From Mycobacterium adipatum (lineage in GTDB: Bacteria > Actinomycetota > Actinomycetes > Mycobacteriales > Mycobacteriaceae), in the NCBI RefSeq assembly GCF_001644575.1, contig NZ_CP015596.1, positions 2,666,001-2,730,000 of the forward strand: a stretch of DNA of 64,000 nucleotides, in the 5' to 3' direction. Of the stretch, positions 1 to 64,000 are shown in pieces. Within the stretch, counting starts at the first letter, position 1. The number at the start of each line of letters is the position of its first letter. Under the pieces are notes generated by a model that was given only the letters and a program-made list of their open reading frames with translations, was not told the DNA's origin and did not search any database. The translations under genes and the position numbers were made by a program.

Positions 1-1851
1 GCCGAGGCCGCTCCCGCGGCCACCGCGCTGATCGCGAGCACCGACACGCTGACCTACGGTGAACTGAAAGAACGAGTGCTTGCGGTGGCCGGCACGCTGC
101 AGGCCGGCGGTGTCGGCTCCGGCGATATCGTCGCCGTGCTGGGACCCAAAGGCGCCCAGCAGATCCCCGCGTTGCTCGGCATACTCACCGCCGGGGCGGC
201 CTACCTGCCGATCGGTGTCGATCAGCCCGTCGACCGGGCTGCACGCATGCTGGCTACCGCAGGGGTGACATTCGCGCTCGTCTGTGGCGACGACGTTCCC
301 GACGTGCTGGCCACCGCCGGTGTCCCGTTCCGACGCATGGTCGATATCGGCACTGCCGTGACACCATTCGAACCCGTCACGGTGGCACCGAGCGACTTGG
401 CCTATGTGCTGTTCACCTCCGGTTCCACCGGCGAGCCCAAGGGTGTGGAACTGACCCACGACGCGGTGCTCAACACCCTGGAATTTCTCTACCGGCACTT
501 CCAGATCGGGCCCGAGGACCGGGAATTGGCGCTCTCGCACCTGGAATCGGACATGTCGGTACCCGATGTGTTCGGCATCCTGCGCGCCGGCGGCGCCATC
601 GTCATGGTCGACGAGGACCAGCGGCGCGATCCGGACAGCTGGGCACGGTTGATCGCCCGACACAAGGTATCGGTGGTCAACTTCCTTCCCGGCTGGCTGC
701 AGATGCTCACCGAGGTCCCCGGCGACCTCAGTTCGCTGCGGGTGGTGCTCACCGGCGGGGACTGGGTGCGGCCCGACCTGGTCCGGGCATTGCGTGCCCG
801 CGCCCCCCGAATGCGGTTCGCCGGACTGGGCGGCGCGACCGAGACGGCGATCCACGGCACCATTTTCGAGATCGGGCCCGCCTCCGGCCCAGATCTGGGG
901 ATTCCCGCGAATGCCCCTTCGGTGCCCTACGGTGTGCCGTTCCCCAACAACGCCTGCCGGGTGGTCAGCCCCACCGGCGAAGACAGCCCGGACTGGGTGC
1001 CCGGGGAACTCTGGTTCACCGGTCGTGGCATCGCCCGCGGCTATCGCGGCCGCCCGGACCTGACAGCCGAGAAATTCGTCGAGTACGAAGGCCGCACCTG
1101 GTACCGCACCGGGGACCTGGCCCGCTACTGGCCGGACGGCACCCTGGAGTTCATCGGCCGCGCCGACCACCGCGTCAAACTCAGCGGGTACCGCATCGAA
1201 CTCGGTGAGGTGGAAGCGGCGCTGGGCCGGGTGCCGGGTGTGGGCGCGGCCGTGGCCGCGGTGATTCCGGCCGGCGGCGAGCGGCCCGGTGGGTACGACC
1301 GCGACGTCCTTGGTGCGCTGGTCCGCATCGACGATGCCGGGGTGGACGCCGACGCGGTCCTCACCGCGATGGCCGGCCTGGTGCCGGCCCACATGATCCC
1401 GCAGGTCATCGTGACCACCGACCGGATCCCGTTCACCGTCGGCGGCAAGATCGACCGCAAGGCGGTGGCCGGGCGCCTGGCCGAGGCCGAACTGCCCGCC
1501 GGGCGCGGCTACCGCGCACCGTCCACCCCGCTGGAAACCGCACTCGCCCACATCATGTCCGGCCTGCTGGGTCGCGACACCATCGGCGTGGACGACGACT
1601 TCTTCGGTCTGGGCGGTGATTCGGTGATGGCCACGCACGTGGTGGCGCAGGTGCGTGACTGGCTCGACACACCCACCATCATGGTGCCCGACGTGTTCGC
1701 CACCAGGACGGTCGCCGCGCTGGCCGAACGCCTGATGGAGCGGGAATCCGAGGCGCAGCGCCTGGAACTGGTGGCCGAGCTGTACCTGGAGGTCGCCGCC
1801 ATGGACGATGCCGACGTGGTGTCCGAACTCGACACCGCGGGCCGCGCATGA
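1..1851 (+). CDS. mbtB: Mycobactin NRPS MbtB, 3' part (adenylation + carrier domains)
   Basis: The reading frame is open from base 1, so the gene starts outside the window; 616 residues are visible. They hold an adenylation domain with core motifs FTSGSTGEPKG (about residue 137), YRTGDLARY, GRADHRVKLSGYRIELGE and GGKIDRK, then a peptidyl-carrier domain with the phosphopantetheine Ser in LGGDSVM (about residue 540). In the known pathway MbtB activates Ser/Thr and cyclises it onto salicylate to give the aryl-oxazoline; the ArCP and cyclization domains would lie upstream. There is no C-terminal thioesterase: that activity is encoded by the next gene, whose ATG overlaps this stop (ATGA at 1848). 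The MbtB assignment rests on gene order plus domains. Confidence 0.9.
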   Translation, partial: AEAAPAATALIASTDTLTYGELKERVLAVAGTLQAGGVGSGDIVAVLGPKGAQQIPALLGILTAGAAYLPIGVDQPVDRAARMLATAGVTFALVCGDDVPDVLATAGVPFRRMVDIGTAVTPFEPVTVAPSDLAYVLFTSGSTGEPKGVELTHDAVLNTLEFLYRHFQIGPEDRELALSHLESDMSVPDVFGILRAGGAIVMVDEDQRRDPDSWARLIARHKVSVVNFLPGWLQMLTEVPGDLSSLRVVLTGGDWVRPDLVRALRARAPRMRFAGLGGATETAIHGTIFEIGPASGPDLGIPANAPSVPYGVPFPNNACRVVSPTGEDSPDWVPGELWFTGRGIARGYRGRPDLTAEKFVEYEGRTWYRTGDLARYWPDGTLEFIGRADHRVKLSGYRIELGEVEAALGRVPGVGAAVAAVIPAGGERPGGYDRDVLGALVRIDDAGVDADAVLTAMAGLVPAHMIPQVIVTTDRIPFTVGGKIDRKAVAGRLAEAELPAGRGYRAPSTPLETALAHIMSGLLGRDTIGVDDDFFGLGGDSVMATHVVAQVRDWLDTPTIMVPDVFATRTVAALAERLMERESEAQRLELVAELYLEVAAMDDADVVSELDTAGRA

Positions 1852-2573
1852 GCTCGTTTCAGCCCTGGATCAAGCGGTACTCGGGAGCCGGTGGCGGTGC
1901 CGCGCTGGTGTTCCCGCATGCCGGGGGTGCCGCCCTGGCCTACCGTGCCCTGGGCGCCGCGCTGGCCGCGGGCGGCTCCGACACCTACGTCATGCAGTAC
2001 CCGCAGCGCGGGGACCGGCTGACGCATCCGGCTCCGGAGACCGTCGGCGACCTGGCCGCCGACCTTTTCGACGGCGGCGACTGGGCCGGGCTCGGCCCGC
2101 TGCGGTTGTTCGGGCACTGCATGGGTGCGGTGGTGGCGTTCGAGTTCGCCCGCGTCGCCGAGAGCAAGGGCATCGCGGTCGACTCGCTGTGGGTGTCGGC
2201 CAGCGAGGCGCCCTCGACGGTCGCCGCCGCCCCGGCATTGCCGATGGCCGAAGCCGAGATCATCGCCGAGATGGTCGATCTGGGTGGCACCGACCCGCAG
2301 TTGCTGGCCGATGACGATTTCGTGGAACTGCTGCTGCTGGCCGTGCGAGCCGACTACGCGGCCTTCAACCGCTACGCCTGCGACGAGGGTGTTCGCATCG
2401 CCGCCGATATCCACACCCTCGGTGGCGATGCCGATCACCGGGTCAACGAGAACATGTTGCGCCGCTGGGAAACCCACACCACCGGCGCCTTCACCGTGTC
2501 GATGTTCGACGGTGGCCACTTCTACATCAACGAGCACATCGCCGAGGTGGCGGAGCTGGTCCATGCCCTCTGA
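1848..2573 (+). CDS. mbtT: Mycobactin type II thioesterase MbtT
   Basis: 241-residue alpha/beta hydrolase of the NRPS type II thioesterase family, which removes wrongly loaded acyl groups from carrier domains. Visible family features are FPHAGG near the N-terminus, the nucleophile elbow LFGHCMGA, an acid in GGDADHRV (about residue 195) and the catalytic His in GGHFYIN (about residue 223). The elbow carries Cys91 where most family members have Ser (GHSMG). The start overlaps the mbtB stop (ATGA), implying coupled translation, and the 3' end overlaps the first possible start of mbtC by 11 bp. The separate TE gene directly after mbtB supports an editing or release role in mycobactin assembly. 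Confidence 0.88.
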   Translation: MSSFQPWIKRYSGAGGGAALVFPHAGGAALAYRALGAALAAGGSDTYVMQYPQRGDRLTHPAPETVGDLAADLFDGGDWAGLGPLRLFGHCMGAVVAFEFARVAESKGIAVDSLWVSASEAPSTVAAAPALPMAEAEIIAEMVDLGGTDPQLLADDDFVELLLLAVRADYAAFNRYACDEGVRIAADIHTLGGDADHRVNENMLRRWETHTTGAFTVSMFDGGHFYINEHIAEVAELVHAL

Positions 2574-3936
2574 GAACAGGCGCTCCGACGACAGGCGTTC
2601 CGACGACAGGCGTTCCGACGACATGCCCGCCGACCCCGATCCCGTGGTGATCGTCGGCATGGCGGTGGAGGCACCCGGAGACGTCGATTCCGCGGACTCG
2701 TTCTGGGATCTGCTGTCCGGGAAACGGGAGGCGCTCGGGCCGTTCCCGACCGACCGCGGCTGGTCGGTGGCCGACCTGCTGGAGGGATCGCGCCGCGACA
2801 GCTTCAAACCGATCCATGATCTGGGTGGCTTCCTCACCGGGGCGGCAAGTTTCGACCCGGCATTCTTCGGCATCTCGCCACGCGAGGCGGTGGCCATGGA
2901 CCCCCAGCAGCGGGTGGCACTGCGGCTGGCCTGGCGCACCCTGGAGAACAGCGGGATCAACCCCGACGATGTCGCCGGACACGACATCGGTTGCTATATC
3001 GGGGCGTCGGCACTGGAATACGGGCCGCCACTGTCGCAATACTCACACCACAGCGGGCATCTCATCACCGGAACGTCGCTGGGAGTCATCTCCGGTCGCA
3101 TCGCCTACACCCTGGATCTGGCCGGGCCCGCCCTCACCGTGGACACCTCCTGCTCCTCGGCGCTGGCCGCGCTGCACACGGCCGTCGGCGCGGTACGCGG
3201 CGGCGACTGCGATATGGCGCTGACCGGGGGAGTGTGCGTGATGGGCAGCCCGGGCTACTTCGTCGAATTCTCCAAGCAGCACGCACTGTCCGATGACGGG
3301 CACTGCCGCCCCTACAGTGCGGCGGCCAGCGGCACCGTCTGGGCCGAGGGCGCCGGGATGTTCCTGCTGCAGCGCCGGTCCGCGGCGCTGCGGGACGGCC
3401 GGCCGATCCTGGCCGAGGTGCGTGCCACCGCCGTCAACTCCGACGGACGGACCGTCGGGCTGACCGCCCCCAGCGGCGCCGCCCAGCAGCGGCTGTTCGC
3501 CCGCGCCATCGCCCGCGCGGGGGTCCGGCCGGAGGACGTCGGCATGATCGAAGGCCACGGCACCGCGACCCGCCTCGGCGACCGCACCGAACTGCGGGCC
3601 CTGGCCCGGACCTATGGCGCCACCGCGCCCGGCGCCGGGCCGCTGCTCGGCTCGGTGAAATCCAATGTGGGCCATACCCAGGCCGCCGCCGGCGCGCTCG
3701 GACTGGCCAAGGTGATCCTCGCCGCCCAGCACGGCGCCATACCCGCCAGCCTGCACACCGACACCGCGAGCCGGGAGATCGACTGGGCAGCACAGGGTCT
3801 GCGCCTTGCCACCGAGCTCACCGAATGGCCGGCCGTGGGCGGCGAACGCTTCGGCGCGGTATCGGCCTTCGGGATGAGCGGCACCAACACGCACGCCGTC
3901 GTGGCCATCCCGGACACCGTCGGACGGGCCGCGTGA
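2563..3936 (+). CDS. mbtC: Mycobactin polyketide synthase MbtC (ketosynthase)
   Basis: Stand-alone beta-ketoacyl synthase. It performs the Claisen condensation that adds the polyketide unit between the two lysines of mycobactin, working with the AT-KR-ACP protein MbtD. The catalytic Cys lies in DTSCSSA (about residue 197 from this start); the two active-site His residues are in EGHGTA (about 332) and KSNVGHTQ (about 371). Two starts are possible: ATG 2563, which overlaps mbtT and would give an N-terminus containing three RRSDD repeats, or ATG 2623 directly before the conserved DPVVIVGMA start of the KS fold. The stop overlaps the mbtD ATG. Confidence 0.9.
   Translation: MPSENRRSDDRRSDDRRSDDMPADPDPVVIVGMAVEAPGDVDSADSFWDLLSGKREALGPFPTDRGWSVADLLEGSRRDSFKPIHDLGGFLTGAASFDPAFFGISPREAVAMDPQQRVALRLAWRTLENSGINPDDVAGHDIGCYIGASALEYGPPLSQYSHHSGHLITGTSLGVISGRIAYTLDLAGPALTVDTSCSSALAALHTAVGAVRGGDCDMALTGGVCVMGSPGYFVEFSKQHALSDDGHCRPYSAAASGTVWAEGAGMFLLQRRSAALRDGRPILAEVRATAVNSDGRTVGLTAPSGAAQQRLFARAIARAGVRPEDVGMIEGHGTATRLGDRTELRALARTYGATAPGAGPLLGSVKSNVGHTQAAAGALGLAKVILAAQHGAIPASLHTDTASREIDWAAQGLRLATELTEWPAVGGERFGAVSAFGMSGTNTHAVVAIPDTVGRAA
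2578..2622 (+). repeat. Three tandem 15-bp units at the start of mbtC
   Basis: Three consecutive 15-bp copies differing at one base, each encoding RRSDD in the mbtC frame. They sit between the two candidate ATGs (2563 and 2623), just after the mbtT stop. The array keeps the frame open, so slippage changes only the length of a disordered charged N-terminus, or a spacer if ATG 2623 is the true start. Confidence 0.9.
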
Positions 3937-6863
3937 TGAGTATCGACACCCTGCCCGACGGCCGGATCCCGGTCTTGCTGAGCGCGCACGCCGAGGGCCT
4001 CACCGCCGCGGACGCCGGCGCGATCCTGGCGTACCTGCGCCGCAGGCCCGGCCTGCGCACCGCGGCCGATGTCACCCGGGTGGCCGCGACCCTGGCCGGA
4101 ACCCGGCGGGTACGCACGTTCCGAACCCTGATCCGGGCCGGCGATATCGCCGAACTCACCGAGGCGCTACGCGCCGTGCAGGCCGGGGCGGACCACCCGC
4201 TGGTCACGCGGTCGGCCCACAGCGCCCGACCACGCACCGCGTTCGTCTTCCCCGGGCAGGGCAGCCAGTGGCCGTCGATGGGCGTCGAGGCGTATGGCCG
4301 GCTGCCGGTCTACCGCGACACGGCCGACCGCTGCGCGGCGGTCTTCGCCGCGGGCGGGCACCCCTCGCCGCTGTCGTATCTGCTCGCCGATCCTGGCGCA
4401 CGGACCAACGACTTCTCCCAGGTGCAGATCCAGGGTGCGCAGTTCGTGCACGGCGTGGCGCTGGCCCGGGTGTGGCAGTCCTGTGGGGTGACGCCGGACA
4501 TCACCGTCGGGCACAGCCTCGGCGAGATCGGCGCCGCCCACATCGCCGGTGCCATCACCCTCGATGCGGCCGTCGGCGTGGTCGTCTCCCGCGCCACCCT
4601 GCTCGACGGTCTCACCGGGCCCTACCGGGTGGCGGTGCTCGGGGTGGATCCCGAACAGGCGCAGCGGGCGATTACAGAAACGCCGGGCTGGCTGGAACTC
4701 TCGGTGGTGAACTCCCGGTCCTCGGTGGCGGTGTCCGGTGACACCGCTGCCGTCGCCGCGGTGGTGCGCCGGGTCGGCGAGAGCGGCCGGTTCGCCAAAC
4801 AGATCGAGATGTGGTTCCCGGCCCATACCACCAAACTGGACGGCAAACGCGCCGAGCTCGAATCAATGCTGCCCGCAGCTGCCTTCGATGCGGCCCAGGT
4901 GCCGTTCATCGGTTCGGCGACCGGGCAGACCGTCGCCGCGGGTACCGACTTCGCCGAATACTGGTATGCCAACCTGCGCAACACGGTGCGCTTCGACGAC
5001 GCCGTACGTGCCGCGGTGGCCGCCGGCGCGCAGACGTTCGTCGAGTTGTCGGCGCACCCGGCGCTGCTCTACGCGATGGCCGACACTCTCGAGGATGCGC
5101 CGGACCCGCCGCTGATGGTCGGGTCGGGTCGCCGCGACGAGGCCCTCGTCGACCGGCTGTCGGCAAACCTGGCTGCGGTGGCTCTGGCGGATCCCGGATT
5201 CCGTTGGGGTGCCCGGGACGGGGAATTGTTGCGCGACTTCCCGTTCGCGCCGATGCGGACCCAGCGGCTGTGGGCCGCGCCCGAGCCGTTGCCGCCGGTG
5301 CCGGGACTGAAGGTGCTCACCGAGCGGTGGGAGCAGCGCCCGCCGGCGCCGGTCGGCCCGCGCCGCGCCGCCGTCCTCGACCTCGGTGACGACGGCCGGC
5401 TCGCCGTCACACTGCGGACCGCACTGGGCAGCACCGACCCGGGCGAGGCCGACCTGTTGGTCGTGGTCTGCCCGGTGCTGGATCACCTGGACGCGGTGAC
5501 CGCCGGCCACGACCTCGCGGCCCGCATCGAGACGGGTCTGCTGCGCTACACCGACGCCATCGGAGCGCGCTGCCGCGACGTCTGGCTCGTCACCGTCGGT
5601 GCCGAACAGGTACGCCCCGGCGAACCGGGCCCGCTGCCGGCCCAGGCCGCACTGGCCGCGATGCACCGCAGTGTCGGACTGGAACACCCCGACCAGACAT
5701 TCGGTCATCTCGACCTGCCGTCGTGGGATATCGACGCCGCGGTGACCGCGCTCGCCGCCGTCGCCCTGCGCGGCACACCCGCCGAAATCGCAGTACGGCG
5801 CACCGATTCCGGGGCCGCACTGTACGAGCGCGGCACGGCCGAGCACCCGCTGCCGCACCCGGCCTGGGACGCGTCCCGGGTGTTCGACAATGTGGTGATC
5901 ACCGGCGGTACGGGTGCGGTCGGTTCGCATTTCGTCGACTACCTCGTCGCGCACGGGGCGCGTCGCATCGTGCTGCTCGGACGCACCGGGGCCGACCCAC
6001 AGCGTCGGGTCGGTGTCGAGGTGCTGGCACCGCCCTGCGATATCACCGATCCCGAGGCGGTGGCCGCCGTGGCGGCCGAATTCGGTTCCGGCGGTGCGTC
6101 GCTGGTCATCCATGCCGCGGGGGCGGCGACCATCACCGGGCACCGCGAGCTCACCGGTGCGGGATTCGCCGCCACCGTAGCGGCGAAGGTGGCCGGGCTT
6201 GCCGGATTCACCGCAGCCTGGCCGCTGCGCGACGATGCGCGAATCATCCTGTGCTCCTCGGTATCCGGCCTGTGGGGCGGCCAGGGTCACACCGCGTACG
6301 CGGCGGCGAACCGGCTGCTCGACGTGATGGCGGGGCAACTGCGCGGCGATGGCAGGCACTGCACATCGGTGCGCTGGGGGCTGTGGCCGGGCGCAGAGGG
6401 TCAGCCCGGCATCATCGATGCCGACGAGGTCGCCCGCGTGCAGCGGTCCGGGCTGCTCGCGATGGCACCGGAGCGTGCCGTCGAGGTCTGCCTGCGGGAC
6501 TTCGCCGGGGACCCGCTGGTGTTCACCGCCGACCCGACCCGGCTGCAGATGTTCCTGGGGGAAGCGCCGGCGCAGCCGCCGGCGGCCGGGCCGCCGGAAA
6601 TGTCAACGGACGGGCTGGATGAGGCCGGCATCCTGCGGGTGGCACTCGGGTCGGTGCTCAACCTGCCGGCGGATACGGCGCTGGAGCCCTCCGCCTCACT
6701 GCTCGATCTGGGCGTCGACTCACTGTTGGCGCTCGACCTACGCAAGAAGCTCAAGACAGCCGCCGGGGTCAATGTGCCGCTGGCAACCATCCTCGGCGGG
6801 GCCACCGTCGAAGAGGTACTTGAGCACCTGACACGACCTGAGAAGAAGGCACGCCTGAAGTGA
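3936..6863 (+). CDS. mbtD: Mycobactin polyketide synthase MbtD (AT-KR-ACP)
   Basis: 975-residue type I PKS polypeptide that completes the module begun by MbtC. Order of domains: acyltransferase (FPGQGSQW; nucleophile Ser194 in GHSLGE), a linker, ketoreductase with the NADPH motif TGGTGAVG (about residue 655) and catalytic Ser and Tyr/Asn in SSVSGLWGG and HTAYAAAN, and an ACP with Ser929 in LGVDSLLAL. The KR explains the beta-hydroxy-acid unit of mycobactin. ATG 3936 was chosen because it overlaps the mbtC stop (ATGA); the stop in turn overlaps the GTG of mbtE. Confidence 0.9.
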
Positions 6864-9800
6864 CTGACACCGTATCCGCAACCGTTGCGTCATCCCGCCT
6901 CGAATTGATGCGCCGCAAACTCGCCGAGCGCGGCCTGGCCCAGAACGCCGCCGCCGAGGGCGATGAGCGGGCACTGTCCGACGGCCAGCGCCGGATGTGG
7001 TTCGTGCAGGCGCTCGACCCGACCGGGGTGCTGCTGAACATCAGCCTGTCCTACCGGCTGACGGGCGCACTGGACGCCGGCCGGCTGCACACCGCGCTGA
7101 ACGCGGTGGCACGCCGGCACCCGGTGCTGCGCACCACCTATGCCGCCGACGAGAACGGCGAACCGCGGGCCGTCCTGCACGACGACCTGACCCCGGGGTG
7201 GGCGCTGCACGACCTCTCGGAGATGTCCGAGCGGGCCCGCGGCCTGCGCCTGGAGGTACTGGCCCAGCGGGAGTTCGGCCGGAGCTTCGACCTGGCCGCC
7301 GACGCGCCGCTGCGGATCACGCTGGTGCGCTTGGCTGCCGACGAGCACGTGATGCTGCTCGTCGCCCACCACATCGCCTGGGACGACGGCAGCTGGCGGG
7401 TGTTCTTCGCCGATCTCACCGCGGCCTACGGTGGCGCCGACCTCGGCCCCGCGCCGCGGCCCCCGGCCCCGGCACCCGACACCACCGACCAGGATCTGGC
7501 GCACTGGCGCGCCGTGCTCGCCGATCCGCCCGAGCCGCTGGAGCTTCCGGGGCCGACCGGATCGGCGGTCCCGACCGGATTCCGCTCCCAGCGCAGCTCG
7601 CTGGCGCTGGCGCCCGAGACTGTCGCCAAGGTGGCCGTGCTGGCCCGCGAGACCGGGTCCACCCCGTACATGGTGTTGCTCGCCGCCTTCGGTGTGCTGA
7701 TCTACCGCTACACCCACACCGATGACTTCCTGGTGGCCAGCCCGGTCCTCAACCGCGGCACCGACGACGCCATCGGCTACTACGGCAACACGGTGGCCAT
7801 GCGGCTGCGTCCGCAGCCGACCCGAGGATTCCGTGAGCTGGTCCTCGACACCCGCGACACCGCCCTGGGCGCCTTCGCCCACCAGCGCATCAACCTGGAT
7901 CGGGTGGTGCGGGAACTCAATCCAGACCGGCGTCACGGCGCCGAGCGGATGACGCGGGTGAGCTTCGGATTCCGTGAACCCGACGGCGGTGGCTTCCGCC
8001 CCGAGGGGGTGCAGTGCCGCCGCGGTGACCTGCGCGGGCACGTCACCCAGCTGCCGCTGGGCTTCATGGTCGAGTGGGACGGGACGAACGCGGTGGTGGA
8101 GGCCGAGCACCTCACCGAGATCATCGACGCGGACCTGGCTGCGCGCATGCTGAAATCCTTTGCGGTACTGCTGGACAGCGCGTTGGAGCACCCGCAGCGC
8201 CCGGTGGCACGGCTGGACGTCCTGTCCGTGGCGGACGCCGAGTGGATGCGCACGGTGTCGTGCGGTGAGCGGTTCGACAGCCCCGCGACCACCCTGGCCG
8301 CGTTGGTGCAGGAGCAGGCGGCCAAGACGCCCGAGGTGACCGCCGTGGTGTACGAGGGTCGCCACTACAGCTACCGTGAGATCAACGAGACAGCGAACCG
8401 GTTGGCGCACAAGCTGATCAGCCAGGGAATCGGGACCGAAGACCGCGTCGCGGTGCTGATGGAGAAATCGCCCGAGTTGGTCATCGCCGCCCTCGGCATC
8501 GTGAAGGCCGGTGCGGTGTACCTGCCGGTCGACCCGAGCTACCCCGAAGACCGGCTCAACTACATCCTCGCCGACTCCGCCCCCTCGGTCGTGCTGCGCG
8601 AACTGGGCGCCGACCTGGACGGCTATCCCGGGGCCGACCCCACCGACGCCGATCGGGTGCGTCCGCTGCTGCCGGAGAACACCGCTTACCTGATCTACAC
8701 CTCCGGCTCGACCGGCCTGCCCAAGGGTGTGCCGGTGCCGCACCGGCCGATCGCCGAGTATTTCGCCTGGTTCGGTCCGGAATACCAGGTGTCCGATCAG
8801 GATCGCCTGCTCCAGGTGGCTTCCCAGGGCTTCGACGTGTCCATCGGTGAGATCTTCGGCATGCTCGCCGCCGGCGCCCGCCTGGTCATCCCGAAACCCG
8901 ACGGCCTCACCGATATCGGCTACCTGACCGACCTGCTCCGCACCGAGGGCGTCACGTCGATGCATTTCGTCCCGTCGCTGCTGGGGCTGTTCCTGTCCTT
9001 GCCCGGGGTCAACGAATGGCGGACGCTGCAGCGTGTCCCGATCGGCGGCGAGGCGCTGCCCGGCGAGGTCGCCGACAAGTTCCATGCCACCTTCGACGCC
9101 CTGCTGCACAACTTCTACGGGCCCACCGAGACGGTGCTCAACTGCAGCCGCTACAAGGTCGAGGGCAAGCAGGGGTCGCGCATCGTGCCGATCGGCACCC
9201 CGAAGATCAACACCACCATGCACCTTCTCGACGACCACCTGCAGCCCGTCCCGGTCGGGGTGATCGGCGAGATCTACATCGGTGGAACACATGTCGCGCA
9301 CGGCTACCATCGCCGACCGGGCATGACCGCCGAGCGTTTCGTCGCCGACCCGTTCAACCCGGGAATGCGGATGTACCGCTCCGGTGACCTCGCCCGGCGT
9401 AACGCCGACGGCGACATCGAATTCGTCGGCCGCGCCGATGAGCAGGTCAAGATCCGCGGCTTCCGGATCGAACTCGGTGAGGTGGCCGCCGCGATCTCGG
9501 TGGACCCGTCGGTGGGCCAGTCCGTCGTCGTGGTCAGCGACGCACCCGGGTTGGGTAAGAGCCTGGTCGCCTATGTCACGGCGGCCGGCGAATCCGGTGG
9601 CGTCGAGATCGACCGGATCCGGGCTCGCGTCGCCGCCGCCCTGCCCGAGTACATGATCCCCGCGGCCTATGTCGTGATCGACGAGATCCCGATCACCGCG
9701 CACGGCAAGATCGACCGAAAAGCGTTGCCGGAACCCGAAATCATCGTGGCCACCGCGTACCGCGAACCCGGCAGCGATACCGAGCGGGAGGTCGCCGAGC

Positions 9801-12277
9801 TGTTCGGCGAGTTGCTCGGCCGCGACACCGTGGGCGCCGATGACTCGTTCTTCGAACTCGGCGGACATTCGCTGTTGGCCACCAAGCTGGTCGCGGCGGT
9901 ACGGGCACGCTGTCGGGTGGACATCGGGGTGCAGGATATCTTCGAGCTCGGCACCGTCAGCGGAATCGCCGCGCACATCGATACCGTCGCCGCGGCCGGC
10001 GGTCGCTCCGACCGGCCGGCCATGGTGGCCGTCGCGCACGACGGTCCGCGGCAGATGTCGGCGGCCCAACTGCGGCAATGGTTCCAGTTCCGTATCGACG
10101 GCCCCAACCCGGTCAACAACATTCCGTTCGCTGCGCGCCTGAGCGGACCGAACAACCCGCAGGCCTTCGTCGCGGCGGTCACCGATGTGGTGCACCGGCA
10201 CGAGATCCTGCGCACCACCTACCGGGAGATCGACGGTTCGCCGTACCAGATCATCCACCCCGGCGCGGCGGTCCCGGTCCGGCGGGCGCGCGGCGTCGGC
10301 GAGGAGTGGCTGCACGCCGAGCTGACGGCCGAACGGCGGCACTGCTTCGACCTGGAGCACGAGTGGCCGATCAGGGCCGCGGTGCTCTCGACGACATCCG
10401 ATGATGCCCACGGCGCGCCGGACCAGCATGTGCTGTCGCTGGTGGTGCATCACATCGCCGCCGACCACTGGTCGGCCGGTGTGCTGTTCACCGACATCCT
10501 GACCGCCTACCGGGCCCGCAGCGCCGGGCAGGAGCCGGACTTCGCGCCGCTGCCGGTGCAGTACGCCGATTACGCGGCGTGGCAGGCGCAGCTGCTCGGC
10601 GGCCAGACCGAGAGCATCGCCGCCCAGCGTGACTACTGGGTGGAACAGCTCGCGGGCCTGCCGGAGGACAACGGGCTGCGCCCGGACTTCCCGCGCCCGC
10701 CGGTGCCTGACGGCGAAGGCGCGGCGCTGCCGTTCACCATCGACGCCGACACCCGCGCACGGTTGGCGGGACTGACCCGCGAACTCGGTATCACCGAGTT
10801 CATGCTGCTGCAGGCCGCCGTCGCGGTCGCCCTGCACAAGGCCGGTGAGGGGACCGACATCCCGATCGGCACCCCGGTGGCCGGGCGCACCGAGCCCGAA
10901 CTCGACGGCCTGATCGGCTTTTTCATCAATATCGTGGTGCTGCGTAACCGGCTGGACGGCAACCCGACCGTGCGTGAGGTGCTGCGCCGGGCCCGGGAGA
11001 TGGCACTGGGCGCCTATGCGCATCAGGACCTGCCCTTCGACCGCGTCGTCGACGCGGTCAGTCCGGTGCGCACGCTGTCGCGCAACCCGCTGTTCGGCGT
11101 CGTGGTCCACGTGCGCGAGGAACTGCCGTCCGACCAGGTCATCGACGTCTCCGAGGACGGCGAAACCCGTTTCACCGCACTGGAACCGACGTTCGACGTG
11201 GCGCACGCCGATCTGTCGCTGAACTTCTTCGCCGAGATGGCCGCCGACGGTAGCCCGGCGGGATACCAGGGCACCGTCATCTACCGCACCGAGCTCTACC
11301 GCCCGGAGACCGCGCAGCGGTTGGTCAGCTGGCTGGGCCGGGTCATCGCGGTGTTCGCCGACAACCCGGACGCCACCCTGCGTGATATCGCCATCGCGGA
11401 CGCCGCCCATACGGTGACGCAGTGGAGCCACGCCACCTCACCACGGACGGGCCTGCCGCAGACTGCCGGGGCCGATCGGGTGTTCGTTCTCGACGACTGG
11501 TTGAACCCGGCCGCCGTCGGGGTGACCGGTGAGGTCTACTACGCCGGTGGCGGTGTCGACGCCGCCGCCCGCACGGCCACGCCCGCAACCGCGCTCCGTT
11601 ACCCGGAGAACCCGTACCGGGACTCCGATGACACCGCCTACCTGTACCGCACCGGTGATCGCGCCCGGTGGAGTGCCGAGGGTGGTCTGGAGTATGTGGC
11701 CAGCGGTGATCTGCAGGTGCAGGCCGCACTGGAGGCCCTACCCGGCGTGGCCGCGGCGGCGACCAGATACTGGGAGACCCGCGGCGGCCCGGTGCTGGGT
11801 GCGTACGTGGTGTTGACCGACCCGGCGTCCCCGCTCGACACCGCCGCGCTACCGGAACCGCTTGCGGCACTGCCGATCACTGTGCTGGATGCGTTGACCG
11901 GTCCGTTGCCGAGGCCGGTCATCACCAGTGCCGCGCCGAGTGAACCGGCCCGCACCGAGACCGAACGCGCATTGGCGGCCATGCTGACCGACCTGCTGTC
12001 GGCGGAGCGGTTCGGTCGCCTCGATGACTTCTTCACCCTCGGCGGGGACAGCATCCTGGCCGTGCAGCTGGCGGCGCGGGCCCGCGATGCCGGGATGCCG
12101 TTGACCGCTCGGATGGTGTTCGAGCATCCCGTGCTGGCCGAACTCGCCGCCGCCGTCGACGCGAAGGTGACCCACGCCGACGTGAGCGTCGATGCCCACC
12201 ACGAGCCGATGGCGGCCTCCGGGCTGTCCTCCGACGAGCTGGCCGCGTTGACCGCGGGATGGGGCACCGACAACTGA
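6860..12277 (+). CDS. mbtE: Mycobactin NRPS MbtE (C-A-PCP-C-[A remnant]-PCP)
   Basis: 1805-residue peptide synthetase. First condensation domain with HHIAWDDGS (about residue 170); adenylation domain with [11 protein letters not shown] (about 613), MYRSGDLAR and [10 protein letters not shown]; carrier domain with GGHSLL (about 1003); second condensation domain with intact HHIAADHWS (about 1197); then about 200 residues that keep only shreds of an adenylation domain ([32 protein letters not shown]); and a second carrier with [10 protein letters not shown] (about 1728). In the known pathway MbtE loads lysine. The GTG start overlaps the mbtD stop. A-domain specificity was not decoded. Confidence 0.88.
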
Positions 12278-15200
12278 TGGCCGGACCCCCCAGTCCCACC
12301 GTGGCCGGCGCCCAGCCCGCGGACAGACCCACCATCACCGATGTGATGGCACTGAGCCCGCTGCAGCAGGGGCTGTATTCGCTGGCCGGTCTCACCGACC
12401 GGGAAGCCGGAGCCGACCCGTATTTCATCGCGATGGCCGCGGATATCGAGGGTGACCTGGACCCCGACCTGCTGAGATCCTGCGCCGAGACGATGCTGGA
12501 ACGCCACCCGAACGTGCGGGTCAGCTTCTTCCAGGGCAATCTGAGCCGGCCGGTCGCCGTGGTCCCGTCGACGTTCGAGTTGCCCTGGCAGCACGTCGTG
12601 GCGAGCGCGGATGAGGCCGCGGCGCTGGAGGCCGAGGCGCGCAGCAGGCCATTCGACCTCGGCAAGGGCCCGGCGATCCGGTTCCTGCTGGTGCAGCTGC
12701 CGCAACTCAGCTGGCGGCTGGTGGTGGTCGCGCACCACATCGTCATCGACGGCTGGTCGCTGCCGGTGTTCGTCGGCGAGCTCATCGGGCTGTACCGGGC
12801 CGGTGGCGATCTCGCCGCGCTGCCGCCCGCGCCGCGACCCTACCGTGACTACATCGGCTGGCTGGCCGGCCGGGACCCGGAAATCAGCAGGGAGCGCTGG
12901 CGCGCCCACCTCGCCGACCTGGACGGCCCGACGCTGCTGACCCCGGCCCTGGGCGGCGAGGCCACGGCAGGCCTGCCCACCCGCACCGAGGTGGAGCTCG
13001 ACGAGCGGGCCACCGACGCCCTGCTGGAGGCCGCCCGGGCGCGCGGCGTCACCGTCAGCACCCTGTTTCAGATGGCTTGGGCGGCAATACTGTCCGCCTT
13101 CACCGATCGCTCCGATGTGGTGTTCGGGGTGACCGTCTCCGGTCGTCCCGACGAGCTGTCCGGGGTTGAGGCCATGGTGGGGCTGTTCATCAACACCGTG
13201 CCGCTGCGGATCCGGCTCGACCCCACCGAGCGGGTTGGGTCGCTGTGTCGTGCGCTGCAGCGCGAGGCGGCCGAACTGCGTGACCACGGCTACCTGAGCC
13301 ACACCGAGTTACGCGCGGCGGGCGGCATCGGCGAGTTGTACGACACGCTGCTGGTGTACGAGAACTTCCCGCCCGGCGGACTCGTCGGCAGCAGCGAGTT
13401 CGATCTCGGCTCCGCGGTGATCCGCCCCGCCGCGCTGGAGAGCCTGGCGCATTTCCCGGTCACCATCGCCGCGCACCCGACGCACGGACGTCTCACCGTG
13501 CTGGTCGAAACCCTGGACGGCGCGCTGGGATTGCTCGATCCACAAACCCTCGGGCAGCGGGTGCTGGCCGTCGTGGGGCGCCTGCTGGCATGCTGGGGAC
13601 GCCCGATGCGGGAGGTGACGGTCACCCTCGACGCCGAGCTCACCAGCACCGAGATCGGTGAATCCGGCAGTGCGGTGGAGGGTTTCCACACCGCGGTATC
13701 CGCCGTGGCGGCCGAGCGTCCGGACGAGATCGCGCTGAGCTGGGACCCGGCCACCGCGTCCAGGTTCGGTGCGGCAGGCCAACTGAGCTACCGTGAGTTC
13801 GACGCCGCCGCCGACCGGGTGGCCGCCGAACTGCAGCGCAGGGGTGTCGGCGCGGAGACCCCGGTGCCGATCCTGTTGCCGCGCAGTCCCGACTACGTGG
13901 TCGCCATGCTGGGCGTGCTGAAGGCCGGCGGCATGATCGTGCCGCTGGATCCGGGGATGCCCGCCGAACGGGTGCGCGAGATCCTCGGTCAGACCGGCGC
14001 CGAACTCGTCATCGATGACGCTCTGCTGTCCGCCGCGGGCGCCGAAACCGGGCCGGGTTTCCGGCCGGCCCGGATCCGGCCGGAGCAGGGCGCCTACATC
14101 ATCTTCACCTCGGGAACGACCGGAAAACCCAAGGGTGTCATAGGAACGCACAGCGCGTTGCTGGCTTACGGGCATGCTCACGTGCGTGACGTGCTGAGTC
14201 CGGCACAGTCCCGGCTGGGCCGCACGCTGAACATCGCGCACGCCTGGTCGTTCACCTTCGACGCGGCGTGGCAGCCGCTCGTCGCGCTGCTCGGTGGCCA
14301 CCGTGTACACATCGTCGGTGACGACGTGCAACGCGACGCCGAGGCGCTGGTCGCCACCATCGGGCGCTTCGGTCTGGACATGATCGACACCACACCGTCG
14401 ATGTTCACCCAACTGCGGGCGGCCGGACTGCTGTCGACGGTGCCGCTGGCGGTTTTGGCGCTCGGCGGGGAGAACATCGATCTCGCGGCCTGGCAGGGGA
14501 TCCGCGCCGAATGTGAGCGCACCGGTGTGCGGGCCCACAACTGCTACGGACCGACCGAGACCACCGTCGAGGCCGTCGTGGCCGCGATTGCCGACAGTGC
14601 CCGGCCCTGCATCGGCCGGGCGACCGGGTCGATGACCGCGCAGGTGCTGGACAGCTGGCTGCGCGCGGTGCCGGTCGGGGTGGCCGGTGAGCTGTACCTG
14701 GCGGGCGCCCAGCTGACCCGCGGTTACCTGGGGCGCGCGGGGGAGACCGCGGCCCGCTTCGTCGCCGATCCCGCCACCCCCGGCGCACGGATGTACCGCA
14801 CCGGTGACATCGTGCGCCGCCTGCCGGACGGGACCCTGCAGTTCCTCGGCCGCAGAGACGACCAGGTCAAGATCCGCGGGTTCCGGGTGGAGCCCGCGGA
14901 GGTGGCGGCCGCTCTGCACCGCCATCCCGGTGTCCGGCAGGCGCATGTCGCGGTGCGCCGGCACCGCAGCGGTCCGCGGCTGACGGCCTATGTGGTCACC
15001 GATACCAGCACGGTCGAACTGCGCAGGATGCTGACCGGTGTGCTGCCGAAATATCTTGTTCCACATCACATCATCGACGTCGAGGCGATTCCGCTGACCT
15101 CGCACGGCAAGGTCGACGATGCCGCCCTGGCCGCGTTCGACACCCACCGCGCGGGCGGCGCAGACCAGTCTGCCGCACCCAGCACCGAGACCGAGATCGT

Positions 15201-16713
15201 GCTGGCCGAGGTGCTCGGCGAACTGCTGGACACCACCGTGGTCGACGTCGACGCCGACTTCCTCGACCTCGGTCTGGACAGCATCGTGGCGCTGTCGGTG
15301 GTGCAGGCGGTGCGCAGGCGCGGGGTGTCCCTGCGGGCCCGGCTGATGCTGGAATGCGCCAGTATCCGCGAACTCGCCGCGGCGATCGACGCCGATGGCG
15401 ATGCCGAACAGCCCGATGCCGACGACACCGGCCCGATACCGCTGCTGCCCGCCGGGCACTGGCTGCTGGCCCACGGTGATCCGCGAAGGTTGGCCTCCAC
15501 CGAGGTGATCCGGCTGCCCGGGGGCGCCACCCGCGAACAGCTGGCGGCACTACTGCGCGCGGTGATCGACGGACATGCGGCGCTGCGTAGCCGATTGGAC
15601 CGTGCGGCAATGACACTGGTCGACCATCCGGTGTGCGATCCGCTCACCGAGGCGCGGGAGTCGGGCGACCTGGCGGCGGCCGTCGCCCGGCACACCGACG
15701 CCGCGGTGCAGCGTCTGGACCCCGAACGGGGCGCGATGTTCGCCGCCGTCTGGCTGCACCATGACAGCGGCGCCGAGATCCTGGTGCTGACCGCCCACGT
15801 GCTGGCGATGGATCCGGCGTCCTGGCAGATCGTGCTGGGGGAGCTCGAAAGTGGTTGGCACGCCCTGGCCGCGGGACGGGCGCCTGTTGCGGTGCGCGAG
15901 CACACCTCACTGCGGCAGTGGGCGCGCCTGCTGAGCGAGCGGGCCCGCACGCTCGACACCTGCGGGTATTGGGAACGTCAACTCGCCGGTGCCGATCCCG
16001 ATATCGGCACCCGCCGGGTGTGCCCGGACACCGACCGCGCCGCGGATGTGGCGGTGTCGATGTCCTTCGTAGGGCGCACCGTCACCGCGCAGCTGCTGGC
16101 CGCGCCGATCCCGGTGCCCGAGGTGTTGGCCGCGGCCACCGCCCGGGCGCTGACCAAGTGGCGCCAAAGGCGCGGGCAGACCACGCCCGCAACGCTTTTG
16201 GCGCTAGAAACGCACGGGCGTGCCGACGGCGTGGTCTCGGCCGGGCACACAGGGCGTCGGATCGACACCGGCGACACGGTGGGGCTGCTCAGCGCGATCT
16301 ACCCGGTGCGTCTGGAATCGTCGGATCTCGCTGCGGTGACCACCACGCTGGCCGCGATGCCGGGGGACGGTATCGACTACGCGCTGCTGCGCTACCTGCG
16401 TACCGATACCGCCCAGCGCCTCGGCGCCTACCGCGGCCCGCAGATCCTGCTGAACTACCTGGGCCGGATGCGGCAGGCGCCGGCCGGTTCGGCGTTGACG
16501 CTGGAGCGCGACCTGCTGTCCCAGGTCTCCCGGGTACCGGAGCCGGATCTGGCGGTGCGCCATGAGATCACGCTCAATGCGGCGATTGTGGACAAGGACG
16601 GCGCACCGGTGCTTGGCACGCAGTGGCGCACACTGCCCGACATTCTGTCCGCCGACGACGTCGCGACATTCCAGGCGCTGTGGCAGGACGCCCTACGAGA
16701 GGTGATTTCATGA
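12277..16713 (+). CDS. mbtF: Mycobactin NRPS MbtF (C-A-PCP-epimerase-like)
   Basis: 1478-residue peptide synthetase for the terminal lysine, which is cyclised in mycobactin. Condensation domain with HHIVIDGWS (about residue 154); adenylation domain with [11 protein letters not shown] (about 609), [19 protein letters not shown] and [16 protein letters not shown]; carrier with LGLDSIVAL (about 1000). A C-terminal condensation/epimerization-type domain (about 1050-1478) is recognised by ILLNYLGRM and DPASW, but its HHxxxD motif is altered (HVLAMD). ATG 12277 overlaps the mbtE stop and was preferred over an in-frame ATG 18 bp upstream. Confidence 0.88.
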
Positions 16714-16726
16714 CAAAGGGGTTGAG

Positions 16727-18031
16727 ATGACCAAGACACTCGCCGTCATCGGCGCCGGTGTGAAGGCGATCGCGGTGGCCGCCAAGGCCGCCGAGTTGCG
16801 CGCGATGGGCGTGCCGGCCCCCGATGTGGTGGCCATCGAACGCACCGCGGTGGGCGCCAACTGGCAGCCCGCCGGAGGCTGGACCGACGGGCAGCACCGG
16901 CTGGGCACGGGGCCGGAGAAGGACATCGGCTTCCCCTACCAGTCGGCGTTGGTGCCGCGGCGCAATGCCGAACTCGATCAGCGGATGATGCGGCACAGCT
17001 GGCAGTCCTATCTGATCTCGACCGGGCAGTTCTCCGAGTGGATCGACCGTGGACGTCCCGCCCCGACCCATAAGCGCTGGAGCCAGTACCTGGGGTGGGT
17101 GGCCGACAACACCGGGATGACGGTCCGCCATGGGGATGTCGCCGAGATCGGCCTGCAGGACCACGGGGACGGGGTGCGCTGGGAACTGGGCACCCGCGAG
17201 GGTGCCGTGCACGCCGACGCCCTGATGGTGACCGGGCCCGGGCAGGCCGAGCGGTCCATCCTGCCGGGCAACCCGCGGGTGCTCTCGATCGCCCAGTTCT
17301 GGCACCGTGCGTCCCAGCACGAGCTGATCGCCGCGGACCGGGTGGCCGTCGTCGGCGGTGGCGAGACGGCCGGCACCATGCTGGATGAGCTTTTCCGGCA
17401 CCGGGTTTCGACCATCACGGTGATCTCACCGCAGGTGACGTTGTTCACCCGCGGCGAGGGATTCTTCGAGAACGCGCTGTACTCCGATCCCATCCACTGG
17501 GCCGGTCTCACGCTGGCCGAGAAGCGGGACGCCATGAACCGCACGGATCGTGGGGTGTTCTCGGTGCGCGTACAGGAGGCGTTGCTCGCCGATGACCGGA
17601 TCCGGCATCTGCGCGGCCGGGTGGCGCACGCGGTGGCCCGCGACGAGCGCATCCGGTTGACCCTGCAGACCGAACGGGGCGGGGAACGGCTGGAGACGGT
17701 ACACGGTTTCGACCTGGTCATCGACGGATCCGGTGCCAACGCAATGTGGTTCGTGCCGCTGCTGCGCCAGGACGCGCTCGACATGCTGGAGCTGGGCATG
17801 GGCAAGGCCCTCGACGCCGACAGCATCCAGGAGTCGATCGGCCATGACCTGTCGGTCAACGATGTCGAGCCCAAGCTGTTCCTGCCGGGCCTGGCCGGCC
17901 TCACCCAGGGACCCGGGTTCCCCAACCTGAGCTGCCTGGGCCGCTTGTCCGACCGGGTGCTGGGGTCGGAGTTTTTCACCAAGACCGATGCCGCTGCGAG
18001 GAGAGTCGATGAGCAACAACCCGTTCGATGA
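16727..18031 (+). CDS. mbtG: Lysine N6-hydroxylase MbtG
   Basis: 434-residue flavin-dependent N-monooxygenase. In the known pathway it hydroxylates the epsilon-amino groups of the lysyl units to make the hydroxamate iron ligands. The FAD-binding motif [12 protein letters not shown] is at the N-terminus, a second Rossmann motif [11 protein letters not shown] binds NADPH (about residue 207), and [12 protein letters not shown] matches the substrate/flavin region of siderophore hydroxylases. A purine-rich stretch precedes the ATG 13 bp after mbtF. Its last 23 bp overlap mbtH in another frame. Confidence 0.92.
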
Positions 18032-18218
18032 CGAGGACGGCACCTTCTACGTCCTGATGAACGACGAGGAGCAACACAGCCTGTGGCCGACCTTCGCCGA
18101 GTTCCCGGCCGGGTGGCGGGTCGTGTTCGGGGAGAGCAGCCGAGCGGACTGCCTGGCCTATGTGGAGGAGAACTGGTCGGACCTGCGGCCCAGAAGCCTG
18201 CGCGACGCCATGTCCTAA
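18009..18218 (+). CDS. mbtH: MbtH-like NRPS chaperone
   Basis: 69-residue founding-type MbtH protein, an obligate partner and activator of adenylation domains in the preceding synthetases. The family signature is complete: [15 protein letters not shown], then [10 protein letters not shown] with the conserved Trp residues. ATG 18009 is preceded by a good ribosome-binding site (gaggagag) inside the end of mbtG. The stop overlaps by four bases the predicted end of the convergent AbiEi/DUF559-type pseudogene. This closes the mycobactin operon. Confidence 0.95.
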
Positions 18219-19157
18219 CCCGCCTCTCGCCGAAACAGCATTCCAGACGGCGTGTACTCGAACATTGGCTTCCTGGATGCATTTTCGGGGATGCGGGTGT
18301 GCATCTGGCCGTCCCATCCGCGTTCCCGTAACGCGCGGCACACGCGGTTGACGATCTCGGCGTCGTGGGTCTTCCCTGATGACCTGGATGACGTTCCAGT
18401 TCATCTCGGCCAGCTGCGGCAACACCCAGTGGTCCTTGACGTACTGCGGACGGCTCGTCTGATGCTGTTCACCGTCGTACTCGATGGCCACCTTGTAGTC
18501 CTCCCAGCCCATATCGAGGGTGCGTAGGTGTCGTCCGCACCGGTCGACCACGGCGATCTGCGTCGTCGGCCACGGAAGGCCGGCGTCGATGAACATCAGA
18601 CGCAGCCGTGTCTCCTGGGGTGAGGCCGCGCCGCCGTCGACCAGCGGCAGGATCGACCTGAGCCGAGCCACCCCGCGTGCCCCGGCATAGCGAGCCGTCA
18701 GCGCCATCACCTCGTCGGGATCGAACGGGGCCGCACGCATCAACGCGTCAAGGCGTGCCAGTGCCGGACCTCGGCGTTGATAGCGACCCAGATCGAAGGC
18801 CGCTCGTGCCGGGGTGGCTACCGGTAAGCCCATGACGATCGTCGTCTCGTCCACGGCCAGCCGTTCGTTGCGCACCACGATGCCGCACGGCGCCCGGGTG
18901 ACGGTCGTGCGGATCAGCTCGATCGGGGTGGCCGCGTCGACCCACTCCGCGCCGTGCAGGGCCGACGCGGCGACACCGGTCACCACGCCGTCGCGGTGTG
19001 TCCACAGCCACGCCGCGACGGTGGTGTCCCGCAGCGTCAGGATGCGGTTCTTCGGCGCATGGATGTTCGCGAAGACGGGCCGGTGATGATGCTGGAGCTC
19101 GTGCCTGGTGACGGTGCCGTCCCGCAGCGCTTCACTGCCGATGATGATGTCGCTCAT
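18215..19157 (-). pseudogene. AbiEi-like / DUF559 nuclease-fold protein, frameshifted
   Basis: From ATG 19157 the frame encodes a protein with an N-terminal region like AbiEi-type antitoxins and a C-terminal DUF559 (Vsr-like, PD-(D/E)XK) domain: SPQETRLRLMF, LRTLDMGWEDYKVAIEYDGE, LAEMNWNVIQVIRE. After IRE the natural continuation DAEIVNRVCRALRERGWDG, ending in [10 protein letters not shown] and a stop at 18215, is in another frame. Removing one base of the GGG at 18367-18369 would restore about 313 residues (IREDHDAEIV). As written, the frame runs on antisense through mbtH and mbtG. It could be a true null mutation or a homopolymer sequencing error. The stop-side repeat at 18226-18263 encodes its last residues. 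Confidence 0.75.
18226..18263. repeat. 38-bp dispersed repeat, copy A
   Basis: Inverted relative to copy B at 19217-19254, with 31 of 38 positions matching by eye. The core ccgaaacagcattcc is shared with copy C. It lies within the last codons of the frameshifted AbiEi/DUF559 gene. Confidence 0.8.
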
Positions 19158-19216
19158 GGCGTGATCGTGGTCGGGGCCACCGACATCGTCGGTGAGACTG
19201 TGCGGGTGAAGGGGAG

Positions 19217-19254
19217 GTGCGAGTGAAGGTCGTCCGGAATGCTGTTCCGGCGAG
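19217..19254. repeat. 38-bp dispersed repeat, copy B
   Basis: Same family as copies A and C, core ggaatgctgttccggcg. It sits 59 bp upstream of the AbiEi/DUF559 start codon and contains the likely start of the divergent DUF998-like gene, so it may also affect promoter or leader function there. Confidence 0.8.
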
Positions 19255-19822
19255 GAGGGGGCGCGCGGCCGCGCTGCTGTGGCTGCTGGCCGCGGCCGGG
19301 TACCTGCTCGCCGAGGCATTCGCCGCGGCGGCGCTGCCCGGGTACAGCTACCGCACCGACTACATCAGCACCCTCGGTGACCCCAGCGTTTCCCCGCGGG
19401 CCCCGTTGATGAACGCGGCCTTCGCCGTCCAGGGCGTGTGCTTCGCGGCCGCCGCGCTACTCGTCGCCGCAGCACGAAAACAGTTGTGGTTCTTGGCCTT
19501 CGCCGTCGGCAACGGTATCGGCAACGTGCTGATCGCCGTCGTGCACAGTGGGCAGGGTAACCCCGCGCATATCGTCGGGGCGGTGCTGGCGATCGTCGGC
19601 GGGAACGCGGCCGCCCTGGCCGGATCGGGTGCGCCCCTGGCGGCGGCCTACCGGACGGCGTCGATCACACTGGGCGCGCTGGGCCTGGTCTGCCTGCTGG
19701 TCACGGCCACCGCGCCGAGTCAGGTGGGCGGCTGGGAACGCGGCAGCGTCTACCCGATCTTCGCCTGGCAGATCCTCACCGCGGTGATGCTGCTGCGCGC
19801 CGGGCCGAAACAGCGTTCCTGA
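19223..19822 (+). CDS. DUF998-like integral membrane protein
   Basis: 199 residues with about six hydrophobic helices and the pattern YSYRTDYISTLGDPSVSP after the first helix, which is typical of DUF998 family proteins; function unknown. Of two in-frame GTGs (19217 and 19223), the second is better spaced from the purine-rich aaggggagg. Both ends fall in copies of the same repeat: the start codons in copy B and the last codons (GPKQRS) in the palindromic copy C. It is divergent from the AbiEi/DUF559 pseudogene and convergent with the next gene. Confidence 0.7.
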   Translation: MKVVRNAVPARRGRAAALLWLLAAAGYLLAEAFAAAALPGYSYRTDYISTLGDPSVSPRAPLMNAAFAVQGVCFAAAALLVAAARKQLWFLAFAVGNGIGNVLIAVVHSGQGNPAHIVGAVLAIVGGNAAALAGSGAPLAAAYRTASITLGALGLVCLLVTATAPSQVGGWERGSVYPIFAWQILTAVMLLRAGPKQRS

Positions 19823-19867
19823 CGCCGACGTGCGAGTAAGGGCCTTCTGGAATGCTGTTTCGGCGCA
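19804..19867. repeat. Palindromic repeat, copy C
   Basis: Arms 19804-19819 and 19849-19864 are complementary at 15 of 16 positions (gccgaaacagcgttcc against ggaatgctgtttcggc) around a 29-bp loop. The right half (19830-19867) is a copy of the 38-bp repeat. It lies between two convergent genes and could fold in either transcript as a bidirectional terminator or mRNA-end structure. Confidence 0.8.
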
Positions 19868-19877
19868 AGAGGTGGGG

Positions 19878-20186
19878 TCAGGCCGGCAGCGCGTCGTCCA
19901 TCTCGTAGACCCGGGCGTGCAACACCGTCCGGTTGCGCAGGGCCGCGCGCACCGCGTGGTGCACCCCTTCCTCCAGGTAGACGATGCCCTGCCAGCGCAC
20001 CGCGTGCGGGAACAGATCCCCGTAGAACGTCGAATCCTCGGAGAGCAACCGATCCAGGGCGAGCACGGTGGTGGTGGTGACCAACTCGTCGAGCCGGATC
20101 TGGCGGGGCGGAATCTGCGCCCACTGCCGGTAGGTCAGATTGTGCTCGGGATACGGCTTGCCATCGCGGACACCTTTGAAGATCAC
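19878..20186 (-). CDS. Conserved hypothetical protein (Rv2375-like)
   Basis: 102 residues from GTG 20186 (VIFKGVRDGKPYPEHNLTYR...). I recognise the sequence as the M. tuberculosis Rv2375 type; no function is established. It contains LVTTTTVLALDRLLSEDST and an FPHAVRWQGIVYLEEGVH segment and has no signal peptide or membrane helix. The GTG is preceded by gggagcc. It is divergent from hrcA, sharing the 175-bp intergenic region, as in M. tuberculosis. In-frame codons further upstream do not look coding. Confidence 0.75.
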   Translation of the reverse strand: MIFKGVRDGKPYPEHNLTYRQWAQIPPRQIRLDELVTTTTVLALDRLLSEDSTFYGDLFPHAVRWQGIVYLEEGVHHAVRAALRNRTVLHARVYEMDDALPA

Positions 20187-20321
20187 CGGAGGGCTCCCAT
20201 GCTGCGAGGTTAACCGCAAACGACGGCCGATGTCGGCGAAGTCCTTGCCGGTGGAACCATCCTCGCGGGGTCCCGGCGGCACGTGATCTGTGTCGCGGTG
20301 AATATGCGCTGCTGGTCCCCG

Positions 20322-20327
20322 TAAAAT
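20322..20327 (+). promoter_or_regulatory. Possible hrcA -10 element
   Basis: TAAAAT 35 bp upstream of the hrcA ATG, with no convincing -35. No CIRCE element (TTAGCACTC...GAGTGCTAA) is visible in the interval, so hrcA does not look self-repressed here. The call rests on sequence resemblance only. Confidence 0.3.
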
Positions 20328-20361
20328 AGCGGCACAGCAGACGGCAAAGGGGAGGTGAACA

Positions 20362-21393
20362 ATGGGCAGTGCGGATGACCGCCGCTTCGAAGTGCTGCGG
20401 GCCATCGTCGCCGACTTCGTCGCCACCAAGGAGCCCATCGGGTCCAAGACCCTCGTCGAACGCCACAACCTGGGCGTTTCGAGCGCCACGGTGCGCAACG
20501 ACATGGCTGTCCTTGAGGCCGAGGGCTACATCGCCCAACCGCACACGAGCTCGGGGCGGATACCCACCGAGAAGGGTTACCGCGAGTTCGTCGACCGGCT
20601 CGACGACGTCAAGCCGATGTCCTCCAGCGAACGCCGGGCCATCCTGAGCTTCCTGGAATCCGGCGTCGACCTCGACGATGTGTTGCGCCGGGCGGTGCGG
20701 CTACTGGCCCAGCTGACCCGCCAGGTCGCCATCATCCAGTACCCGACACTGTCCTCGTCGACGGTGCGCCACCTGGAGGTCGTCGCGCTGAACCCGGCCA
20801 AACTGCTGCTGGTGGTCATCACCGACAGTGGGCGGGTCGACCAGCGGGTCGTCGAGCTCGGTGACGCCATCGACGACGGGCAGCTCGCGCAGCTGCGGGA
20901 ACGGCTCGGTTCGGCGTTGGAAGGCAAACCGCTCTCGGCGGCCTCGGTGGCCGTGGCGGACCTGGCCAGCACGCTGGACGGCCACGGCGGTCTCGGTGAC
21001 GCGGTGGGCCGGGCGGCCACCGTCCTGGTCGAAACCCTCGTCGAGCACACCGAGGAACGGCTGCTGCTCGGCGGCACCGCGAACCTCACCCGCAACACCG
21101 CCGACTTCGGTGGGTCGCTGCGCTCGGTGCTGGAGGCGCTCGAGGAACAGGTGGTGGTGCTACGGCTGCTCGCCGCCCAACAGCAGGCCGGTAAGGTCAC
21201 GGTGCGTATCGGGCACGAGACCGAGGCCGAGCAGATGCTGGGAACGTCGGTGGTGAGCACCACCTACGGCAGCTCGGGCAAGGTGTACGGCGGAATGGGC
21301 GTGGTCGGTCCCACCCGGATGGACTATCCGGGAACCATCGCGAACGTCGCCGCAGTTGCTCTCTACATAGGTGAAGTCCTGGGCACCCGATGA
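20362..21393 (+). CDS. hrcA: Heat-inducible transcription repressor HrcA
   Basis: 343 residues. The N-terminal winged helix includes [20 protein letters not shown] and [19 protein letters not shown], which is diagnostic for HrcA; the GAF-like C-terminal domain follows. HrcA represses chaperone genes through CIRCE operators, which in mycobacteria lie before groE genes elsewhere on the chromosome. A strong ribosome-binding site (ggggaggtg) precedes ATG 20362. It is followed 39 bp later by dnaJ2, the conserved mycobacterial arrangement. Confidence 0.95.
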
Positions 21394-21398
21394 GGGAA

Positions 21399-21415
21399 TG
21401 CCGCCGACGGCGGCA
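21399..21415 (+). promoter_or_regulatory. Hairpin between hrcA and dnaJ2
   Basis: Eight-base arms (tgccgccg / cggcggca) around a single A, followed by gagagg and a run of five T just before the dnaJ2 GTG. It could be a weak attenuator or an mRNA-stability element. The T-run also lies within the dnaJ2 leader, so it may simply be leader sequence. Confidence 0.4.
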
Positions 21416-21432
21416 CGAGAGAGGTTTTTAGC

Positions 21433-22581
21433 GTGGCACGCGATTATTACGGTCTGCTCGGCGTGAGCAAGGGCGCCAGTGATTCGGAGCTCAAGCGCGC
21501 CTACCGGAAGCTGGCCCGTGAGCTGCATCCCGATGTCAACCCCGACGAAGCGGCCCAGGCACGCTTCACCGAGATCCAGCTCGCCTATGAGGTGCTCTCC
21601 GACCCGGAGAAGCGCCGCATCGTCGACCTCGGCGGCGACCCGATGGAGAACGCGGGCGCGGGCGGCGGCGGGTTCGCCGGCGGATTCGGCGGCTTGGGTG
21701 ACGTTTTCGAGGCCTTCTTCGGGGGCGGCGCGGGCTCGCGCGGGCCGATCGGCCGGGTGCGCCCGGGCTCGGACTCGCTGCTGCGGATGCGGCTGGACCT
21801 GGCCGAGTGTGCCACCGGGGTGACCAAGCAGGTGGCCGTCGACACCGCGGTGCTATGCGATCTGTGCCAGGGCAAGGGCACCCACGGCAACTCGGTGCCC
21901 AAGACCTGCGATACCTGCAAGGGCCACGGCGAGGTGCAGTCGGTGCAGCGTTCGTTGCTCGGTCAGGTGATGACGTCGCGCCCGTGTCCGGTCTGCGGCG
22001 GGGTCGGCGAGGTCATCCCCGACCCGTGCCACCGCTGCGGCGGTGACGGCCGGGTGCAGGCCCGTCGCGAGATCAGCGTCAAGATTCCGGCCGGTGTCGG
22101 CGACGGTATGCGGGTGCGCCTGGCCGCGCAGGGGGAGGTCGGCCCCGGCGGCGGACCGGCCGGCGACCTGTATGTCGAAGTGCACGAGCAACCCCATGAC
22201 ATCTTCGTCCGCGACGGCGACGACCTGCACTGCACGGTGTCGGTGCCGATGTTCGACGCCGCGCTGGGCACCACCGTCACCGTGGACGCCATCATCGACG
22301 GCCCCACCGAGCTGGTCATCCCGCCGGGGACCCAGCCGGGTGCGGTGACCACGCTGCGCGGGCACGGTATGCCGCACCTGCGCTCCGGGGTGCGCGGCAA
22401 TCTGCATGCCCATGTGGAGGTGCTGGTGCCGACCCGCCTGGACGGTACCGATTCGGAGTTGCTGCGCAAGCTCAAGGAGCACCGCCCGCGCGATGTCGCC
22501 GAAGTGAAGTCCGCGCACGGCGCCGGGTCGAACAACGGCGGGCTGTTCAGCCGGCTGCGTGAGACGTTCTCGGGGCGCTGA
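21433..22581 (+). CDS. dnaJ2: Co-chaperone DnaJ2
   Basis: 382-residue type I J-protein. The J domain carries the HPD triad (RELHPDVNP), followed by a Gly-rich linker (about 75-105) and four zinc-finger repeats: [24 protein letters not shown] and CHRCGGDG. The C-terminal substrate-binding domains include [12 protein letters not shown]. It stimulates DnaK ATPase and holds unfolded clients. Start is GTG 21433. The position after hrcA, away from dnaK, matches the second mycobacterial DnaJ. Confidence 0.95.
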
Positions 22582-22594
22582 TCCCGACCCTGAC

Positions 22595-23335
22595 ATGAGA
22601 AGCCTCTTCTATGTCGACGCACTGCCCGGTGTCGGCGGGATCGCCGTGGTCGACGGGGACGAAGGGTTCCACGCCTCCAACGTGCGTCGGATCCGGCCCG
22701 GTGAGGAACTCGACCTCAGCGACGGCGCCGGCACCGTCGCGCACAGCGTCGTCGAGGAGGCCGTCAAGGGCCGGCTGACCGCGCGGGTGCTGGATCTCAC
22801 CGAGATCGCGAGGCCGACACCCGCGGTGACCGTTGTGCAGGCGCTGCCCAAGTCCGAACGGTCCGAGCTGGCAATCGAATTGGCCACCGAGGCCGGTGCC
22901 GACGGGTTTGTGGCCTGGCAGGCGCAGCGCTGCGTGGCCCGCTGGGAATCGGCGGCCAAGATCGACAAGGGGTTGCGGCGCTGGGGCGCGGTGGCCCGAT
23001 CGGCGGCGCGGCAGTCCCGGCGTGCCCACGTCCCGCAGGTCGAGGGCCTGATGTCCACCGCGGACCTGCTCGGCCGCGCCCCGGACGCGTTGACCCTGGT
23101 GCTGCACGAGTCCGCCACGGTGCCGCTGGCCGATATCGGCCTGGCGGATGCCGCTTCGGTGCTGCTGGTGGTCGGGCCGGAGGGCGGGATCAGCGACGAG
23201 GAACTGGCCCAGCTCGCCGGTGCGGGCGCCCGCACCGTGCGGCTCGGGCCGACGGTGCTGCGCACTTCCACGGCCGCGGCGGTGGCGCTCGGCGCGATCG
23301 GGGTGTTGACCCGGCGCTGGGACCTGCCGAACTAA
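22595..23335 (+). CDS. rsmE: 16S rRNA (uracil1498-N3)-methyltransferase RsmE
   Basis: 246-residue SPOUT-class methyltransferase, ortholog of Rv2372c. It shows the N-terminal PUA-like region ([20 protein letters not shown]), [20 protein letters not shown], and the knotted SAM site [15 protein letters not shown] followed by [17 protein letters not shown]. It methylates U1498 of 16S rRNA in assembled 30S subunits. ATG 22595 was chosen over an upstream in-frame ATG inside dnaJ2 because homology begins at RSLFYVD. It lies 13 bp after dnaJ2. Confidence 0.93.
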
Positions 23336-23416
23336 CCATTGGGTCGCGTCGGTGACCAGCGGTAAACTCGACGACATCATTACCCGAGAGCACAGGAAGC
23401 AGGCACGAAACCGCAC

Positions 23417-24457
23417 GTGACGCCCCGCGAGACGACCGCTGGCCCGATCTCTGGACCGGTACGAAGCAGCATCACTGTTCCGCCCGACATCATTGTGGGC
23501 CTGCTGGGTTCGGCCGATGAGAATCTGCGCGCCCTGGAAAAGCTGCTCACCGCCGACATCCACGTCCGCGGAAACGCCATCACCTTCAGTGGTGAGCCCG
23601 CCGATGTCGCCCTGGCCGAGCGGGTGGTGACCGAGCTGATCGCCGTGATCGCCCAGGGACAACCGCTGAGCCCCGACGCGGTGCGCCGCAGTGTGTCGAT
23701 GCTGACCGGGGCCGTGGACGCGTCGCCGGCCGAGGTGCTCACCCTGGACATCCTGTCGCGGCGCGGTAAGACCATCCGGCCCAAGACGCTCAACCAGAAG
23801 CACTATGTCGACGCCATCGACGCGCACACCATCGTCTTCGGTATCGGCCCGGCGGGCACCGGCAAGACCTACCTCGCGATGGCCAAGGCGGTCGCGGCGC
23901 TGCAGGCCAAGGAAGTCAACCGGATCATCCTGACCCGACCCGCGGTGGAAGCCGGTGAGCGCCTTGGCTTCCTGCCCGGCACGCTGACCGAGAAGATCGA
24001 CCCGTACCTGCGCCCGCTGTATGACGCGCTGCACGACATGATGGACCCGACCGCCATCCCGAACCTGTTGGCCGCCGGGGTGATCGAGGTGGCGCCGCTA
24101 GCGTTCATGCGCGGCCGCTCGCTCAACGACGCGTTCATCATCCTGGATGAGGCGCAGAACACCACGCCCGAGCAGATGAAGATGTTCCTGACCCGGCTGG
24201 GATTCAACTCCAAGATGGTGGTCACCGGCGACGTCACCCAGGTCGACCTGCCCGGCGGGGCGCGGTCGGGTCTGCGTGCGGCCAGCGACATCCTGGACGG
24301 CATCGACGATATCCACTTCGCCGAGCTCACCAGCGCCGACGTGGTGCGTCACCGGCTGGTGTCGGCGATAGTGGACGCCTACTCGCGGCACGAGGCGCAG
24401 CCGGAATTGATCAACCGCGCGCAGCGCCGGTCGTCGGGTGGACGTGCGCGCAGATGA
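23417..24457 (+). CDS. phoH: PhoH-like ATPase
   Basis: 346 residues; Rv2368c type. N-terminal KH-like region (ENLRALEKLLTADIHVRG), then an ATPase core with Walker A GPAGTGKT (about residue 140) and Walker B AFIILDEAQN (about 240), followed by VTGDVTQVDLP. PhoH proteins are RNA-associated helicase-like ATPases; in many bacteria they sit beside ybeY, as here, suggesting a role in rRNA processing or RNA quality control. GTG start. The stop overlaps the first ATG of the tandem repeat (ATGA at 24454). Confidence 0.9.
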   Translation: MTPRETTAGPISGPVRSSITVPPDIIVGLLGSADENLRALEKLLTADIHVRGNAITFSGEPADVALAERVVTELIAVIAQGQPLSPDAVRRSVSMLTGAVDASPAEVLTLDILSRRGKTIRPKTLNQKHYVDAIDAHTIVFGIGPAGTGKTYLAMAKAVAALQAKEVNRIILTRPAVEAGERLGFLPGTLTEKIDPYLRPLYDALHDMMDPTAIPNLLAAGVIEVAPLAFMRGRSLNDAFIILDEAQNTTPEQMKMFLTRLGFNSKMVVTGDVTQVDLPGGARSGLRAASDILDGIDDIHFAELTSADVVRHRLVSAIVDAYSRHEAQPELINRAQRRSSGGRARR

Positions 24458-24583
24458 GCGACGCTTGCGGAGCGAATGAACAGATGACATGCGGGACCCG
24501 AGCCTGCGAGGGAGCCGCATGAGCGACGCTTGCGGAGCGAATGAACAGATGACATGCGGGACCCGAGCCTGCGAGGGAGCCGC
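24454..24583 (+). repeat. MIRU-like tandem repeat, two identical 65-bp copies
   Basis: Copies at 24454-24518 and 24519-24583 are identical. Each begins with ATGA and carries a 22-codon mini-ORF ([10 protein letters not shown]...ACEGAA) whose TGA overlaps the next ATG, so phoH, mini-ORF 1, mini-ORF 2 and ybeY form a chain of ATGA overlaps. Insertion at a stop/start overlap with preserved translational coupling is the hallmark of mycobacterial interspersed repetitive units. I assign the class from this structure, not from a database match. Confidence 0.85.
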
Positions 24584-25120
24584 ATGAGTATCGAGGTCTC
24601 GAACGAGTCGGGGATGGATGTCTCCGAACAGGAATTGGTCAGCGTCGCCAAGTTCGTCATCGCGCAGATGGATGTGAACCCGGCGGCCGAGCTGTCCATG
24701 GTGTTGCTGGACACCGCGGCGATGGCGGATCTGCACATGCGGTGGATGGACCTGCCCGGGCCGACCGATGTGATGAGCTTCCCGATGGACGAGCTGGAGC
24801 CCGGCGGACGACCGGATGCGGCCGAACCCGGTCCGTCCATGCTCGGCGATATCGTGCTGTGCCCGGAGTTCGCCGCCGCTCAGGCCGAGAAGGCGGGGCA
24901 CTCGCTCGGGCAGGAACTGGCCTTGCTCACCGTGCACGGTGTGCTGCACCTGCTCGGCTACGACCACGCCGAACCCGATGAGGAGAAGGAGATGTTCGCC
25001 CTGCAACGTCGCCTGCTCGAGGAATGGGTTGCCGATCAAGTGGAGTCCTACCGCCAGGACCTGCAGAACGAGAAGGATCGCCGACTGCTCGACAAGTCGC
25101 GATACTTCGACCAGCAGTGA
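24584..25120 (+). CDS. ybeY: Endoribonuclease YbeY
   Basis: 178-residue UPF0054 metalloprotein for 16S rRNA 3'-end maturation and ribosome quality control. The zinc motif [11 protein letters not shown] is present at about residues 116-126. ATG 24584 was chosen because it overlaps the end of the second MIRU mini-ORF (ATGA); a further in-frame ATG lies inside the repeat. The stop overlaps the GTG of the next gene (GTGA), consistent with one operon from phoH to era. Confidence 0.93.
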
Positions 25121-26433
25121 CCGGCCTCGCCCCGCTGCTGGGTGCAGTGCTGCTCATCGGCCTCGGTGGGCTGTTCGCCGCGGTGGACGCCGCGATCAGC
25201 ACCGCCTCGCTGGCCCGTGTGGAGGAGATGGTCCGCGAGGAGCGGCCCGGCGCGAGCCGACTGGCGGGTGTGCTGCTGGACCGTCCCCGCTACATCAACC
25301 TGGTGGTGCTGCTGCGTATCACGTGTGAGGTGAGCGCCACCGTCCTGCTGGTGTCCTATCTGGACGGCTACCTGGGCGTGGCCTGGGGTCTGTTCGCCGC
25401 GGCGGCCACCATGGTGGTGGTCAGCTTCGTGGTCATCGGTGTCGGTCCACGAACCGTGGGCCGGCAGAATGCCTACACGATTGCGCTGGCGTCGGCCCTT
25501 CCGCTGCACGCGATCTCGGTGCTGCTCACTCCGATCAGCCGGCTGCTGGTGCTGATCGGTAACGCGCTGACGCCGGGTCGCGGTTTCCGTAACGGGCCGT
25601 TCGCCTCGGAGATCGAGCTGCGCGAGGTGGTCGATCTGGCCCAGCAGCGCGGTGTGGTGGCCGATGACGAACGCCGCATGATCCAGTCGGTGTTCGAACT
25701 CGGTGACACCCCGGCGCGCGAGGTGATGGTGCCGCGCACCGAGATGGTGTGGATCGAGTCCGACAAGACGGCGGCACAGGCGCTCTCGCTGGCGGTGCGC
25801 AGCGGGCACTCCCGGCTGCCGGTGATCGGGGAGAACGTCGACGATGTCGTCGGGGTGGTCTATCTCAAGGATCTGGTGGCCCAGACCCGCACCGAATCTC
25901 CTGCCGTCGCCGCGCGCCACCAGGCAAACGGGCCCGTCGACACCCGGGTCGGCGAGGTGATGCGCCCCGCGGTGTTCGTGCCGGACTCCAAAACGCTGGA
26001 CACCCTGCTGCGCGAGATGCAGCGCGACCGCAAGCACATGGCGTTGCTGGTCGACGAATACGGGGCGATCGCCGGTCTGGTCACCATCGAGGACGTGCTC
26101 GAGGAGATCGTCGGCGAGATCAACGACGAATACGACGCCGACGAGGTGGCGCCGTGGGAAGAGCTGGGTTCCCACCGGTTCCGGGTATCCACCCGGCTGC
26201 CCATCGAGGACCTGACCGAACTGTACGAGGATCTGGAGATCGACGAGGACCTCGAGGTCGATACCGTCGGCGGGCTACTGGCCCACGAGCTCGGTCGGGT
26301 GCCCTTGCCGGGCGCGCAGGTCAGTTGGAACGGATTGCGGATGCGGGCCGAGGGCGGTCCGGACCATCGCGGCCGGGTGCGGATCGGCACGGTGCTGATC
26401 GCCCCGGAAGCACCACCGGAGGAGGACACGTGA
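25117..26433 (+). CDS. CNNM/CBS-domain membrane protein (CorC/HlyC family, Rv2366c-like)
   Basis: 438 residues: an N-terminal DUF21/CNNM membrane domain with about four hydrophobic helices ([20 protein letters not shown]), then two CBS domains ([33 protein letters not shown]) and a C-terminal CorC_HlyC domain ([19 protein letters not shown]). Relatives take part in magnesium homeostasis and in some species are called hemolysin-like; transport was not tested. GTG 25117 overlaps the ybeY stop, which fixes the start better than an upstream in-frame ATG inside ybeY. Confidence 0.88.
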
Positions 26434-26747
26434 GCGATCTCGACGCCGAGGACGGCAAGCTGGTGGTGCTGGCTCGCGGTGCCATGGCCCGTGCGGAAGC
26501 CGCCCAGGGGGCGGCGGTGCGCGATCTGGACGGCCGCACCTATGCCGGGGCGCCCGTGCAGCTTTCGGCGCTGAGCCTGACCGCACTGCAGGCCGCCGTC
26601 GCCGCGGCGGTGTCCAGCGGTGCGTCCGGACTGGAGTCGGTGGTGCTGGTCGGTGGGTCGGCCGAGGACCCGGGGGTCGGCGCGGTGACCGAGCTGTCCC
26701 CGTCGGCCGCGGTCATCGTCACCGACCGGGCGGGCAACCCGGTATGA
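26430..26747 (+). CDS. Cytidine-deaminase-like protein without zinc ligands (Rv2365c-like)
   Basis: 105 residues from GTG 26430, overlapping the previous stop (GTGA). The order of elements ([37 protein letters not shown], then VVLVGG) follows the cytidine deaminase fold, but the Cys/His-Ala-Glu and PCxxC zinc motifs are missing; the protein has no Cys or His in the equivalent regions. It is therefore unlikely to deaminate cytidine. Its conserved position between the CNNM gene and era suggests a retained structural or binding role. Confidence 0.75.
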
Positions 26748-27646
26748 GCGGCGAATTCCGTTCCGGCTTCGTCTGTTTCGTCGGCCGCCCGAACACCGGT
26801 AAGTCGACGCTGACCAATGCGCTGGTCGGCGAGAAGGTGGCCATCACGTCGAATCGGCCGCAGACCACCCGGCACACCATCCGCGGCATCGTGCACCGCG
26901 ACGATTTCCAGATCATCCTCGTCGACACCCCGGGCCTGCACCGGCCGCGCACCCTGCTCGGTGAGCGGCTCAACGAACTGGTCAAGGCGACCTATTCCGA
27001 CGTCGATGTGATCGGGCTGTGCCTGCCGGCCGACGAGGCGATCGGGCCGGGTGACCGGTGGATCTACGACCAGATCCGCGCCGTGGCCCCCAGGACCACG
27101 CTGGTGGTCATCGTGACCAAGATCGACAAGGTGCCCAAGGAGAAGGTGGCCGCCCAGTTGTTGGCGGTCAGCGAATTGACCGGCGGCACCGCGGAGATCG
27201 TGCCGGTGTCGGCGACCAGGGGTGAGCAGCTCGACGTGCTGATCGACGTCCTGGTGGGCAAGCTTCCGCCGGGCCCGGCGTTCTACCCCGACGGGGAACT
27301 CACCGACGAGCCCGAGCAGGTCCTGATGGCCGAGTTCATCCGGGAGGCCGCGCTCGAAGGGGTCCGCGACGAGCTGCCGCACTCGCTGGCCGTCGTCATC
27401 GACGAGGTGACCCCCCGGGAGGGTCGCGACGACCTGATCGACGTACACGCCATCCTCTATGTCGAACGGGACAGCCAGAAGGGCATCATCATCGGCAAGG
27501 GCGGTGCCCGGTTGCGTGAGGTCGGTACCGCCGCCCGGCTGCAGATCGAGAAGCTGCTGGGCACCAAGGTCTACCTGGATCTGCGGGTCAAGATCGCCAA
27601 GAACTGGCAGCGTGACCCGAAACAGTTGGGGCGCTTGGGCTTCTGA
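26744..27646 (+). CDS. era: GTPase Era
   Basis: 300 residues. The GTPase domain has G1 GRPNTGKST, G2 region TTRHTIRG, G3 DTPG and G4 TKID; the C-terminal KH domain contains GIIIGKGGARLREVG. Era binds the 3' end of 16S rRNA and acts in 30S assembly, which fits the upstream YbeY and PhoH. ATG 26744 overlaps the preceding stop (ATGA). Confidence 0.96.
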   Translation: MSGEFRSGFVCFVGRPNTGKSTLTNALVGEKVAITSNRPQTTRHTIRGIVHRDDFQIILVDTPGLHRPRTLLGERLNELVKATYSDVDVIGLCLPADEAIGPGDRWIYDQIRAVAPRTTLVVIVTKIDKVPKEKVAAQLLAVSELTGGTAEIVPVSATRGEQLDVLIDVLVGKLPPGPAFYPDGELTDEPEQVLMAEFIREAALEGVRDELPHSLAVVIDEVTPREGRDDLIDVHAILYVERDSQKGIIIGKGGARLREVGTAARLQIEKLLGTKVYLDLRVKIAKNWQRDPKQLGRLGF

Positions 27647-27649
27647 GGG

Positions 27650-28198
27650 TTATGGCGTCCAGCCCGGCACCTGGCCGAAATCGCGGATATCCGACGGGAC
27701 CGGCGGTGCGCCATCACCCTTGCCGTACACCGCGACCACCACGGTGCGGTCCAGCAGGCTTTCCGACCAGACACCGATGTGCACATTCGAGCAGTCGGCC
27801 ATGATCGCGTAGTAGTCCGGCCGGTGATACCACTGGTTGATCAGCTCGATGCCGCTGATCGCCAGCGCCGGGTTGATCGCCACTGTCTCGGCGACGGCCC
27901 CGGCGTAGCCGGCGTTGCGTGCCCGGTCGGCGACGGTTGTGCCGTCGGACCCGATATCGCCGTTGAGGGCCCGGTTGTTGAGCACGTCGTTGGTGTGCCA
28001 CTGGGCGGCGAGGCGCAACTTCGGGTTGATCTTGATCTCGGTGTCGCATCCGGCCTTGTGCTGCACGGTGTAGACGTTGGCGACCACGCCGTCGTTCAGG
28101 CGCCGGTTGTCAGCGTTCGCGGTGGGTGCGGCCAGCATCGCCCCGGCGGCGAAGGTGGCCACGCCGACTGCCGTCGCGCAACGGCGGGTGTTCGTCAT
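27650..28198 (-). CDS. Secreted CAP-domain protein
   Basis: 182 residues. The N-terminus MTNTRRCATAVGVATFAAG followed by a TANADN cleavage region is a clear Sec signal peptide. The mature part is a CAP/SCP-like domain with AQWHTNDVLNNRAL, AVAETVAI and a Trp-rich NQWYHRPDYYAIM segment, and CDT/DCS could form a disulfide. CAP proteins are extracellular; in bacteria their activity is usually unknown. The stop is three bases from the era stop (convergent). It lies 11 bp downstream of amiA2, so it may share its transcript. Confidence 0.8.
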   Translation of the reverse strand: MTNTRRCATAVGVATFAAGAMLAAPTANADNRRLNDGVVANVYTVQHKAGCDTEIKINPKLRLAAQWHTNDVLNNRALNGDIGSDGTTVADRARNAGYAGAVAETVAINPALAISGIELINQWYHRPDYYAIMADCSNVHIGVWSESLLDRTVVVAVYGKGDGAPPVPSDIRDFGQVPGWTP

Positions 28199-28209
28199 AG
28201 GGGGTGACC

Positions 28210-29667
28210 TTACGTCAGCGCGGCACGGTCCCACCACGGTTCCGGTTGCTTGACCGTCCAGCCGTTCACCGCCTCCAGGGCGGCGGCCAGGGAGATCAGC
28301 AGCGGTTCGCTGTCGGCTGGCCCCATCAGCTGCACGCCGATGGGCAGCCCGTCGGAGGTGAATCCGGCCGGGACATTGATCGACGGCCAGCCCAGGAGGT
28401 TCCACGGCCAGGTCACCGGGCAGGCACGGATCATCGCCCGGTCGGTGGCCAGCGGGCCGCGGCGGTCGTACTCGTCGACCAGCGGTGGCGGCTGCGCGGT
28501 GGTGGGGGCGAGCACCACATCGGCGATATTGAAGATCCAACCGACCCGGCGCTGGGCCTGCGCTTCGGCCGCCCGCGCCTTGCGCAGGGTGTGCTGGGAC
28601 AGCAGCCAGCCGGTTCGGATGTTGCTCACGGTGCGTTTGTCCAATGTCACGCCCGATCCCAGGCGTTGCTGCCACTCCATGAGGCCCGACGTGGAGCGGG
28701 CCAGGAAATTCCACGACATCCGCAGCCCGTAGTCCGGGTCGGCCTTGATGACGGTGTGCCCGAGCTGGCCCAGCTGATCGGCGACGGCCCGCAGCGCGTC
28801 GGCGATCTCCGGGTGCAGCTCGGAGCGGAAGAAATTGAACGGAAAGGCGGTGGACATCGCGATGCGCAGCGGGCCGGGAGCGCGCGCCACATGATCGGAG
28901 ACCTGCACCGGCGCGGGCTTGTGCAGGTCGCCGGGGGCGTTACCGGAGGCGGCATCGAGCACGATGGCGGCGTCGGCGACGGTGCGGGCCAGCACCCCGT
29001 TGACGGTGATGCCGTTGAAGGCCTCGGGCAGCGGCCAGGTGGAGATGCGTCCGCGCTGCGGTTTGATCCCGACCAGATTGGTCCAGGCGGCCGGTATTCG
29101 AACGCTGCCGGCGCCGTCGGAGCCGATGGCGGCGGTCACCAGGCCGGCCGCCACTGCGGCGGCGCTGCCCCCGGAGGAGCCGCCCGGGCTGTGCTCGCGC
29201 GACCACGGATTACGCGTATGGCCGAATCCGGGTCCGCTGGTGAACGGCCACTGACCCAGCTCGCAGGTGTTGGTCTTCCCGACGATCACCGCGCCGGCCG
29301 CCCGTAGGCGGCGCACCACCTCTGCGTCCGCACTGGCCACGGGGAGTTCGCCATCGGTGCCGAATCGGGTGGGTACCCCGGCCACGTCCACGTCGTCCTT
29401 GACCGCGATGGGGATCCCGAGCAGTGGAAGATGTTGTCCGGCAGCACGTTTGCGATCGGCCTCGGCGGCCTCGGCCAGCGCCGTAGTGGTCAGCACCACC
29501 CGGAAGGCGTTCAGGGTGGGCTGGCTGGCCTCGATGGCATCCAGGGACTGGCGTACCAAGTTCTCGGATGTCGTCGAGCCGCTGGCGAGTCGGTACTGCA
29601 ACTGGGTGAGGGTGGGGAATCTGGGGGTGCGAACCATGCTGGTGGGCGTTCTCGGGGTGGGAACCAT
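28210..29667 (-). CDS. amiA2: Amidase AmiA2
   Basis: 485 residues, amidase-signature family; I recognise it as the mycobacterial AmiA2 type. The Ser-cisSer-Lys centre is visible: Lys in GIPIAVKDDVD, and Ser residues in SPGGSSGGSAAA and GSDGAGSVRIPAA. It hydrolyses amides; the physiological substrate is unknown. Two starts are possible, 29667 and 29637; both precede a short duplicated segment (MVPTPRTPTS / MVRTPRFPT). It is divergent from recO with a 66-bp gap. Confidence 0.9.
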   Translation of the reverse strand: MVPTPRTPTSMVRTPRFPTLTQLQYRLASGSTTSENLVRQSLDAIEASQPTLNAFRVVLTTTALAEAAEADRKRAAGQHLPLLGIPIAVKDDVDVAGVPTRFGTDGELPVASADAEVVRRLRAAGAVIVGKTNTCELGQWPFTSGPGFGHTRNPWSREHSPGGSSGGSAAAVAAGLVTAAIGSDGAGSVRIPAAWTNLVGIKPQRGRISTWPLPEAFNGITVNGVLARTVADAAIVLDAASGNAPGDLHKPAPVQVSDHVARAPGPLRIAMSTAFPFNFFRSELHPEIADALRAVADQLGQLGHTVIKADPDYGLRMSWNFLARSTSGLMEWQQRLGSGVTLDKRTVSNIRTGWLLSQHTLRKARAAEAQAQRRVGWIFNIADVVLAPTTAQPPPLVDEYDRRGPLATDRAMIRACPVTWPWNLLGWPSINVPAGFTSDGLPIGVQLMGPADSEPLLISLAAALEAVNGWTVKQPEPWWDRAALT

Positions 29668-29733
29668 ACTGATCTCGAGGATATCCGGCGTTGCGGTGCG
29701 GTCGTTGTCACCGCGCGGTGACAGACTGTCCCG

Positions 29734-30609
29734 ATGCGGTTGTACCGGGATCGAGCGGTGGTGCTGCGCCAGCACAAGCTCGGCGAGGCCGACCGGATCG
29801 TGACCCTGCTCACCCGTGAGCACGGCGTGGTCCGCGCGGTGGCCAAGGGGGTGCGCCGCACCCGCAGCAAGTTCGGGGCGCGACTGGAACCTTTCGCGCA
29901 CATCGATGTTCAGTTGCATCCCGGGCGCAACCTCGACATCGTCACCCAGGTGCAGTCCATCGACGCGTTCGCCGTCGACATCGTCAGTGACTACGGCCGC
30001 TACACCTGCGCCTGCGCGATGCTGGAGACCGCGGAGCGGCTCGCCGGAGAGGAGCATGCCCCGGTGCCGGCGCTGCACGGACTGACGGTGGCGGCGCTGC
30101 GGGCGGTCGCCGAAGGCAGCCGCCCTCGTGAGCTCGTGCTGGACGCCTACCTGTTGCGCGCGATGGGGATCGCCGGCTGGGCGCCGGCGCTCACCGCATG
30201 TGCCCGGTGTGCGGCGCCCGGCCCGCACCGGGCCTTCCACGTCGCCGCCGGTGGCAGCGTGTGCGTGCACTGCCGGCCGTCGGGTGCGGCGACCCCCGCG
30301 CAGGCCGTCATGGACCTGATGACGGCCCTGCACGACGGTGACTGGGAGTTCGCGCAAGCCTCCACCGCATCGCATCGCAGCCAGGCCAGCGGGCTGGTCG
30401 CCGCGCATCTGCAGTGGCATCTGGAACGCAAACTGCGGACATTGCCGCTGGTGGAGCGTGGCGATGCGCGCTGGCGGGAAGAGCAGAAGGCATATTTCCG
30501 GGTTGATAGCGCGGCCGTTGAACGCGGCGCGGGGACGTTCGGGCAGGATATGCCCCATGGCTACCAAACGGGGCAAGACCACCTACCCGCAGCTGCCCCC
30601 GGCGCCTGA
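29734..30609 (+). CDS. recO: DNA repair protein RecO
   Basis: 291 residues. The N-terminal OB-fold starts [21 protein letters not shown], and the C-terminal region has a zinc-finger-like set (ACARCAAPG and CVHCRPSG). RecO loads RecA onto SSB-coated single strands in the RecFOR pathway. The start codon ATG 29734 immediately precedes the conserved N-terminus. The last 53 bp overlap uppS in another frame, an unusually long overlap that suggests tight co-translation. Confidence 0.93.
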
Positions 30610-31438
30610 GGACTACCCGGTCTTTCCGGACGTCTCGACGTGGCCGGTGGTGTTCCCGGAGCTGCCGCCGCGTACCAACGGCAAGTTCTCCCGGCCGCCG
30701 CAGCATCCGTCCAAGGCGGTCGCCCCGCAGATCCCGGCCGACCAGGTCCCCAATCACGTGGCCGTGGTGATGGACGGCAACGGCCGGTGGGCCACCCAGC
30801 GGGGGCTGGGCCGCACCGAGGGGCACAAGATGGGCGAGGCGGTGCTCATCGACATCACCTGCGGCGCCATCGAACTGGGCATCAAGCATCTGAGCGTGTA
30901 CGCGTTTTCCACCGAGAACTGGAAGCGCAGCACCGAAGAGGTGCGCTTCCTGATGGGCTTCAACCGTGAGGTGGTGCGCCGCCGCCGGGAGAACCTGGAC
31001 GCCATGGGTGTCAACATGCGGTGGGTCGGTTCGCGGCCGCGCATGTGGAGCAGCGTCATCAAGGAGTTCGACATCGCCGAGCAGATGACCGTCGGCAACG
31101 ACGTCATCACGGTCAACTACTGCGTCAACTACGGGGGGCGCACCGAGATCGTGGAGGCGGCAAGGCAACTGGCCGAGGAGGCGGCCGCGGGCAAGATCAA
31201 CCCCGGTCGCATCAGCGAGGCGTCCTTCGCCAAGCACCTGCACCGTCCCGACATCCCCGACGTCGACCTGTTCATCCGGACCTCGGGGGAGCAGCGCGCC
31301 AGCAACTTCCTGATCTGGCAGGCGGCCTACGCCGAGTACGTCTTCCAGGACAAACTCTGGCCCGACTATGACCGCCGCGACCTGTGGGCGGCGTGCGAGG
31401 AGTACGTCAACCGCAACCGCCGCTTCGGGCGGGCCTAG
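30557..31438 (+). CDS. uppS: Long-chain (Z)-isoprenyl diphosphate synthase (decaprenyl-PP, Rv2361c-like)
   Basis: 293 residues, cis-prenyltransferase family. The diphosphate-binding motif [10 protein letters not shown] and later [17 protein letters not shown] and FIRTSGEQR are all present. In mycobacteria this gene makes decaprenyl diphosphate, the lipid carrier for cell-wall arabinogalactan and peptidoglycan. The ~65-residue N-terminal extension ([20 protein letters not shown]) before the catalytic core is typical of the actinobacterial long form. ATG 30557 lies inside recO. Confidence 0.93.
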
Positions 31439-31439
31439 C

Positions 31440-31820
31440 GTGGATCTCGCGGAACGCCTCGTCGCCGTCGCCGAGGCCCTGTTGCCGGCCACCCGTGAGG
31501 ACGACGGTGCGCTCACCGTGCACCATGACGGCACCTTCGCCTCGCTGCGCGTGGTGAGCGTCGGTGACGGGCTGGACATGGTCTCGCTCAACCAGATTTT
31601 GGCCTGGGATCTGCCGCTCGACGACGAGCTGCGCACGAAGGTGGCCGGGCACACCCGGGGCACGCTGCTGGGGACGGTGTCGCTGGCGGAGAAGCAGGGC
31701 AGCGCGGATGTGCTGCTGCGCTACAACTTCCCGGGATCCGGGCTCTCCGACGAAGCTCTGGGCACGCTGATCATGATGGTGTTGTCCACCGGTGCCGACG
31801 TGCGGCGCACGCTGACGTGA
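31440..31820 (+). CDS. Conserved hypothetical protein (Rv2360c-like)
   Basis: 126 residues from GTG 31440, one base after the uppS stop. It has no signal peptide and no membrane helix. A beta-rich middle (HHDGTFASLRVVSV) is followed by VSLNQILAWDLPLDD and a C-terminal LIMMVLSTGADVRR. It resembles the small protein that follows uppS in M. tuberculosis; no function is known to me. It overlaps the next gene by GTGA, so it belongs to the recO-uppS operon. Confidence 0.75.
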   Translation: MDLAERLVAVAEALLPATREDDGALTVHHDGTFASLRVVSVGDGLDMVSLNQILAWDLPLDDELRTKVAGHTRGTLLGTVSLAEKQGSADVLLRYNFPGSGLSDEALGTLIMMVLSTGADVRRTLT

Positions 31821-32215
31821 ACGCGGTGATCCGGATCGTCGCGGCGGTCGTCCTCGACGACCGTCATCGCGTGCTGGTGGTCCGCAAACGGGGCACCACG
31901 GCGTTCATGCAGCCCGGCGGCAAGATCGAACCGGGGGAGACGCCGATGCAGGCGTTGCACCGCGAGGTCCGAGAAGAGCTCGGCGCCGATATCGTGGCGG
32001 ACTCGGTCCGCCCGCTCGGGCACCACGATGCCGCGGCGGCCAATGAACCCGGGTACCGGGTCGCGGCGGACCTCTTCCTGGTCAGCCTGGATCGGCCGCC
32101 CACACCGGGGGCTGAGATCGAAGAGATGGCCTGGGTGGACCCGTTCGCCCCGGGTGAGATCGAGCTCGCCCCGCTGACCCTGGGCGCGGTGCTGGAGTTC
32201 GTCCGGGTCAGCTGA
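31817..32215 (+). CDS. NUDIX hydrolase
   Basis: 132 residues from GTG 31817, overlapping the preceding stop. A full Nudix box is present, GGKIEPGETPMQALHREVRE followed by ELG, matching GX5EX7REUXEEXGU. Such enzymes hydrolyse nucleoside diphosphates linked to another moiety; MutT-like sanitation is possible but the substrate cannot be read from sequence. Its 3' end overlaps that of zur by 8 bp (convergent). Confidence 0.85.
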   Translation: MNAVIRIVAAVVLDDRHRVLVVRKRGTTAFMQPGGKIEPGETPMQALHREVREELGADIVADSVRPLGHHDAAAANEPGYRVAADLFLVSLDRPPTPGAEIEEMAWVDPFAPGEIELAPLTLGAVLEFVRVS

Positions 32216-32603
32216 CCTTCGCACAGCCGGCGCACACGCCGAAGATCTCGATGGTGTGGCTGACGTCGGTGAATCCGTGCTCGGCCGCCACCTGATCGGC
32301 CCACACCTCGGCGGCACCGCCCTCCACCTCGACGGTGGCCCCGCAGATCCGGCACACCAGGTGATGGTGGTGGTGCTGCGAGCACAGCCGGTATACCGAT
32401 TCACCGGTGTCGGTGCGCAGGGTGTCGACCTGGCCGGCGACCGCCATCGACTGCAGTGTGCGGTACACGGTGGTCAGTCCGATGCCCTCGCCACGCTTGC
32501 GCAGTTCGTCGTGCAGTTCCTGGGCGGAGCGGAAGTCGGCGATATCGTCCAGCAGCGCGGCGATCGCCGCGCGTTGCTTGGTGGAGCGCACGGGCGCGCT
32601 CAT
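32208..32603 (-). CDS. zur: Zinc uptake regulator Zur (FurB)
   Basis: 131-residue Fur-family repressor. The N-terminal winged helix is [20 protein letters not shown]...[10 protein letters not shown]; the metal sites include the His run in [14 protein letters not shown] plus CAGC, giving two CxxC zinc-structural pairs. Zinc-bound Zur represses uptake and zinc-sparing ribosomal-protein genes. It overlaps smtB by ATGA, so the two zinc sensors are co-transcribed with smtB first, the standard mycobacterial order. Confidence 0.93.
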
Positions 32604-32971
32604 GCGCGATCCTCGGACGCATGGGTGACGGCGGCGACCACGATCTCGGCCAGATGCTGGTCGACGAGGCGGTACATCACCTCGCGGCCGCTGCGCTCCC
32701 CGGCCACCACGCCCGCGGACTTGAGGATCCGCAGGTGCTGGCTGACCAGGGGCTGGGGCACGTCCAGTGCGTCGACCAGTTCGTGCACGCAGCGCTGCGA
32801 TTCGCGCAGTTGCAGGACGATGGCGATGCGCAGGGGCGCCGCCAGCGCGCGCAGCAGATCACCGGTGATGTCCAGGATCTCCCGCGACGGGAGCTCGCAG
32901 AACGGCTCGCCGGCGTGCTCGTGCACCTCGGCGGCGCCGTCAGTAGTGGAAACGATTTTCATTATGGACAC
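32600..32971 (-). CDS. smtB: Zinc-responsive ArsR-family repressor SmtB
   Basis: 123 residues, SmtB/ArsR winged helix ([20 protein letters not shown], then [20 protein letters not shown]). The His-rich N-terminus ([12 protein letters not shown]) and the [15 protein letters not shown] helix supply likely zinc ligands. Apo-SmtB represses the smtB-zur operon and zinc releases it. The start is GTG 32971 or ATG 32962; a palindrome overlaps the ATG. Divergent from glyS, 87 bp away. Confidence 0.92.
32947..32961. promoter_or_regulatory. Candidate Zur/SmtB operator over the smtB start
   Basis: The imperfect palindrome TGGAAACGATTTTCA is close to the actinobacterial Zur-type box TGAAAATnATTTTCA and is AT-rich against its surroundings. 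It covers the first codons of smtB. It may be the autoregulatory SmtB site or a Zur site; the sequence alone does not decide. Confidence 0.5.
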
Positions 32972-33058
32972 AGATTACATGCAGGTCTGCGCATGTCAAT
33001 GGCCCGCCGGGGACTCCGCGGCGCCGGCGTCGCGGTCTCATCGCTAGGCTGTCGACCC

Positions 33059-34453
33059 GTGGCTCCGTCTTCCTCGATCATTGAGACCGTTGCAAACCTG
33101 GCGAAACGCCGTGGCCTCGTCTACCAATCGGGCGAGATCTACGGCGGTACGAAGTCCGCCTGGGATTACGGGCCACTCGGGGTGGAGCTCAAGGAGAACA
33201 TCAAGAAGCAGTGGTGGCGCTCGGTGGTCACCGGCCGCGACGACGTCGTCGGGCTGGACAGCGCGATCATCCTGCCCCGGCAGGTGTGGGTGGCCTCCGG
33301 GCACGTCGCGGTGTTCAACGATCCGCTGGTGGAATGCCTGAACTGTCACAAGCGGCACCGCCAGGACCACCTGCAGGAGGCGTACGCGGCGAAGAAGAAT
33401 CTCGATGACCCGGATTCGGTGTCGATGACCGAGATCGTCTGCCCCGACTGCGGCACCAAGGGCCAGTGGACCGAACCGCGTGACTTCAACATGATGCTCA
33501 AGACCTACCTCGGGCCGATCGAGTCCGAGGAGGGGCTGCACTACCTGCGACCCGAGACCGCACAGGGCATCTTCGTCAACTTCGCCAACGTGGTGACCAC
33601 GTCCCGCAAGAAGCCGCCGTTCGGTATCGGCCAGATCGGCAAGAGCTTCCGCAACGAGATCACCCCGGGCAACTTCATCTTCCGCACCCGCGAGTTCGAG
33701 CAGATGGAGATGGAGTTCTTCGTCGAGCCGTCCACCGCGCCCGAGTGGCACAAGTACTGGATCGACACCCGGCTGCAGTGGTACATCGACCTCGGAATCG
33801 ACCCGGAGAATCTGCGCCTCTACGAGCATCCGCTGGAGAAGCTGTCGCACTACAGCGCGGGCACCACCGATATCGAATACAAATTCGGCTTCGCCGGCAG
33901 CCCGTGGGGTGAGCTGGAGGGTATCGCCAACCGCACCGACCACGACCTGTCCAGCCACGCAAAGGCTTCCGGGGCGGATCTGACCTACTATGACCAGGCT
34001 TCGGACACCCGCTACACGCCGTACGTCATCGAGCCGGCGGCCGGCCTGACCCGGTCGCTGATGGCCTTCCTGGTGGACGCCTATACCGAGGACGAGGCCC
34101 CCAACGCCAAGGGCGGAGTGGACAAGCGCACCGTGCTCAAGCTCGACCCGCGGCTGTCGCCGGTCAAGGCCGCGGTGCTGCCGCTCTCGCGGCACGCCGA
34201 CTTGTCGCCCAAGGCAAAGGATCTCGCCGCCGAGCTGCGCCAGAGCTGGAACGTGGAGTTCGACGATGCCGGCGCGATCGGGCGGCGCTACCGTCGCCAG
34301 GACGAGATCGGCACACCGTTCTGTGTCACGCTGGACTTCGATTCGCTCGACGACCACGCGGTCACCATTCGCGAGCGCGACAGCATGAGCCAGGAGCGGG
34401 TGGCGATCTCGGAGGTCTCGAACTATCTCGCCGTGCGCCTGAAGGGCTGCTAA
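33059..34453 (+). CDS. glyS: Glycyl-tRNA synthetase
   Basis: 464-residue class II, single-chain (alpha2-type) glycyl-tRNA synthetase. Visible: [15 protein letters not shown], a zinc site CLNC...CPDC, motif 2 ([20 protein letters not shown]) with EQMEMEFF, motif 3 near [12 protein letters not shown], and the anticodon-binding domain starting about residue 350 (KAAVLPLSR). Start GTG 33059. It ends nine bases before the left 62-bp inverted repeat, which may serve as its terminator. Confidence 0.96.
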
Positions 34454-34461
34454 CCCCCGTT

Positions 34462-34523
34462 CCCGCGAGCGTGCGTGTCTGTTGGTGGACACGCCGCTGC
34501 CGGACCCGAGTTCGCGCACGCTC
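34462..34523. repeat. 62-bp inverted repeat, left copy
   Basis: About 53 of 62 bases match the reverse complement of 35502-35563. The copy is itself palindromic: gcgagcgtgcg (34465-34475) pairs perfectly with cgcacgctcgc (34515-34525). It lies between glyS and the AbiEi/DUF559 gene, 92 bp before that start codon. Confidence 0.88.
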
Positions 34524-34615
34524 GCCGCGGTCGCGTCATTAACAATCGCCGAACTATCCACAGATTCGTTGGCGGGAGTCGACCGGGCCGCGCTGCCCCA
34601 CCGACGATCGGCAGT

Positions 34616-35503
34616 ATGTCTGACGACGTCGCCGCCTTGCTCGCACGCCAGGGTGGAGTAGCCGCTACCGCCCAACTCCTGAACGTCTTGAGTCGCAGCC
34701 GGCTCGATACCCTGATCAGGGCGGGTGAGCTCATCAAGGTGTGGCCCGGTGTCTACGCCGGTGACGAGCCGGACCGTCTCACCCGTCTTCGCGGATTGGA
34801 CCTTCGTGCGGGTGGGACCGTCGCCATCTGCCTCGGAACTGCGGCTGCGGCATATGGTTTCGACACCGAAGGCGTGATCGACCTGCACGTGCTCAATCCC
34901 GACGGCTGCCAGCTCCGGGCATCTGACGGGTTGATCATCCACCGCCGCGATGGTGCACCACTAGCGATGGTCGACGGTCGCCCGGCCTCGACCGCCGCGT
35001 GGACGGCGGTCGAGGTGGCCCGGCTTCTGCGTCGTCCGCGTGCTCTGGCAACTTTGGATGCGGCACTGCGGACGGGGAGTTGTGAGCGCCGGCAGCTCCT
35101 TGCGGCGGTGACCGAACAACACGGTCGACGTGGCATTGTCCATGTGCGGGAACTGGTTCCGTATGCAATGGCTGGCGCGGAATCGCCGATGGAGAGCGAA
35201 GCGCGGCTGGTGATGCTCGATGGGCAGCTGCCGGCCCCCGAACTCCAGTACGAGATCGTCGACTACTCCGGACGGAGGTGGCGACTCGATTTTGCATGGC
35301 CGCTGTGCAAATTGGCCGTCGAGTACGACGGGTTCGACTGGCACAGCGACCCTGTCAGCTTCGCTCGGGACCGGCAGAAGCGCGCCGCCCTGCAGGAGAT
35401 GGGGTGGACCGTGTTGTCGATCGTGTCCGACGATGTCCGGCGCCGGCCGGCTGATTTCCTGCGCCGCGTGCGTTGTGAGCTCTCGCGCTCCCCGGCCGCG
35501 TGA
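34616..35503 (+). CDS. AbiEi-like / DUF559 nuclease-fold protein
   Basis: 295 residues. The N-terminus (VAALLARQGGVAATAQLLN, then LIRAGELIKVWPGVYAGDEP) matches the winged helix of AbiEi-type antitoxins. The C-terminus is a DUF559/Vsr-like PD-(D/E)XK fold: MESEARLVML, WRLDFAWP, KLAVEYDGFDWH, then DRQKRAALQEMGWTVLSIV. Candidate catalytic residues are the Asp in RLDFAWP and the Glu in AVEYDG. No toxin-like partner is adjacent. ATG 34616 was preferred because upstream in-frame codons run into the inverted repeat. It is a paralog in architecture of the frameshifted gene at 18215-19157. Function unknown; nuclease or DNA-binding is inference. Confidence 0.8.
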   Translation: MSDDVAALLARQGGVAATAQLLNVLSRSRLDTLIRAGELIKVWPGVYAGDEPDRLTRLRGLDLRAGGTVAICLGTAAAAYGFDTEGVIDLHVLNPDGCQLRASDGLIIHRRDGAPLAMVDGRPASTAAWTAVEVARLLRRPRALATLDAALRTGSCERRQLLAAVTEQHGRRGIVHVRELVPYAMAGAESPMESEARLVMLDGQLPAPELQYEIVDYSGRRWRLDFAWPLCKLAVEYDGFDWHSDPVSFARDRQKRAALQEMGWTVLSIVSDDVRRRPADFLRRVRCELSRSPAA

Positions 35504-35563
35504 GCGTGCGCGATGTCGGAACCGGACGCGGCGTGTCGGCCAGCAGACACGCACGCTCGCGGG
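35502..35563. repeat. 62-bp inverted repeat, right copy
   Basis: Partner of 34462-34523 in opposite orientation. It begins inside the stop codon of the AbiEi/DUF559 gene and has its own arms gagcgtgcg (35502-35510) and cgcacgctc (35550-35558). A transcript reading out of the gene would fold here. Confidence 0.88.
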
Positions 35564-35582
35564 TGAGGCGGCTCTCGTGACA

Positions 35583-35600
35583 TATTCCTTGACGGGAATA
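35583..35600. promoter_or_regulatory. Palindromic operator upstream of arsR-type gene
   Basis: TATTCC-TTGACG-GGAATA, six-base perfect arms. The spacer contains a TTGACG -35-like hexamer, with TATGGT 18 bp downstream as a possible -10 placing the start of transcription at the ATG at 35626. An ArsR repressor bound here would block RNA polymerase. Confidence 0.55.
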
Positions 35601-35625
35601 CGTCATGGCGCTTATGGTGACCAGC

Positions 35626-35958
35626 ATGCAGGCGGCGGTGTTCGTGGCACTGGGGGAGCCGAGTCGCCTGCGGATCGTCGATCTGCTCAGGGCCGGGCCG
35701 CTTCCGGTCGGCGCGATCGCCGAGGCGCTCGGAATACGGCAGCCGCAGGTGTCCAAACATCTTCGGGTGCTTGGTGATTCCGGGATCGTGAGCAGTCAGG
35801 CCCAGGCCCGGCAGCGGATCTACCAGCTCGAAGCCGCACCCTTCGAGGACATCGGCCAATGGGTCGCGTCCTTCGAGAGGCTGTGGGATGACCGGCTGGA
35901 TTCCCTTGGTGACTTCCTCAATTCGATCACACACGAGAAGAAAGACGACGGCCCATGA
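35626..35958 (+). CDS. ArsR-family transcriptional regulator
   Basis: About 110 residues, winged helix with LGEPSRLRIVDLLRAGPLPVG and ALGIRQPQVSKHLRVL. It lacks the metal-binding Cys pairs of true ArsR and belongs to the subgroup paired with AHSA1/SRPBCC proteins. ATG 35626 suits a leaderless mRNA; in-frame ATGs also lie at 35605 and 35614. It overlaps the next gene by ATGA. It likely autoregulates through the palindrome at 35583-35600. Confidence 0.82.
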   Translation: MQAAVFVALGEPSRLRIVDLLRAGPLPVGAIAEALGIRQPQVSKHLRVLGDSGIVSSQAQARQRIYQLEAAPFEDIGQWVASFERLWDDRLDSLGDFLNSITHEKKDDGP

Positions 35959-36455
35959 TTCTGCAGCTGTTCAAGAAGAAGAAGGAGTTCACCCTCCAGC
36001 GCACCTACCGTGCGCCGATCGCCACGGTGTGGGAGGCCTGGACCCAGGCCGACCTGCTGCGGCAATGGTGGGGCCCGAAGAACACCTTCGTCCCGGAGTG
36101 CCGCATCGAACCGCATGTCGGCGGCGAGGTCTACGTCGTCATGGAGGCCGGGGAGGGAATGGGTAAGTATGCCGGCACCCGCTGGCCGATGGCGGGCACC
36201 TTCACCCGCGTCGATCCGGTCAGCCGGCTGACCTACGACGCGCGCTCGTGGACCGACGGGCAGGAGGCGACGACGACGATCGAGCACACCAACGACATCA
36301 CGCTGCAGGAGCGCGACGGTCAGACGACGCTCACCCTCGACGTCACCATCAGCAGCATCGGCGACAAGGCCAAGATGGCGGCCTTCGGTATGAAGTTCGG
36401 CTACAAGGCGCAGCTGGACAAGCTCGCCGAGCGGCTTGCGGGGCAGAGCGGCTGA
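35955..36455 (+). CDS. SRPBCC / AHSA1-domain protein
   Basis: 166 residues with the AHSA1 hallmark FTLQRTYRAPIATVWEAWTQ and LLRQWWGPKN, then a predicted hydrophobic-ligand cavity fold with a long C-terminal helix (GMKFGYKAQLDKLAERLAG). Proteins of this group are nearly always in an operon with an ArsR repressor, as here (ATGA overlap). The ligand is unknown. The stop is 11 bp from the convergent TPM gene. Confidence 0.82.
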   Translation: MILQLFKKKKEFTLQRTYRAPIATVWEAWTQADLLRQWWGPKNTFVPECRIEPHVGGEVYVVMEAGEGMGKYAGTRWPMAGTFTRVDPVSRLTYDARSWTDGQEATTTIEHTNDITLQERDGQTTLTLDVTISSIGDKAKMAAFGMKFGYKAQLDKLAERLAGQSG

Positions 36456-36466
36456 CTTGCGCGCGG

Positions 36467-38494
36467 CTAGAACCGGCCGCCGCCACCGCTCATGCCGCCG
36501 CCGCTGAACCCGCCGCCGCCGGAACCGCCGAAGGTGGTGGAACTCCAACCGCCACTGCCGATTCCGCCTCCGATACCGCCACGCAGCGCCCCGGACAGGA
36601 TGTTGCCGATGATGATTCCGCCGAGCACCGCGCCGGCATTGGAGCCGCCACCACCACCGAAACCCCCGTGGTTGCTGTAGCGCTGCTGAGCCGCCGCGAC
36701 ATCGCTGTTGGCGATCGTCTGGGCCTGACCGGCCAGCATGGTGGCGCCGTTGGCGTGCGCGATGGCCGCCGGCAGATCGGTGCCCTGCTTATCCTGTGCC
36801 GCCTGCAACTGACGGACGGCCTCGGCGAGCCGGGTGCGGGCCTCGGGACCGATGCTGCCGCGGCGGGTATCGATGAAATCCGACACGCCGCGCACCCGTG
36901 CCTGTGCGGTGAACAGCGCCTGTTCGAATGCGCGGCGCATCCGCTCGGCGGCTTCGCGCTCCTCGGCCACCGTGGCCAGTAACCGGTCCAGGTCGGCGTC
37001 GGCCTGGGTCAGTGCGGTGAAGGCCCCCAACGGGTCGGTGCCGCTGGTGGCCTGCGCGTCGGTGACCGCGCGCGTCGCGGCATCGCGTGCGGTGGTCAGC
37101 GCCGCGGCCTCGACGGTCCCGCCCTGGGCCAGTTGGGCGTTCGCGGCCTTGATGCCGTTCTGGATATCGGTGATCGCATCGGGCAGCGTGGCGATGGCGC
37201 GGTTGATGTCGGTGGCGGCACTGTCGACCGCATCGAGCATCGTGCGGGCCTGCCCCAACGCGGACTCGGCGGCGTGGATGGCGTCCACCAGGCCGCTCTG
37301 GCGTCCGGCCGGGCGCGCCACCAGGGTGCGGCCGTCGGTGATGTTCTGGTCGGCGAAGGCCAGTCGTTGCTTGGCGGTCTCCACATTGTCGGCGACCGAG
37401 TCCAGCGCAGCGGGAGCGTACCGCTGGTGCAGCCCGGTCAGCGTCTGTTCGGCCGGCGCGATGCGGGCGCTGAGATCGACCATCTGCTGGGTCAGCGCAT
37501 CGAGGCGGCTGGGTGCATTGATCACCAGATCCCGCAGTCCGGCGAACGCCTCGCGCTGGGCGTCGAGTTCGCGATCGGCCTTCGCCGCCGCCACGATCAC
37601 CCGGGTCAGCAGATCGCGGCGCTGCTGCGCGGTCTCGGGCACCGCGTCATCGAGAATCTGGCGCGCGTTGAACGCCTGCGCCAGCGTCGTCTTTGCAGCC
37701 GTGACCGCGGCACGAAACGGTGCGGTGTCCTTGTCGCCGAACTCCTCGACGGCCAGTGCCAATTCGTTCTCGCTGGTGCGCACGGCGTTGTCGACCTCCA
37801 CCACGATGGAGCGCGACAGCTCGTCGAGGGTGTCCAACGGAACGGCCGCCAGCGCGGTCGGGTCGGCCGGGTCGACCCGCTGCGCCGCGGCGAAATCGGC
37901 CTCCCGGCGCTTGCGCTTGCGCCGCCGCGACCACAGCAGCAGACCGGTCACCGCCGCCGCGATGACCGCCAGCATCACCAGCACCCCGAACCAGTTCAGT
38001 TCGGTATCCGAGGATCCCGGCGATGCCGACCCCGACGGGCCGTCCAGGCCCTGGGCCGCCGCGATGGCCGCCTCCGCCCACTGCTGATCGCGCAGCAGCG
38101 GCTCAACCTCATTGCGGCGCAGGGCATCCACATCGATCCCGCCGGCCGCCGCGGTGGGGGCCAGCAACGCGTAGGCGCGGTCGGTGGTGGCGACCGCCAG
38201 CAGCGCGTCATGGTCACCGAAATCGCTGGTCCGCATGGTGGCGCGAGCCCATTCCGCGGCGGGCGACCCCGAGAAGGAGTCCACGAACACGACCCAGAGT
38301 CGCACCTTGCGATCGGCGTAGAGCTTGTCGATCGCCTGAGTCACCTCGGCCATGTCCGAGCCGCTGAGCGCATTTGCCTCGTCGACCACGTAACTGGCCA
38401 GCCGCAGCGGCGGCGCGGCCGCACCGGTGGGAGCGAACAGGAGGCCGGCGGTCAGCACCGCGAGGGCCACGCTGAGCAGACGGGCGATACGCAT
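36467..38494 (-). CDS. TPM-domain membrane protein (Rv2345-like)
   Basis: 675 residues. A signal peptide (MRIARLLSVALAVLTAG) leads to an extracytoplasmic TPM domain (VVDEANALSGSDMAEVTQAI, DHDALLAVATTDRAYALL), then one transmembrane helix (about residues 170-195), a basic stop-transfer RRRKRKRREADF, a ~400-residue alpha-helical coiled-coil-like cytoplasmic part and a Gly-rich tail (GGFGGGGGSN... to GGGGRF). TPM proteins are implicated in membrane-protein or photosystem repair; the mycobacterial role is not known. Convergent with AHSA1, divergent from dgt. Confidence 0.85.
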   Translation of the reverse strand: MRIARLLSVALAVLTAGLLFAPTGAAAPPLRLASYVVDEANALSGSDMAEVTQAIDKLYADRKVRLWVVFVDSFSGSPAAEWARATMRTSDFGDHDALLAVATTDRAYALLAPTAAAGGIDVDALRRNEVEPLLRDQQWAEAAIAAAQGLDGPSGSASPGSSDTELNWFGVLVMLAVIAAAVTGLLLWSRRRKRKRREADFAAAQRVDPADPTALAAVPLDTLDELSRSIVVEVDNAVRTSENELALAVEEFGDKDTAPFRAAVTAAKTTLAQAFNARQILDDAVPETAQQRRDLLTRVIVAAAKADRELDAQREAFAGLRDLVINAPSRLDALTQQMVDLSARIAPAEQTLTGLHQRYAPAALDSVADNVETAKQRLAFADQNITDGRTLVARPAGRQSGLVDAIHAAESALGQARTMLDAVDSAATDINRAIATLPDAITDIQNGIKAANAQLAQGGTVEAAALTTARDAATRAVTDAQATSGTDPLGAFTALTQADADLDRLLATVAEEREAAERMRRAFEQALFTAQARVRGVSDFIDTRRGSIGPEARTRLAEAVRQLQAAQDKQGTDLPAAIAHANGATMLAGQAQTIANSDVAAAQQRYSNHGGFGGGGGSNAGAVLGGIIIGNILSGALRGGIGGGIGSGGWSSTTFGGSGGGGFSGGGMSGGGGRF

Positions 38495-38549
38495 GCCGTC
38501 AATCTAGTGAACGCCGGCGCCGCGCGACTCGGCATGTTCAAACGGCGTC

Positions 38550-39884
38550 GTGTCCGAACGTGCGGCACCGCTGCTGGCAGACTGTGCGTCGGTGGCGACG
38601 CAACGGGACACATACGACTCCTACGACGACTTCGACCGGCAGCGGCTGGTACCGGAGTCGCCCAAGGGTGCCGGCCTGAGCGGGATCGAGCCGACCGGAA
38701 CCGATACCGAGCACCGCACCGCCTTCGCCAGGGACCGCGCCCGGGTGCTGCATTCCGCGGCGCTACGCCGACTCGCCGACAAGACCCAGGTGGTCGGTCC
38801 CCGACACGGCGACACCCCGCGCACCCGGCTGACGCACTCTCTGGAGGTGGCCCAGATCGGCCGCGGGATGGCCGTCGGGTTGGGCTGCGACCCCGACCTG
38901 GTCGATCTGGCCGGGCTGGCCCACGACATCGGTCACCCGCCCTACGGGCACAACGGCGAACGTGCGCTCAACGAGATCGCCGATGCCTTCGGCGGGTTCG
39001 AGGGCAATGCGCAGAACTTGCGTATCCTCACCCGGTTGGAGCCCAAAGTCCTTGACCCCGAGGGGCGTTCGGCGGGCCTGAACCTCACCAGGGCGGCGTT
39101 GGACGCGGTCACCAAGTACCCGTGGACGCGTGCGGAGAACCCCAGGAAGTTCGGTATCTACGACGACGACATCGTCGCGGCCGGGTGGCTGCGCGACGGA
39201 GCGCCCGCCGGGCGGCCCTGCCTGGAGGCCCAGGTGATGGACTGGGCCGACGATGTTGCCTACTCCGTGCACGACGTCGAGGACGGTGTCATCTCCGGGC
39301 GTATCGACCTGCGGGTGCTCGCCGACGACGACGCCGCCACCGCACTGGCCGAACTGGGCGCCAAGGCCTTCCCGGCGATCGGCCATGACGAGCTGCTCGA
39401 CGCGGCGGCCAGGCTGTCCCGGATGCCGATCGTCGAGGCGGTCGGCAAGTACGACGGGACGTTGACGGCGTCGGTGGCTCTGAAGAAACTGACCAGCGAG
39501 TTCGTCGGCCGTTTCGCGAACGCGGCCATTTCCCAGACCCGCGCCGCCGCCGGGCCCGGCCCGCTGCGCAGATTCGACACCGACCTGCAGGTACCGGCGC
39601 TGGTACGCGCCGAGGTGGCCGTGCTCAAGATGCTGGCCCTGCAGTTCATCATGAGCGACCATCGCCACCTGCAGGTGCAGGCCGATCAGCGCACCCTCAT
39701 CCGTGAGGTCGCGTTGGCGTTGTGGGCGCAGGCGCCCAACGGTCTGGATCCGCAGTTCGCCCTGGAATTCGCCGAGGCCGCCGACGACGGAGCCCGGCTG
39801 CGCGTGGTGATCGACCAGATCGCGTCCTACACCGAGTCCCGGCTGGAGCGAGTGCACGAAGTGCGCTCACCCAGACCCTTGTGA
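38550..39884 (+). CDS. dgt: Deoxyguanosinetriphosphate triphosphohydrolase-like protein
   Basis: 444 residues from GTG 38550; GTG 38592 is an alternative nearer the conserved [10 protein letters not shown]-domain metal ligands are in [10 protein letters not shown] and [15 protein letters not shown], with the later Asp in [16 protein letters not shown]. The family cleaves dNTPs to deoxynucleosides and triphosphate. It is 20 bp upstream of dnaG, the usual mycobacterial pairing of dNTP control with primase. Confidence 0.92.
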
Positions 39885-39904
39885 CGGGCCTCTAGACTGA
39901 CCGG

Positions 39905-41854
39905 ATGGCCGGTATCGACACGACGCGGGGTGGCCGGGGCCGCATCCCCGATCGCGATATCGCCGCCATCCGCGAGCGCGTCCGCATCGAAGATGTGGTG
40001 GGCGACTACGTCCAGCTGCGCAAGGCCGGGGTGGACTCGCTGAAGGGTCTCTGCCCGTTCCACGACGAGAAGTCCCCGTCCTTCCATGTCCGGCCCAACC
40101 ATGGCCACTTCCACTGCTTCGGCTGCGGGGAGGGCGGCGATGTCTACGCCTTCCTGCAGAAGATCGAGCACGTCACCTTCGTCGAGGCCGTCGAACTGCT
40201 CGCCGACAAGGTCGGCTACACGGTCACCTACACCGGCGGGGCCAACACCAACGTGCAGCGCGACCGCGGCAGCCGTAGCCGGCTGATCGCCGCCAATGCC
40301 GCCGCGCAGGAGTTCTACGCCGAGGCGCTGCGCTCCGAGGAGGCCGCCCCGGCCCGCCAATACCTGATCGACCGCAATTTCGACGGCGAGACCGCCGCCC
40401 GGTACGGCTGTGGATATGCGCCCTCGGGCTGGGACACCCTGACAAAGCACCTGCTGCGCAAGGGTTTCGAGTTCAAGGAACTGGAAGCCGCGGGTCTGAG
40501 CCGGGAAGGCAAGCGCGGCCCGATGGACCGGTTCCACCGCAGGCTGCTGTGGCCCATCCGGGTGTCCTCGGGGGAGACCATCGGGTTCGGCGCCCGCCGC
40601 CTCTTCGATGACGACCACATGGAAGCCAAGTACGTCAACACCCCGGAAACGGTGCTGTACAAGAAGTCTCACGTGTTGTTCGGGCTGGACCTGGCCAAGC
40701 GTGACATCGCCAAGGGGCACCAGGCCGTCGTGGTCGAGGGCTACACCGATGTCATGGCGATGCACCAGGCCGGGGTGACCACCGCGGTGGCCGCCTGCGG
40801 GACCGCGTTCGGCGACGAGCACCTGTCGATGCTGCGCCGACTCATGATGGACGACAACTTCTTTCGCGGTGAGCTCATCTACGTCTTCGACGGTGATGCC
40901 GCGGGCCGGGCGGCGGCGGTCAAGGCGCTGGAGGGGGAACAGAACCTCGCCGGGCAGTCGTTCGTCGCGGTGGCCTCTGACGGGATGGATCCCTGCGACC
41001 TCCGGCTGCGATCGGGGGACGGCGCGCTGCGCGACCTGGTGGCCCGGCGCGCCCCGCTGTTCGAGTTCGCCATCCGCACGGCGCTGACCGATCACGACCT
41101 GGACAGCGCGGAGGGCCGGGTGTCGGCGCTGCGGCGTTGTGTGCCGATGGTGGCGCGGATCAAGGATCCGACGCTGCGCGACGAGTACGCCCGCCAGTTG
41201 GCCGGCTGGGTCGGCTGGCAGGACGTCGGCCAGGTGCTTGCGCGGGTGCGTGAGGAGGCCGGGCGCAAGGGGGGCCGCACCAACGGCCGTGGCGCGCCCG
41301 CCTCGAACCGGCGCTCCGGGGCCGAGGCGCCGTCCCGTCCGCAGGTCTCGATGGCGCGTCCCGATCCGCGAGACCCGATCCTGCGCCCGCAGCGCGAGGC
41401 GCTGAAGTCGGCGCTGCAGTATCCCGGACTGGCCGGGCCGGTGTTCGACAGCCTCTCGGTCGAGAGCTTCACCCATCCCGGCTATGCGGCGGTGCGCAAC
41501 GCCATCGCCGCCGCCGGCGGGATGTCGGCGGGTCTGTCGGGTGCGCAGTGGATCGACACCGTGCGGGATGCCACCGGATCGCCGGAGGCGGCCAATCTGG
41601 TCAACGAACTCGGGGTCGACGCCATCCGCATCGAGGACGACGAGAAGCTGGCCCGCTACATCGGCGGGGTGCTGGCCCGACTGCAGGAAGTGTCGGTGGG
41701 TCGGCAGATCGCCGAGGTCAAATCGAAGTTGCAGCGGATGTCGCCGGTGGACAACAGCGACGAGTATCACGCCCTGTTCGGTGACCTGGTGGCGATGGAG
41801 ACTTATCGGCGCAGCCTGCTGGAACAGGCCAGCGGCGACGACTTGTCTGCATGA
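39905..41854 (+). CDS. dnaG: DNA primase
   Basis: 649 residues. The N-terminal zinc-binding domain is CPFHDEKSPSFHV ... HCFGCGEGGD (CHC2 ligands), followed by the RNA-polymerase domain with TOPRIM motifs VVVEGYTDVMA and YVFDGDAAGR, and a C-terminal DnaB-interaction region after a basic Gly/Arg linker (about 450-490). It synthesises RNA primers for replication. It begins MAGIDTTRGGRGRIPDRDI, the typical mycobacterial start. Confidence 0.96.
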   Translation: MAGIDTTRGGRGRIPDRDIAAIRERVRIEDVVGDYVQLRKAGVDSLKGLCPFHDEKSPSFHVRPNHGHFHCFGCGEGGDVYAFLQKIEHVTFVEAVELLADKVGYTVTYTGGANTNVQRDRGSRSRLIAANAAAQEFYAEALRSEEAAPARQYLIDRNFDGETAARYGCGYAPSGWDTLTKHLLRKGFEFKELEAAGLSREGKRGPMDRFHRRLLWPIRVSSGETIGFGARRLFDDDHMEAKYVNTPETVLYKKSHVLFGLDLAKRDIAKGHQAVVVEGYTDVMAMHQAGVTTAVAACGTAFGDEHLSMLRRLMMDDNFFRGELIYVFDGDAAGRAAAVKALEGEQNLAGQSFVAVASDGMDPCDLRLRSGDGALRDLVARRAPLFEFAIRTALTDHDLDSAEGRVSALRRCVPMVARIKDPTLRDEYARQLAGWVGWQDVGQVLARVREEAGRKGGRTNGRGAPASNRRSGAEAPSRPQVSMARPDPRDPILRPQREALKSALQYPGLAGPVFDSLSVESFTHPGYAAVRNAIAAAGGMSAGLSGAQWIDTVRDATGSPEAANLVNELGVDAIRIEDDEKLARYIGGVLARLQEVSVGRQIAEVKSKLQRMSPVDNSDEYHALFGDLVAMETYRRSLLEQASGDDLSA

Positions 41855-41910
41855 TCGTGACGTTCGCGTTACAGTGAGTGCGCAGTTAACTGACTTCGAA
41901 AGGCACGCCC

Positions 41911-42198
41911 GTGGCATCGCTGAGCAATCAGAAGCGCAGGTTCGTCGTGGCCGGTGCGTTTGCGGCCGCCCTCGCGGCGCCCGTGCTGGCTCTGTCGGCG
42001 GCCCCGACGGTATCGGTTCAGGCCGGCCCCGCCTGCCTGGCCTGGTTCGGTAACAAGGAAGACGGCAACTGCCTGTCCACCTCCAACGGCAACGGCATCG
42101 CCGTGGGCACCCCGGGTGCCGGGCTGTGCAACGGCGGTTTCTGCACCTCGCCGATCTTCCCGGGTAACACCTGGAACACCAGCATTCCGTTCGGCTGA
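41911..42198 (+). CDS. Small secreted protein (Rv2342-like)
   Basis: 95 residues from GTG 41911. A signal peptide with RRFVVAGAFAAALAAPVLAL and cleavage near VQAGPA is followed by a short mature domain with four Cys (CLAW, NCLST, LCNG, FCTS), suggesting two disulfides. It follows dnaG as in M. tuberculosis. No function is known. Confidence 0.75.
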   Translation: MASLSNQKRRFVVAGAFAAALAAPVLALSAAPTVSVQAGPACLAWFGNKEDGNCLSTSNGNGIAVGTPGAGLCNGGFCTSPIFPGNTWNTSIPFG

Positions 42199-42199
42199 G

Positions 42200-42466
42200 C
42201 TAGAACGTCTTCCCGTTCTGGGCGTCCACATCGGCCTGCTCGGGGTGCAGCACCGAGGTCTCGGCGTCGATCGCCGTCAATCGCACCATCGCCGGATCGG
42301 GTGATACCCGGTCGGCCACTTTGCGGCGCCCGGCGTCGAGCACGGCCTTGGTCGCCGGGTTCTCGGTGACCGCCTTATAGGTGGCAGAGATCTGCTCGTA
42401 TCGGCGCCGGCCCGCTTTCGCGCCCAACACGTAGCCGACCCCCAGCACGAACACGAACCGGAACAC
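42200..42466 (-). CDS. Small hydrophobic-N-terminus protein (YtxH-like)
   Basis: About 88 residues from GTG 42466, which is preceded by GGGAG at correct spacing; an in-frame ATG at 42502 lacks such a site. VFRFVFVLGVGYVLGAKAGRR is a single membrane anchor followed by a basic helix (RRYEQISATYKAV), as in YtxH-type proteins. Convergent with the secreted-protein gene; the stops are one base apart. No function is known. Confidence 0.65.
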   Translation of the reverse strand: MFRFVFVLGVGYVLGAKAGRRRYEQISATYKAVTENPATKAVLDAGRRKVADRVSPDPAMVRLTAIDAETSVLHPEQADVDAQNGKTF

Positions 42467-42596
42467 AGGGCTCCCCTCACGGTGACAGCAGAATGCTTCC
42501 ATCCTGCCTCACGCACCCGCGAACGTGGCGACGGGGCATCTGACGTGGCGATTCGGGAGCAGCAGGGTCCATGCGCTAGAGTCTGTTCCGCATCAT

Positions 42597-42669
42597 TCCC
42601 CTGTAGCTCAATTGGCAGAGCTTCCGACTGTTAATCGGACGGTTGATGGTTCGAGTCCATCCGGGGGAG
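42597..42669 (+). tRNA. tRNA-Asn (GTT)
   Basis: Folds as a full cloverleaf: acceptor tcccctg/cggggga, D stem gctc/gagc, anticodon stem tccga/tcgga with loop ctGTTaa, T stem gatgg/ccatc, discriminator G. CCA is not encoded. A hairpin terminator follows at 42676. Confidence 0.97.
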
Positions 42670-42675
42670 CATCAC

Positions 42676-42699
42676 GGGCCGGCGCGAAAGCGCCGGCCT
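42676..42699 (+). terminator. Terminator after tRNA-Asn
   Basis: Ten-bp GC stem (gggccggcgc / gcgccggcct, one G-U) with a GAAA tetraloop, followed by gagtgcttt. It may also stop the convergent cutinase transcript. Confidence 0.85.
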
Positions 42700-42708
42700 G
42701 AGTGCTTT

Positions 42709-43371
42709 CTAGGCGATCCTGCCCGCGGCGGCGGTCGCCGCCGCACCGACCAGACCGTTGTAGGGATAGGTGGCGTGGGCCAGCGAGCCCAGCAGCGAGG
42801 CCGGCGAACCATCGCAGATGTTGTCGGCCGGTGCGCACAGATCCAGCGACTTGCCCGCGAAGGCCGGTGCGATGTTGGCGGGCGGCGCGCCGTATTGGGC
42901 CAGCAGCGTCGCGCTCGGCTTACCGAACAGCACCAAGCCGGCGACCCGGTTCTGCACGTCGGCGGGCAGGTCCGCCGTGGCGTAGGCGGCGACGGCTGCG
43001 CCCTGCGAGTAGCCGCCGACGATGATCTTGGTGTTCGGGCAGTTCGCGGCTGTGGCCCGCACCCGGGCGGCGGCGTCACCGACACCGTCGAACATGGTGG
43101 CCGGGAAGACCGCCTTGTTCTCGAAGTCGCCGGTGGCCGGGTAGTTCACCGGGTAGACGCCGATGGACTTACCGGCGGACTGCGCGCGCAGGGCATCGAC
43201 GAAGGCCTGGCCGGTGGTGCCGAGGCCGGGCGGCTCATCGCTGCCGCGGGCGAACACCACCTCGGCATCGGGGCACGGTTCGGCCTGCGCGGCCGGGGCG
43301 AGCCCGATTGCGGGCGCCGACGCGACCAACGCGCCGACCATGATCAACCGGCGCAAATGGTGAAACCCCAT
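42709..43371 (-). CDS. Secreted cutinase-family esterase
   Basis: 220 residues from ATG 43371. The signal peptide ends near APAAQAEPCPD. The cutinase fold shows VVFARGSDEPPGLG, nucleophile Ser in GGYSQGAAV, Asp in CAPADNICDG and His in LAHATYP, plus paired Cys residues. Mycobacterial cutinase-like proteins hydrolyse lipid esters in the envelope or medium. Upstream in-frame sequence runs into the oppositely oriented lipoprotein gene and was not used. Confidence 0.9.
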   Translation of the reverse strand: MGFHHLRRLIMVGALVASAPAIGLAPAAQAEPCPDAEVVFARGSDEPPGLGTTGQAFVDALRAQSAGKSIGVYPVNYPATGDFENKAVFPATMFDGVGDAAARVRATAANCPNTKIIVGGYSQGAAVAAYATADLPADVQNRVAGLVLFGKPSATLLAQYGAPPANIAPAFAGKSLDLCAPADNICDGSPASLLGSLAHATYPYNGLVGAAATAAAGRIA

Positions 43372-43461
43372 GGGTCGGATGCTACTCGCGGCGTTCGCTG
43401 CGCACATCCGGACGGGAACGCCGGCCCGGGGGAGCCGGATGCGCTCCGTAAGCTCACAGCC

Positions 43462-43947
43462 ATGCGGCTCACGCGGAATGTCACGGCCCTGGCGGCGCTC
43501 ACATTCGTGCTCGCCTCGTGCGGGTGGAGCCCACCCAACTCGGCGCCACAGTCCACCTCGGACTGCCCCGCCGAGGACACCCCGAGCGCCGAAACCATCA
43601 CGACCGCCGTGCAGAAGGTCGGTGAGCGGTGGTCGGTGACCGACAGCGGCAACACCGGTGACTGTCGACTGCACTGGGTGGTGATCGGCACCGGGGACAC
43701 CGCGCCCGACGCGGCTGTGCAGGTGTTGTTCTTCGACGGTGACAAGCCGCTGGGTCCGCCGACCCCGCGGCCCCGGCCGTACACCACGGTCGTCCCGTTG
43801 GGGCAGAAGATCGCCACGGTGCAGTACCAGTGGCTGCAGGGCCAGGACAAGCCGTGCTGCCCGACCGGGATCGCTCAGGTGCGCTTCGAGATCGGCGCGG
43901 ACGGCGCGCTCACGGCGCTGGATCCGATTCCGACGCCGACCCCGTAG
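43462..43947 (+). CDS. LppP/LprE-family lipoprotein
   Basis: 161 residues from ATG 43462. Lipobox LASC after MRLTRNVTALAALTFV marks lipidation at Cys20. The mature part has ETITTAVQKV, DCRLHWVVIGTG, YTTVVPLGQKIATVQYQW and GIAQVRFEIG, as in the LppP/LprE family, which is of unknown function in the mycobacterial envelope. Divergent from the cutinase gene; the last 38 bp overlap the convergent TetR gene. Confidence 0.82.
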   Translation: MRLTRNVTALAALTFVLASCGWSPPNSAPQSTSDCPAEDTPSAETITTAVQKVGERWSVTDSGNTGDCRLHWVVIGTGDTAPDAAVQVLFFDGDKPLGPPTPRPRPYTTVVPLGQKIATVQYQWLQGQDKPCCPTGIAQVRFEIGADGALTALDPIPTPTP

Positions 43948-44506
43948 GTCCCACCTTGAGCTCGTAGAGCGCGATGAGGGCGTCCTCGACGTGCCGCAGT
44001 GGCTCGGCGGATTTGGTGGCCTGGCACACGACGATTGCGCCTTCGACGGCCGATACGGTCACGCTGGCCAGCTGCGTGGCGTCTTCGCGACCGACATCGG
44101 CAGCCTCGAGGTGGGTGGCCAGTCGTTGCTGCCAGTCGATGAAGACCGCACCGGCATTGTCGGCGGCACGGTCGGCCGCGGAGCGGCCGAGCGCGGCGGC
44201 CACGATCGGGCACCCGGACAGAAAGTCACTGCCGGTCAGGGTTTCTCGCCACACGGCGACGAAAGCCCGCACCGCGGCGACCGGGCCGAGTGCGGCGGCC
44301 AGCTGGTCGATGGCATCGCCGGTGTAGCGGCCGGCGGCCAGGGTCGCGTCGGCGATGAGTTCGCTCTTGCCGCCCGGGAAGTTCAGATAGAGCGACCGAC
44401 GCGCGGTGCCGCTGACGTCCAGCAGCAGTGACAGGCCGGTGCCGGCGACGCCGTTGCGGCGGATCAGATCGATGGCGCTGCTGACGAGTCGATCGCGGGC
44501 CTGCAT
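43910..44506 (-). CDS. TetR-family regulator
   Basis: 198 residues. N-terminal TetR helix-turn-helix: RDRLVSSAIDLIRRNGVAGTG, then GTARRSLYLNFPGGKSELI. The ligand domain resembles the LmrA/YxaF type (GCPIVAAAL). Divergently paired with the RND transporter gene; a perfect 16-bp palindrome lies between them. It likely represses both itself and mmpL. Confidence 0.88.
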   Translation of the reverse strand: MQARDRLVSSAIDLIRRNGVAGTGLSLLLDVSGTARRSLYLNFPGGKSELIADATLAAGRYTGDAIDQLAAALGPVAAVRAFVAVWRETLTGSDFLSGCPIVAAALGRSAADRAADNAGAVFIDWQQRLATHLEAADVGREDATQLASVTVSAVEGAIVVCQATKSAEPLRHVEDALIALYELKVGPTGSASESDPAP

Positions 44507-44573
44507 GCGTGTTTTTCCTACCTGGGGATGATTGCGGTGTATCGATCAGTCTACTAACGTCTGCGCCGGCACG

Positions 44574-44589
44574 TAGACCGTTTGGTCTA
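44574..44589. promoter_or_regulatory. TetR operator between tetR and mmpL
   Basis: TAGACC-GTTT-GGTCTA, a perfect palindrome of the TAGACC-type often bound by LmrA/QacR-like TetR proteins, 22 bp before the mmpL ATG and 67 bp before the tetR start. Its position would control both divergent promoters. Confidence 0.75.
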
Positions 44590-44611
44590 ACCGGGGGTCT
44601 GAGGGGGCTCG

Positions 44612-47600
44612 ATGCAGCACAGCGATGGTCGGCGGTTCGGGGATTTCAGCAGGTGGTGTGCACGCCATGCCTGGCTGGTCATCGGGTTCTGGGTGGTGCT
44701 CGTCGGTGCGCTCAACCTCGCGATCCCGCAACTGGAGCAGACCGTGGCAGAGCGTTCGGCGCCGTTCATGCCCGCCGATATCCCGGCTGCGCAGACGCTC
44801 CGGCAGATGTCGCAGGCGTTCGGGGTCCCGGAGTCCTCGGCCATCGGCAGCGTGCTGATCGTTAACGAGCAGGGCATCGGCCCCGCTGAGGAAAAACTCT
44901 ACGGCGAGCTCGTCGAGGCGTTGCGTGCCGACACCGGCAACGTTGCCTACGCGCTGGACGTGTTCGGCAACGAGCGGATGCGTGATATCGCGCTGAGCCC
45001 GGACGGCAAAGCCATCAACGTGCTGGTGGCCGGCGTCGGTGACGTCGGTTCCACCGAGGCGCACAAGAACACCATCGCGATACGCGACACCATTCACTCG
45101 CTGTCGACCCCGCCGGGCGTGCAGCTCTACTACACCGGGCCGTCGCCGACGCTGGCAGATCTGTTCAGCTCGATGGACTTCTCGCTGCTGATCATCACCG
45201 CGGTCTCGGTGGTGCTCATCATGGTGGTGCTGTTGGTGGTCTACCGATCGGCGGTCACCGCGCTGATCCCGCTGCTCACCATCGGGATCGCGATGGGTGC
45301 CGCCCGCCCGGTCATCTCGCTGCTCGGCGCGTCCGGCACGCTGACGGTCTCGAACTTCACCATCGCCCTGATGACCGCGATGCTGCTCGGCGCGGCCACC
45401 GACTACGCGATCTTCATCCTCGCCGGCTATCACGAGGGACGCCGAAAGCGGCTGTCCGTCAACGATTCACTCGCCTACGCCGGCGGGCGGGTCTCGAGTA
45501 TCCTGATCGCCTCGATGCTCACCATCGCTGCCGCCGCGACCGCGATGGGCTTCACCGAACTCGGCATGTTCAAGGCGGCGGGCCCGCCCATCGCGATCGC
45601 CATCGTAATCGCGCTGGCGGTGTCGATGACACTGCCCTACGCCCTGCTGGCGGTGCTGGGCGCGCGCGGACTGGCCGAACCGCGCCGGCTCGACGAACGA
45701 CGTTGGCGGCGCATCGGATCGACCGTGCTGCGGCGTTCGGGCGCGCTGGCGGCGGCGTCGCTGGTGTTGCTGATCGCCGCGGCCACCGTGCTGCTCACCT
45801 TCCGGGTCAACTTCGACGAGAACGCCATGCAACTCGACGCCACCGAGAGTTCGGCCGGCTATCAGAAGGCCCATCAGCATTGGGGCGTCAACGAAGTCGC
45901 GCCCGAATACCTCATCGTCAGCGCCGATCACGACATGCGGAACACCAATGATCTTGCCGCACTGGACCAGATCGCCGAACGGATCACCAAGCTTCCCGAA
46001 GTCGCCTACGTGCGGGCACTGACCCGCCCGGACGGAAAGCAGCTCGAGCAAACGACCGTCGGCTACCAGGCCGGTGTGGTCGCCGATCGGCTCGGATCGG
46101 CCCGCGACCGCATCGACGCCGCGCACCCCGATCTACAGCGGCTGGCCTCGGGTACCTCCGCGCTGCGCGACGGTGCTGCCACCGCGGACGCCCAACTTCC
46201 CCAATTGATCACCGGGATCAAACAAGTCGCCGCCCTCGCGCATGAAGTGCTGGGCAGCTACGAGTCCGCGAACGCCGCGCTGGCCACCGCGACCGGGGCA
46301 CCCGCCGACCTTGACGCGGTGCTGGCCGACCTGAACGGCTCGGTCGATCTGCTCGACGTGGCGCTGCAGGTGCTCACCCAGAACACCCAGGTGCTCGACG
46401 CGGGCCGCACCATGAGTGCCGCGCTCGGGCCGGCGTTGGACGTCGAGGCGCGGCCGTCCTGCCTGGCCGACCCGATCTGCGCGCGGGCCCGCACCGGAAT
46501 CGCCGAGCTGGACGAGATCTCGGGTGGGGCGGTCAGCAGGGCACTGCGACAGGTCCAGTTGGCCACCGCGATGCCACGCGAGGCCATCGACCGGCTGCGC
46601 GCGGCCGAACCCGCGATCCGGAACACCGTGGCACGCCTGCAGAAGCTGGCTGCCACCGCACCGGGGGACTCACCGGCACAGAGCAGGGCCCGGCTCGACG
46701 AACTGGTGCGCGGCGCGGACCAGCTGTCCGACGGTGTCTCCGAGCTGTCGGCCGGTCTGGAACAGGTCAAGGGCGGTGTCGACCAGGTGGTCGGTCTCAC
46801 CGGAGCGCTCAGCGACGGACTCTCGGAGGCCACCGATTATCTGTCCACGCTGAGCGCGCACACCTCCGCCGGGCCCGGTGCGGGCTTCTACCTGCCACCC
46901 CAGGGCCTGTCCGACGCCAATTTTCGGACCGCGGAGCAACTGCTGTTCGCGCCCGACGGGAAGACCGCCCGTCTGCTGGTGATCTGGCAGGTGAACCCGT
47001 ACAGCGCCGAGGCGCTGGACGCGACCCGGCAACTGCCGGTGGCCGCGCACGAGGCCGCCACCGAGACCTCGCTGTCCGGCGCGCATTTCGCCAGCACCGG
47101 CCTGGCCTCGCTGTCGGCCGATATGCGCGATCAGGTGTGGCGCGACTTCGCCGTCTATGGTGCGGTCGCCATCACCGGTGTCCTGCTGGTGCTGATCGTG
47201 CTGTTGCGCAGCATCGCCGCCCCGGTGTTCATGGTCGCGGTGGTCACGCTGTCGTTCGCCGCGGCGGCCGGGGTCAGCGTGCTGGTGTGGCAGCACCTGA
47301 TCGGCATCGACGTCGACTGGTCGGTGTTCCCGGTGTCGTTCATGGCGCTGATCGCCGTGGGTGCCGACTACAGCATGCTGTTCGCGGCCCGCATCAGAGA
47401 CGAATCCGCCGACGGGATGCGGCGCGGCATCCTGCGCAGCTTTGCCAGCACCGGGAGCGTGATCACCACGGCGGGCGTGGTTTTCGCGCTGACCATGTTC
47501 GCTCTGATGAGCGGGCGGGTGATCAACCTGCTGCAGATCGGTTTCACTGTCGGCGTCGGACTGCTCATCGACATCACGCTGGTACGCACCATCCTGGTGC

Positions 47601-47662
47601 CGGCGGCCATGTCGCTGATCGGCGACCGCATCTGGTGGCCGAGCAAGCCCCGGCGCGGCTGA
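44612..47662 (+). CDS. MmpL-type RND transporter
   Basis: 1016 residues with the MMPL architecture: N-terminal helix, periplasmic domain, five or six helices with the signature GAATDYAIFILAGYHEGRR, a second large periplasmic domain (about 420-820, with coiled-coil-like stretches) and a second helical block with AVGADYSMLFAARIRDE. The paired Asp-Tyr motifs are the proton relay of this family. Mycobacterial MmpLs export envelope lipids or siderophores; the cargo is unknown here. No MmpS partner is adjacent. Confidence 0.9.
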   Translation: MQHSDGRRFGDFSRWCARHAWLVIGFWVVLVGALNLAIPQLEQTVAERSAPFMPADIPAAQTLRQMSQAFGVPESSAIGSVLIVNEQGIGPAEEKLYGELVEALRADTGNVAYALDVFGNERMRDIALSPDGKAINVLVAGVGDVGSTEAHKNTIAIRDTIHSLSTPPGVQLYYTGPSPTLADLFSSMDFSLLIITAVSVVLIMVVLLVVYRSAVTALIPLLTIGIAMGAARPVISLLGASGTLTVSNFTIALMTAMLLGAATDYAIFILAGYHEGRRKRLSVNDSLAYAGGRVSSILIASMLTIAAAATAMGFTELGMFKAAGPPIAIAIVIALAVSMTLPYALLAVLGARGLAEPRRLDERRWRRIGSTVLRRSGALAAASLVLLIAAATVLLTFRVNFDENAMQLDATESSAGYQKAHQHWGVNEVAPEYLIVSADHDMRNTNDLAALDQIAERITKLPEVAYVRALTRPDGKQLEQTTVGYQAGVVADRLGSARDRIDAAHPDLQRLASGTSALRDGAATADAQLPQLITGIKQVAALAHEVLGSYESANAALATATGAPADLDAVLADLNGSVDLLDVALQVLTQNTQVLDAGRTMSAALGPALDVEARPSCLADPICARARTGIAELDEISGGAVSRALRQVQLATAMPREAIDRLRAAEPAIRNTVARLQKLAATAPGDSPAQSRARLDELVRGADQLSDGVSELSAGLEQVKGGVDQVVGLTGALSDGLSEATDYLSTLSAHTSAGPGAGFYLPPQGLSDANFRTAEQLLFAPDGKTARLLVIWQVNPYSAEALDATRQLPVAAHEAATETSLSGAHFASTGLASLSADMRDQVWRDFAVYGAVAITGVLLVLIVLLRSIAAPVFMVAVVTLSFAAAAGVSVLVWQHLIGIDVDWSVFPVSFMALIAVGADYSMLFAARIRDESADGMRRGILRSFASTGSVITTAGVVFALTMFALMSGRVINLLQIGFTVGVGLLIDITLVRTILVPAAMSLIGDRIWWPSKPRRG

Positions 47663-47664
47663 AC

Positions 47665-49635
47665 CTACGTCGGCTCGATGGTGCCGGCGCTGACGGCGTC
47701 CTTCTCCTGATGCTCGTCGGCGTCCGGGATGTGCTCGGGATGCAGCATCTCCGCGTAGCGCAGTTGCTCGGGGATCCCGAAGCCGTCGACCAGCAGTTGC
47801 GCATGCGGGCGCAGTTTGCGGCAGCGATCGTTGATCCCGCGGGTGACGGCCTTGGCGCGTTCGGTCGAGATGAACCGATGCTCGATGAACCAGGCCTTGT
47901 CCGCTTCGATCACGCTGAGCGCGTACAGGTCGCACACCATCGCGAGGATCTCGCGGGCGTCCTCATCCTCGCAGGCGTCGATGCCGGCGACGAACGCCTC
48001 CAGGATCACCCGGTCGATGTGGGCCTGGGCGGTGTGCAGCACATGGTCCTGCACCGCGTTGAACGCCTCGAACGGTGACATCTCCTTGGCCTTGCTCTGC
48101 AGCCGGCGCGCCACCGAGGCCAGCATGTACTCCTCGCGGTCCTCGAACATCTTGACCTGAGTGCCGCGGTTGAACAGCGAACCTTCTTCCTCGTTGTCCT
48201 CGCGGGTGTCGACGATGGTCTGCATGATCGTCTGCGCGGCAGTGCGTTTCAGTACCCGCTCGCCGGCGAAGTTGGCCGCGAAGCGCACCCACTGGGCCGG
48301 GCTCATCCCCTTGATGTCATCGGCGTACGCCGTCAGCAGCTCCTTGGCCACCAACTGGGTCAGCACATGGTTGTCACCCTCGAAGGTGGTGAACACATCG
48401 GTGTCGGCCTTCAGTGCGATGAGCCTGTTCTCGGCCAGATAGCCTGCGCCGCCGCACGCTTCGCGCGCCTCCTGGATGGCCCGGGTGGCATGCCAGGTGT
48501 TGGCGGCCTTCAGCCCGGCCGCGCGCGACTCCAGCTCGCGCTGTTCTTCGGCGTCCGGATTGTCGGAGGTCTGCAGCTCGTGGCATTTGGCCACCAGTTC
48601 GTTCTGGGCGAACTGCAGCGCGTAGGACTTGGCGATCAGCGGGAACAGCCGGCGCTGGTGCACCAGGTAGTCCATGATGAGCACCTCGTCCTCGGATCCC
48701 GGTGCCTCGAACTGCCTGCGCTCCAGGGCATACCGGGTCGCGATGTCCAGGGCCACCCGCGCGGCGGCGCCGGCGCTGCCGCCGACGGTGACCCGGCCGC
48801 GGATCAGGGTGCCGAGCATGGTGAAGAAGCGACGGCCCTCGTTCTCGATCGGCGAGCTGTAGCTGCCGTCCTCGGCGACGTCGGCGTACTTGTTGAGCAG
48901 GTTCTCCCGGGGGACGCGCACCTTGTCGAACTGGATGCGCCCGTTGTCGACACCGGGCAGACCGCCCTTGTAATGGCAGTCCGAGGTGGTGACACCGGGC
49001 AGGTCGTTGCCCGCATCGTCGCGGATCGGTACGACGAAGCAGTGCACGCCGTGACCCTCGCCCTTGGTGATGAGCTGAGCGAACACCGCGGCCACCCGTG
49101 CCGTTTCCGCGGCACCGCCGATGTAGTCCTTGCGCGAGGACGGGGTGGGGGAGTCGATGACGAACTCGCAGGTCTGCGGGTCGTAGGTGGCGGTGGTTTC
49201 CAGCGACTGGACGTCACTGCCGTGACCGGTCTCGGTCATCGCGAAGCAGCCCAACAACTCCAGGTTGATGATCTTCTCGACGTAAGCACGGTGATGCCGT
49301 TCGGTACCCAGGTTCTCGATCGCGCCGCCGAACAGGCCCCACTGCACGCCTGCCTTGACCATCAGTGACAGATCGCTCATGGCGAGCATCTCGATCTGGG
49401 TGACCGCGGCGCCGACATCACCGTTGCCGCCGTGCTCCTTCTTGAAGCCGTCCTCGGCCGCGCCGCGGGCCGCCATGATCTTGAGCTGCTCGGCCACCTT
49501 GGTGCGGGCGATCACCGTGTTGGGTGTGTAGTGCGGCCGGAAGACCTCACCGGCCAGTTCGGCACGTACCTCGTTCTTGACATCGCGCCAGCGGCCGTCG
49601 AGCGCGTTGCGGAGATGATCAGCGGTAGTGGTCAT
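47665..49635 (-). CDS. Acyl-CoA dehydrogenase/oxidase family protein
   Basis: 656 residues, longer than standard acyl-CoA dehydrogenases (~380), close to acyl-CoA oxidases. FAD-binding motif CFAMTETGHGSDV, then GGLPGVDNGRIQFDKVRVPR, RYALERRQF and EACGGAGYLAENRL; a C-terminal acyl-CoA-oxidase-like helical domain (about 460-640) follows. It catalyses the first oxidative step of beta-oxidation. ATG 49635 (MTTTADHLRNAL) was chosen over an upstream extension that does not look coding. Convergent with mmpL, two bases apart. Confidence 0.88.
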   Translation of the reverse strand: MTTTADHLRNALDGRWRDVKNEVRAELAGEVFRPHYTPNTVIARTKVAEQLKIMAARGAAEDGFKKEHGGNGDVGAAVTQIEMLAMSDLSLMVKAGVQWGLFGGAIENLGTERHHRAYVEKIINLELLGCFAMTETGHGSDVQSLETTATYDPQTCEFVIDSPTPSSRKDYIGGAAETARVAAVFAQLITKGEGHGVHCFVVPIRDDAGNDLPGVTTSDCHYKGGLPGVDNGRIQFDKVRVPRENLLNKYADVAEDGSYSSPIENEGRRFFTMLGTLIRGRVTVGGSAGAAARVALDIATRYALERRQFEAPGSEDEVLIMDYLVHQRRLFPLIAKSYALQFAQNELVAKCHELQTSDNPDAEEQRELESRAAGLKAANTWHATRAIQEAREACGGAGYLAENRLIALKADTDVFTTFEGDNHVLTQLVAKELLTAYADDIKGMSPAQWVRFAANFAGERVLKRTAAQTIMQTIVDTREDNEEEGSLFNRGTQVKMFEDREEYMLASVARRLQSKAKEMSPFEAFNAVQDHVLHTAQAHIDRVILEAFVAGIDACEDEDAREILAMVCDLYALSVIEADKAWFIEHRFISTERAKAVTRGINDRCRKLRPHAQLLVDGFGIPEQLRYAEMLHPEHIPDADEHQEKDAVSAGTIEPT

Positions 49636-49716
49636 AGTTGACGGTAACGTGCCCCCGCAGCGGGAAAGGTAAACCTGAGTGCATCGGCGCGGAATCGGCG
49701 GAGTTGAATTTGCGAC

Positions 49717-50448
49717 ATGACCGAGCGCTCTGAGCCCGAGACACCTACTGGCCTGCCGCACGTGGTCGATCACCAGCACGCCGATGTGACCGGCGGGTGG
49801 CTACGCGCGGCCACCTTCGGTGCGATGGACGGCTTGGTGAGCAATACCGCCCTGATCGCCGGTGTCGCGGCCGGCGCGGGCGCGCACACCGTGGTGTTGG
49901 CCGGTGTGGCCGGCCTGCTGGCCGGGGCGTTCTCCATGGCGCTCGGCGAGTTCACCTCGGTGACGACGGCCAATGAGCAGATCGACTCCGAGGTGAAGGT
50001 GGAGCGGCGGTCCTTCCGCAACCAGCCCGACGCCGAGCGTGACGAGTTGGTGGCGATGCTCGTCGAGATGGGCATGACCCCGGAGACCGCCGCCACCGCG
50101 ACGGCGGAGATCCACCGCGACGAGACCCGGGCGCTGAACTTCCACCTCGTCCAGGAACTGGGTGTGGACCCGCGCGAAAAGCCCTCACCGTGGGTGGCGG
50201 CGTGGTCGTCGTTCCTGATGTTCACCATCGGTGCGATCGTGCCGCTGATCCCGTACCTGCTGGGTTTCGACTCGCTGTGGGCCGGTCTGGCCTGCGGCGG
50301 GCTGGGCCTGCTCATCACCGGAGCGCTGGCGGCCAAATTCACCCGCAAGCACCCGTGGTGGTCGGCATTGCGACTGCTGGCCCTGGGTGGCACCGCGATC
50401 GCCGTCACCTACCTTGTCGGAACCGTTGTGGGAGTGGCGGTTACCTGA
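49717..50448 (+). CDS. VIT1/CCC1-family iron/manganese transporter
   Basis: 243 residues. GGWLRAATFGAMDGLVSN is the family N-terminal signature, followed by two helices (AGLLAGAFSMALGEFTSV), a cytosolic metal-binding helix pair rich in Glu/Met (VAMLVEMGMTPETAATATAEI) and three C-terminal helices. Homologs export or store Fe2+/Mn2+. Single gene between two convergent or divergent units. Confidence 0.88.
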   Translation: MTERSEPETPTGLPHVVDHQHADVTGGWLRAATFGAMDGLVSNTALIAGVAAGAGAHTVVLAGVAGLLAGAFSMALGEFTSVTTANEQIDSEVKVERRSFRNQPDAERDELVAMLVEMGMTPETAATATAEIHRDETRALNFHLVQELGVDPREKPSPWVAAWSSFLMFTIGAIVPLIPYLLGFDSLWAGLACGGLGLLITGALAAKFTRKHPWWSALRLLALGGTAIAVTYLVGTVVGVAVT

Positions 50449-50454
50449 CGGGCC

Positions 50455-51660
50455 TCAGCTGCCCACGGTGACGGCGGTGGCCTCATCGGTCAGCTCGTCG
50501 ACCCGGGACTCGGGGGCGTCGATCCCGGCCAGCTGTCCACGGGCGGCGAACAGCAGTGCCGCGCCGGCCAGCACCGCGGCGGCTCCCACCCAGTAGGGCA
50601 GGTGCACGTTGACCTGCTCACCGAGCACCCCGGCCAGCCACGGCGCCACCGCGGCGCCACCGAAGCGCAGGAAGCTGTAGGCCGCCGATGCGACGCCCCG
50701 CTCCACCGGTGCGGCTTTCATGACCGTCTCGGTGATCAGGGTGTTGTTGATGCCGATGAACAACCCGGCCACCACCACACAGGTCGCCAGTACCGCCTTG
50801 GTGTCGGTGCCGATCGCCATCACCGCCAGCGTCGCCGTCAGAGCGAGCAGGTTGATGACCAACGTCGGAACCGTGCCGAAACGATGTTGCAGTCGCGGGG
50901 CGACCACCACCGAGGTGAACGCCAAGGCGACACCCCAGCCGAAGAAGATCAGCCCGATCTGGTGGGCGTTCATGTCCAACGGGAACGGGGTGAAGGCCAG
51001 CAGCGTGAAGAAGCCGAAGTTGTACAGCAGCGCGGTCACCGAGACGGCCAGCAGGCCGCGGTGGCGCAGCGCGCGGAACGGATCGATGAGGCTGGTCGCC
51101 CGTGCCGGCCGCGGGGTGGCGGGCAGCAGGAAGACGGTGACCACGAGCGCGACGGCCATCAGCGCCGAGACCCCGAAGAACGGGCCGCGCCAGGAGATCG
51201 AGCCCAGCACGCCGCCGACCAGGGGGCCGACCGCGATGCCCAGCCCGAGCGCGGCCTCATACAGGATGATCGCCTGGGCCACCGAACCTTTCGCGGAGTT
51301 CACGATGGTGGCCAGCGCCGTCGCGATGAACAGGGCGTTGCCCAGGCCCCACAGCGCGCGCCAGCCGACGATCTCCATGACGGTTTCCGACATACCGGCC
51401 AGTCCGGCGCCGGCGATGATGATGGCCAGGCCGATCAACAGCGTGTTCTTCGGGCCGATCCGGCTGGACACCACCCCGGTGATCAACATGGCCACCCCCA
51501 TGACCGCCATGTAGCTGGTGAACAGCAGCGACACCTGCGAGGGGGATGCGTTCAGGTTGTCGGCGATCGGTTTGAGGATGGGGTCGACCAGGCCGATGCC
51601 CATGAAGGCCACGACGGAGGCAAAGGCAACGGCCCAAACGGCTTTGGGTTGACGCCACAT
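50455..51660 (-). CDS. MFS transporter (drug-efflux type)
   Basis: 401 residues, twelve predicted helices. The start is AVAFASVVAFMGIGLVDPIL and motif A-like SSRIGPKNTLLIG lies between helices 2 and 3. Drug:proton antiporter (12-TM) family by pattern. Seventeen bp downstream of a MarR gene on the same strand, so probably a substrate-induced efflux operon. Convergent with the VIT gene. Confidence 0.85.
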   Translation of the reverse strand: MWRQPKAVWAVAFASVVAFMGIGLVDPILKPIADNLNASPSQVSLLFTSYMAVMGVAMLITGVVSSRIGPKNTLLIGLAIIIAGAGLAGMSETVMEIVGWRALWGLGNALFIATALATIVNSAKGSVAQAIILYEAALGLGIAVGPLVGGVLGSISWRGPFFGVSALMAVALVVTVFLLPATPRPARATSLIDPFRALRHRGLLAVSVTALLYNFGFFTLLAFTPFPLDMNAHQIGLIFFGWGVALAFTSVVVAPRLQHRFGTVPTLVINLLALTATLAVMAIGTDTKAVLATCVVVAGLFIGINNTLITETVMKAAPVERGVASAAYSFLRFGGAAVAPWLAGVLGEQVNVHLPYWVGAAAVLAGAALLFAARGQLAGIDAPESRVDELTDEATAVTVGS

Positions 51661-51677
51661 GGCGGGTGAACTCCTAA

Positions 51678-52127
51678 CTACGGTTGGCGATCGTGGCGGG
51701 CCATGTCGAGCAGCCCGCGCAGCACGGCGATCGCGTCGGTGAGCGCGGTGCGCTCGGCGTCATCGAGGTGTGCCAGATACGGGTTGATCGCGGCGCTGCG
51801 ATCGGCGCGCACCCGGCTGAGGATCCGGCGGCCCGCGTCGGTGATGGCGATGAGGACGGCGCGGGCATCACCGGGATCCTCGGCGCGCGTCACCAGTCCG
51901 GCGTCCTCGAGCCGGCGTACCTGGGTGGTCATCGTCGGTTGCGAGCAGTGATCGAGGGCGGCCAGATCGGAGATGCGGGTCGGACCCTGATCTTCGATCG
52001 TCGAGAGCAGGCGGGCTTGCGCGACCGGTAGCGGAAGCTCGATGCGCTGATTGGCCAGCCGGTTGATCCGGGCCACGACGGCCAGCAGGTCGGCGCCGAG
52101 GGCCGCGGTGTTGTCCGGATGATCCAC
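51678..52127 (-). CDS. MarR-family regulator
   Basis: About 150 residues. Winged helix with ISDLAALDHCSQPTMTTQVRRL, then DPGDARAVLIAITDAGRR, the MarR wing. GTG 52127 gives a plausible leaderless start 11 nt after TATGTA; an in-frame GTG at 52151 lies within the palindrome and is less likely. It is related by position to Rv2327 (next to the ECF genes). It probably controls itself and the MFS gene. Confidence 0.85.
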   Translation of the reverse strand: MDHPDNTAALGADLLAVVARINRLANQRIELPLPVAQARLLSTIEDQGPTRISDLAALDHCSQPTMTTQVRRLEDAGLVTRAEDPGDARAVLIAITDAGRRILSRVRADRSAAINPYLAHLDDAERTALTDAIAVLRGLLDMARHDRQP

Positions 52128-52138
52128 TCGAAAAAGGT

Positions 52139-52157
52139 TACATAGAGACACTATGTA
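52139..52157. promoter_or_regulatory. MarR operator
   Basis: TACATAG-AGACA-CTATGTA, perfect seven-base arms. It overlaps the presumed -10 of the MarR-MFS operon and is 77 bp from the ECF ATPase start on the other side. Confidence 0.7.
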
Positions 52158-52233
52158 GATGCAAACCCGGTGGGGTGGGAGTCGTCACAGTGCGGGCCAC
52201 CGGGGCACTCTGGCGAACTGGCAGAATCGGGTG

Positions 52234-54243
52234 ATGCCTCCTGGTTCGCCAACGCTGCGCCGGGCCGGGTCATTGCAGCCGAACGAACTTGCTCAGGCCG
52301 CCGTGATGGCGGCCCTGTGCGCGGCCATCGCGATCATCGCCGTCGTCGTCCCGTTCGCGGCCGGCCTGTCACTGCTGGGGACCGTCCCGATGGGGCTGCT
52401 CGCCTACCGGTACCGGTTGCGGGTGGTACTCGCCGCGACCATTGCCGCCGCCCTCATCGCGTTCCTGATCGGCGGCTTCGGCGGACTGATGACCGTGATC
52501 AACTGCGCCTATATCGGCGGGCTGACCGGCATCGTGAAACGTCGCGGCCGCGGACTGCCGGTGGTGGTGCTGGTATCGCTGATCGCCGGCGCGGTCTTCG
52601 GTGTCGCCGCGGTGCTGGCGCTGCTGATCGCGTCCCGGCTGCGCGAGCTGGTGTTCACCGCCATGACCGCCAACGTCGACGGCTCCGTCGCGATCTGGAG
52701 CTATATCCCCGAGCTGCGGCCGGCCGCCGAGAAGTTCCGGGAACTGTTCGGTCTTGCCTTGGAGCACTGGCCGGTCCTCATCTTCTTCTACGGGCTGTTC
52801 GCCATCATGGCGGTCAGCCTGGTCGGCTGGTGGGCGTTGTCACGGGTGCTGACCCGGCTGTTCGGGGTGCCCGATGTGCACAAGCTGGAGACCGTCATCA
52901 CCGACGGCCCGGTCATCCCGGTCCCGTTGCGGCTGCGCGATGTGGTGTTCCGCTATCCCGGTACCACCCGCGATGCGCTCGGCCCGCTGTCGATGGACGT
53001 GCAGCCGGGTGAGCATCTCGCCGTCACGGGCGCGAACGGCTCCGGGAAGACGACGTTGATGCTGGTGCTCGCCGGGCGTGAACCCACAGAAGGCACCGTG
53101 GAACGCCCCGGCGGCGTCGGCCTTGGCGCGCCCGGTGGTACCGCGGTGATCTTGCAGCACCCCGAGAGTCAGGTGCTGGGCACCCGGGTCGCCGACGATG
53201 TGGTGTGGGGGCTGCCCGCCGGCACCCATGTCGACGTGCCCGAGCTGCTCGCCGAGGTCGGCTTGGACGGTCTGGGCGAGCGCGACACCGGCAGTCTGTC
53301 CGGCGGTGAGCTCCAGCGGCTGGCGGTGGCCGCCGCGCTGGCCCGCAAGCCGTCGCTGCTGATCGCCGACGAGGTCACCAGCATGGTCGATCAGCAGGGC
53401 CGCGAGGGACTGATGGCGGTGCTGGGCGGGCTGACCCGCAAGCGCGACATGTCGCTCGTGCACATCACGCATTACAACGAGGAGGCCGAGGCCGCCGACC
53501 GGGTGGTCAATCTGGCCGGCGGGTCGGAGATGGTGCAGGCCGCCGAGGTCCCCACCCCCAGCGGTGAGGTGCGCTCGGAGGTACCGGTGCTGGAGCTGAG
53601 CAATGTCAGCCACCGCTATGCCGACGGAACGCCCTGGGCCAAAACCGCTTTGCGCGATATCGATCTGGTCGTGAACGAGGGCGACGGGGTACTGATCCAT
53701 GGGCTCAACGGATCCGGCAAGTCGACGTTGGCCTGGATTCTGGCCGGTCTGACCATGCCCACCACCGGGACGTGTCTGCTCGACGGCAAACCGGTCAGCG
53801 ATCAGGTCGGTGCGGTCGCGTTGTCGTTCCAGGCCGCCCGGCTGCAGCTGATGCGCAGCCACGTGCACCGCGAGATCGCCTCGGCGGCCGGGTTTTCCGC
53901 CCGTGACCGGGCCCGGGTGGTGGCCGCCCTGGCCACCGTGGGACTGGAACCCGCGCTGGCGGATCGTCGTATCGACCAACTCTCGGGCGGACAGATGCGT
54001 CGCGTCGTGCTGGCCGGGCTGCTGGCCCGCTCGCCGCGCGCCGTGGTGCTCGACGAGCCGCTGGCCGGCCTGGACGCGGCCAGCGCCCGCGGCCTGCTGC
54101 GCCTGCTGGAGGAGCTGCGCCGCGGTGGGCTGACGATCGTGGTGATCTCCCACGATTTCGCCGGACTGGAAGAACTGTGCCCGCGCACCCTGCATCTGCA
54201 CGATGGCGCACTGGTGCCGCTCGCATCGGGGGCCACCTCATGA
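52234..54243 (+). CDS. ECF transporter: membrane domain fused to two ATPases (Rv2326c-like)
   Basis: 669 residues. The N-terminal ~200 residues are a multi-helix membrane domain ([20 protein letters not shown]...) of the DUF2232/S-component type. Two ABC ATPase domains follow: Walker A GANGSGKT and GLNGSGKS, signatures LSGGELQRL and LSGGQMRRV, Walker B LLIADEV and [11 protein letters not shown] single chain thus supplies EcfS-like, EcfA and EcfA' parts, completed by the EcfT gene that overlaps its stop. Substrate unknown (vitamin or metal). ATG 52234 or GTG 52231. Confidence 0.88.
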
Positions 54244-55064
54244 GTAACGCCCAGCGTCGCCCCGTCGTGCTGCTGCGGCCGGTGCCCGGCGACACCGTCA
54301 TCCACCGGCTGTGGGCCGGAACGAAACTCATCACCGTGCTGGCGCTGGCGGTGCTGCTGATGTTCTACCCGGGATGGCTGCCGATCGCGTTGGTCACCCT
54401 GCTGGTCACGGCCGCCGTGGTGCTGGCGAAGATCCCGCGCGGCGCGCTGCCGTCGATCCCGGGATGGCTCTGGCTGATCGTGCTGCTGGGCGGCGTGACC
54501 GCCGCGTTCGCCGGCGGCACACCGATCGTCGACCTCGCCGGGATCGAACTCGAACTCGGCGGGCTGCTGAAGTTCCTCCGGATCACCGCGGTGTCGATCG
54601 TGCTGCTGGGCCTGGGCGCACTGGTGTCCTGGACCACCAATGTCGCCGAGATCGCGCCCGCGGTCTCGACGTTGGGTCGGCCGCTGCGGATCCTCAAACT
54701 GCCGGTCGATGACTGGGCGGTGACGCTGGCGCTCGCCCTGCGCGCCTTCCCGATGCTGATGGACGAGTTCAGCGTGCTGTATGCGGCGCGCCGGCTGCGC
54801 CCGCGGCTGCGGGCCCAGACCCGTCGGGAACGCCGTAAACAGTGGATCGCGGAGGTGATCGACCTGCTCGCCGCGGCGGTCACGGTGGCGCTGCGGCGCG
54901 CCGACGAGATGGGCGACGCCATCACCGCACGCGGCGGGGCCGGCCAGATCGCTGCCGCCCCGGCGCGCCCTGGTGTCGCCGATTACGTGGTGCTCGCCGT
55001 GGTGACCGTGGTCTGCGGTGCCGCCGGGTACCTGGAGGCGGCGTCGTTCCTCGGCACCACCTGA
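54240..55064 (+). CDS. ECF transporter T component (EcfT, Rv2325c-like)
   Basis: 274 residues, five to six helices, with the EcfT coupling-helix motif [12 protein letters not shown] and [10 protein letters not shown] near the third quarter and [12 protein letters not shown] (usual second A-x-R-G-type motif). It couples ATP hydrolysis by the upstream fused protein to transport. ATG 54240 overlaps that stop (ATGA). Confidence 0.87.
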
Positions 55065-55202
55065 CGCACCCCGGGACGCCCGGCCCGATGATTGTCGGGA
55101 CTCGACAAACGATGCTCGCTCGATTGGCCGTTATCGCAGAGCCGTTGGGCTGCCCGCTCCCGATGATGGTGGGACTACCAGCCAACGAGCGGAGGTCATC
55201 AC

Positions 55203-56453
55203 ATGGTCGGCGTCGATCGCATCGGCGAGGGGCCGCGCAGTGTCATCGTGGTCGGAGCCGGCATCGTCGGGTTGTGCACGGCGTGGTTCCTGCAGGAGCG
55301 CGGGGTCGAGGTCACCGTGGTGGACCGCGACGGGGTGGCCGCCGGTGCGTCCTGGGGTAACGCCGGATGGGTCTCGCCGGCGCTGACCATTCCGCTCAAC
55401 CAACCCGCCGTCCTGCGGTACGGGCTGCGGTCGCTGTTCAATCCGTCTGCCCCGCTGCATATCCCGCTGCGCGCCGACGTCGGGCTGGCACGCTTTCTGG
55501 CCACCTTCGCGCGGCACTGCAGCCACGCATCCGCGCGCCGCGCGGTCCACGCCAACCAGCCGCTGAACGCCGACTGTGTGGAGGCTTTCGACGTCCTGGT
55601 CGCCAACGGGGTGGACGCCCCGGTCACCGACTCCGACATCGTCGCGCTGTTCGGGTCCGATGCGCACGCCGACGAACTGCGCGCCGAAATCGAGATCCTC
55701 GAACGCGGCGGACTGCCGGTGCAGACCCGTCGACTCCGCGGCACGGCACTGCGCGACGCGGTGCCGCTGGCCGCGCCGGAGGCCACCGTGGCACTGGCCG
55801 TGCAACAGCAGCGCTTCGTCGACCCGGGCCGCTTCGTCACCGCACTGGGACAGGCCGTGATCGAGCGCGGTGCCACCATGCGCACCGAGCGCGTTGTGGA
55901 CGTGAGCACCAACGGCCGCGTCGTCGTGCGCACGGTCCGCGGTGAGGACCTCACCGCGGACGCCGTCGTCCTGGCCACCGGGGCCTGGCTGCCCGACCTC
56001 GCCCGGCGCTGGGTGCGGATGCCGATACGCGCCGGCCGGGGATACTCGTTCACCGTCCCGGTCGATCGCCCGATGCCGGGACCGATCTACCTGCCGACCG
56101 TGCGGGTGGCCTGCACGCCCTACCAGGGTGCGATGCGGGTGGCGGGCACCATGGAATTCCGTGGCCCCGACGACCCCGTCGTCCCGGCACGGGTGAACTC
56201 GATCATCGACTCGGCAGCCCAATTCCTGCACGGCGTGCGCTGGGAGGCGCGCAGCGATGTCTGGGTCGGCCCGCGCCCGGTGAGCGCGGACGGCGTGGCG
56301 GTGGTCGGGCAGGTCGACCGCGGACTGTATGTCGCCGGTGGGCACGGCATGTGGGGGCTGGCGCACGGACCGGTCACCGGCCGGTTACTGACCGAACAGA
56401 TCACCACCGGCAAGCAACCCGAGGCTTTGCGCGCCCTGGATCCGTTGCGCTGA
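55203..56453 (+). CDS. FAD-dependent D-amino-acid dehydrogenase-like oxidoreductase
   Basis: 416 residues, DAO/DadA family. FAD-binding Rossmann motif VIVVGAGIVGLCTAWFL, then GASWGNAGWVSPA, the DadA-type second motif, and the C-terminal flavin site VAGGHGMWGLAHGP. Likely oxidises D-amino acids or a related amine; the substrate is not readable. Monocistronic: 138 bp follow ecfT, and a strong hairpin terminator lies downstream. Confidence 0.85.
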   Translation: MVGVDRIGEGPRSVIVVGAGIVGLCTAWFLQERGVEVTVVDRDGVAAGASWGNAGWVSPALTIPLNQPAVLRYGLRSLFNPSAPLHIPLRADVGLARFLATFARHCSHASARRAVHANQPLNADCVEAFDVLVANGVDAPVTDSDIVALFGSDAHADELRAEIEILERGGLPVQTRRLRGTALRDAVPLAAPEATVALAVQQQRFVDPGRFVTALGQAVIERGATMRTERVVDVSTNGRVVVRTVRGEDLTADAVVLATGAWLPDLARRWVRMPIRAGRGYSFTVPVDRPMPGPIYLPTVRVACTPYQGAMRVAGTMEFRGPDDPVVPARVNSIIDSAAQFLHGVRWEARSDVWVGPRPVSADGVAVVGQVDRGLYVAGGHGMWGLAHGPVTGRLLTEQITTGKQPEALRALDPLR

Positions 56454-56466
56454 GAACTTCTCTCTC

Positions 56467-56507
56467 GTCGTCAGGGGCGGTGCGGGGACCCACCCGCCCC
56501 TGACGAC
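56467..56507 (+). terminator. Strong hairpin terminator
   Basis: Perfect 14-bp stem (gtcgtcaggggcgg / ccgcccctgacgac) with a 13-base loop, 13 bp after the oxidoreductase stop and 17 bp before tldD. There is no T-run, common for mycobacterial terminators. Confidence 0.8.
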
Positions 56508-56524
56508 AATCTCCTGCCATTACG

Positions 56525-58051
56525 GTGGGTGCCGTGACAAGTCGAAACGTCGACCCCGACTTCCTCGCGCTGCCCCGCCGGGCATTGGCCGACGCCGCCC
56601 TCTCGGCGGCCCGCGCGGCCGGAGCCAGCTACGCCGATCTGCGGATCCACCGTCTCACCACCGAAGTCGTGCACCTGCGCGACGGCGAGCTGGAGAATTC
56701 CACGCTGGACCGTGAGATCGGCCTGGCGGTGCGCGTCATCGTCGACGGCACCTGGGGGTTCGCCTCGCATGCCGAGCTCGACCCCGCCGTCGCCGCGGAG
56801 ACCGCGCGCCGGGCGGTGCGGGTCGCGACCACCTTGGCCCCGCTGAACGCCGAGCGCATCGAGTTGGCCGCCGAACCGGTGTACGACGATGTGAGCTGGG
56901 TGTCGGATTACCGCATCGACCCGTTCACGGTGCCCGGCCCGGACAAGATCGCCGTGCTGGCCGACTATTCGGAGCGGCTGCTGGCTGCCGACGGGGTGGA
57001 CCATGTGTCGGCCGGCCTGCAGGCGGTCAAGGAACAGACCTACTACGCCGACACTTTCGGCACCTCCACCACCCAGCAGCGGGTACGGGTGCAGCCGTCG
57101 CTGGAGGCCGTCAGCGTGGACCCGGCGGCCGGATCCTTCGAGACCATGCGCACGTTGGCCCCGCCGACGGCGCGCGGCTGGGAGGCCGTCGCCGATGACA
57201 GCGTCTGGAACTGGAGCGCCGAGCTCGCCGAGCTGCCGGCGCTGCTGGCCGAGAAGGTGAAGGCACCCAGCGTCACCGCCGGACCCACCGATCTCGTGAT
57301 CGACCCGTCCAATCTGTGGCTCACCATCCACGAATCCATCGGGCACGCCACCGAATACGACCGGGCCATCGGGTACGAGGCGGCCTACGCCGGCACCTCG
57401 TTCGCCACCCCGGACAAGCTGAACAGCATGCGGTACGGATCGCCGGTGATGAACGTGACCGCCGACCGCACCGTGCAATACGGCTTGGCCACCACCGGTT
57501 TCGACGACGAAGGGGTGCGCGCGCAGAGCTGGGACCTGGTGCGCGACGGGCTGTTCGTGGGCTACCAGTTGGACCGGGTGTTCGCGCCGCGGCTGGGGGA
57601 GTCGCGTTCCAACGGTTGCTCGTATGCCGATTCCGCACACCACGTGCCGATCCAGCGGATGGCGAACGTCTCGCTGCAACCGGGCACCGACGACCTGTCC
57701 ACCGAGGATCTGATCTCCCGGGTGTCCGACGGGATCTACATCGTCGGGGACAAATCTTGGTCGATTGACATGCAGCGGTACAACTTCCAGTTCACCGGGC
57801 AACGGTTCTTCCGGATCCGGGATGGCAGGCTGGACGGTCAGCTGCGCGATGTCGCCTACCAGGCCACCACCACCGACTTCTGGGGGTCGATGGAGGCCGT
57901 CGGGGGGCCATCCACCTGGCGGCTCGGCGGCGCCTTCAACTGCGGTAAGGCCCAACCGGGCCAGGTCGCGCCGGTCAGCCATGGATGCCCGTCGGCACTG
58001 TTCCGGGGAGTGAATGTGCTCAACACGCAAGCCGAATCGGGGCGCTCATGA
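56525..58051 (+). CDS. tldD: Metalloprotease TldD
   Basis: 508 residues (GTG 56525; GTG 56534 possible). The zinc motif HESIGHATE (HExxxH) at about residue 265, then SADSAHHVP and a C-terminal beta-sandwich with FNCGKAQPGQ. TldD is the catalytic half of the TldD/TldE protease, which trims leader peptides and degrades unfolded peptides. The stop overlaps tldE (ATGA). Confidence 0.93.
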   Translation: MGAVTSRNVDPDFLALPRRALADAALSAARAAGASYADLRIHRLTTEVVHLRDGELENSTLDREIGLAVRVIVDGTWGFASHAELDPAVAAETARRAVRVATTLAPLNAERIELAAEPVYDDVSWVSDYRIDPFTVPGPDKIAVLADYSERLLAADGVDHVSAGLQAVKEQTYYADTFGTSTTQQRVRVQPSLEAVSVDPAAGSFETMRTLAPPTARGWEAVADDSVWNWSAELAELPALLAEKVKAPSVTAGPTDLVIDPSNLWLTIHESIGHATEYDRAIGYEAAYAGTSFATPDKLNSMRYGSPVMNVTADRTVQYGLATTGFDDEGVRAQSWDLVRDGLFVGYQLDRVFAPRLGESRSNGCSYADSAHHVPIQRMANVSLQPGTDDLSTEDLISRVSDGIYIVGDKSWSIDMQRYNFQFTGQRFFRIRDGRLDGQLRDVAYQATTTDFWGSMEAVGGPSTWRLGGAFNCGKAQPGQVAPVSHGCPSALFRGVNVLNTQAESGRS

Positions 58052-59418
58052 TCGCCGCGCAGCAGGTCGTCGACCAGGTGCTGGCCGAGGCGGCCCGCCT
58101 CGGCGGCGCGGACGAGACCACCGTCATCGTCACCGACCGTGCCGATGCGTCGCTGCGCTGGGCCGGGAACTCGATGACCACCAACGGTGAATCCCGGGGC
58201 CGCAGCACCACGGTCATCTCGGTGGTGCGCCGCGGCGAGCAGGCACACGTCGGCTCGGTGAGCTCCACCGAGGTCGACCGGGACGCGCTCGCGGCGCTGG
58301 TTGCGGCGTCCCAGCAGGCCGCCGCGTCGGCTCCCGCGGCCAGTGACAATGCGCCCGCGCTGCCCGGCGGGCCGACCCCGGTGGACTGGGACACACCGAT
58401 CCCGAGCACCGGGGCGGATGTATTCGCCGATGTGGCAACCAGTCTGGTGCGCGGCTTCCGCGGTGAGGATCAGCTCTACGGGTATGCCCGCCACGTCCTG
58501 GAGACCACCCTCGTGGCCACCTCGACCGGCCTGCGACGCCGCTTCACCCAACCCACCGGTTCGGTGGAGATCAACGCCAAGCGCCACGGCGCCAGCGCGT
58601 GGGCCGGCGTCGGCACACCGGATTTCGTCAACGTGCCCACCGACGCGCTGCTCGAGGAGCTGTCGACCCGGCTGGGCTGGGCGGCGCGCACGGTCGAGCT
58701 GCCGGCCGGGCGGTACGAGACCCTGATGCCGCCCTCGACCGTCGCCGACATGCTCATCTACCTGGGGTGGAGCATGGACGGTCGCGGCGCGCAGGAGGGC
58801 CGCACCGCGCTGTCGGCGCCCGGCGGGACCCGGGTGGGGGAGAAGCTCACCGATCTTCCCCTGACGCTGTATTCGGATCCGGCTGCGCCCGGGCAGGAAT
58901 GCACCCCGTTCGTGGTGGCGTCGCGGTCCTCGGAGCAGGCCTCCATCTTCGACAACGGGATGGACATCGGCCGGGTGGACTGGCTGCGCGACGGGGTGAT
59001 CAACGCATTGGCCTACCCGCGCGCCGCGGCCGCGGAATTCGGTGCGCCGGTGACGGTTCCGGCCGACAACCTGCTGATGACCGGCGGCACGAAATCGTTG
59101 GCGGAGATGATCGCGGGCACCGAACGCGGGCTGCTGCTCACCACCCTGTGGTACATCCGCACGGTGGATCCGGCGGTGCTGCTGCTGACCGGGCTGACCC
59201 GCGACGGGGTGTACCTGATCGAGGACGGCCAGGTGAGCGCCGCGGTCAACAACTTCCGGTTCAACGAGAGCCCGCTGGATCTGCTGCGCCGCGCCACCGA
59301 GGCCGGCGTCAGCGAACCCACCCTGCCGCGAGAATGGGGCGACTGGGCGACCCGGGCGAGCATGCCGTCCTTGCGGATTCCCGACTTTCACATGTCCTCG
59401 GTCAGTCAGGCGCAATAA
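58048..59418 (+). CDS. tldE: TldE/PmbA-family protease subunit
   Basis: 456 residues, paralog of TldD lacking the HExxxH motif. N-terminal RWAGNSMTTNGESRGRSTT, middle GYARHVLETTLVATSTGLR, C-terminal NFRFNESPLDLL. It forms the heterodimer with TldD. ATG 58048 overlaps the tldD stop. Confidence 0.92.
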   Translation: MIAAQQVVDQVLAEAARLGGADETTVIVTDRADASLRWAGNSMTTNGESRGRSTTVISVVRRGEQAHVGSVSSTEVDRDALAALVAASQQAAASAPAASDNAPALPGGPTPVDWDTPIPSTGADVFADVATSLVRGFRGEDQLYGYARHVLETTLVATSTGLRRRFTQPTGSVEINAKRHGASAWAGVGTPDFVNVPTDALLEELSTRLGWAARTVELPAGRYETLMPPSTVADMLIYLGWSMDGRGAQEGRTALSAPGGTRVGEKLTDLPLTLYSDPAAPGQECTPFVVASRSSEQASIFDNGMDIGRVDWLRDGVINALAYPRAAAAEFGAPVTVPADNLLMTGGTKSLAEMIAGTERGLLLTTLWYIRTVDPAVLLLTGLTRDGVYLIEDGQVSAAVNNFRFNESPLDLLRRATEAGVSEPTLPREWGDWATRASMPSLRIPDFHMSSVSQAQ

Positions 59419-59429
59419 TCGCAGGCGTG

Positions 59430-60236
59430 ATGGACCTGCTGACCGGCTTGGTGGCGCTCTCCCCGGACGGGCTCACCTCGGAGAACGCGCTGATGCGCAC
59501 GGTGTGCGCGCGGGCGGTGAGCCTGGAGCCGCTGCCCTTCGAGCCCGCGGCTTCCGCTGCCGATCCCGTGCTGGCCGAGGTCGCCGAGCAGTTCAGTGTC
59601 GACGTCGCCGGGGTGACCGCCGAGCAGCGGGCCGCGTTGGTGTCGGCGTACGGGGCCGAGGTGCTCGGGGTGGCGGCGCTGATGTACGTCGCCGATTTCG
59701 TGCCCCGGGTGCGGGCCGGACTGGCCGCGCTGGGGATGACGTTCCCGGACCCGGTGGGTTGGGACCGCACCACGCACCCGGCGGACGCGCTGCTGAACCG
59801 CTTCACCTCCACGGTCGGCGCGATGCGCGGGCTGGATCCGCTGACCACCGAGATCATCCGGCTGCGCGGGGCCACCCAGCACAATTGCCGGCTGTGCTCA
59901 TCGCTGCGGGAGAGCACCGCGCTGCAGGCCGGCGGTTCCGAGGCGCTGTACGACGAGATCGGCGCCTACCAGGTATCCGATCGACTGACCGATGCGCACC
60001 GGGCCGCGCTGCGCTACGTCGACGCGTTGATCTGGACGCCGTCTTCGGTTGATGAAGCGGCGGCCGTTGTGCTCGAACATTTCTCGGCCGAGCAGGCGGT
60101 GGAGATCACGCTGGATGTGATGCGCAACGGCACCAACAAGATCGCGGTGGCGCTCGGGGGGGATGCGCCGCGGGTGACCGAAGGGGTGGAGCTTTACCTG
60201 CTGGGTGCCGACGGGCAGCCCGTCTTCAGCTCGTAG
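59430..60236 (+). CDS. AhpD-like / carboxymuconolactone decarboxylase-type protein
   Basis: 268 residues, all-helical. NCRLCSSLREST carries the CxxC redox pair of AhpD-like proteins, followed by a conserved TDAHRAALRYVDAL helix. It probably acts as a peroxidase or alkylhydroperoxidase-like protein; substrate unknown. ATG 59430 (or GTG 59427) lies 11 bp after tldE. Overlaps the convergent membrane-protein gene by 11 bp. Confidence 0.75.
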   Translation: MDLLTGLVALSPDGLTSENALMRTVCARAVSLEPLPFEPAASAADPVLAEVAEQFSVDVAGVTAEQRAALVSAYGAEVLGVAALMYVADFVPRVRAGLAALGMTFPDPVGWDRTTHPADALLNRFTSTVGAMRGLDPLTTEIIRLRGATQHNCRLCSSLRESTALQAGGSEALYDEIGAYQVSDRLTDAHRAALRYVDALIWTPSSVDEAAAVVLEHFSAEQAVEITLDVMRNGTNKIAVALGGDAPRVTEGVELYLLGADGQPVFSS

Positions 60237-60606
60237 CGGCCTTCTTCTTGAGCACCAGCGCCGGCAGGATCAGGGTGGCGATCGCGGTGACCAGCCACAC
60301 CACCACCGTCGCCGCGACCCAGGAACCGATACCGCGGATGCTGATCCCGCTGGAGAACAGCGAGGCCAGAAACAGCGCGGCGAAGGTGGAGACCAGGCCG
60401 ATGCCGCCGAGGAAGGCCGAGGCGTAGCGGCTGGCCATCTTGAGGAAGAACGGCGACAGGATGCCCTGCGCGACGGTGAAAATGACCACCGCGGTGATGA
60501 ATCCGAGCGGACGCAGCGTCACACCGGATACCAGCCAGGACGCGGCCAGCAACCCGATGGCCGAGGAGGCCAGGAACACCGCGATGCGCAGCAGGAATCT
60601 GATCAC
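60226..60606 (-). CDS. Small four-helix membrane protein (phage-holin-family-like)
   Basis: 126 residues, four hydrophobic helices (IRFLLRIAVFLASSAIGLL; LRPLGFITAVVIFTVAQG; then two more) and a basic tail LKKKAAT. This matches the widespread 'phage holin family/YvlD' membrane proteins of chromosomes; it is not evidence of a prophage. Function unknown. The stop overlaps the AhpD-like gene by 11 bp. Confidence 0.75.
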   Translation of the reverse strand: MIRFLLRIAVFLASSAIGLLAASWLVSGVTLRPLGFITAVVIFTVAQGILSPFFLKMASRYASAFLGGIGLVSTFAALFLASLFSSGISIRGIGSWVAATVVVWLVTAIATLILPALVLKKKAATS

Positions 60607-60675
60607 CCGGTGAGCGTAACCGCGGTGCGGGCCGGGTGTGGGTGCTGTGCGAACATAGGTGCCGCGCGTTGCGCC

Positions 60676-60749
60676 GGGGCGGTAGCTCAGTTGGTTAGAG
60701 CCGGGGACTCATAATCCCTTGGTCGCGGGTTCGAGCCCCGCCCGCCCCA
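60676..60749 (+). tRNA. tRNA with CAU anticodon (probably tRNA-Ile2, possibly Met)
   Basis: Complete cloverleaf: acceptor ggggcgg/ccgcccc, D stem gctc/gagc, anticodon stem gggga/tccct with loop ctCATaa (anticodon at 60710-60712), T stem gcggg/cccgc, A73. The TTGGTCGC variable region resembles lysidine-type tRNA-Ile2 more than elongator tRNA-Met, but this is a judgement by eye. Its 3' half is the integration target of the following island. Confidence 0.93.
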
Positions 60750-60756
60750 CTTCAGA
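60715..60756 (+). repeat. attL-like site: tRNA 3' end
   Basis: 42 bp that match 62504-62545 at 41 of 42 positions. It covers the anticodon-stem 3' strand, T arm and acceptor of the tRNA plus seven downstream bases. The abiEii stop codon lies inside it. Confidence 0.88.
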
Positions 60757-61501
60757 TGATCACTCGCGCCCAGGCGTCGTGCACGGCGGACAGCGCATCC
60801 TCCGACGAGACCGTGAGGCGGGTTTGGCCGGCGAGCTGGTTCCGCCAGTCGGCCTCTGCCGGAGCTTTCGTGAATTCGCGCAGAGCCGGCGGTTTGTTCG
60901 TGGGACCAAGCCGCCGATACAGCTTCTCGGCCTCGGTATCGATTGCGCCGATCTGGTCGAGCGCCCACAGATCCCATAGATCCCGGGAGGCGCGGCGGTC
61001 GAACCACGTCGCGGTCTTGGATGCCGCGAAGGCGGGCAGGGTCGGCACCAACAGCTCGGCGGCGGGAGCATCGGCATACCGCTGAACGAGTGACCGCCGC
61101 TCTGTCGGCCACACGGTCCGATCCCGGGAGGACAGCAGTTGGATTCTCACCGTCAACCCTTCCGCGGTTCGCAGGATTGCAGCCCGTGTGTCGGGAACGC
61201 TGCCGAGTGCCGGGTCGAGGGTGAGTCGCCCGTGAGTGCGGGCAAGTGCACGGGGCAGGGCGGTGTCCAGATCGGCGGCGACGGACCTGCGGACGTCGAC
61301 GGCGATGAGGTCGATGTCCTCGCTCAGGCGTCCATTCGGGAGGTGGGTGCGGGCGAGTGCGGTTCCACCGATGAAATGGATTCGGTCGCCGAAGTCGCGG
61401 CTCAGGAAGGCGAGGAGGTGCGAGATGAGGTGATCCCGTTCGACTTGCTCGGCTGCGACGCCGAATTGCTCAGCAACAGCCACCTTTTCGTCGCTGTTCA
61501 T
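60752..61501 (-). CDS. AbiEii-type nucleotidyltransferase toxin
   Basis: 249 residues, DUF1814/AbiEii family. N-terminal HLISHLLAFLSRDFGDRI, then the nucleotidyltransferase signature FIGGTALARTHLPNGRLSEDIDLIAV (G-G-T-A with the S-x-D-x-D pair). Homologs act as bacteriostatic NTP-transferase toxins, in type IV systems neutralised by AbiEi through repression. ATG 61501 overlaps the abiEi stop (ATGA). The stop lies within the att-like repeat. Confidence 0.87.
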   Translation of the reverse strand: MNSDEKVAVAEQFGVAAEQVERDHLISHLLAFLSRDFGDRIHFIGGTALARTHLPNGRLSEDIDLIAVDVRRSVAADLDTALPRALARTHGRLTLDPALGSVPDTRAAILRTAEGLTVRIQLLSSRDRTVWPTERRSLVQRYADAPAAELLVPTLPAFAASKTATWFDRRASRDLWDLWALDQIGAIDTEAEKLYRRLGPTNKPPALREFTKAPAEADWRNQLAGQTRLTVSSEDALSAVHDAWARVII

Positions 61502-62139
61502 CGTCGGGTCCAGGTCTCCGCCCGGCGCAGGGATGCGATGCGCCGCTGTTCGGCCGCCAAGACCTGTAGGCGGTCCTTATCGCTGCGTTCATACAGCGCC
61601 GCGACCGCACTCGGGACATCGACCTCGGCACCGCCGAGTTTCGGGCGGTGCGCGAGGTCCAGGATCGTCTGTTCGGGTGTGGTCACCAGTGTCGAGCCGA
61701 GTTCGGTGTCGTGGCGTTCGGCATCCAATTCGTGTGTGTTGCGTTTGACGAATTGGACCACCGCAGCGCGGTCGGACAGCGGGATGGGGCGGTGTTGCGC
61801 AGGCACTGCGACGGTCGCGGTGGCCAGCGCGCGCGGAATCGCTCCGTAGAGCCGGGCGGCACTGACGCCCATGACGATGATGCTGTCCGGGTCGTAGATC
61901 GCCGAGGCGATTCCGGCTGCGGCCGTCTCCAGGCCCGGCATCCATCGGCGGCCGACCATGTCCCGCGGCACGACGACGTAGTAGCCATCGGCCAATCGGT
62001 GCAGGAGACCGCGTTCGTGAAGACGGGCCACCTCGGCCGCCGGATGCGCGTAGGTGTGTTTCGCCTGTGCTGGGCGGAAGGTCCCGAGCGGATGCGCAGC
62101 AAGGCTGGCGGGAACTGCTGTTAGGTGTGCGCGCCCCAT
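61498..62139 (-). CDS. AbiEi-type antitoxin and autorepressor
   Basis: 213 residues from ATG 62139, preceded by AAGGAG six bases upstream; in-frame ATGs further up fall inside or beyond the operator palindrome. The N-terminal winged helix includes EVARLHERGLLHRLADGYYVV; the C-terminal AbiEi domain has TAAAGIASAIYDPDSIIVMG and TTPEQTILDLAHRP. AbiEi binds its own promoter and antagonises AbiEii. Translationally coupled to the toxin. Confidence 0.87.
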   Translation of the reverse strand: MGRAHLTAVPASLAAHPLGTFRPAQAKHTYAHPAAEVARLHERGLLHRLADGYYVVVPRDMVGRRWMPGLETAAAGIASAIYDPDSIIVMGVSAARLYGAIPRALATATVAVPAQHRPIPLSDRAAVVQFVKRNTHELDAERHDTELGSTLVTTPEQTILDLAHRPKLGGAEVDVPSAVAALYERSDKDRLQVLAAEQRRIASLRRAETWTRR

Positions 62140-62151
62140 AGTCGCTCCTTC

Positions 62152-62192
62152 AGTATGCATATCATAGGCTATTAGCCTATGAAATGCATACT
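62152..62192. promoter_or_regulatory. 41-bp palindromic operator of the AbiE operon
   Basis: Nested inverted repeats: AGTATGCAT ... ATGCATACT outside and ATAGGCT ... AGCCTAT inside, symmetric except at three positions. It starts 13 bp upstream of the abiEi ATG and is strikingly AT-rich, so it probably overlaps the promoter. It fits the inverted-repeat binding described for AbiEi antitoxins. Confidence 0.82.
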
Positions 62193-62752
62193 CGCGGTGG
62201 TCCGCCGTCCCGCGTCGAATCCGGCCGACCCTTGAACGCGAGCCCCCTGACGGTGGTGGCACGCCGATTCAATCTCCGATCCGGACCAGCAAACCCTGTC
62301 TTGCGGGAGGCGTTACGCAAGTCTTACGCACGTCCGCCCCGGTGGGTCTGACCTGCGAGGTTGGTTCTAGCCCGTGATCTGAATGCTCCTTATTTATCGA
62401 ATAGTGTTGTGATACAAGGGATCAATCGTTTCAAACGAATCGGCGCGATAATCTTGAGGTGCTCTAGTTTGTCCAGTTTTCGGCGGGAGTCAAGTTCCCA
62501 TACTCCCTTGGTCGCGCGTTCGAGCCCCGCCCGCCCCACTTCAGAATGTTCCCCGGCAGCGTCGTACGCAGGTCGCCGACGGTCATGAACGCCGCGGTGG
62601 GCGGTCCCTGGCCCTCATCCCCGCGATGGATGACGTCGGGGTGGATAGCCAGGAGCCGATGCCGTTTCCGCCGATTTTGCGACAACCCCGTTCTGGGCGG
62701 GGGCCGTGTTATATGTTGCGATTCAGCATCCGCCCTCACCTGGTAGGTGATC
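62193..62752. other. Intergenic region with att-like site
   Basis: No convincing gene on either strand. Bases 62370-62465 are noticeably AT-rich; 62504-62545 is the attR-like repeat. Between 62560 and 62670 the - strand reads AIHPDVIHRGDEGQGPPTAA and GDLRTTLPGN, which looks like a possible end of a decayed gene, but no start or domain can be recognised. A ribosome-binding-like taggtg precedes the PE-PPE gene. Confidence 0.5.
62504..62545 (+). repeat. attR-like site: tRNA 3'-end fragment
   Basis: Direct repeat of 60715-60756, one mismatch (c for g in the T arm). It lacks the 5' half of a tRNA and cannot be a functional gene. Confidence 0.88.
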
Positions 62753-64000
62753 ATGCTACGAACCGTCCGTGCGGCCGCCGCCCTCGTTTCCGCCGCCGCC
62801 CTGGTATCGGGTGTGGGGGCGTACACCGACCCGGTACAGACCGCCGCGCGCGAGGTGCGGCTCACAGCCAACGTCTACGGAATCCAGCCGCTGCTGCTGA
62901 GCCGCCGCGATGCGGTCACCCCTGTGCTTGCGGGACGCCCCTGCGGGCAGGGGCAGTGCACCATCATCGAGCACCCTGCCAACCTGAGCGCGGGCTCCAT
63001 TCCCACCGGGATCGCCAACCTGAATCGGACCTTGCTCGAAGATCAGAGCACGGGCATCACCGTCTTCGGTCTCAGCCAGGGCGGGCAGGTCATCACCGGA
63101 TGGCTGGACACTCACGGGGCCACCGCCGCACGCCAGGGCGACGTCACCTTCGTGACGGTCGGAAACCCGGAATCTCCAGGCGGGTTCCGCGACTTCTTCG
63201 GGTTCACCGACCCGTCCACCCCTGAGGACAGCGGGTATGCGGTCATCACCATCGTCCAGCAATACGACGGCTGGGGGAACTGGCCCACCAGGCTCGGGCT
63301 GCTTTCCGCCCTCAACGCAACGATGGGCATGTTCACCATCCATAACGAGTACGACGAGGTGGACGACGCCCCCTACACCGAGGAGGGGATTCTCGAAGCG
63401 CTCGCCGCCGACCCCAACGGAGAGGTGAACCGCATCTGGAAGTCCGGCGGCACCTACTACGTGGTGAACCACACCGACCTGATTCCGCTCGCCGTCCCAC
63501 TGACGTGGATCGGTCTCAACGGCGTCGCGCGGTGGGTCGACGACATCCTGCGTCCGATCATCGACGCGGACTACCGCCTTCCCGCCCACGGCAGCGGAAT
63601 CACCCTTCCCGCTCCCGCTGCCGAACCGGAAGCGCGCACCCAACGGGTCTCCCTATCCGCCGACGACACCGCTGAGACGGTCGTCGAGCCCCGGCAGGCT
63701 GCGCTCTCATCGGGTGAGGTGGATACCGCGTCTCCAACGGGCAGTGCCGAAACCGTCAAGGCGGGCACCCCGTCTCCAGCGGACATCGCCGGCACATCCT
63801 TGGACACCGCTACCGAGAAGCACGACGCCAAGAAAGCCGAGCGCGCCGCGGCGAGGGCGGAGAAGCAAGCGGAACGCGCGGCCAAGAAGGCCGAGCGTGC
63901 TGCCGCGCGGGCGCAGAAGCAGGCCGAACGCGAGGCCAAGAAGGCCGAGCGTGCTGCCGCGGGAGCGGAGAACCAGGTCGAACGCGAGGCCAAGAGGGCC
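62753..64000 (+). CDS. Secreted PE-PPE-domain serine hydrolase, 5' part
   Basis: Open from ATG 62753 to the window end (416 residues), so it is 3'-truncated. Signal peptide MLRTVRAAAALVSAAAL, mature start near GAYTDP. The PE-PPE (alpha/beta-hydrolase) domain spans about 25-285: nucleophile Ser in FGLSQGGQV, then VTVGNPESPGG, and a late NHTDLIPLAVPLTWIG with the probable Asp/His. From about residue 350 the sequence becomes a charged repeat of AKKAERAAARAEKQAER type. Such proteins are secreted esterases or lipases of the mycobacterial envelope. Confidence 0.85.
   Translation, partial: MLRTVRAAAALVSAAALVSGVGAYTDPVQTAAREVRLTANVYGIQPLLLSRRDAVTPVLAGRPCGQGQCTIIEHPANLSAGSIPTGIANLNRTLLEDQSTGITVFGLSQGGQVITGWLDTHGATAARQGDVTFVTVGNPESPGGFRDFFGFTDPSTPEDSGYAVITIVQQYDGWGNWPTRLGLLSALNATMGMFTIHNEYDEVDDAPYTEEGILEALAADPNGEVNRIWKSGGTYYVVNHTDLIPLAVPLTWIGLNGVARWVDDILRPIIDADYRLPAHGSGITLPAPAAEPEARTQRVSLSADDTAETVVEPRQAALSSGEVDTASPTGSAETVKAGTPSPADIAGTSLDTATEKHDAKKAERAAARAEKQAERAAKKAERAAARAQKQAEREAKKAERAAAGAENQVEREAKRA

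Follow-up and report, generated by a model that had tools for sequence, protein, structure and literature searches.

A mycobacterial AbiEi-Vsr-like nuclease gene flanked by palindromic elements and its likeness to REPIN/RAYT systems

In Mycobacterium adipatum, a gene for an unusual nuclease lies between two inverted copies of a short palindromic element. We estimate a probability of about two in three that the gene and its two flanking elements are the "master" locus of a REPIN/RAYT-like gene-repeat system that employs an unrelated nuclease, with the enzyme acting on the elements. A REP-type system is favoured because solo copies of the element and empty sites exist, and because the palindromes vary with the gene lineage. 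An initial annotation of this DNA had read the locus as a unit of transposon-like or REP type, with the repeats as a possible target of its protein; our analysis supports such a unit, the action of the protein excepted.

The nuclease gene and its flanking elements

The gene occupies positions 34616..35503 (+ strand) of the window, i.e., of the whole 64,000-nucleotide stretch that was analysed. It is of AbiEi/DUF559 (MTES_1575) type and intact, with 295 codons and a TGA stop at 35501-35503. Upstream lies a palindromic element of type R1 (34462..34525, + strand), its conserved arm pointing outward to the glyS stop codon (34451-34453), from which it is separated by a short stretch assigned to neither strand (34454..34461). 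A second R1 element (35502..35563, - strand), also with the conserved arm outward, overlaps the stop codon of the nuclease gene; since the TGA is at 35501-35503, the downstream arm starts within it. The inverted arms (34462-34523 and 35502-35563) are 62 nt long, 85% complementary and 978 nt apart, bearing out the annotation's by-eye reading of 62-bp inverted copies alike at 53 of 62 positions, and the flanks that carry them have a local-alignment score of 40.5. The upstream arm (ending at 34523) is 92 bp from the ATG, so that the layout given initially, with one copy 92 bp before the start and the other beginning in the stop codon, is correct in both coordinates; the leader following the complete element (ending at 34525) measures 90 bp and contains an ATCCACA motif (34556..34562, + strand). 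Each copy is palindromic, as had also been proposed, with outer arms of 11 bp in the upstream copy and 9 bp in the downstream copy. Like the annotation, we see no target duplication at the unit by eye, and no filled and empty sites form a pair close enough to yield base-exact junctions.

Downstream of the unit follow an ArsR-family gene (matching Pfam HTH_5, arsR family), an AHSA1/SRPBCC-type gene (matching AHSA1) and a convergent TPM-domain gene. At locus L049, short tandem pieces like CCCTTTGGCGCGAGC are found between glyS and the unit, before the upstream element, and similar but shorter pieces precede the upstream element at L050, L052, L057 and L065. Those at L049 look as if the outer end of the upstream element had been copied repeatedly.

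The only Pfam matches of the 295-aa protein at E<=1 are MTES_1575, DUF559 and AbiEi_4, and the best matches of its model are AbiEi and Vsr/I-Bth0305I. On the basis of the AbiEi, Vsr, I-Bth0305I and 3hrl matches, with lower-ranking ones left aside, the protein is predicted to combine an AbiEi-like N-terminal half with a Vsr/I-Bth0305I-like C-terminal nuclease half. The nuclease half has the conserved catalytic residues E193, D225, E236, D238 and H243, and both the fold and the catalytic residues of the Vsr-like (EDxHD) nuclease superfamily are present, in agreement with the DNA-binding N-terminus and Vsr/PD-(D/E)XK-like C-terminus read initially. A HUH/Y1 (IS200/IS605-type) transposase domain is absent from the Pfam matches at E<=1 and from the best model matches. 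The M. adipatum genome contains 14 matches to the protein; annotated names among such matches include hypothetical protein, very-short-patch-repair endonuclease and antitoxin. An assignment as an anti-phage system was rejected, the PADLOC matches being weak and partial (AbiEi, homing endonuclease, PDC-S37).

Pairing of genes and palindromes across loci and genomes

Flanking repeats were scored by aligning the upstream with the downstream flanks of each gene, a measure that is blind to the R1 sequence. A score of at least 18 was obtained for 66 of 78 scored DUF559 loci, compared to 1 of 238 random placements drawn within the same sequences (median 11.5, 99th percentile 15.5, maximum 21.0). These 66 comprise 58 of the 65 homologous loci of other genomes (30/36 named-relative loci and 28/29 further genus loci) and 8 of the 13 M. 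adipatum loci, namely the nuclease gene itself and 7 of 12 paralogs. Homologous loci go back to a common ancestor and cannot be counted as independent, and L110 and L051 even represent one gene; the stronger test comes from the M. adipatum paralogs, which are distant (28-54% identical). The flanking pairs are similarly placed among loci, the downstream one of the two copies lying at the stop codon or close by, and at 30 of the 36 named-relative loci an R1 copy on the + strand precedes the gene and one on the - strand follows it, both at E<=1e-5. Named-relative loci below 18 are L063, where the contig stops 75 bp behind the stop codon, the broken or partial genes L073, L076, L078 and L079, and L075, a partial match from Antrihabitans; L121 is the one among the further genus loci. 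In M. adipatum, L016 and L019 have a weak flank score (17.5), and a flanking pair is absent by score at L013, L020, L021 and L022, of which L021 had no tblastn match in the main scoring and flanks scoring 10.5 in a separate comparison. The DUF559 paralog L013 (35% identical) is located in the window itself, at 18354-18896 (- strand), and R1 is weakly matched on either side of the L022 match, with both strands represented (E 0.12 and 0.007; C1:4955918-4956377).

The leader motif recurs as well. The pattern [AG]TCC[AC]CA is found within 120 bp before the start at 57 of 78 loci, distant paralogs included, versus 46 of 3000 random windows, and at 27 of the 78 the stretch from the upstream palindrome to the start codon contains ATCCACA/GTCCACA twice. 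We take the motif to resemble a DnaA box; that it is linked to replication is a guess.

Each of the 7 pair-bearing paralogs of M. adipatum has a distinct palindrome of its own. That of L010 is a near-perfect palindrome of 62 bp (GCGAGCAGACACAAAG...), L015 has a different sequence (GGCGAAACTCGCGTACC...), and further palindromes are present as direct rather than inverted copies at L011, L012, L014, L017 and L018. Three non-R1 palindromes, those of L010, L015 and L132, were searched across genomes. The L010 palindrome is found at 12 places in M. adipatum (2 flanking and 10 solo), with matches in 12 of 22 genomes. In M. adipatum, the L015 palindrome flanks its gene at 2 places and recurs at 6 full and 2 partial ones; a search of 10 other genomes that covered the palindrome alone gave no match. 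L132 is an ortholog with a diverged palindrome, which we read as a switch of specificity; this variant occupies 6 places in G039, of which 2 are flanking and 4 solo, and is absent from 11 other genomes.

In the L010 family (21 copies), the stem retains 95.8% of its pairs. Its 24 paired changes, counted as cells, compare to 7.7 in shuffles, with 0 of 500 shuffles as high; both-side-changed cells and the covariation score exceed all 500, and the weaker measures were reached by 38 (both-side-changed pairs) and 103 (pair types) of the 500. For R1, paired changes were found in 0 of 19 pairs. When folded as DNA and compared to shuffles, the L010 and L015 palindromes have z values of -14.6 and -7.7, and the upstream and downstream R1 copies values of -2.05 and -0.67, so that the fold of the downstream copy is not better than that of shuffled sequence.

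R1 was represented by a covariance model of the 61-bp element, and copies were cross-checked by DNA search and by patterns. The initial annotation had called for a genome-wide search for repeats lacking the gene, and had named hundreds of copies with no link to DUF559 genes as the outcome that would speak against it. That outcome is not seen: in the 6.05-Mb M. adipatum genome, three search methods concur on 8 good copies, 2 at the gene and 6 solo. Each copy is asymmetric, in that one arm, the outward one (CCGCGAGCGTGCGTGTC.G), is invariant among all 8 and the other half is variable. The rep-PCR repeats of M. intracellulare were considered and rejected as a match; in the available text of PMC10117815, the printed primers fall in genes and are by eye unlike R1.

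In the genus, 44 of 59 genomes have at least one R1 match at E<=1e-5, with a maximum of 54 per genome. Co-occurrence with the gene was assessed over the 59 genomes, a close gene being defined by E<=1e-95, a cut-off chosen after the gene matches had been seen. Among the 29 genomes with a close gene, 27 have at least 2 R1 elements and 20 have at least 10 (median 14), versus 15 and 4 of the 30 genomes without one (median 1.5); for at least 10 elements, Fisher's p is 1.6e-5 when relatedness is ignored. G039 and G046 possess a close gene and zero R1 elements, and their genes carry other palindromes; for G039, the different palindrome of its ortholog accounts for the missing R1 match. R1 elements in genomes that lack a close gene speak against a strict gene-element link. 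G017 (15 elements) and G035 (14) have no gene match even at E<=1e-55, and their elements could either be relics or be served by another paralog.

Sites behind stop codons, empty sites and descent

All six solo R1 copies of M. adipatum adjoin a gene 3' end according to ORF calling and inspection by eye, L005 overlapping it. Together with the 39 best-scoring places listed for G013 and G032 they form a set of 45 elements, 36 of which are near a predicted gene 3' end (8 of these between two convergent 3' ends) and 2 of which are inside genes. For 1647 random placements, the proportions are approximately 4% near a 3' end and approximately 79% inside genes. The conserved arm points to the 3' end in 24 of 28 elements with a one-sided 3' end, and the 13 nt before it are 71% pyrimidine, versus 46% behind the other arm. 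Elements placed and oriented in this way might be transcription terminators or mRNA-stabilising hairpins, spread for the benefit of the host and with the nuclease gene as one user of many. We consider this unlikely, since it leaves unexplained why distant lineages have their own palindromes on both sides of the gene and why dispersal of a variant is confined to genomes that have its gene; moreover, there is no consistent T-run behind the element (only L007 has one among the six solos), and no Rfam match was found at E<=1 in 34400-35700. A terminator or hairpin role may be a secondary use of the elements.

Inverted R1 doublets, 22-146 bp apart, are present in 4 of 19 G032 stretches; no gene remains are recognisable between them, and they resemble REPINs. 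Inverted R1 pairs also surround non-DUF559 genes at L285:506-1420, L286:511-1023 and L287:522-1411, the gene at L286 being an HNH gene and those at L285 and L287 having been read by eye only. With three unrelated genes enclosed in this way, bracketing as such is therefore not unique to the nuclease gene.

Several sites are filled in one genome and closed in another. The gap between the convergent genes rbpA and ppm1 measures 89 bp in M. adipatum, where it holds an R1 element, and 6 bp in G061, which has the most similar RbpA (97%). It is at most 16 bp in 14 of 18 same-genus relatives, and R1 is absent from it at E<=0.01 in all 18. In G006 (L199), the gap contains by eye a palindrome of another family, of the GAGCAG...CTGCTC kind, which suggests that this junction is an insertion spot common to different families. 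The initial annotation had also named fixation of the unit at its locus in all relatives as contrary evidence. The unit is not fixed: none of 30 genomes picked for lacking a match at E<=1e-95 has an R1 unit behind glyS, where the sequence covered in two of them was limited to 113 and 165 bp. In 13 of these 30, the TPM gene of the window follows glyS, and in 9 its end is within approximately 30 bp of the glyS stop (by eye), while G048 has a solo L010-type palindrome exactly in the glyS-TPM junction. The SRPBCC-TPM junction, a 12-bp gap in the window, contains an element in L045, L047 and L073 and other sequence in L044 and L046. Thus, an element can be present where another genome has a closed site, and one spot can be occupied by different families; parsimony favours gain over loss as the origin of the site differences.

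Site turnover also bears on the idea that the palindromes are operators, by which the AbiEi-like protein would regulate its own gene and a small regulon. AbiEi antitoxins autoregulate, and an AbiEi-like N-terminal half and a palindrome upstream of the gene would be in keeping with such a role. However, the solo sites are empty in relatives, most R1 elements are near 3' ends and some between convergent ones, the second copy is at the stop codon of the gene itself, and a regulator would need no conserved nuclease site. We regard an operator function as improbable.

At 30 of the 36 named-relative loci the nuclease gene is found behind glyS, and it therefore mostly descends in place; RAYTs likewise show mostly vertical descent. 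In 8 of these 30 (L051, L055, L056, L059, L066, L070, L072 and L077) the orientation of the unit relative to glyS is reversed, and the six full-length reversed cases require at least 2 changes on the protein tree; either an inversion between the repeats or a renewed insertion at this spot would account for them. The L077 unit is internally deleted and has kept both ends. This deletion, the inverted ends with the conserved arm outward and the inverted doublets without a gene would all suit a small DNA transposon of the ordinary kind, bounded by terminal inverted repeats, of which the solos would be MITE-like deletion derivatives. We nevertheless give a transposon little chance: no target duplication is seen, descent beside glyS is mostly in place, the direct-repeat versions of five paralogs are unexpected for a plain terminal-inverted-repeat transposon, and among the 72,556 plasmid and 50,697 phage records no place covers at least 80% of the protein. 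Carriage by plasmids or phages was rejected, with only partial matches (<=39% of the query, <60% identity) in 5 plasmid and 6 phage records.

Known systems and a proposed mechanism

REP/REPIN-RAYT systems, including REPtrons and TIRtrons, have been described (PMC3733652, PMC3116915, PMC8266576). As far as the available text of these papers goes, the shared features are copies of a short palindrome family on either side of a gene, further copies dispersed outside genes, doublets in inverted orientation, flanking copies that in some cases overlap the gene 3' end, and repeats that differ between gene lineages. According to the available text of PMC3733652, a GTAG tag at one repeat end is a REP/RAYT feature. 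No such tag was found at the R1 ends in the 8 M. adipatum copies; the elements here are approximately 61 bp, and an AbiEi-like half plus a Vsr-like nuclease replaces the HUH/Y1 transposase. Because these two defining features, the Y1 domain and the GTAG tag, fail, the system is not a REP/RAYT member.

Other known systems differ as well. Compared to I-Bth0305I (PDB 3r3p) and Vsr (1cw0, 1vsr), the protein here has an additional AbiEi-like half and is tied to dispersed palindromes. With regard to homing endonucleases, the unit is intergenic and no intron is found around the gene (Rfam, E<=1, 34400-35700). In AbiE type IV toxin-antitoxin systems the AbiEi antitoxin (6y8q) is paired with an AbiEii toxin, whereas the neighbour here is an ArsR-family regulator; an AbiEii gene is absent from the operon, the two genes downstream being of the HTH_5 arsR family and AHSA1. 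MITEs are short, non-coding dispersed elements that share their ends with a full unit, which likens them to the elements here. They differ in that we find one palindrome per end, no visible target duplication and no known transposase. Searches of the open-access literature, in which few preprints are represented, yielded no paper that describes the nuclease-palindrome pairing in its title or in the opening lines of its abstract.

We return to the preferred reading of a REPIN/RAYT-like master locus. The anatomy, the gene-palindrome pairing and the site turnover are observed, and from these we infer binding, cutting and movement as follows. The AbiEi-like N-terminal half would recognise the palindrome of its own locus, which might adopt a hairpin or cruciform form, and the Vsr/I-Bth0305I-like C-terminal half would nick or cut at the palindrome or the target. 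Host replication or repair would then copy the element into sites just behind stop codons, spots where an inserted element may do little harm. Bracketing would hold the gene beside its substrate and could allow the unit to invert, to decay and perhaps to move.

What emerges looks like a gene-and-repeat system that is similar to selfish DNA and apparently undescribed. To our knowledge, bacterial gene-linked palindromic repeats have all been tied to one kind of enzyme, the RAYT Y1 transposase; in mycobacteria, a non-homologous nuclease would occupy its place. The palindromes vary between paralogs, and also between some orthologs, which makes the gene-palindrome pairs a natural set for reading the DNA recognition of the protein. 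For DUF559 or "endonuclease domain-containing" proteins, of which the M. adipatum genome has many, the finding points to a possible role. In a broader view, to which we assign even odds, mycobacteria would harbour a class of selfish or domesticated gene-repeat systems, several per genome, in each of which an AbiEi-Vsr-like nuclease has a cognate palindrome that the enzyme copies or inserts, in a defined orientation, directly behind stop codons. This class would be an independent, PD-(D/E)XK-type invention of the REPIN/RAYT way of life, with natural specificity switches that expose the recognition code.
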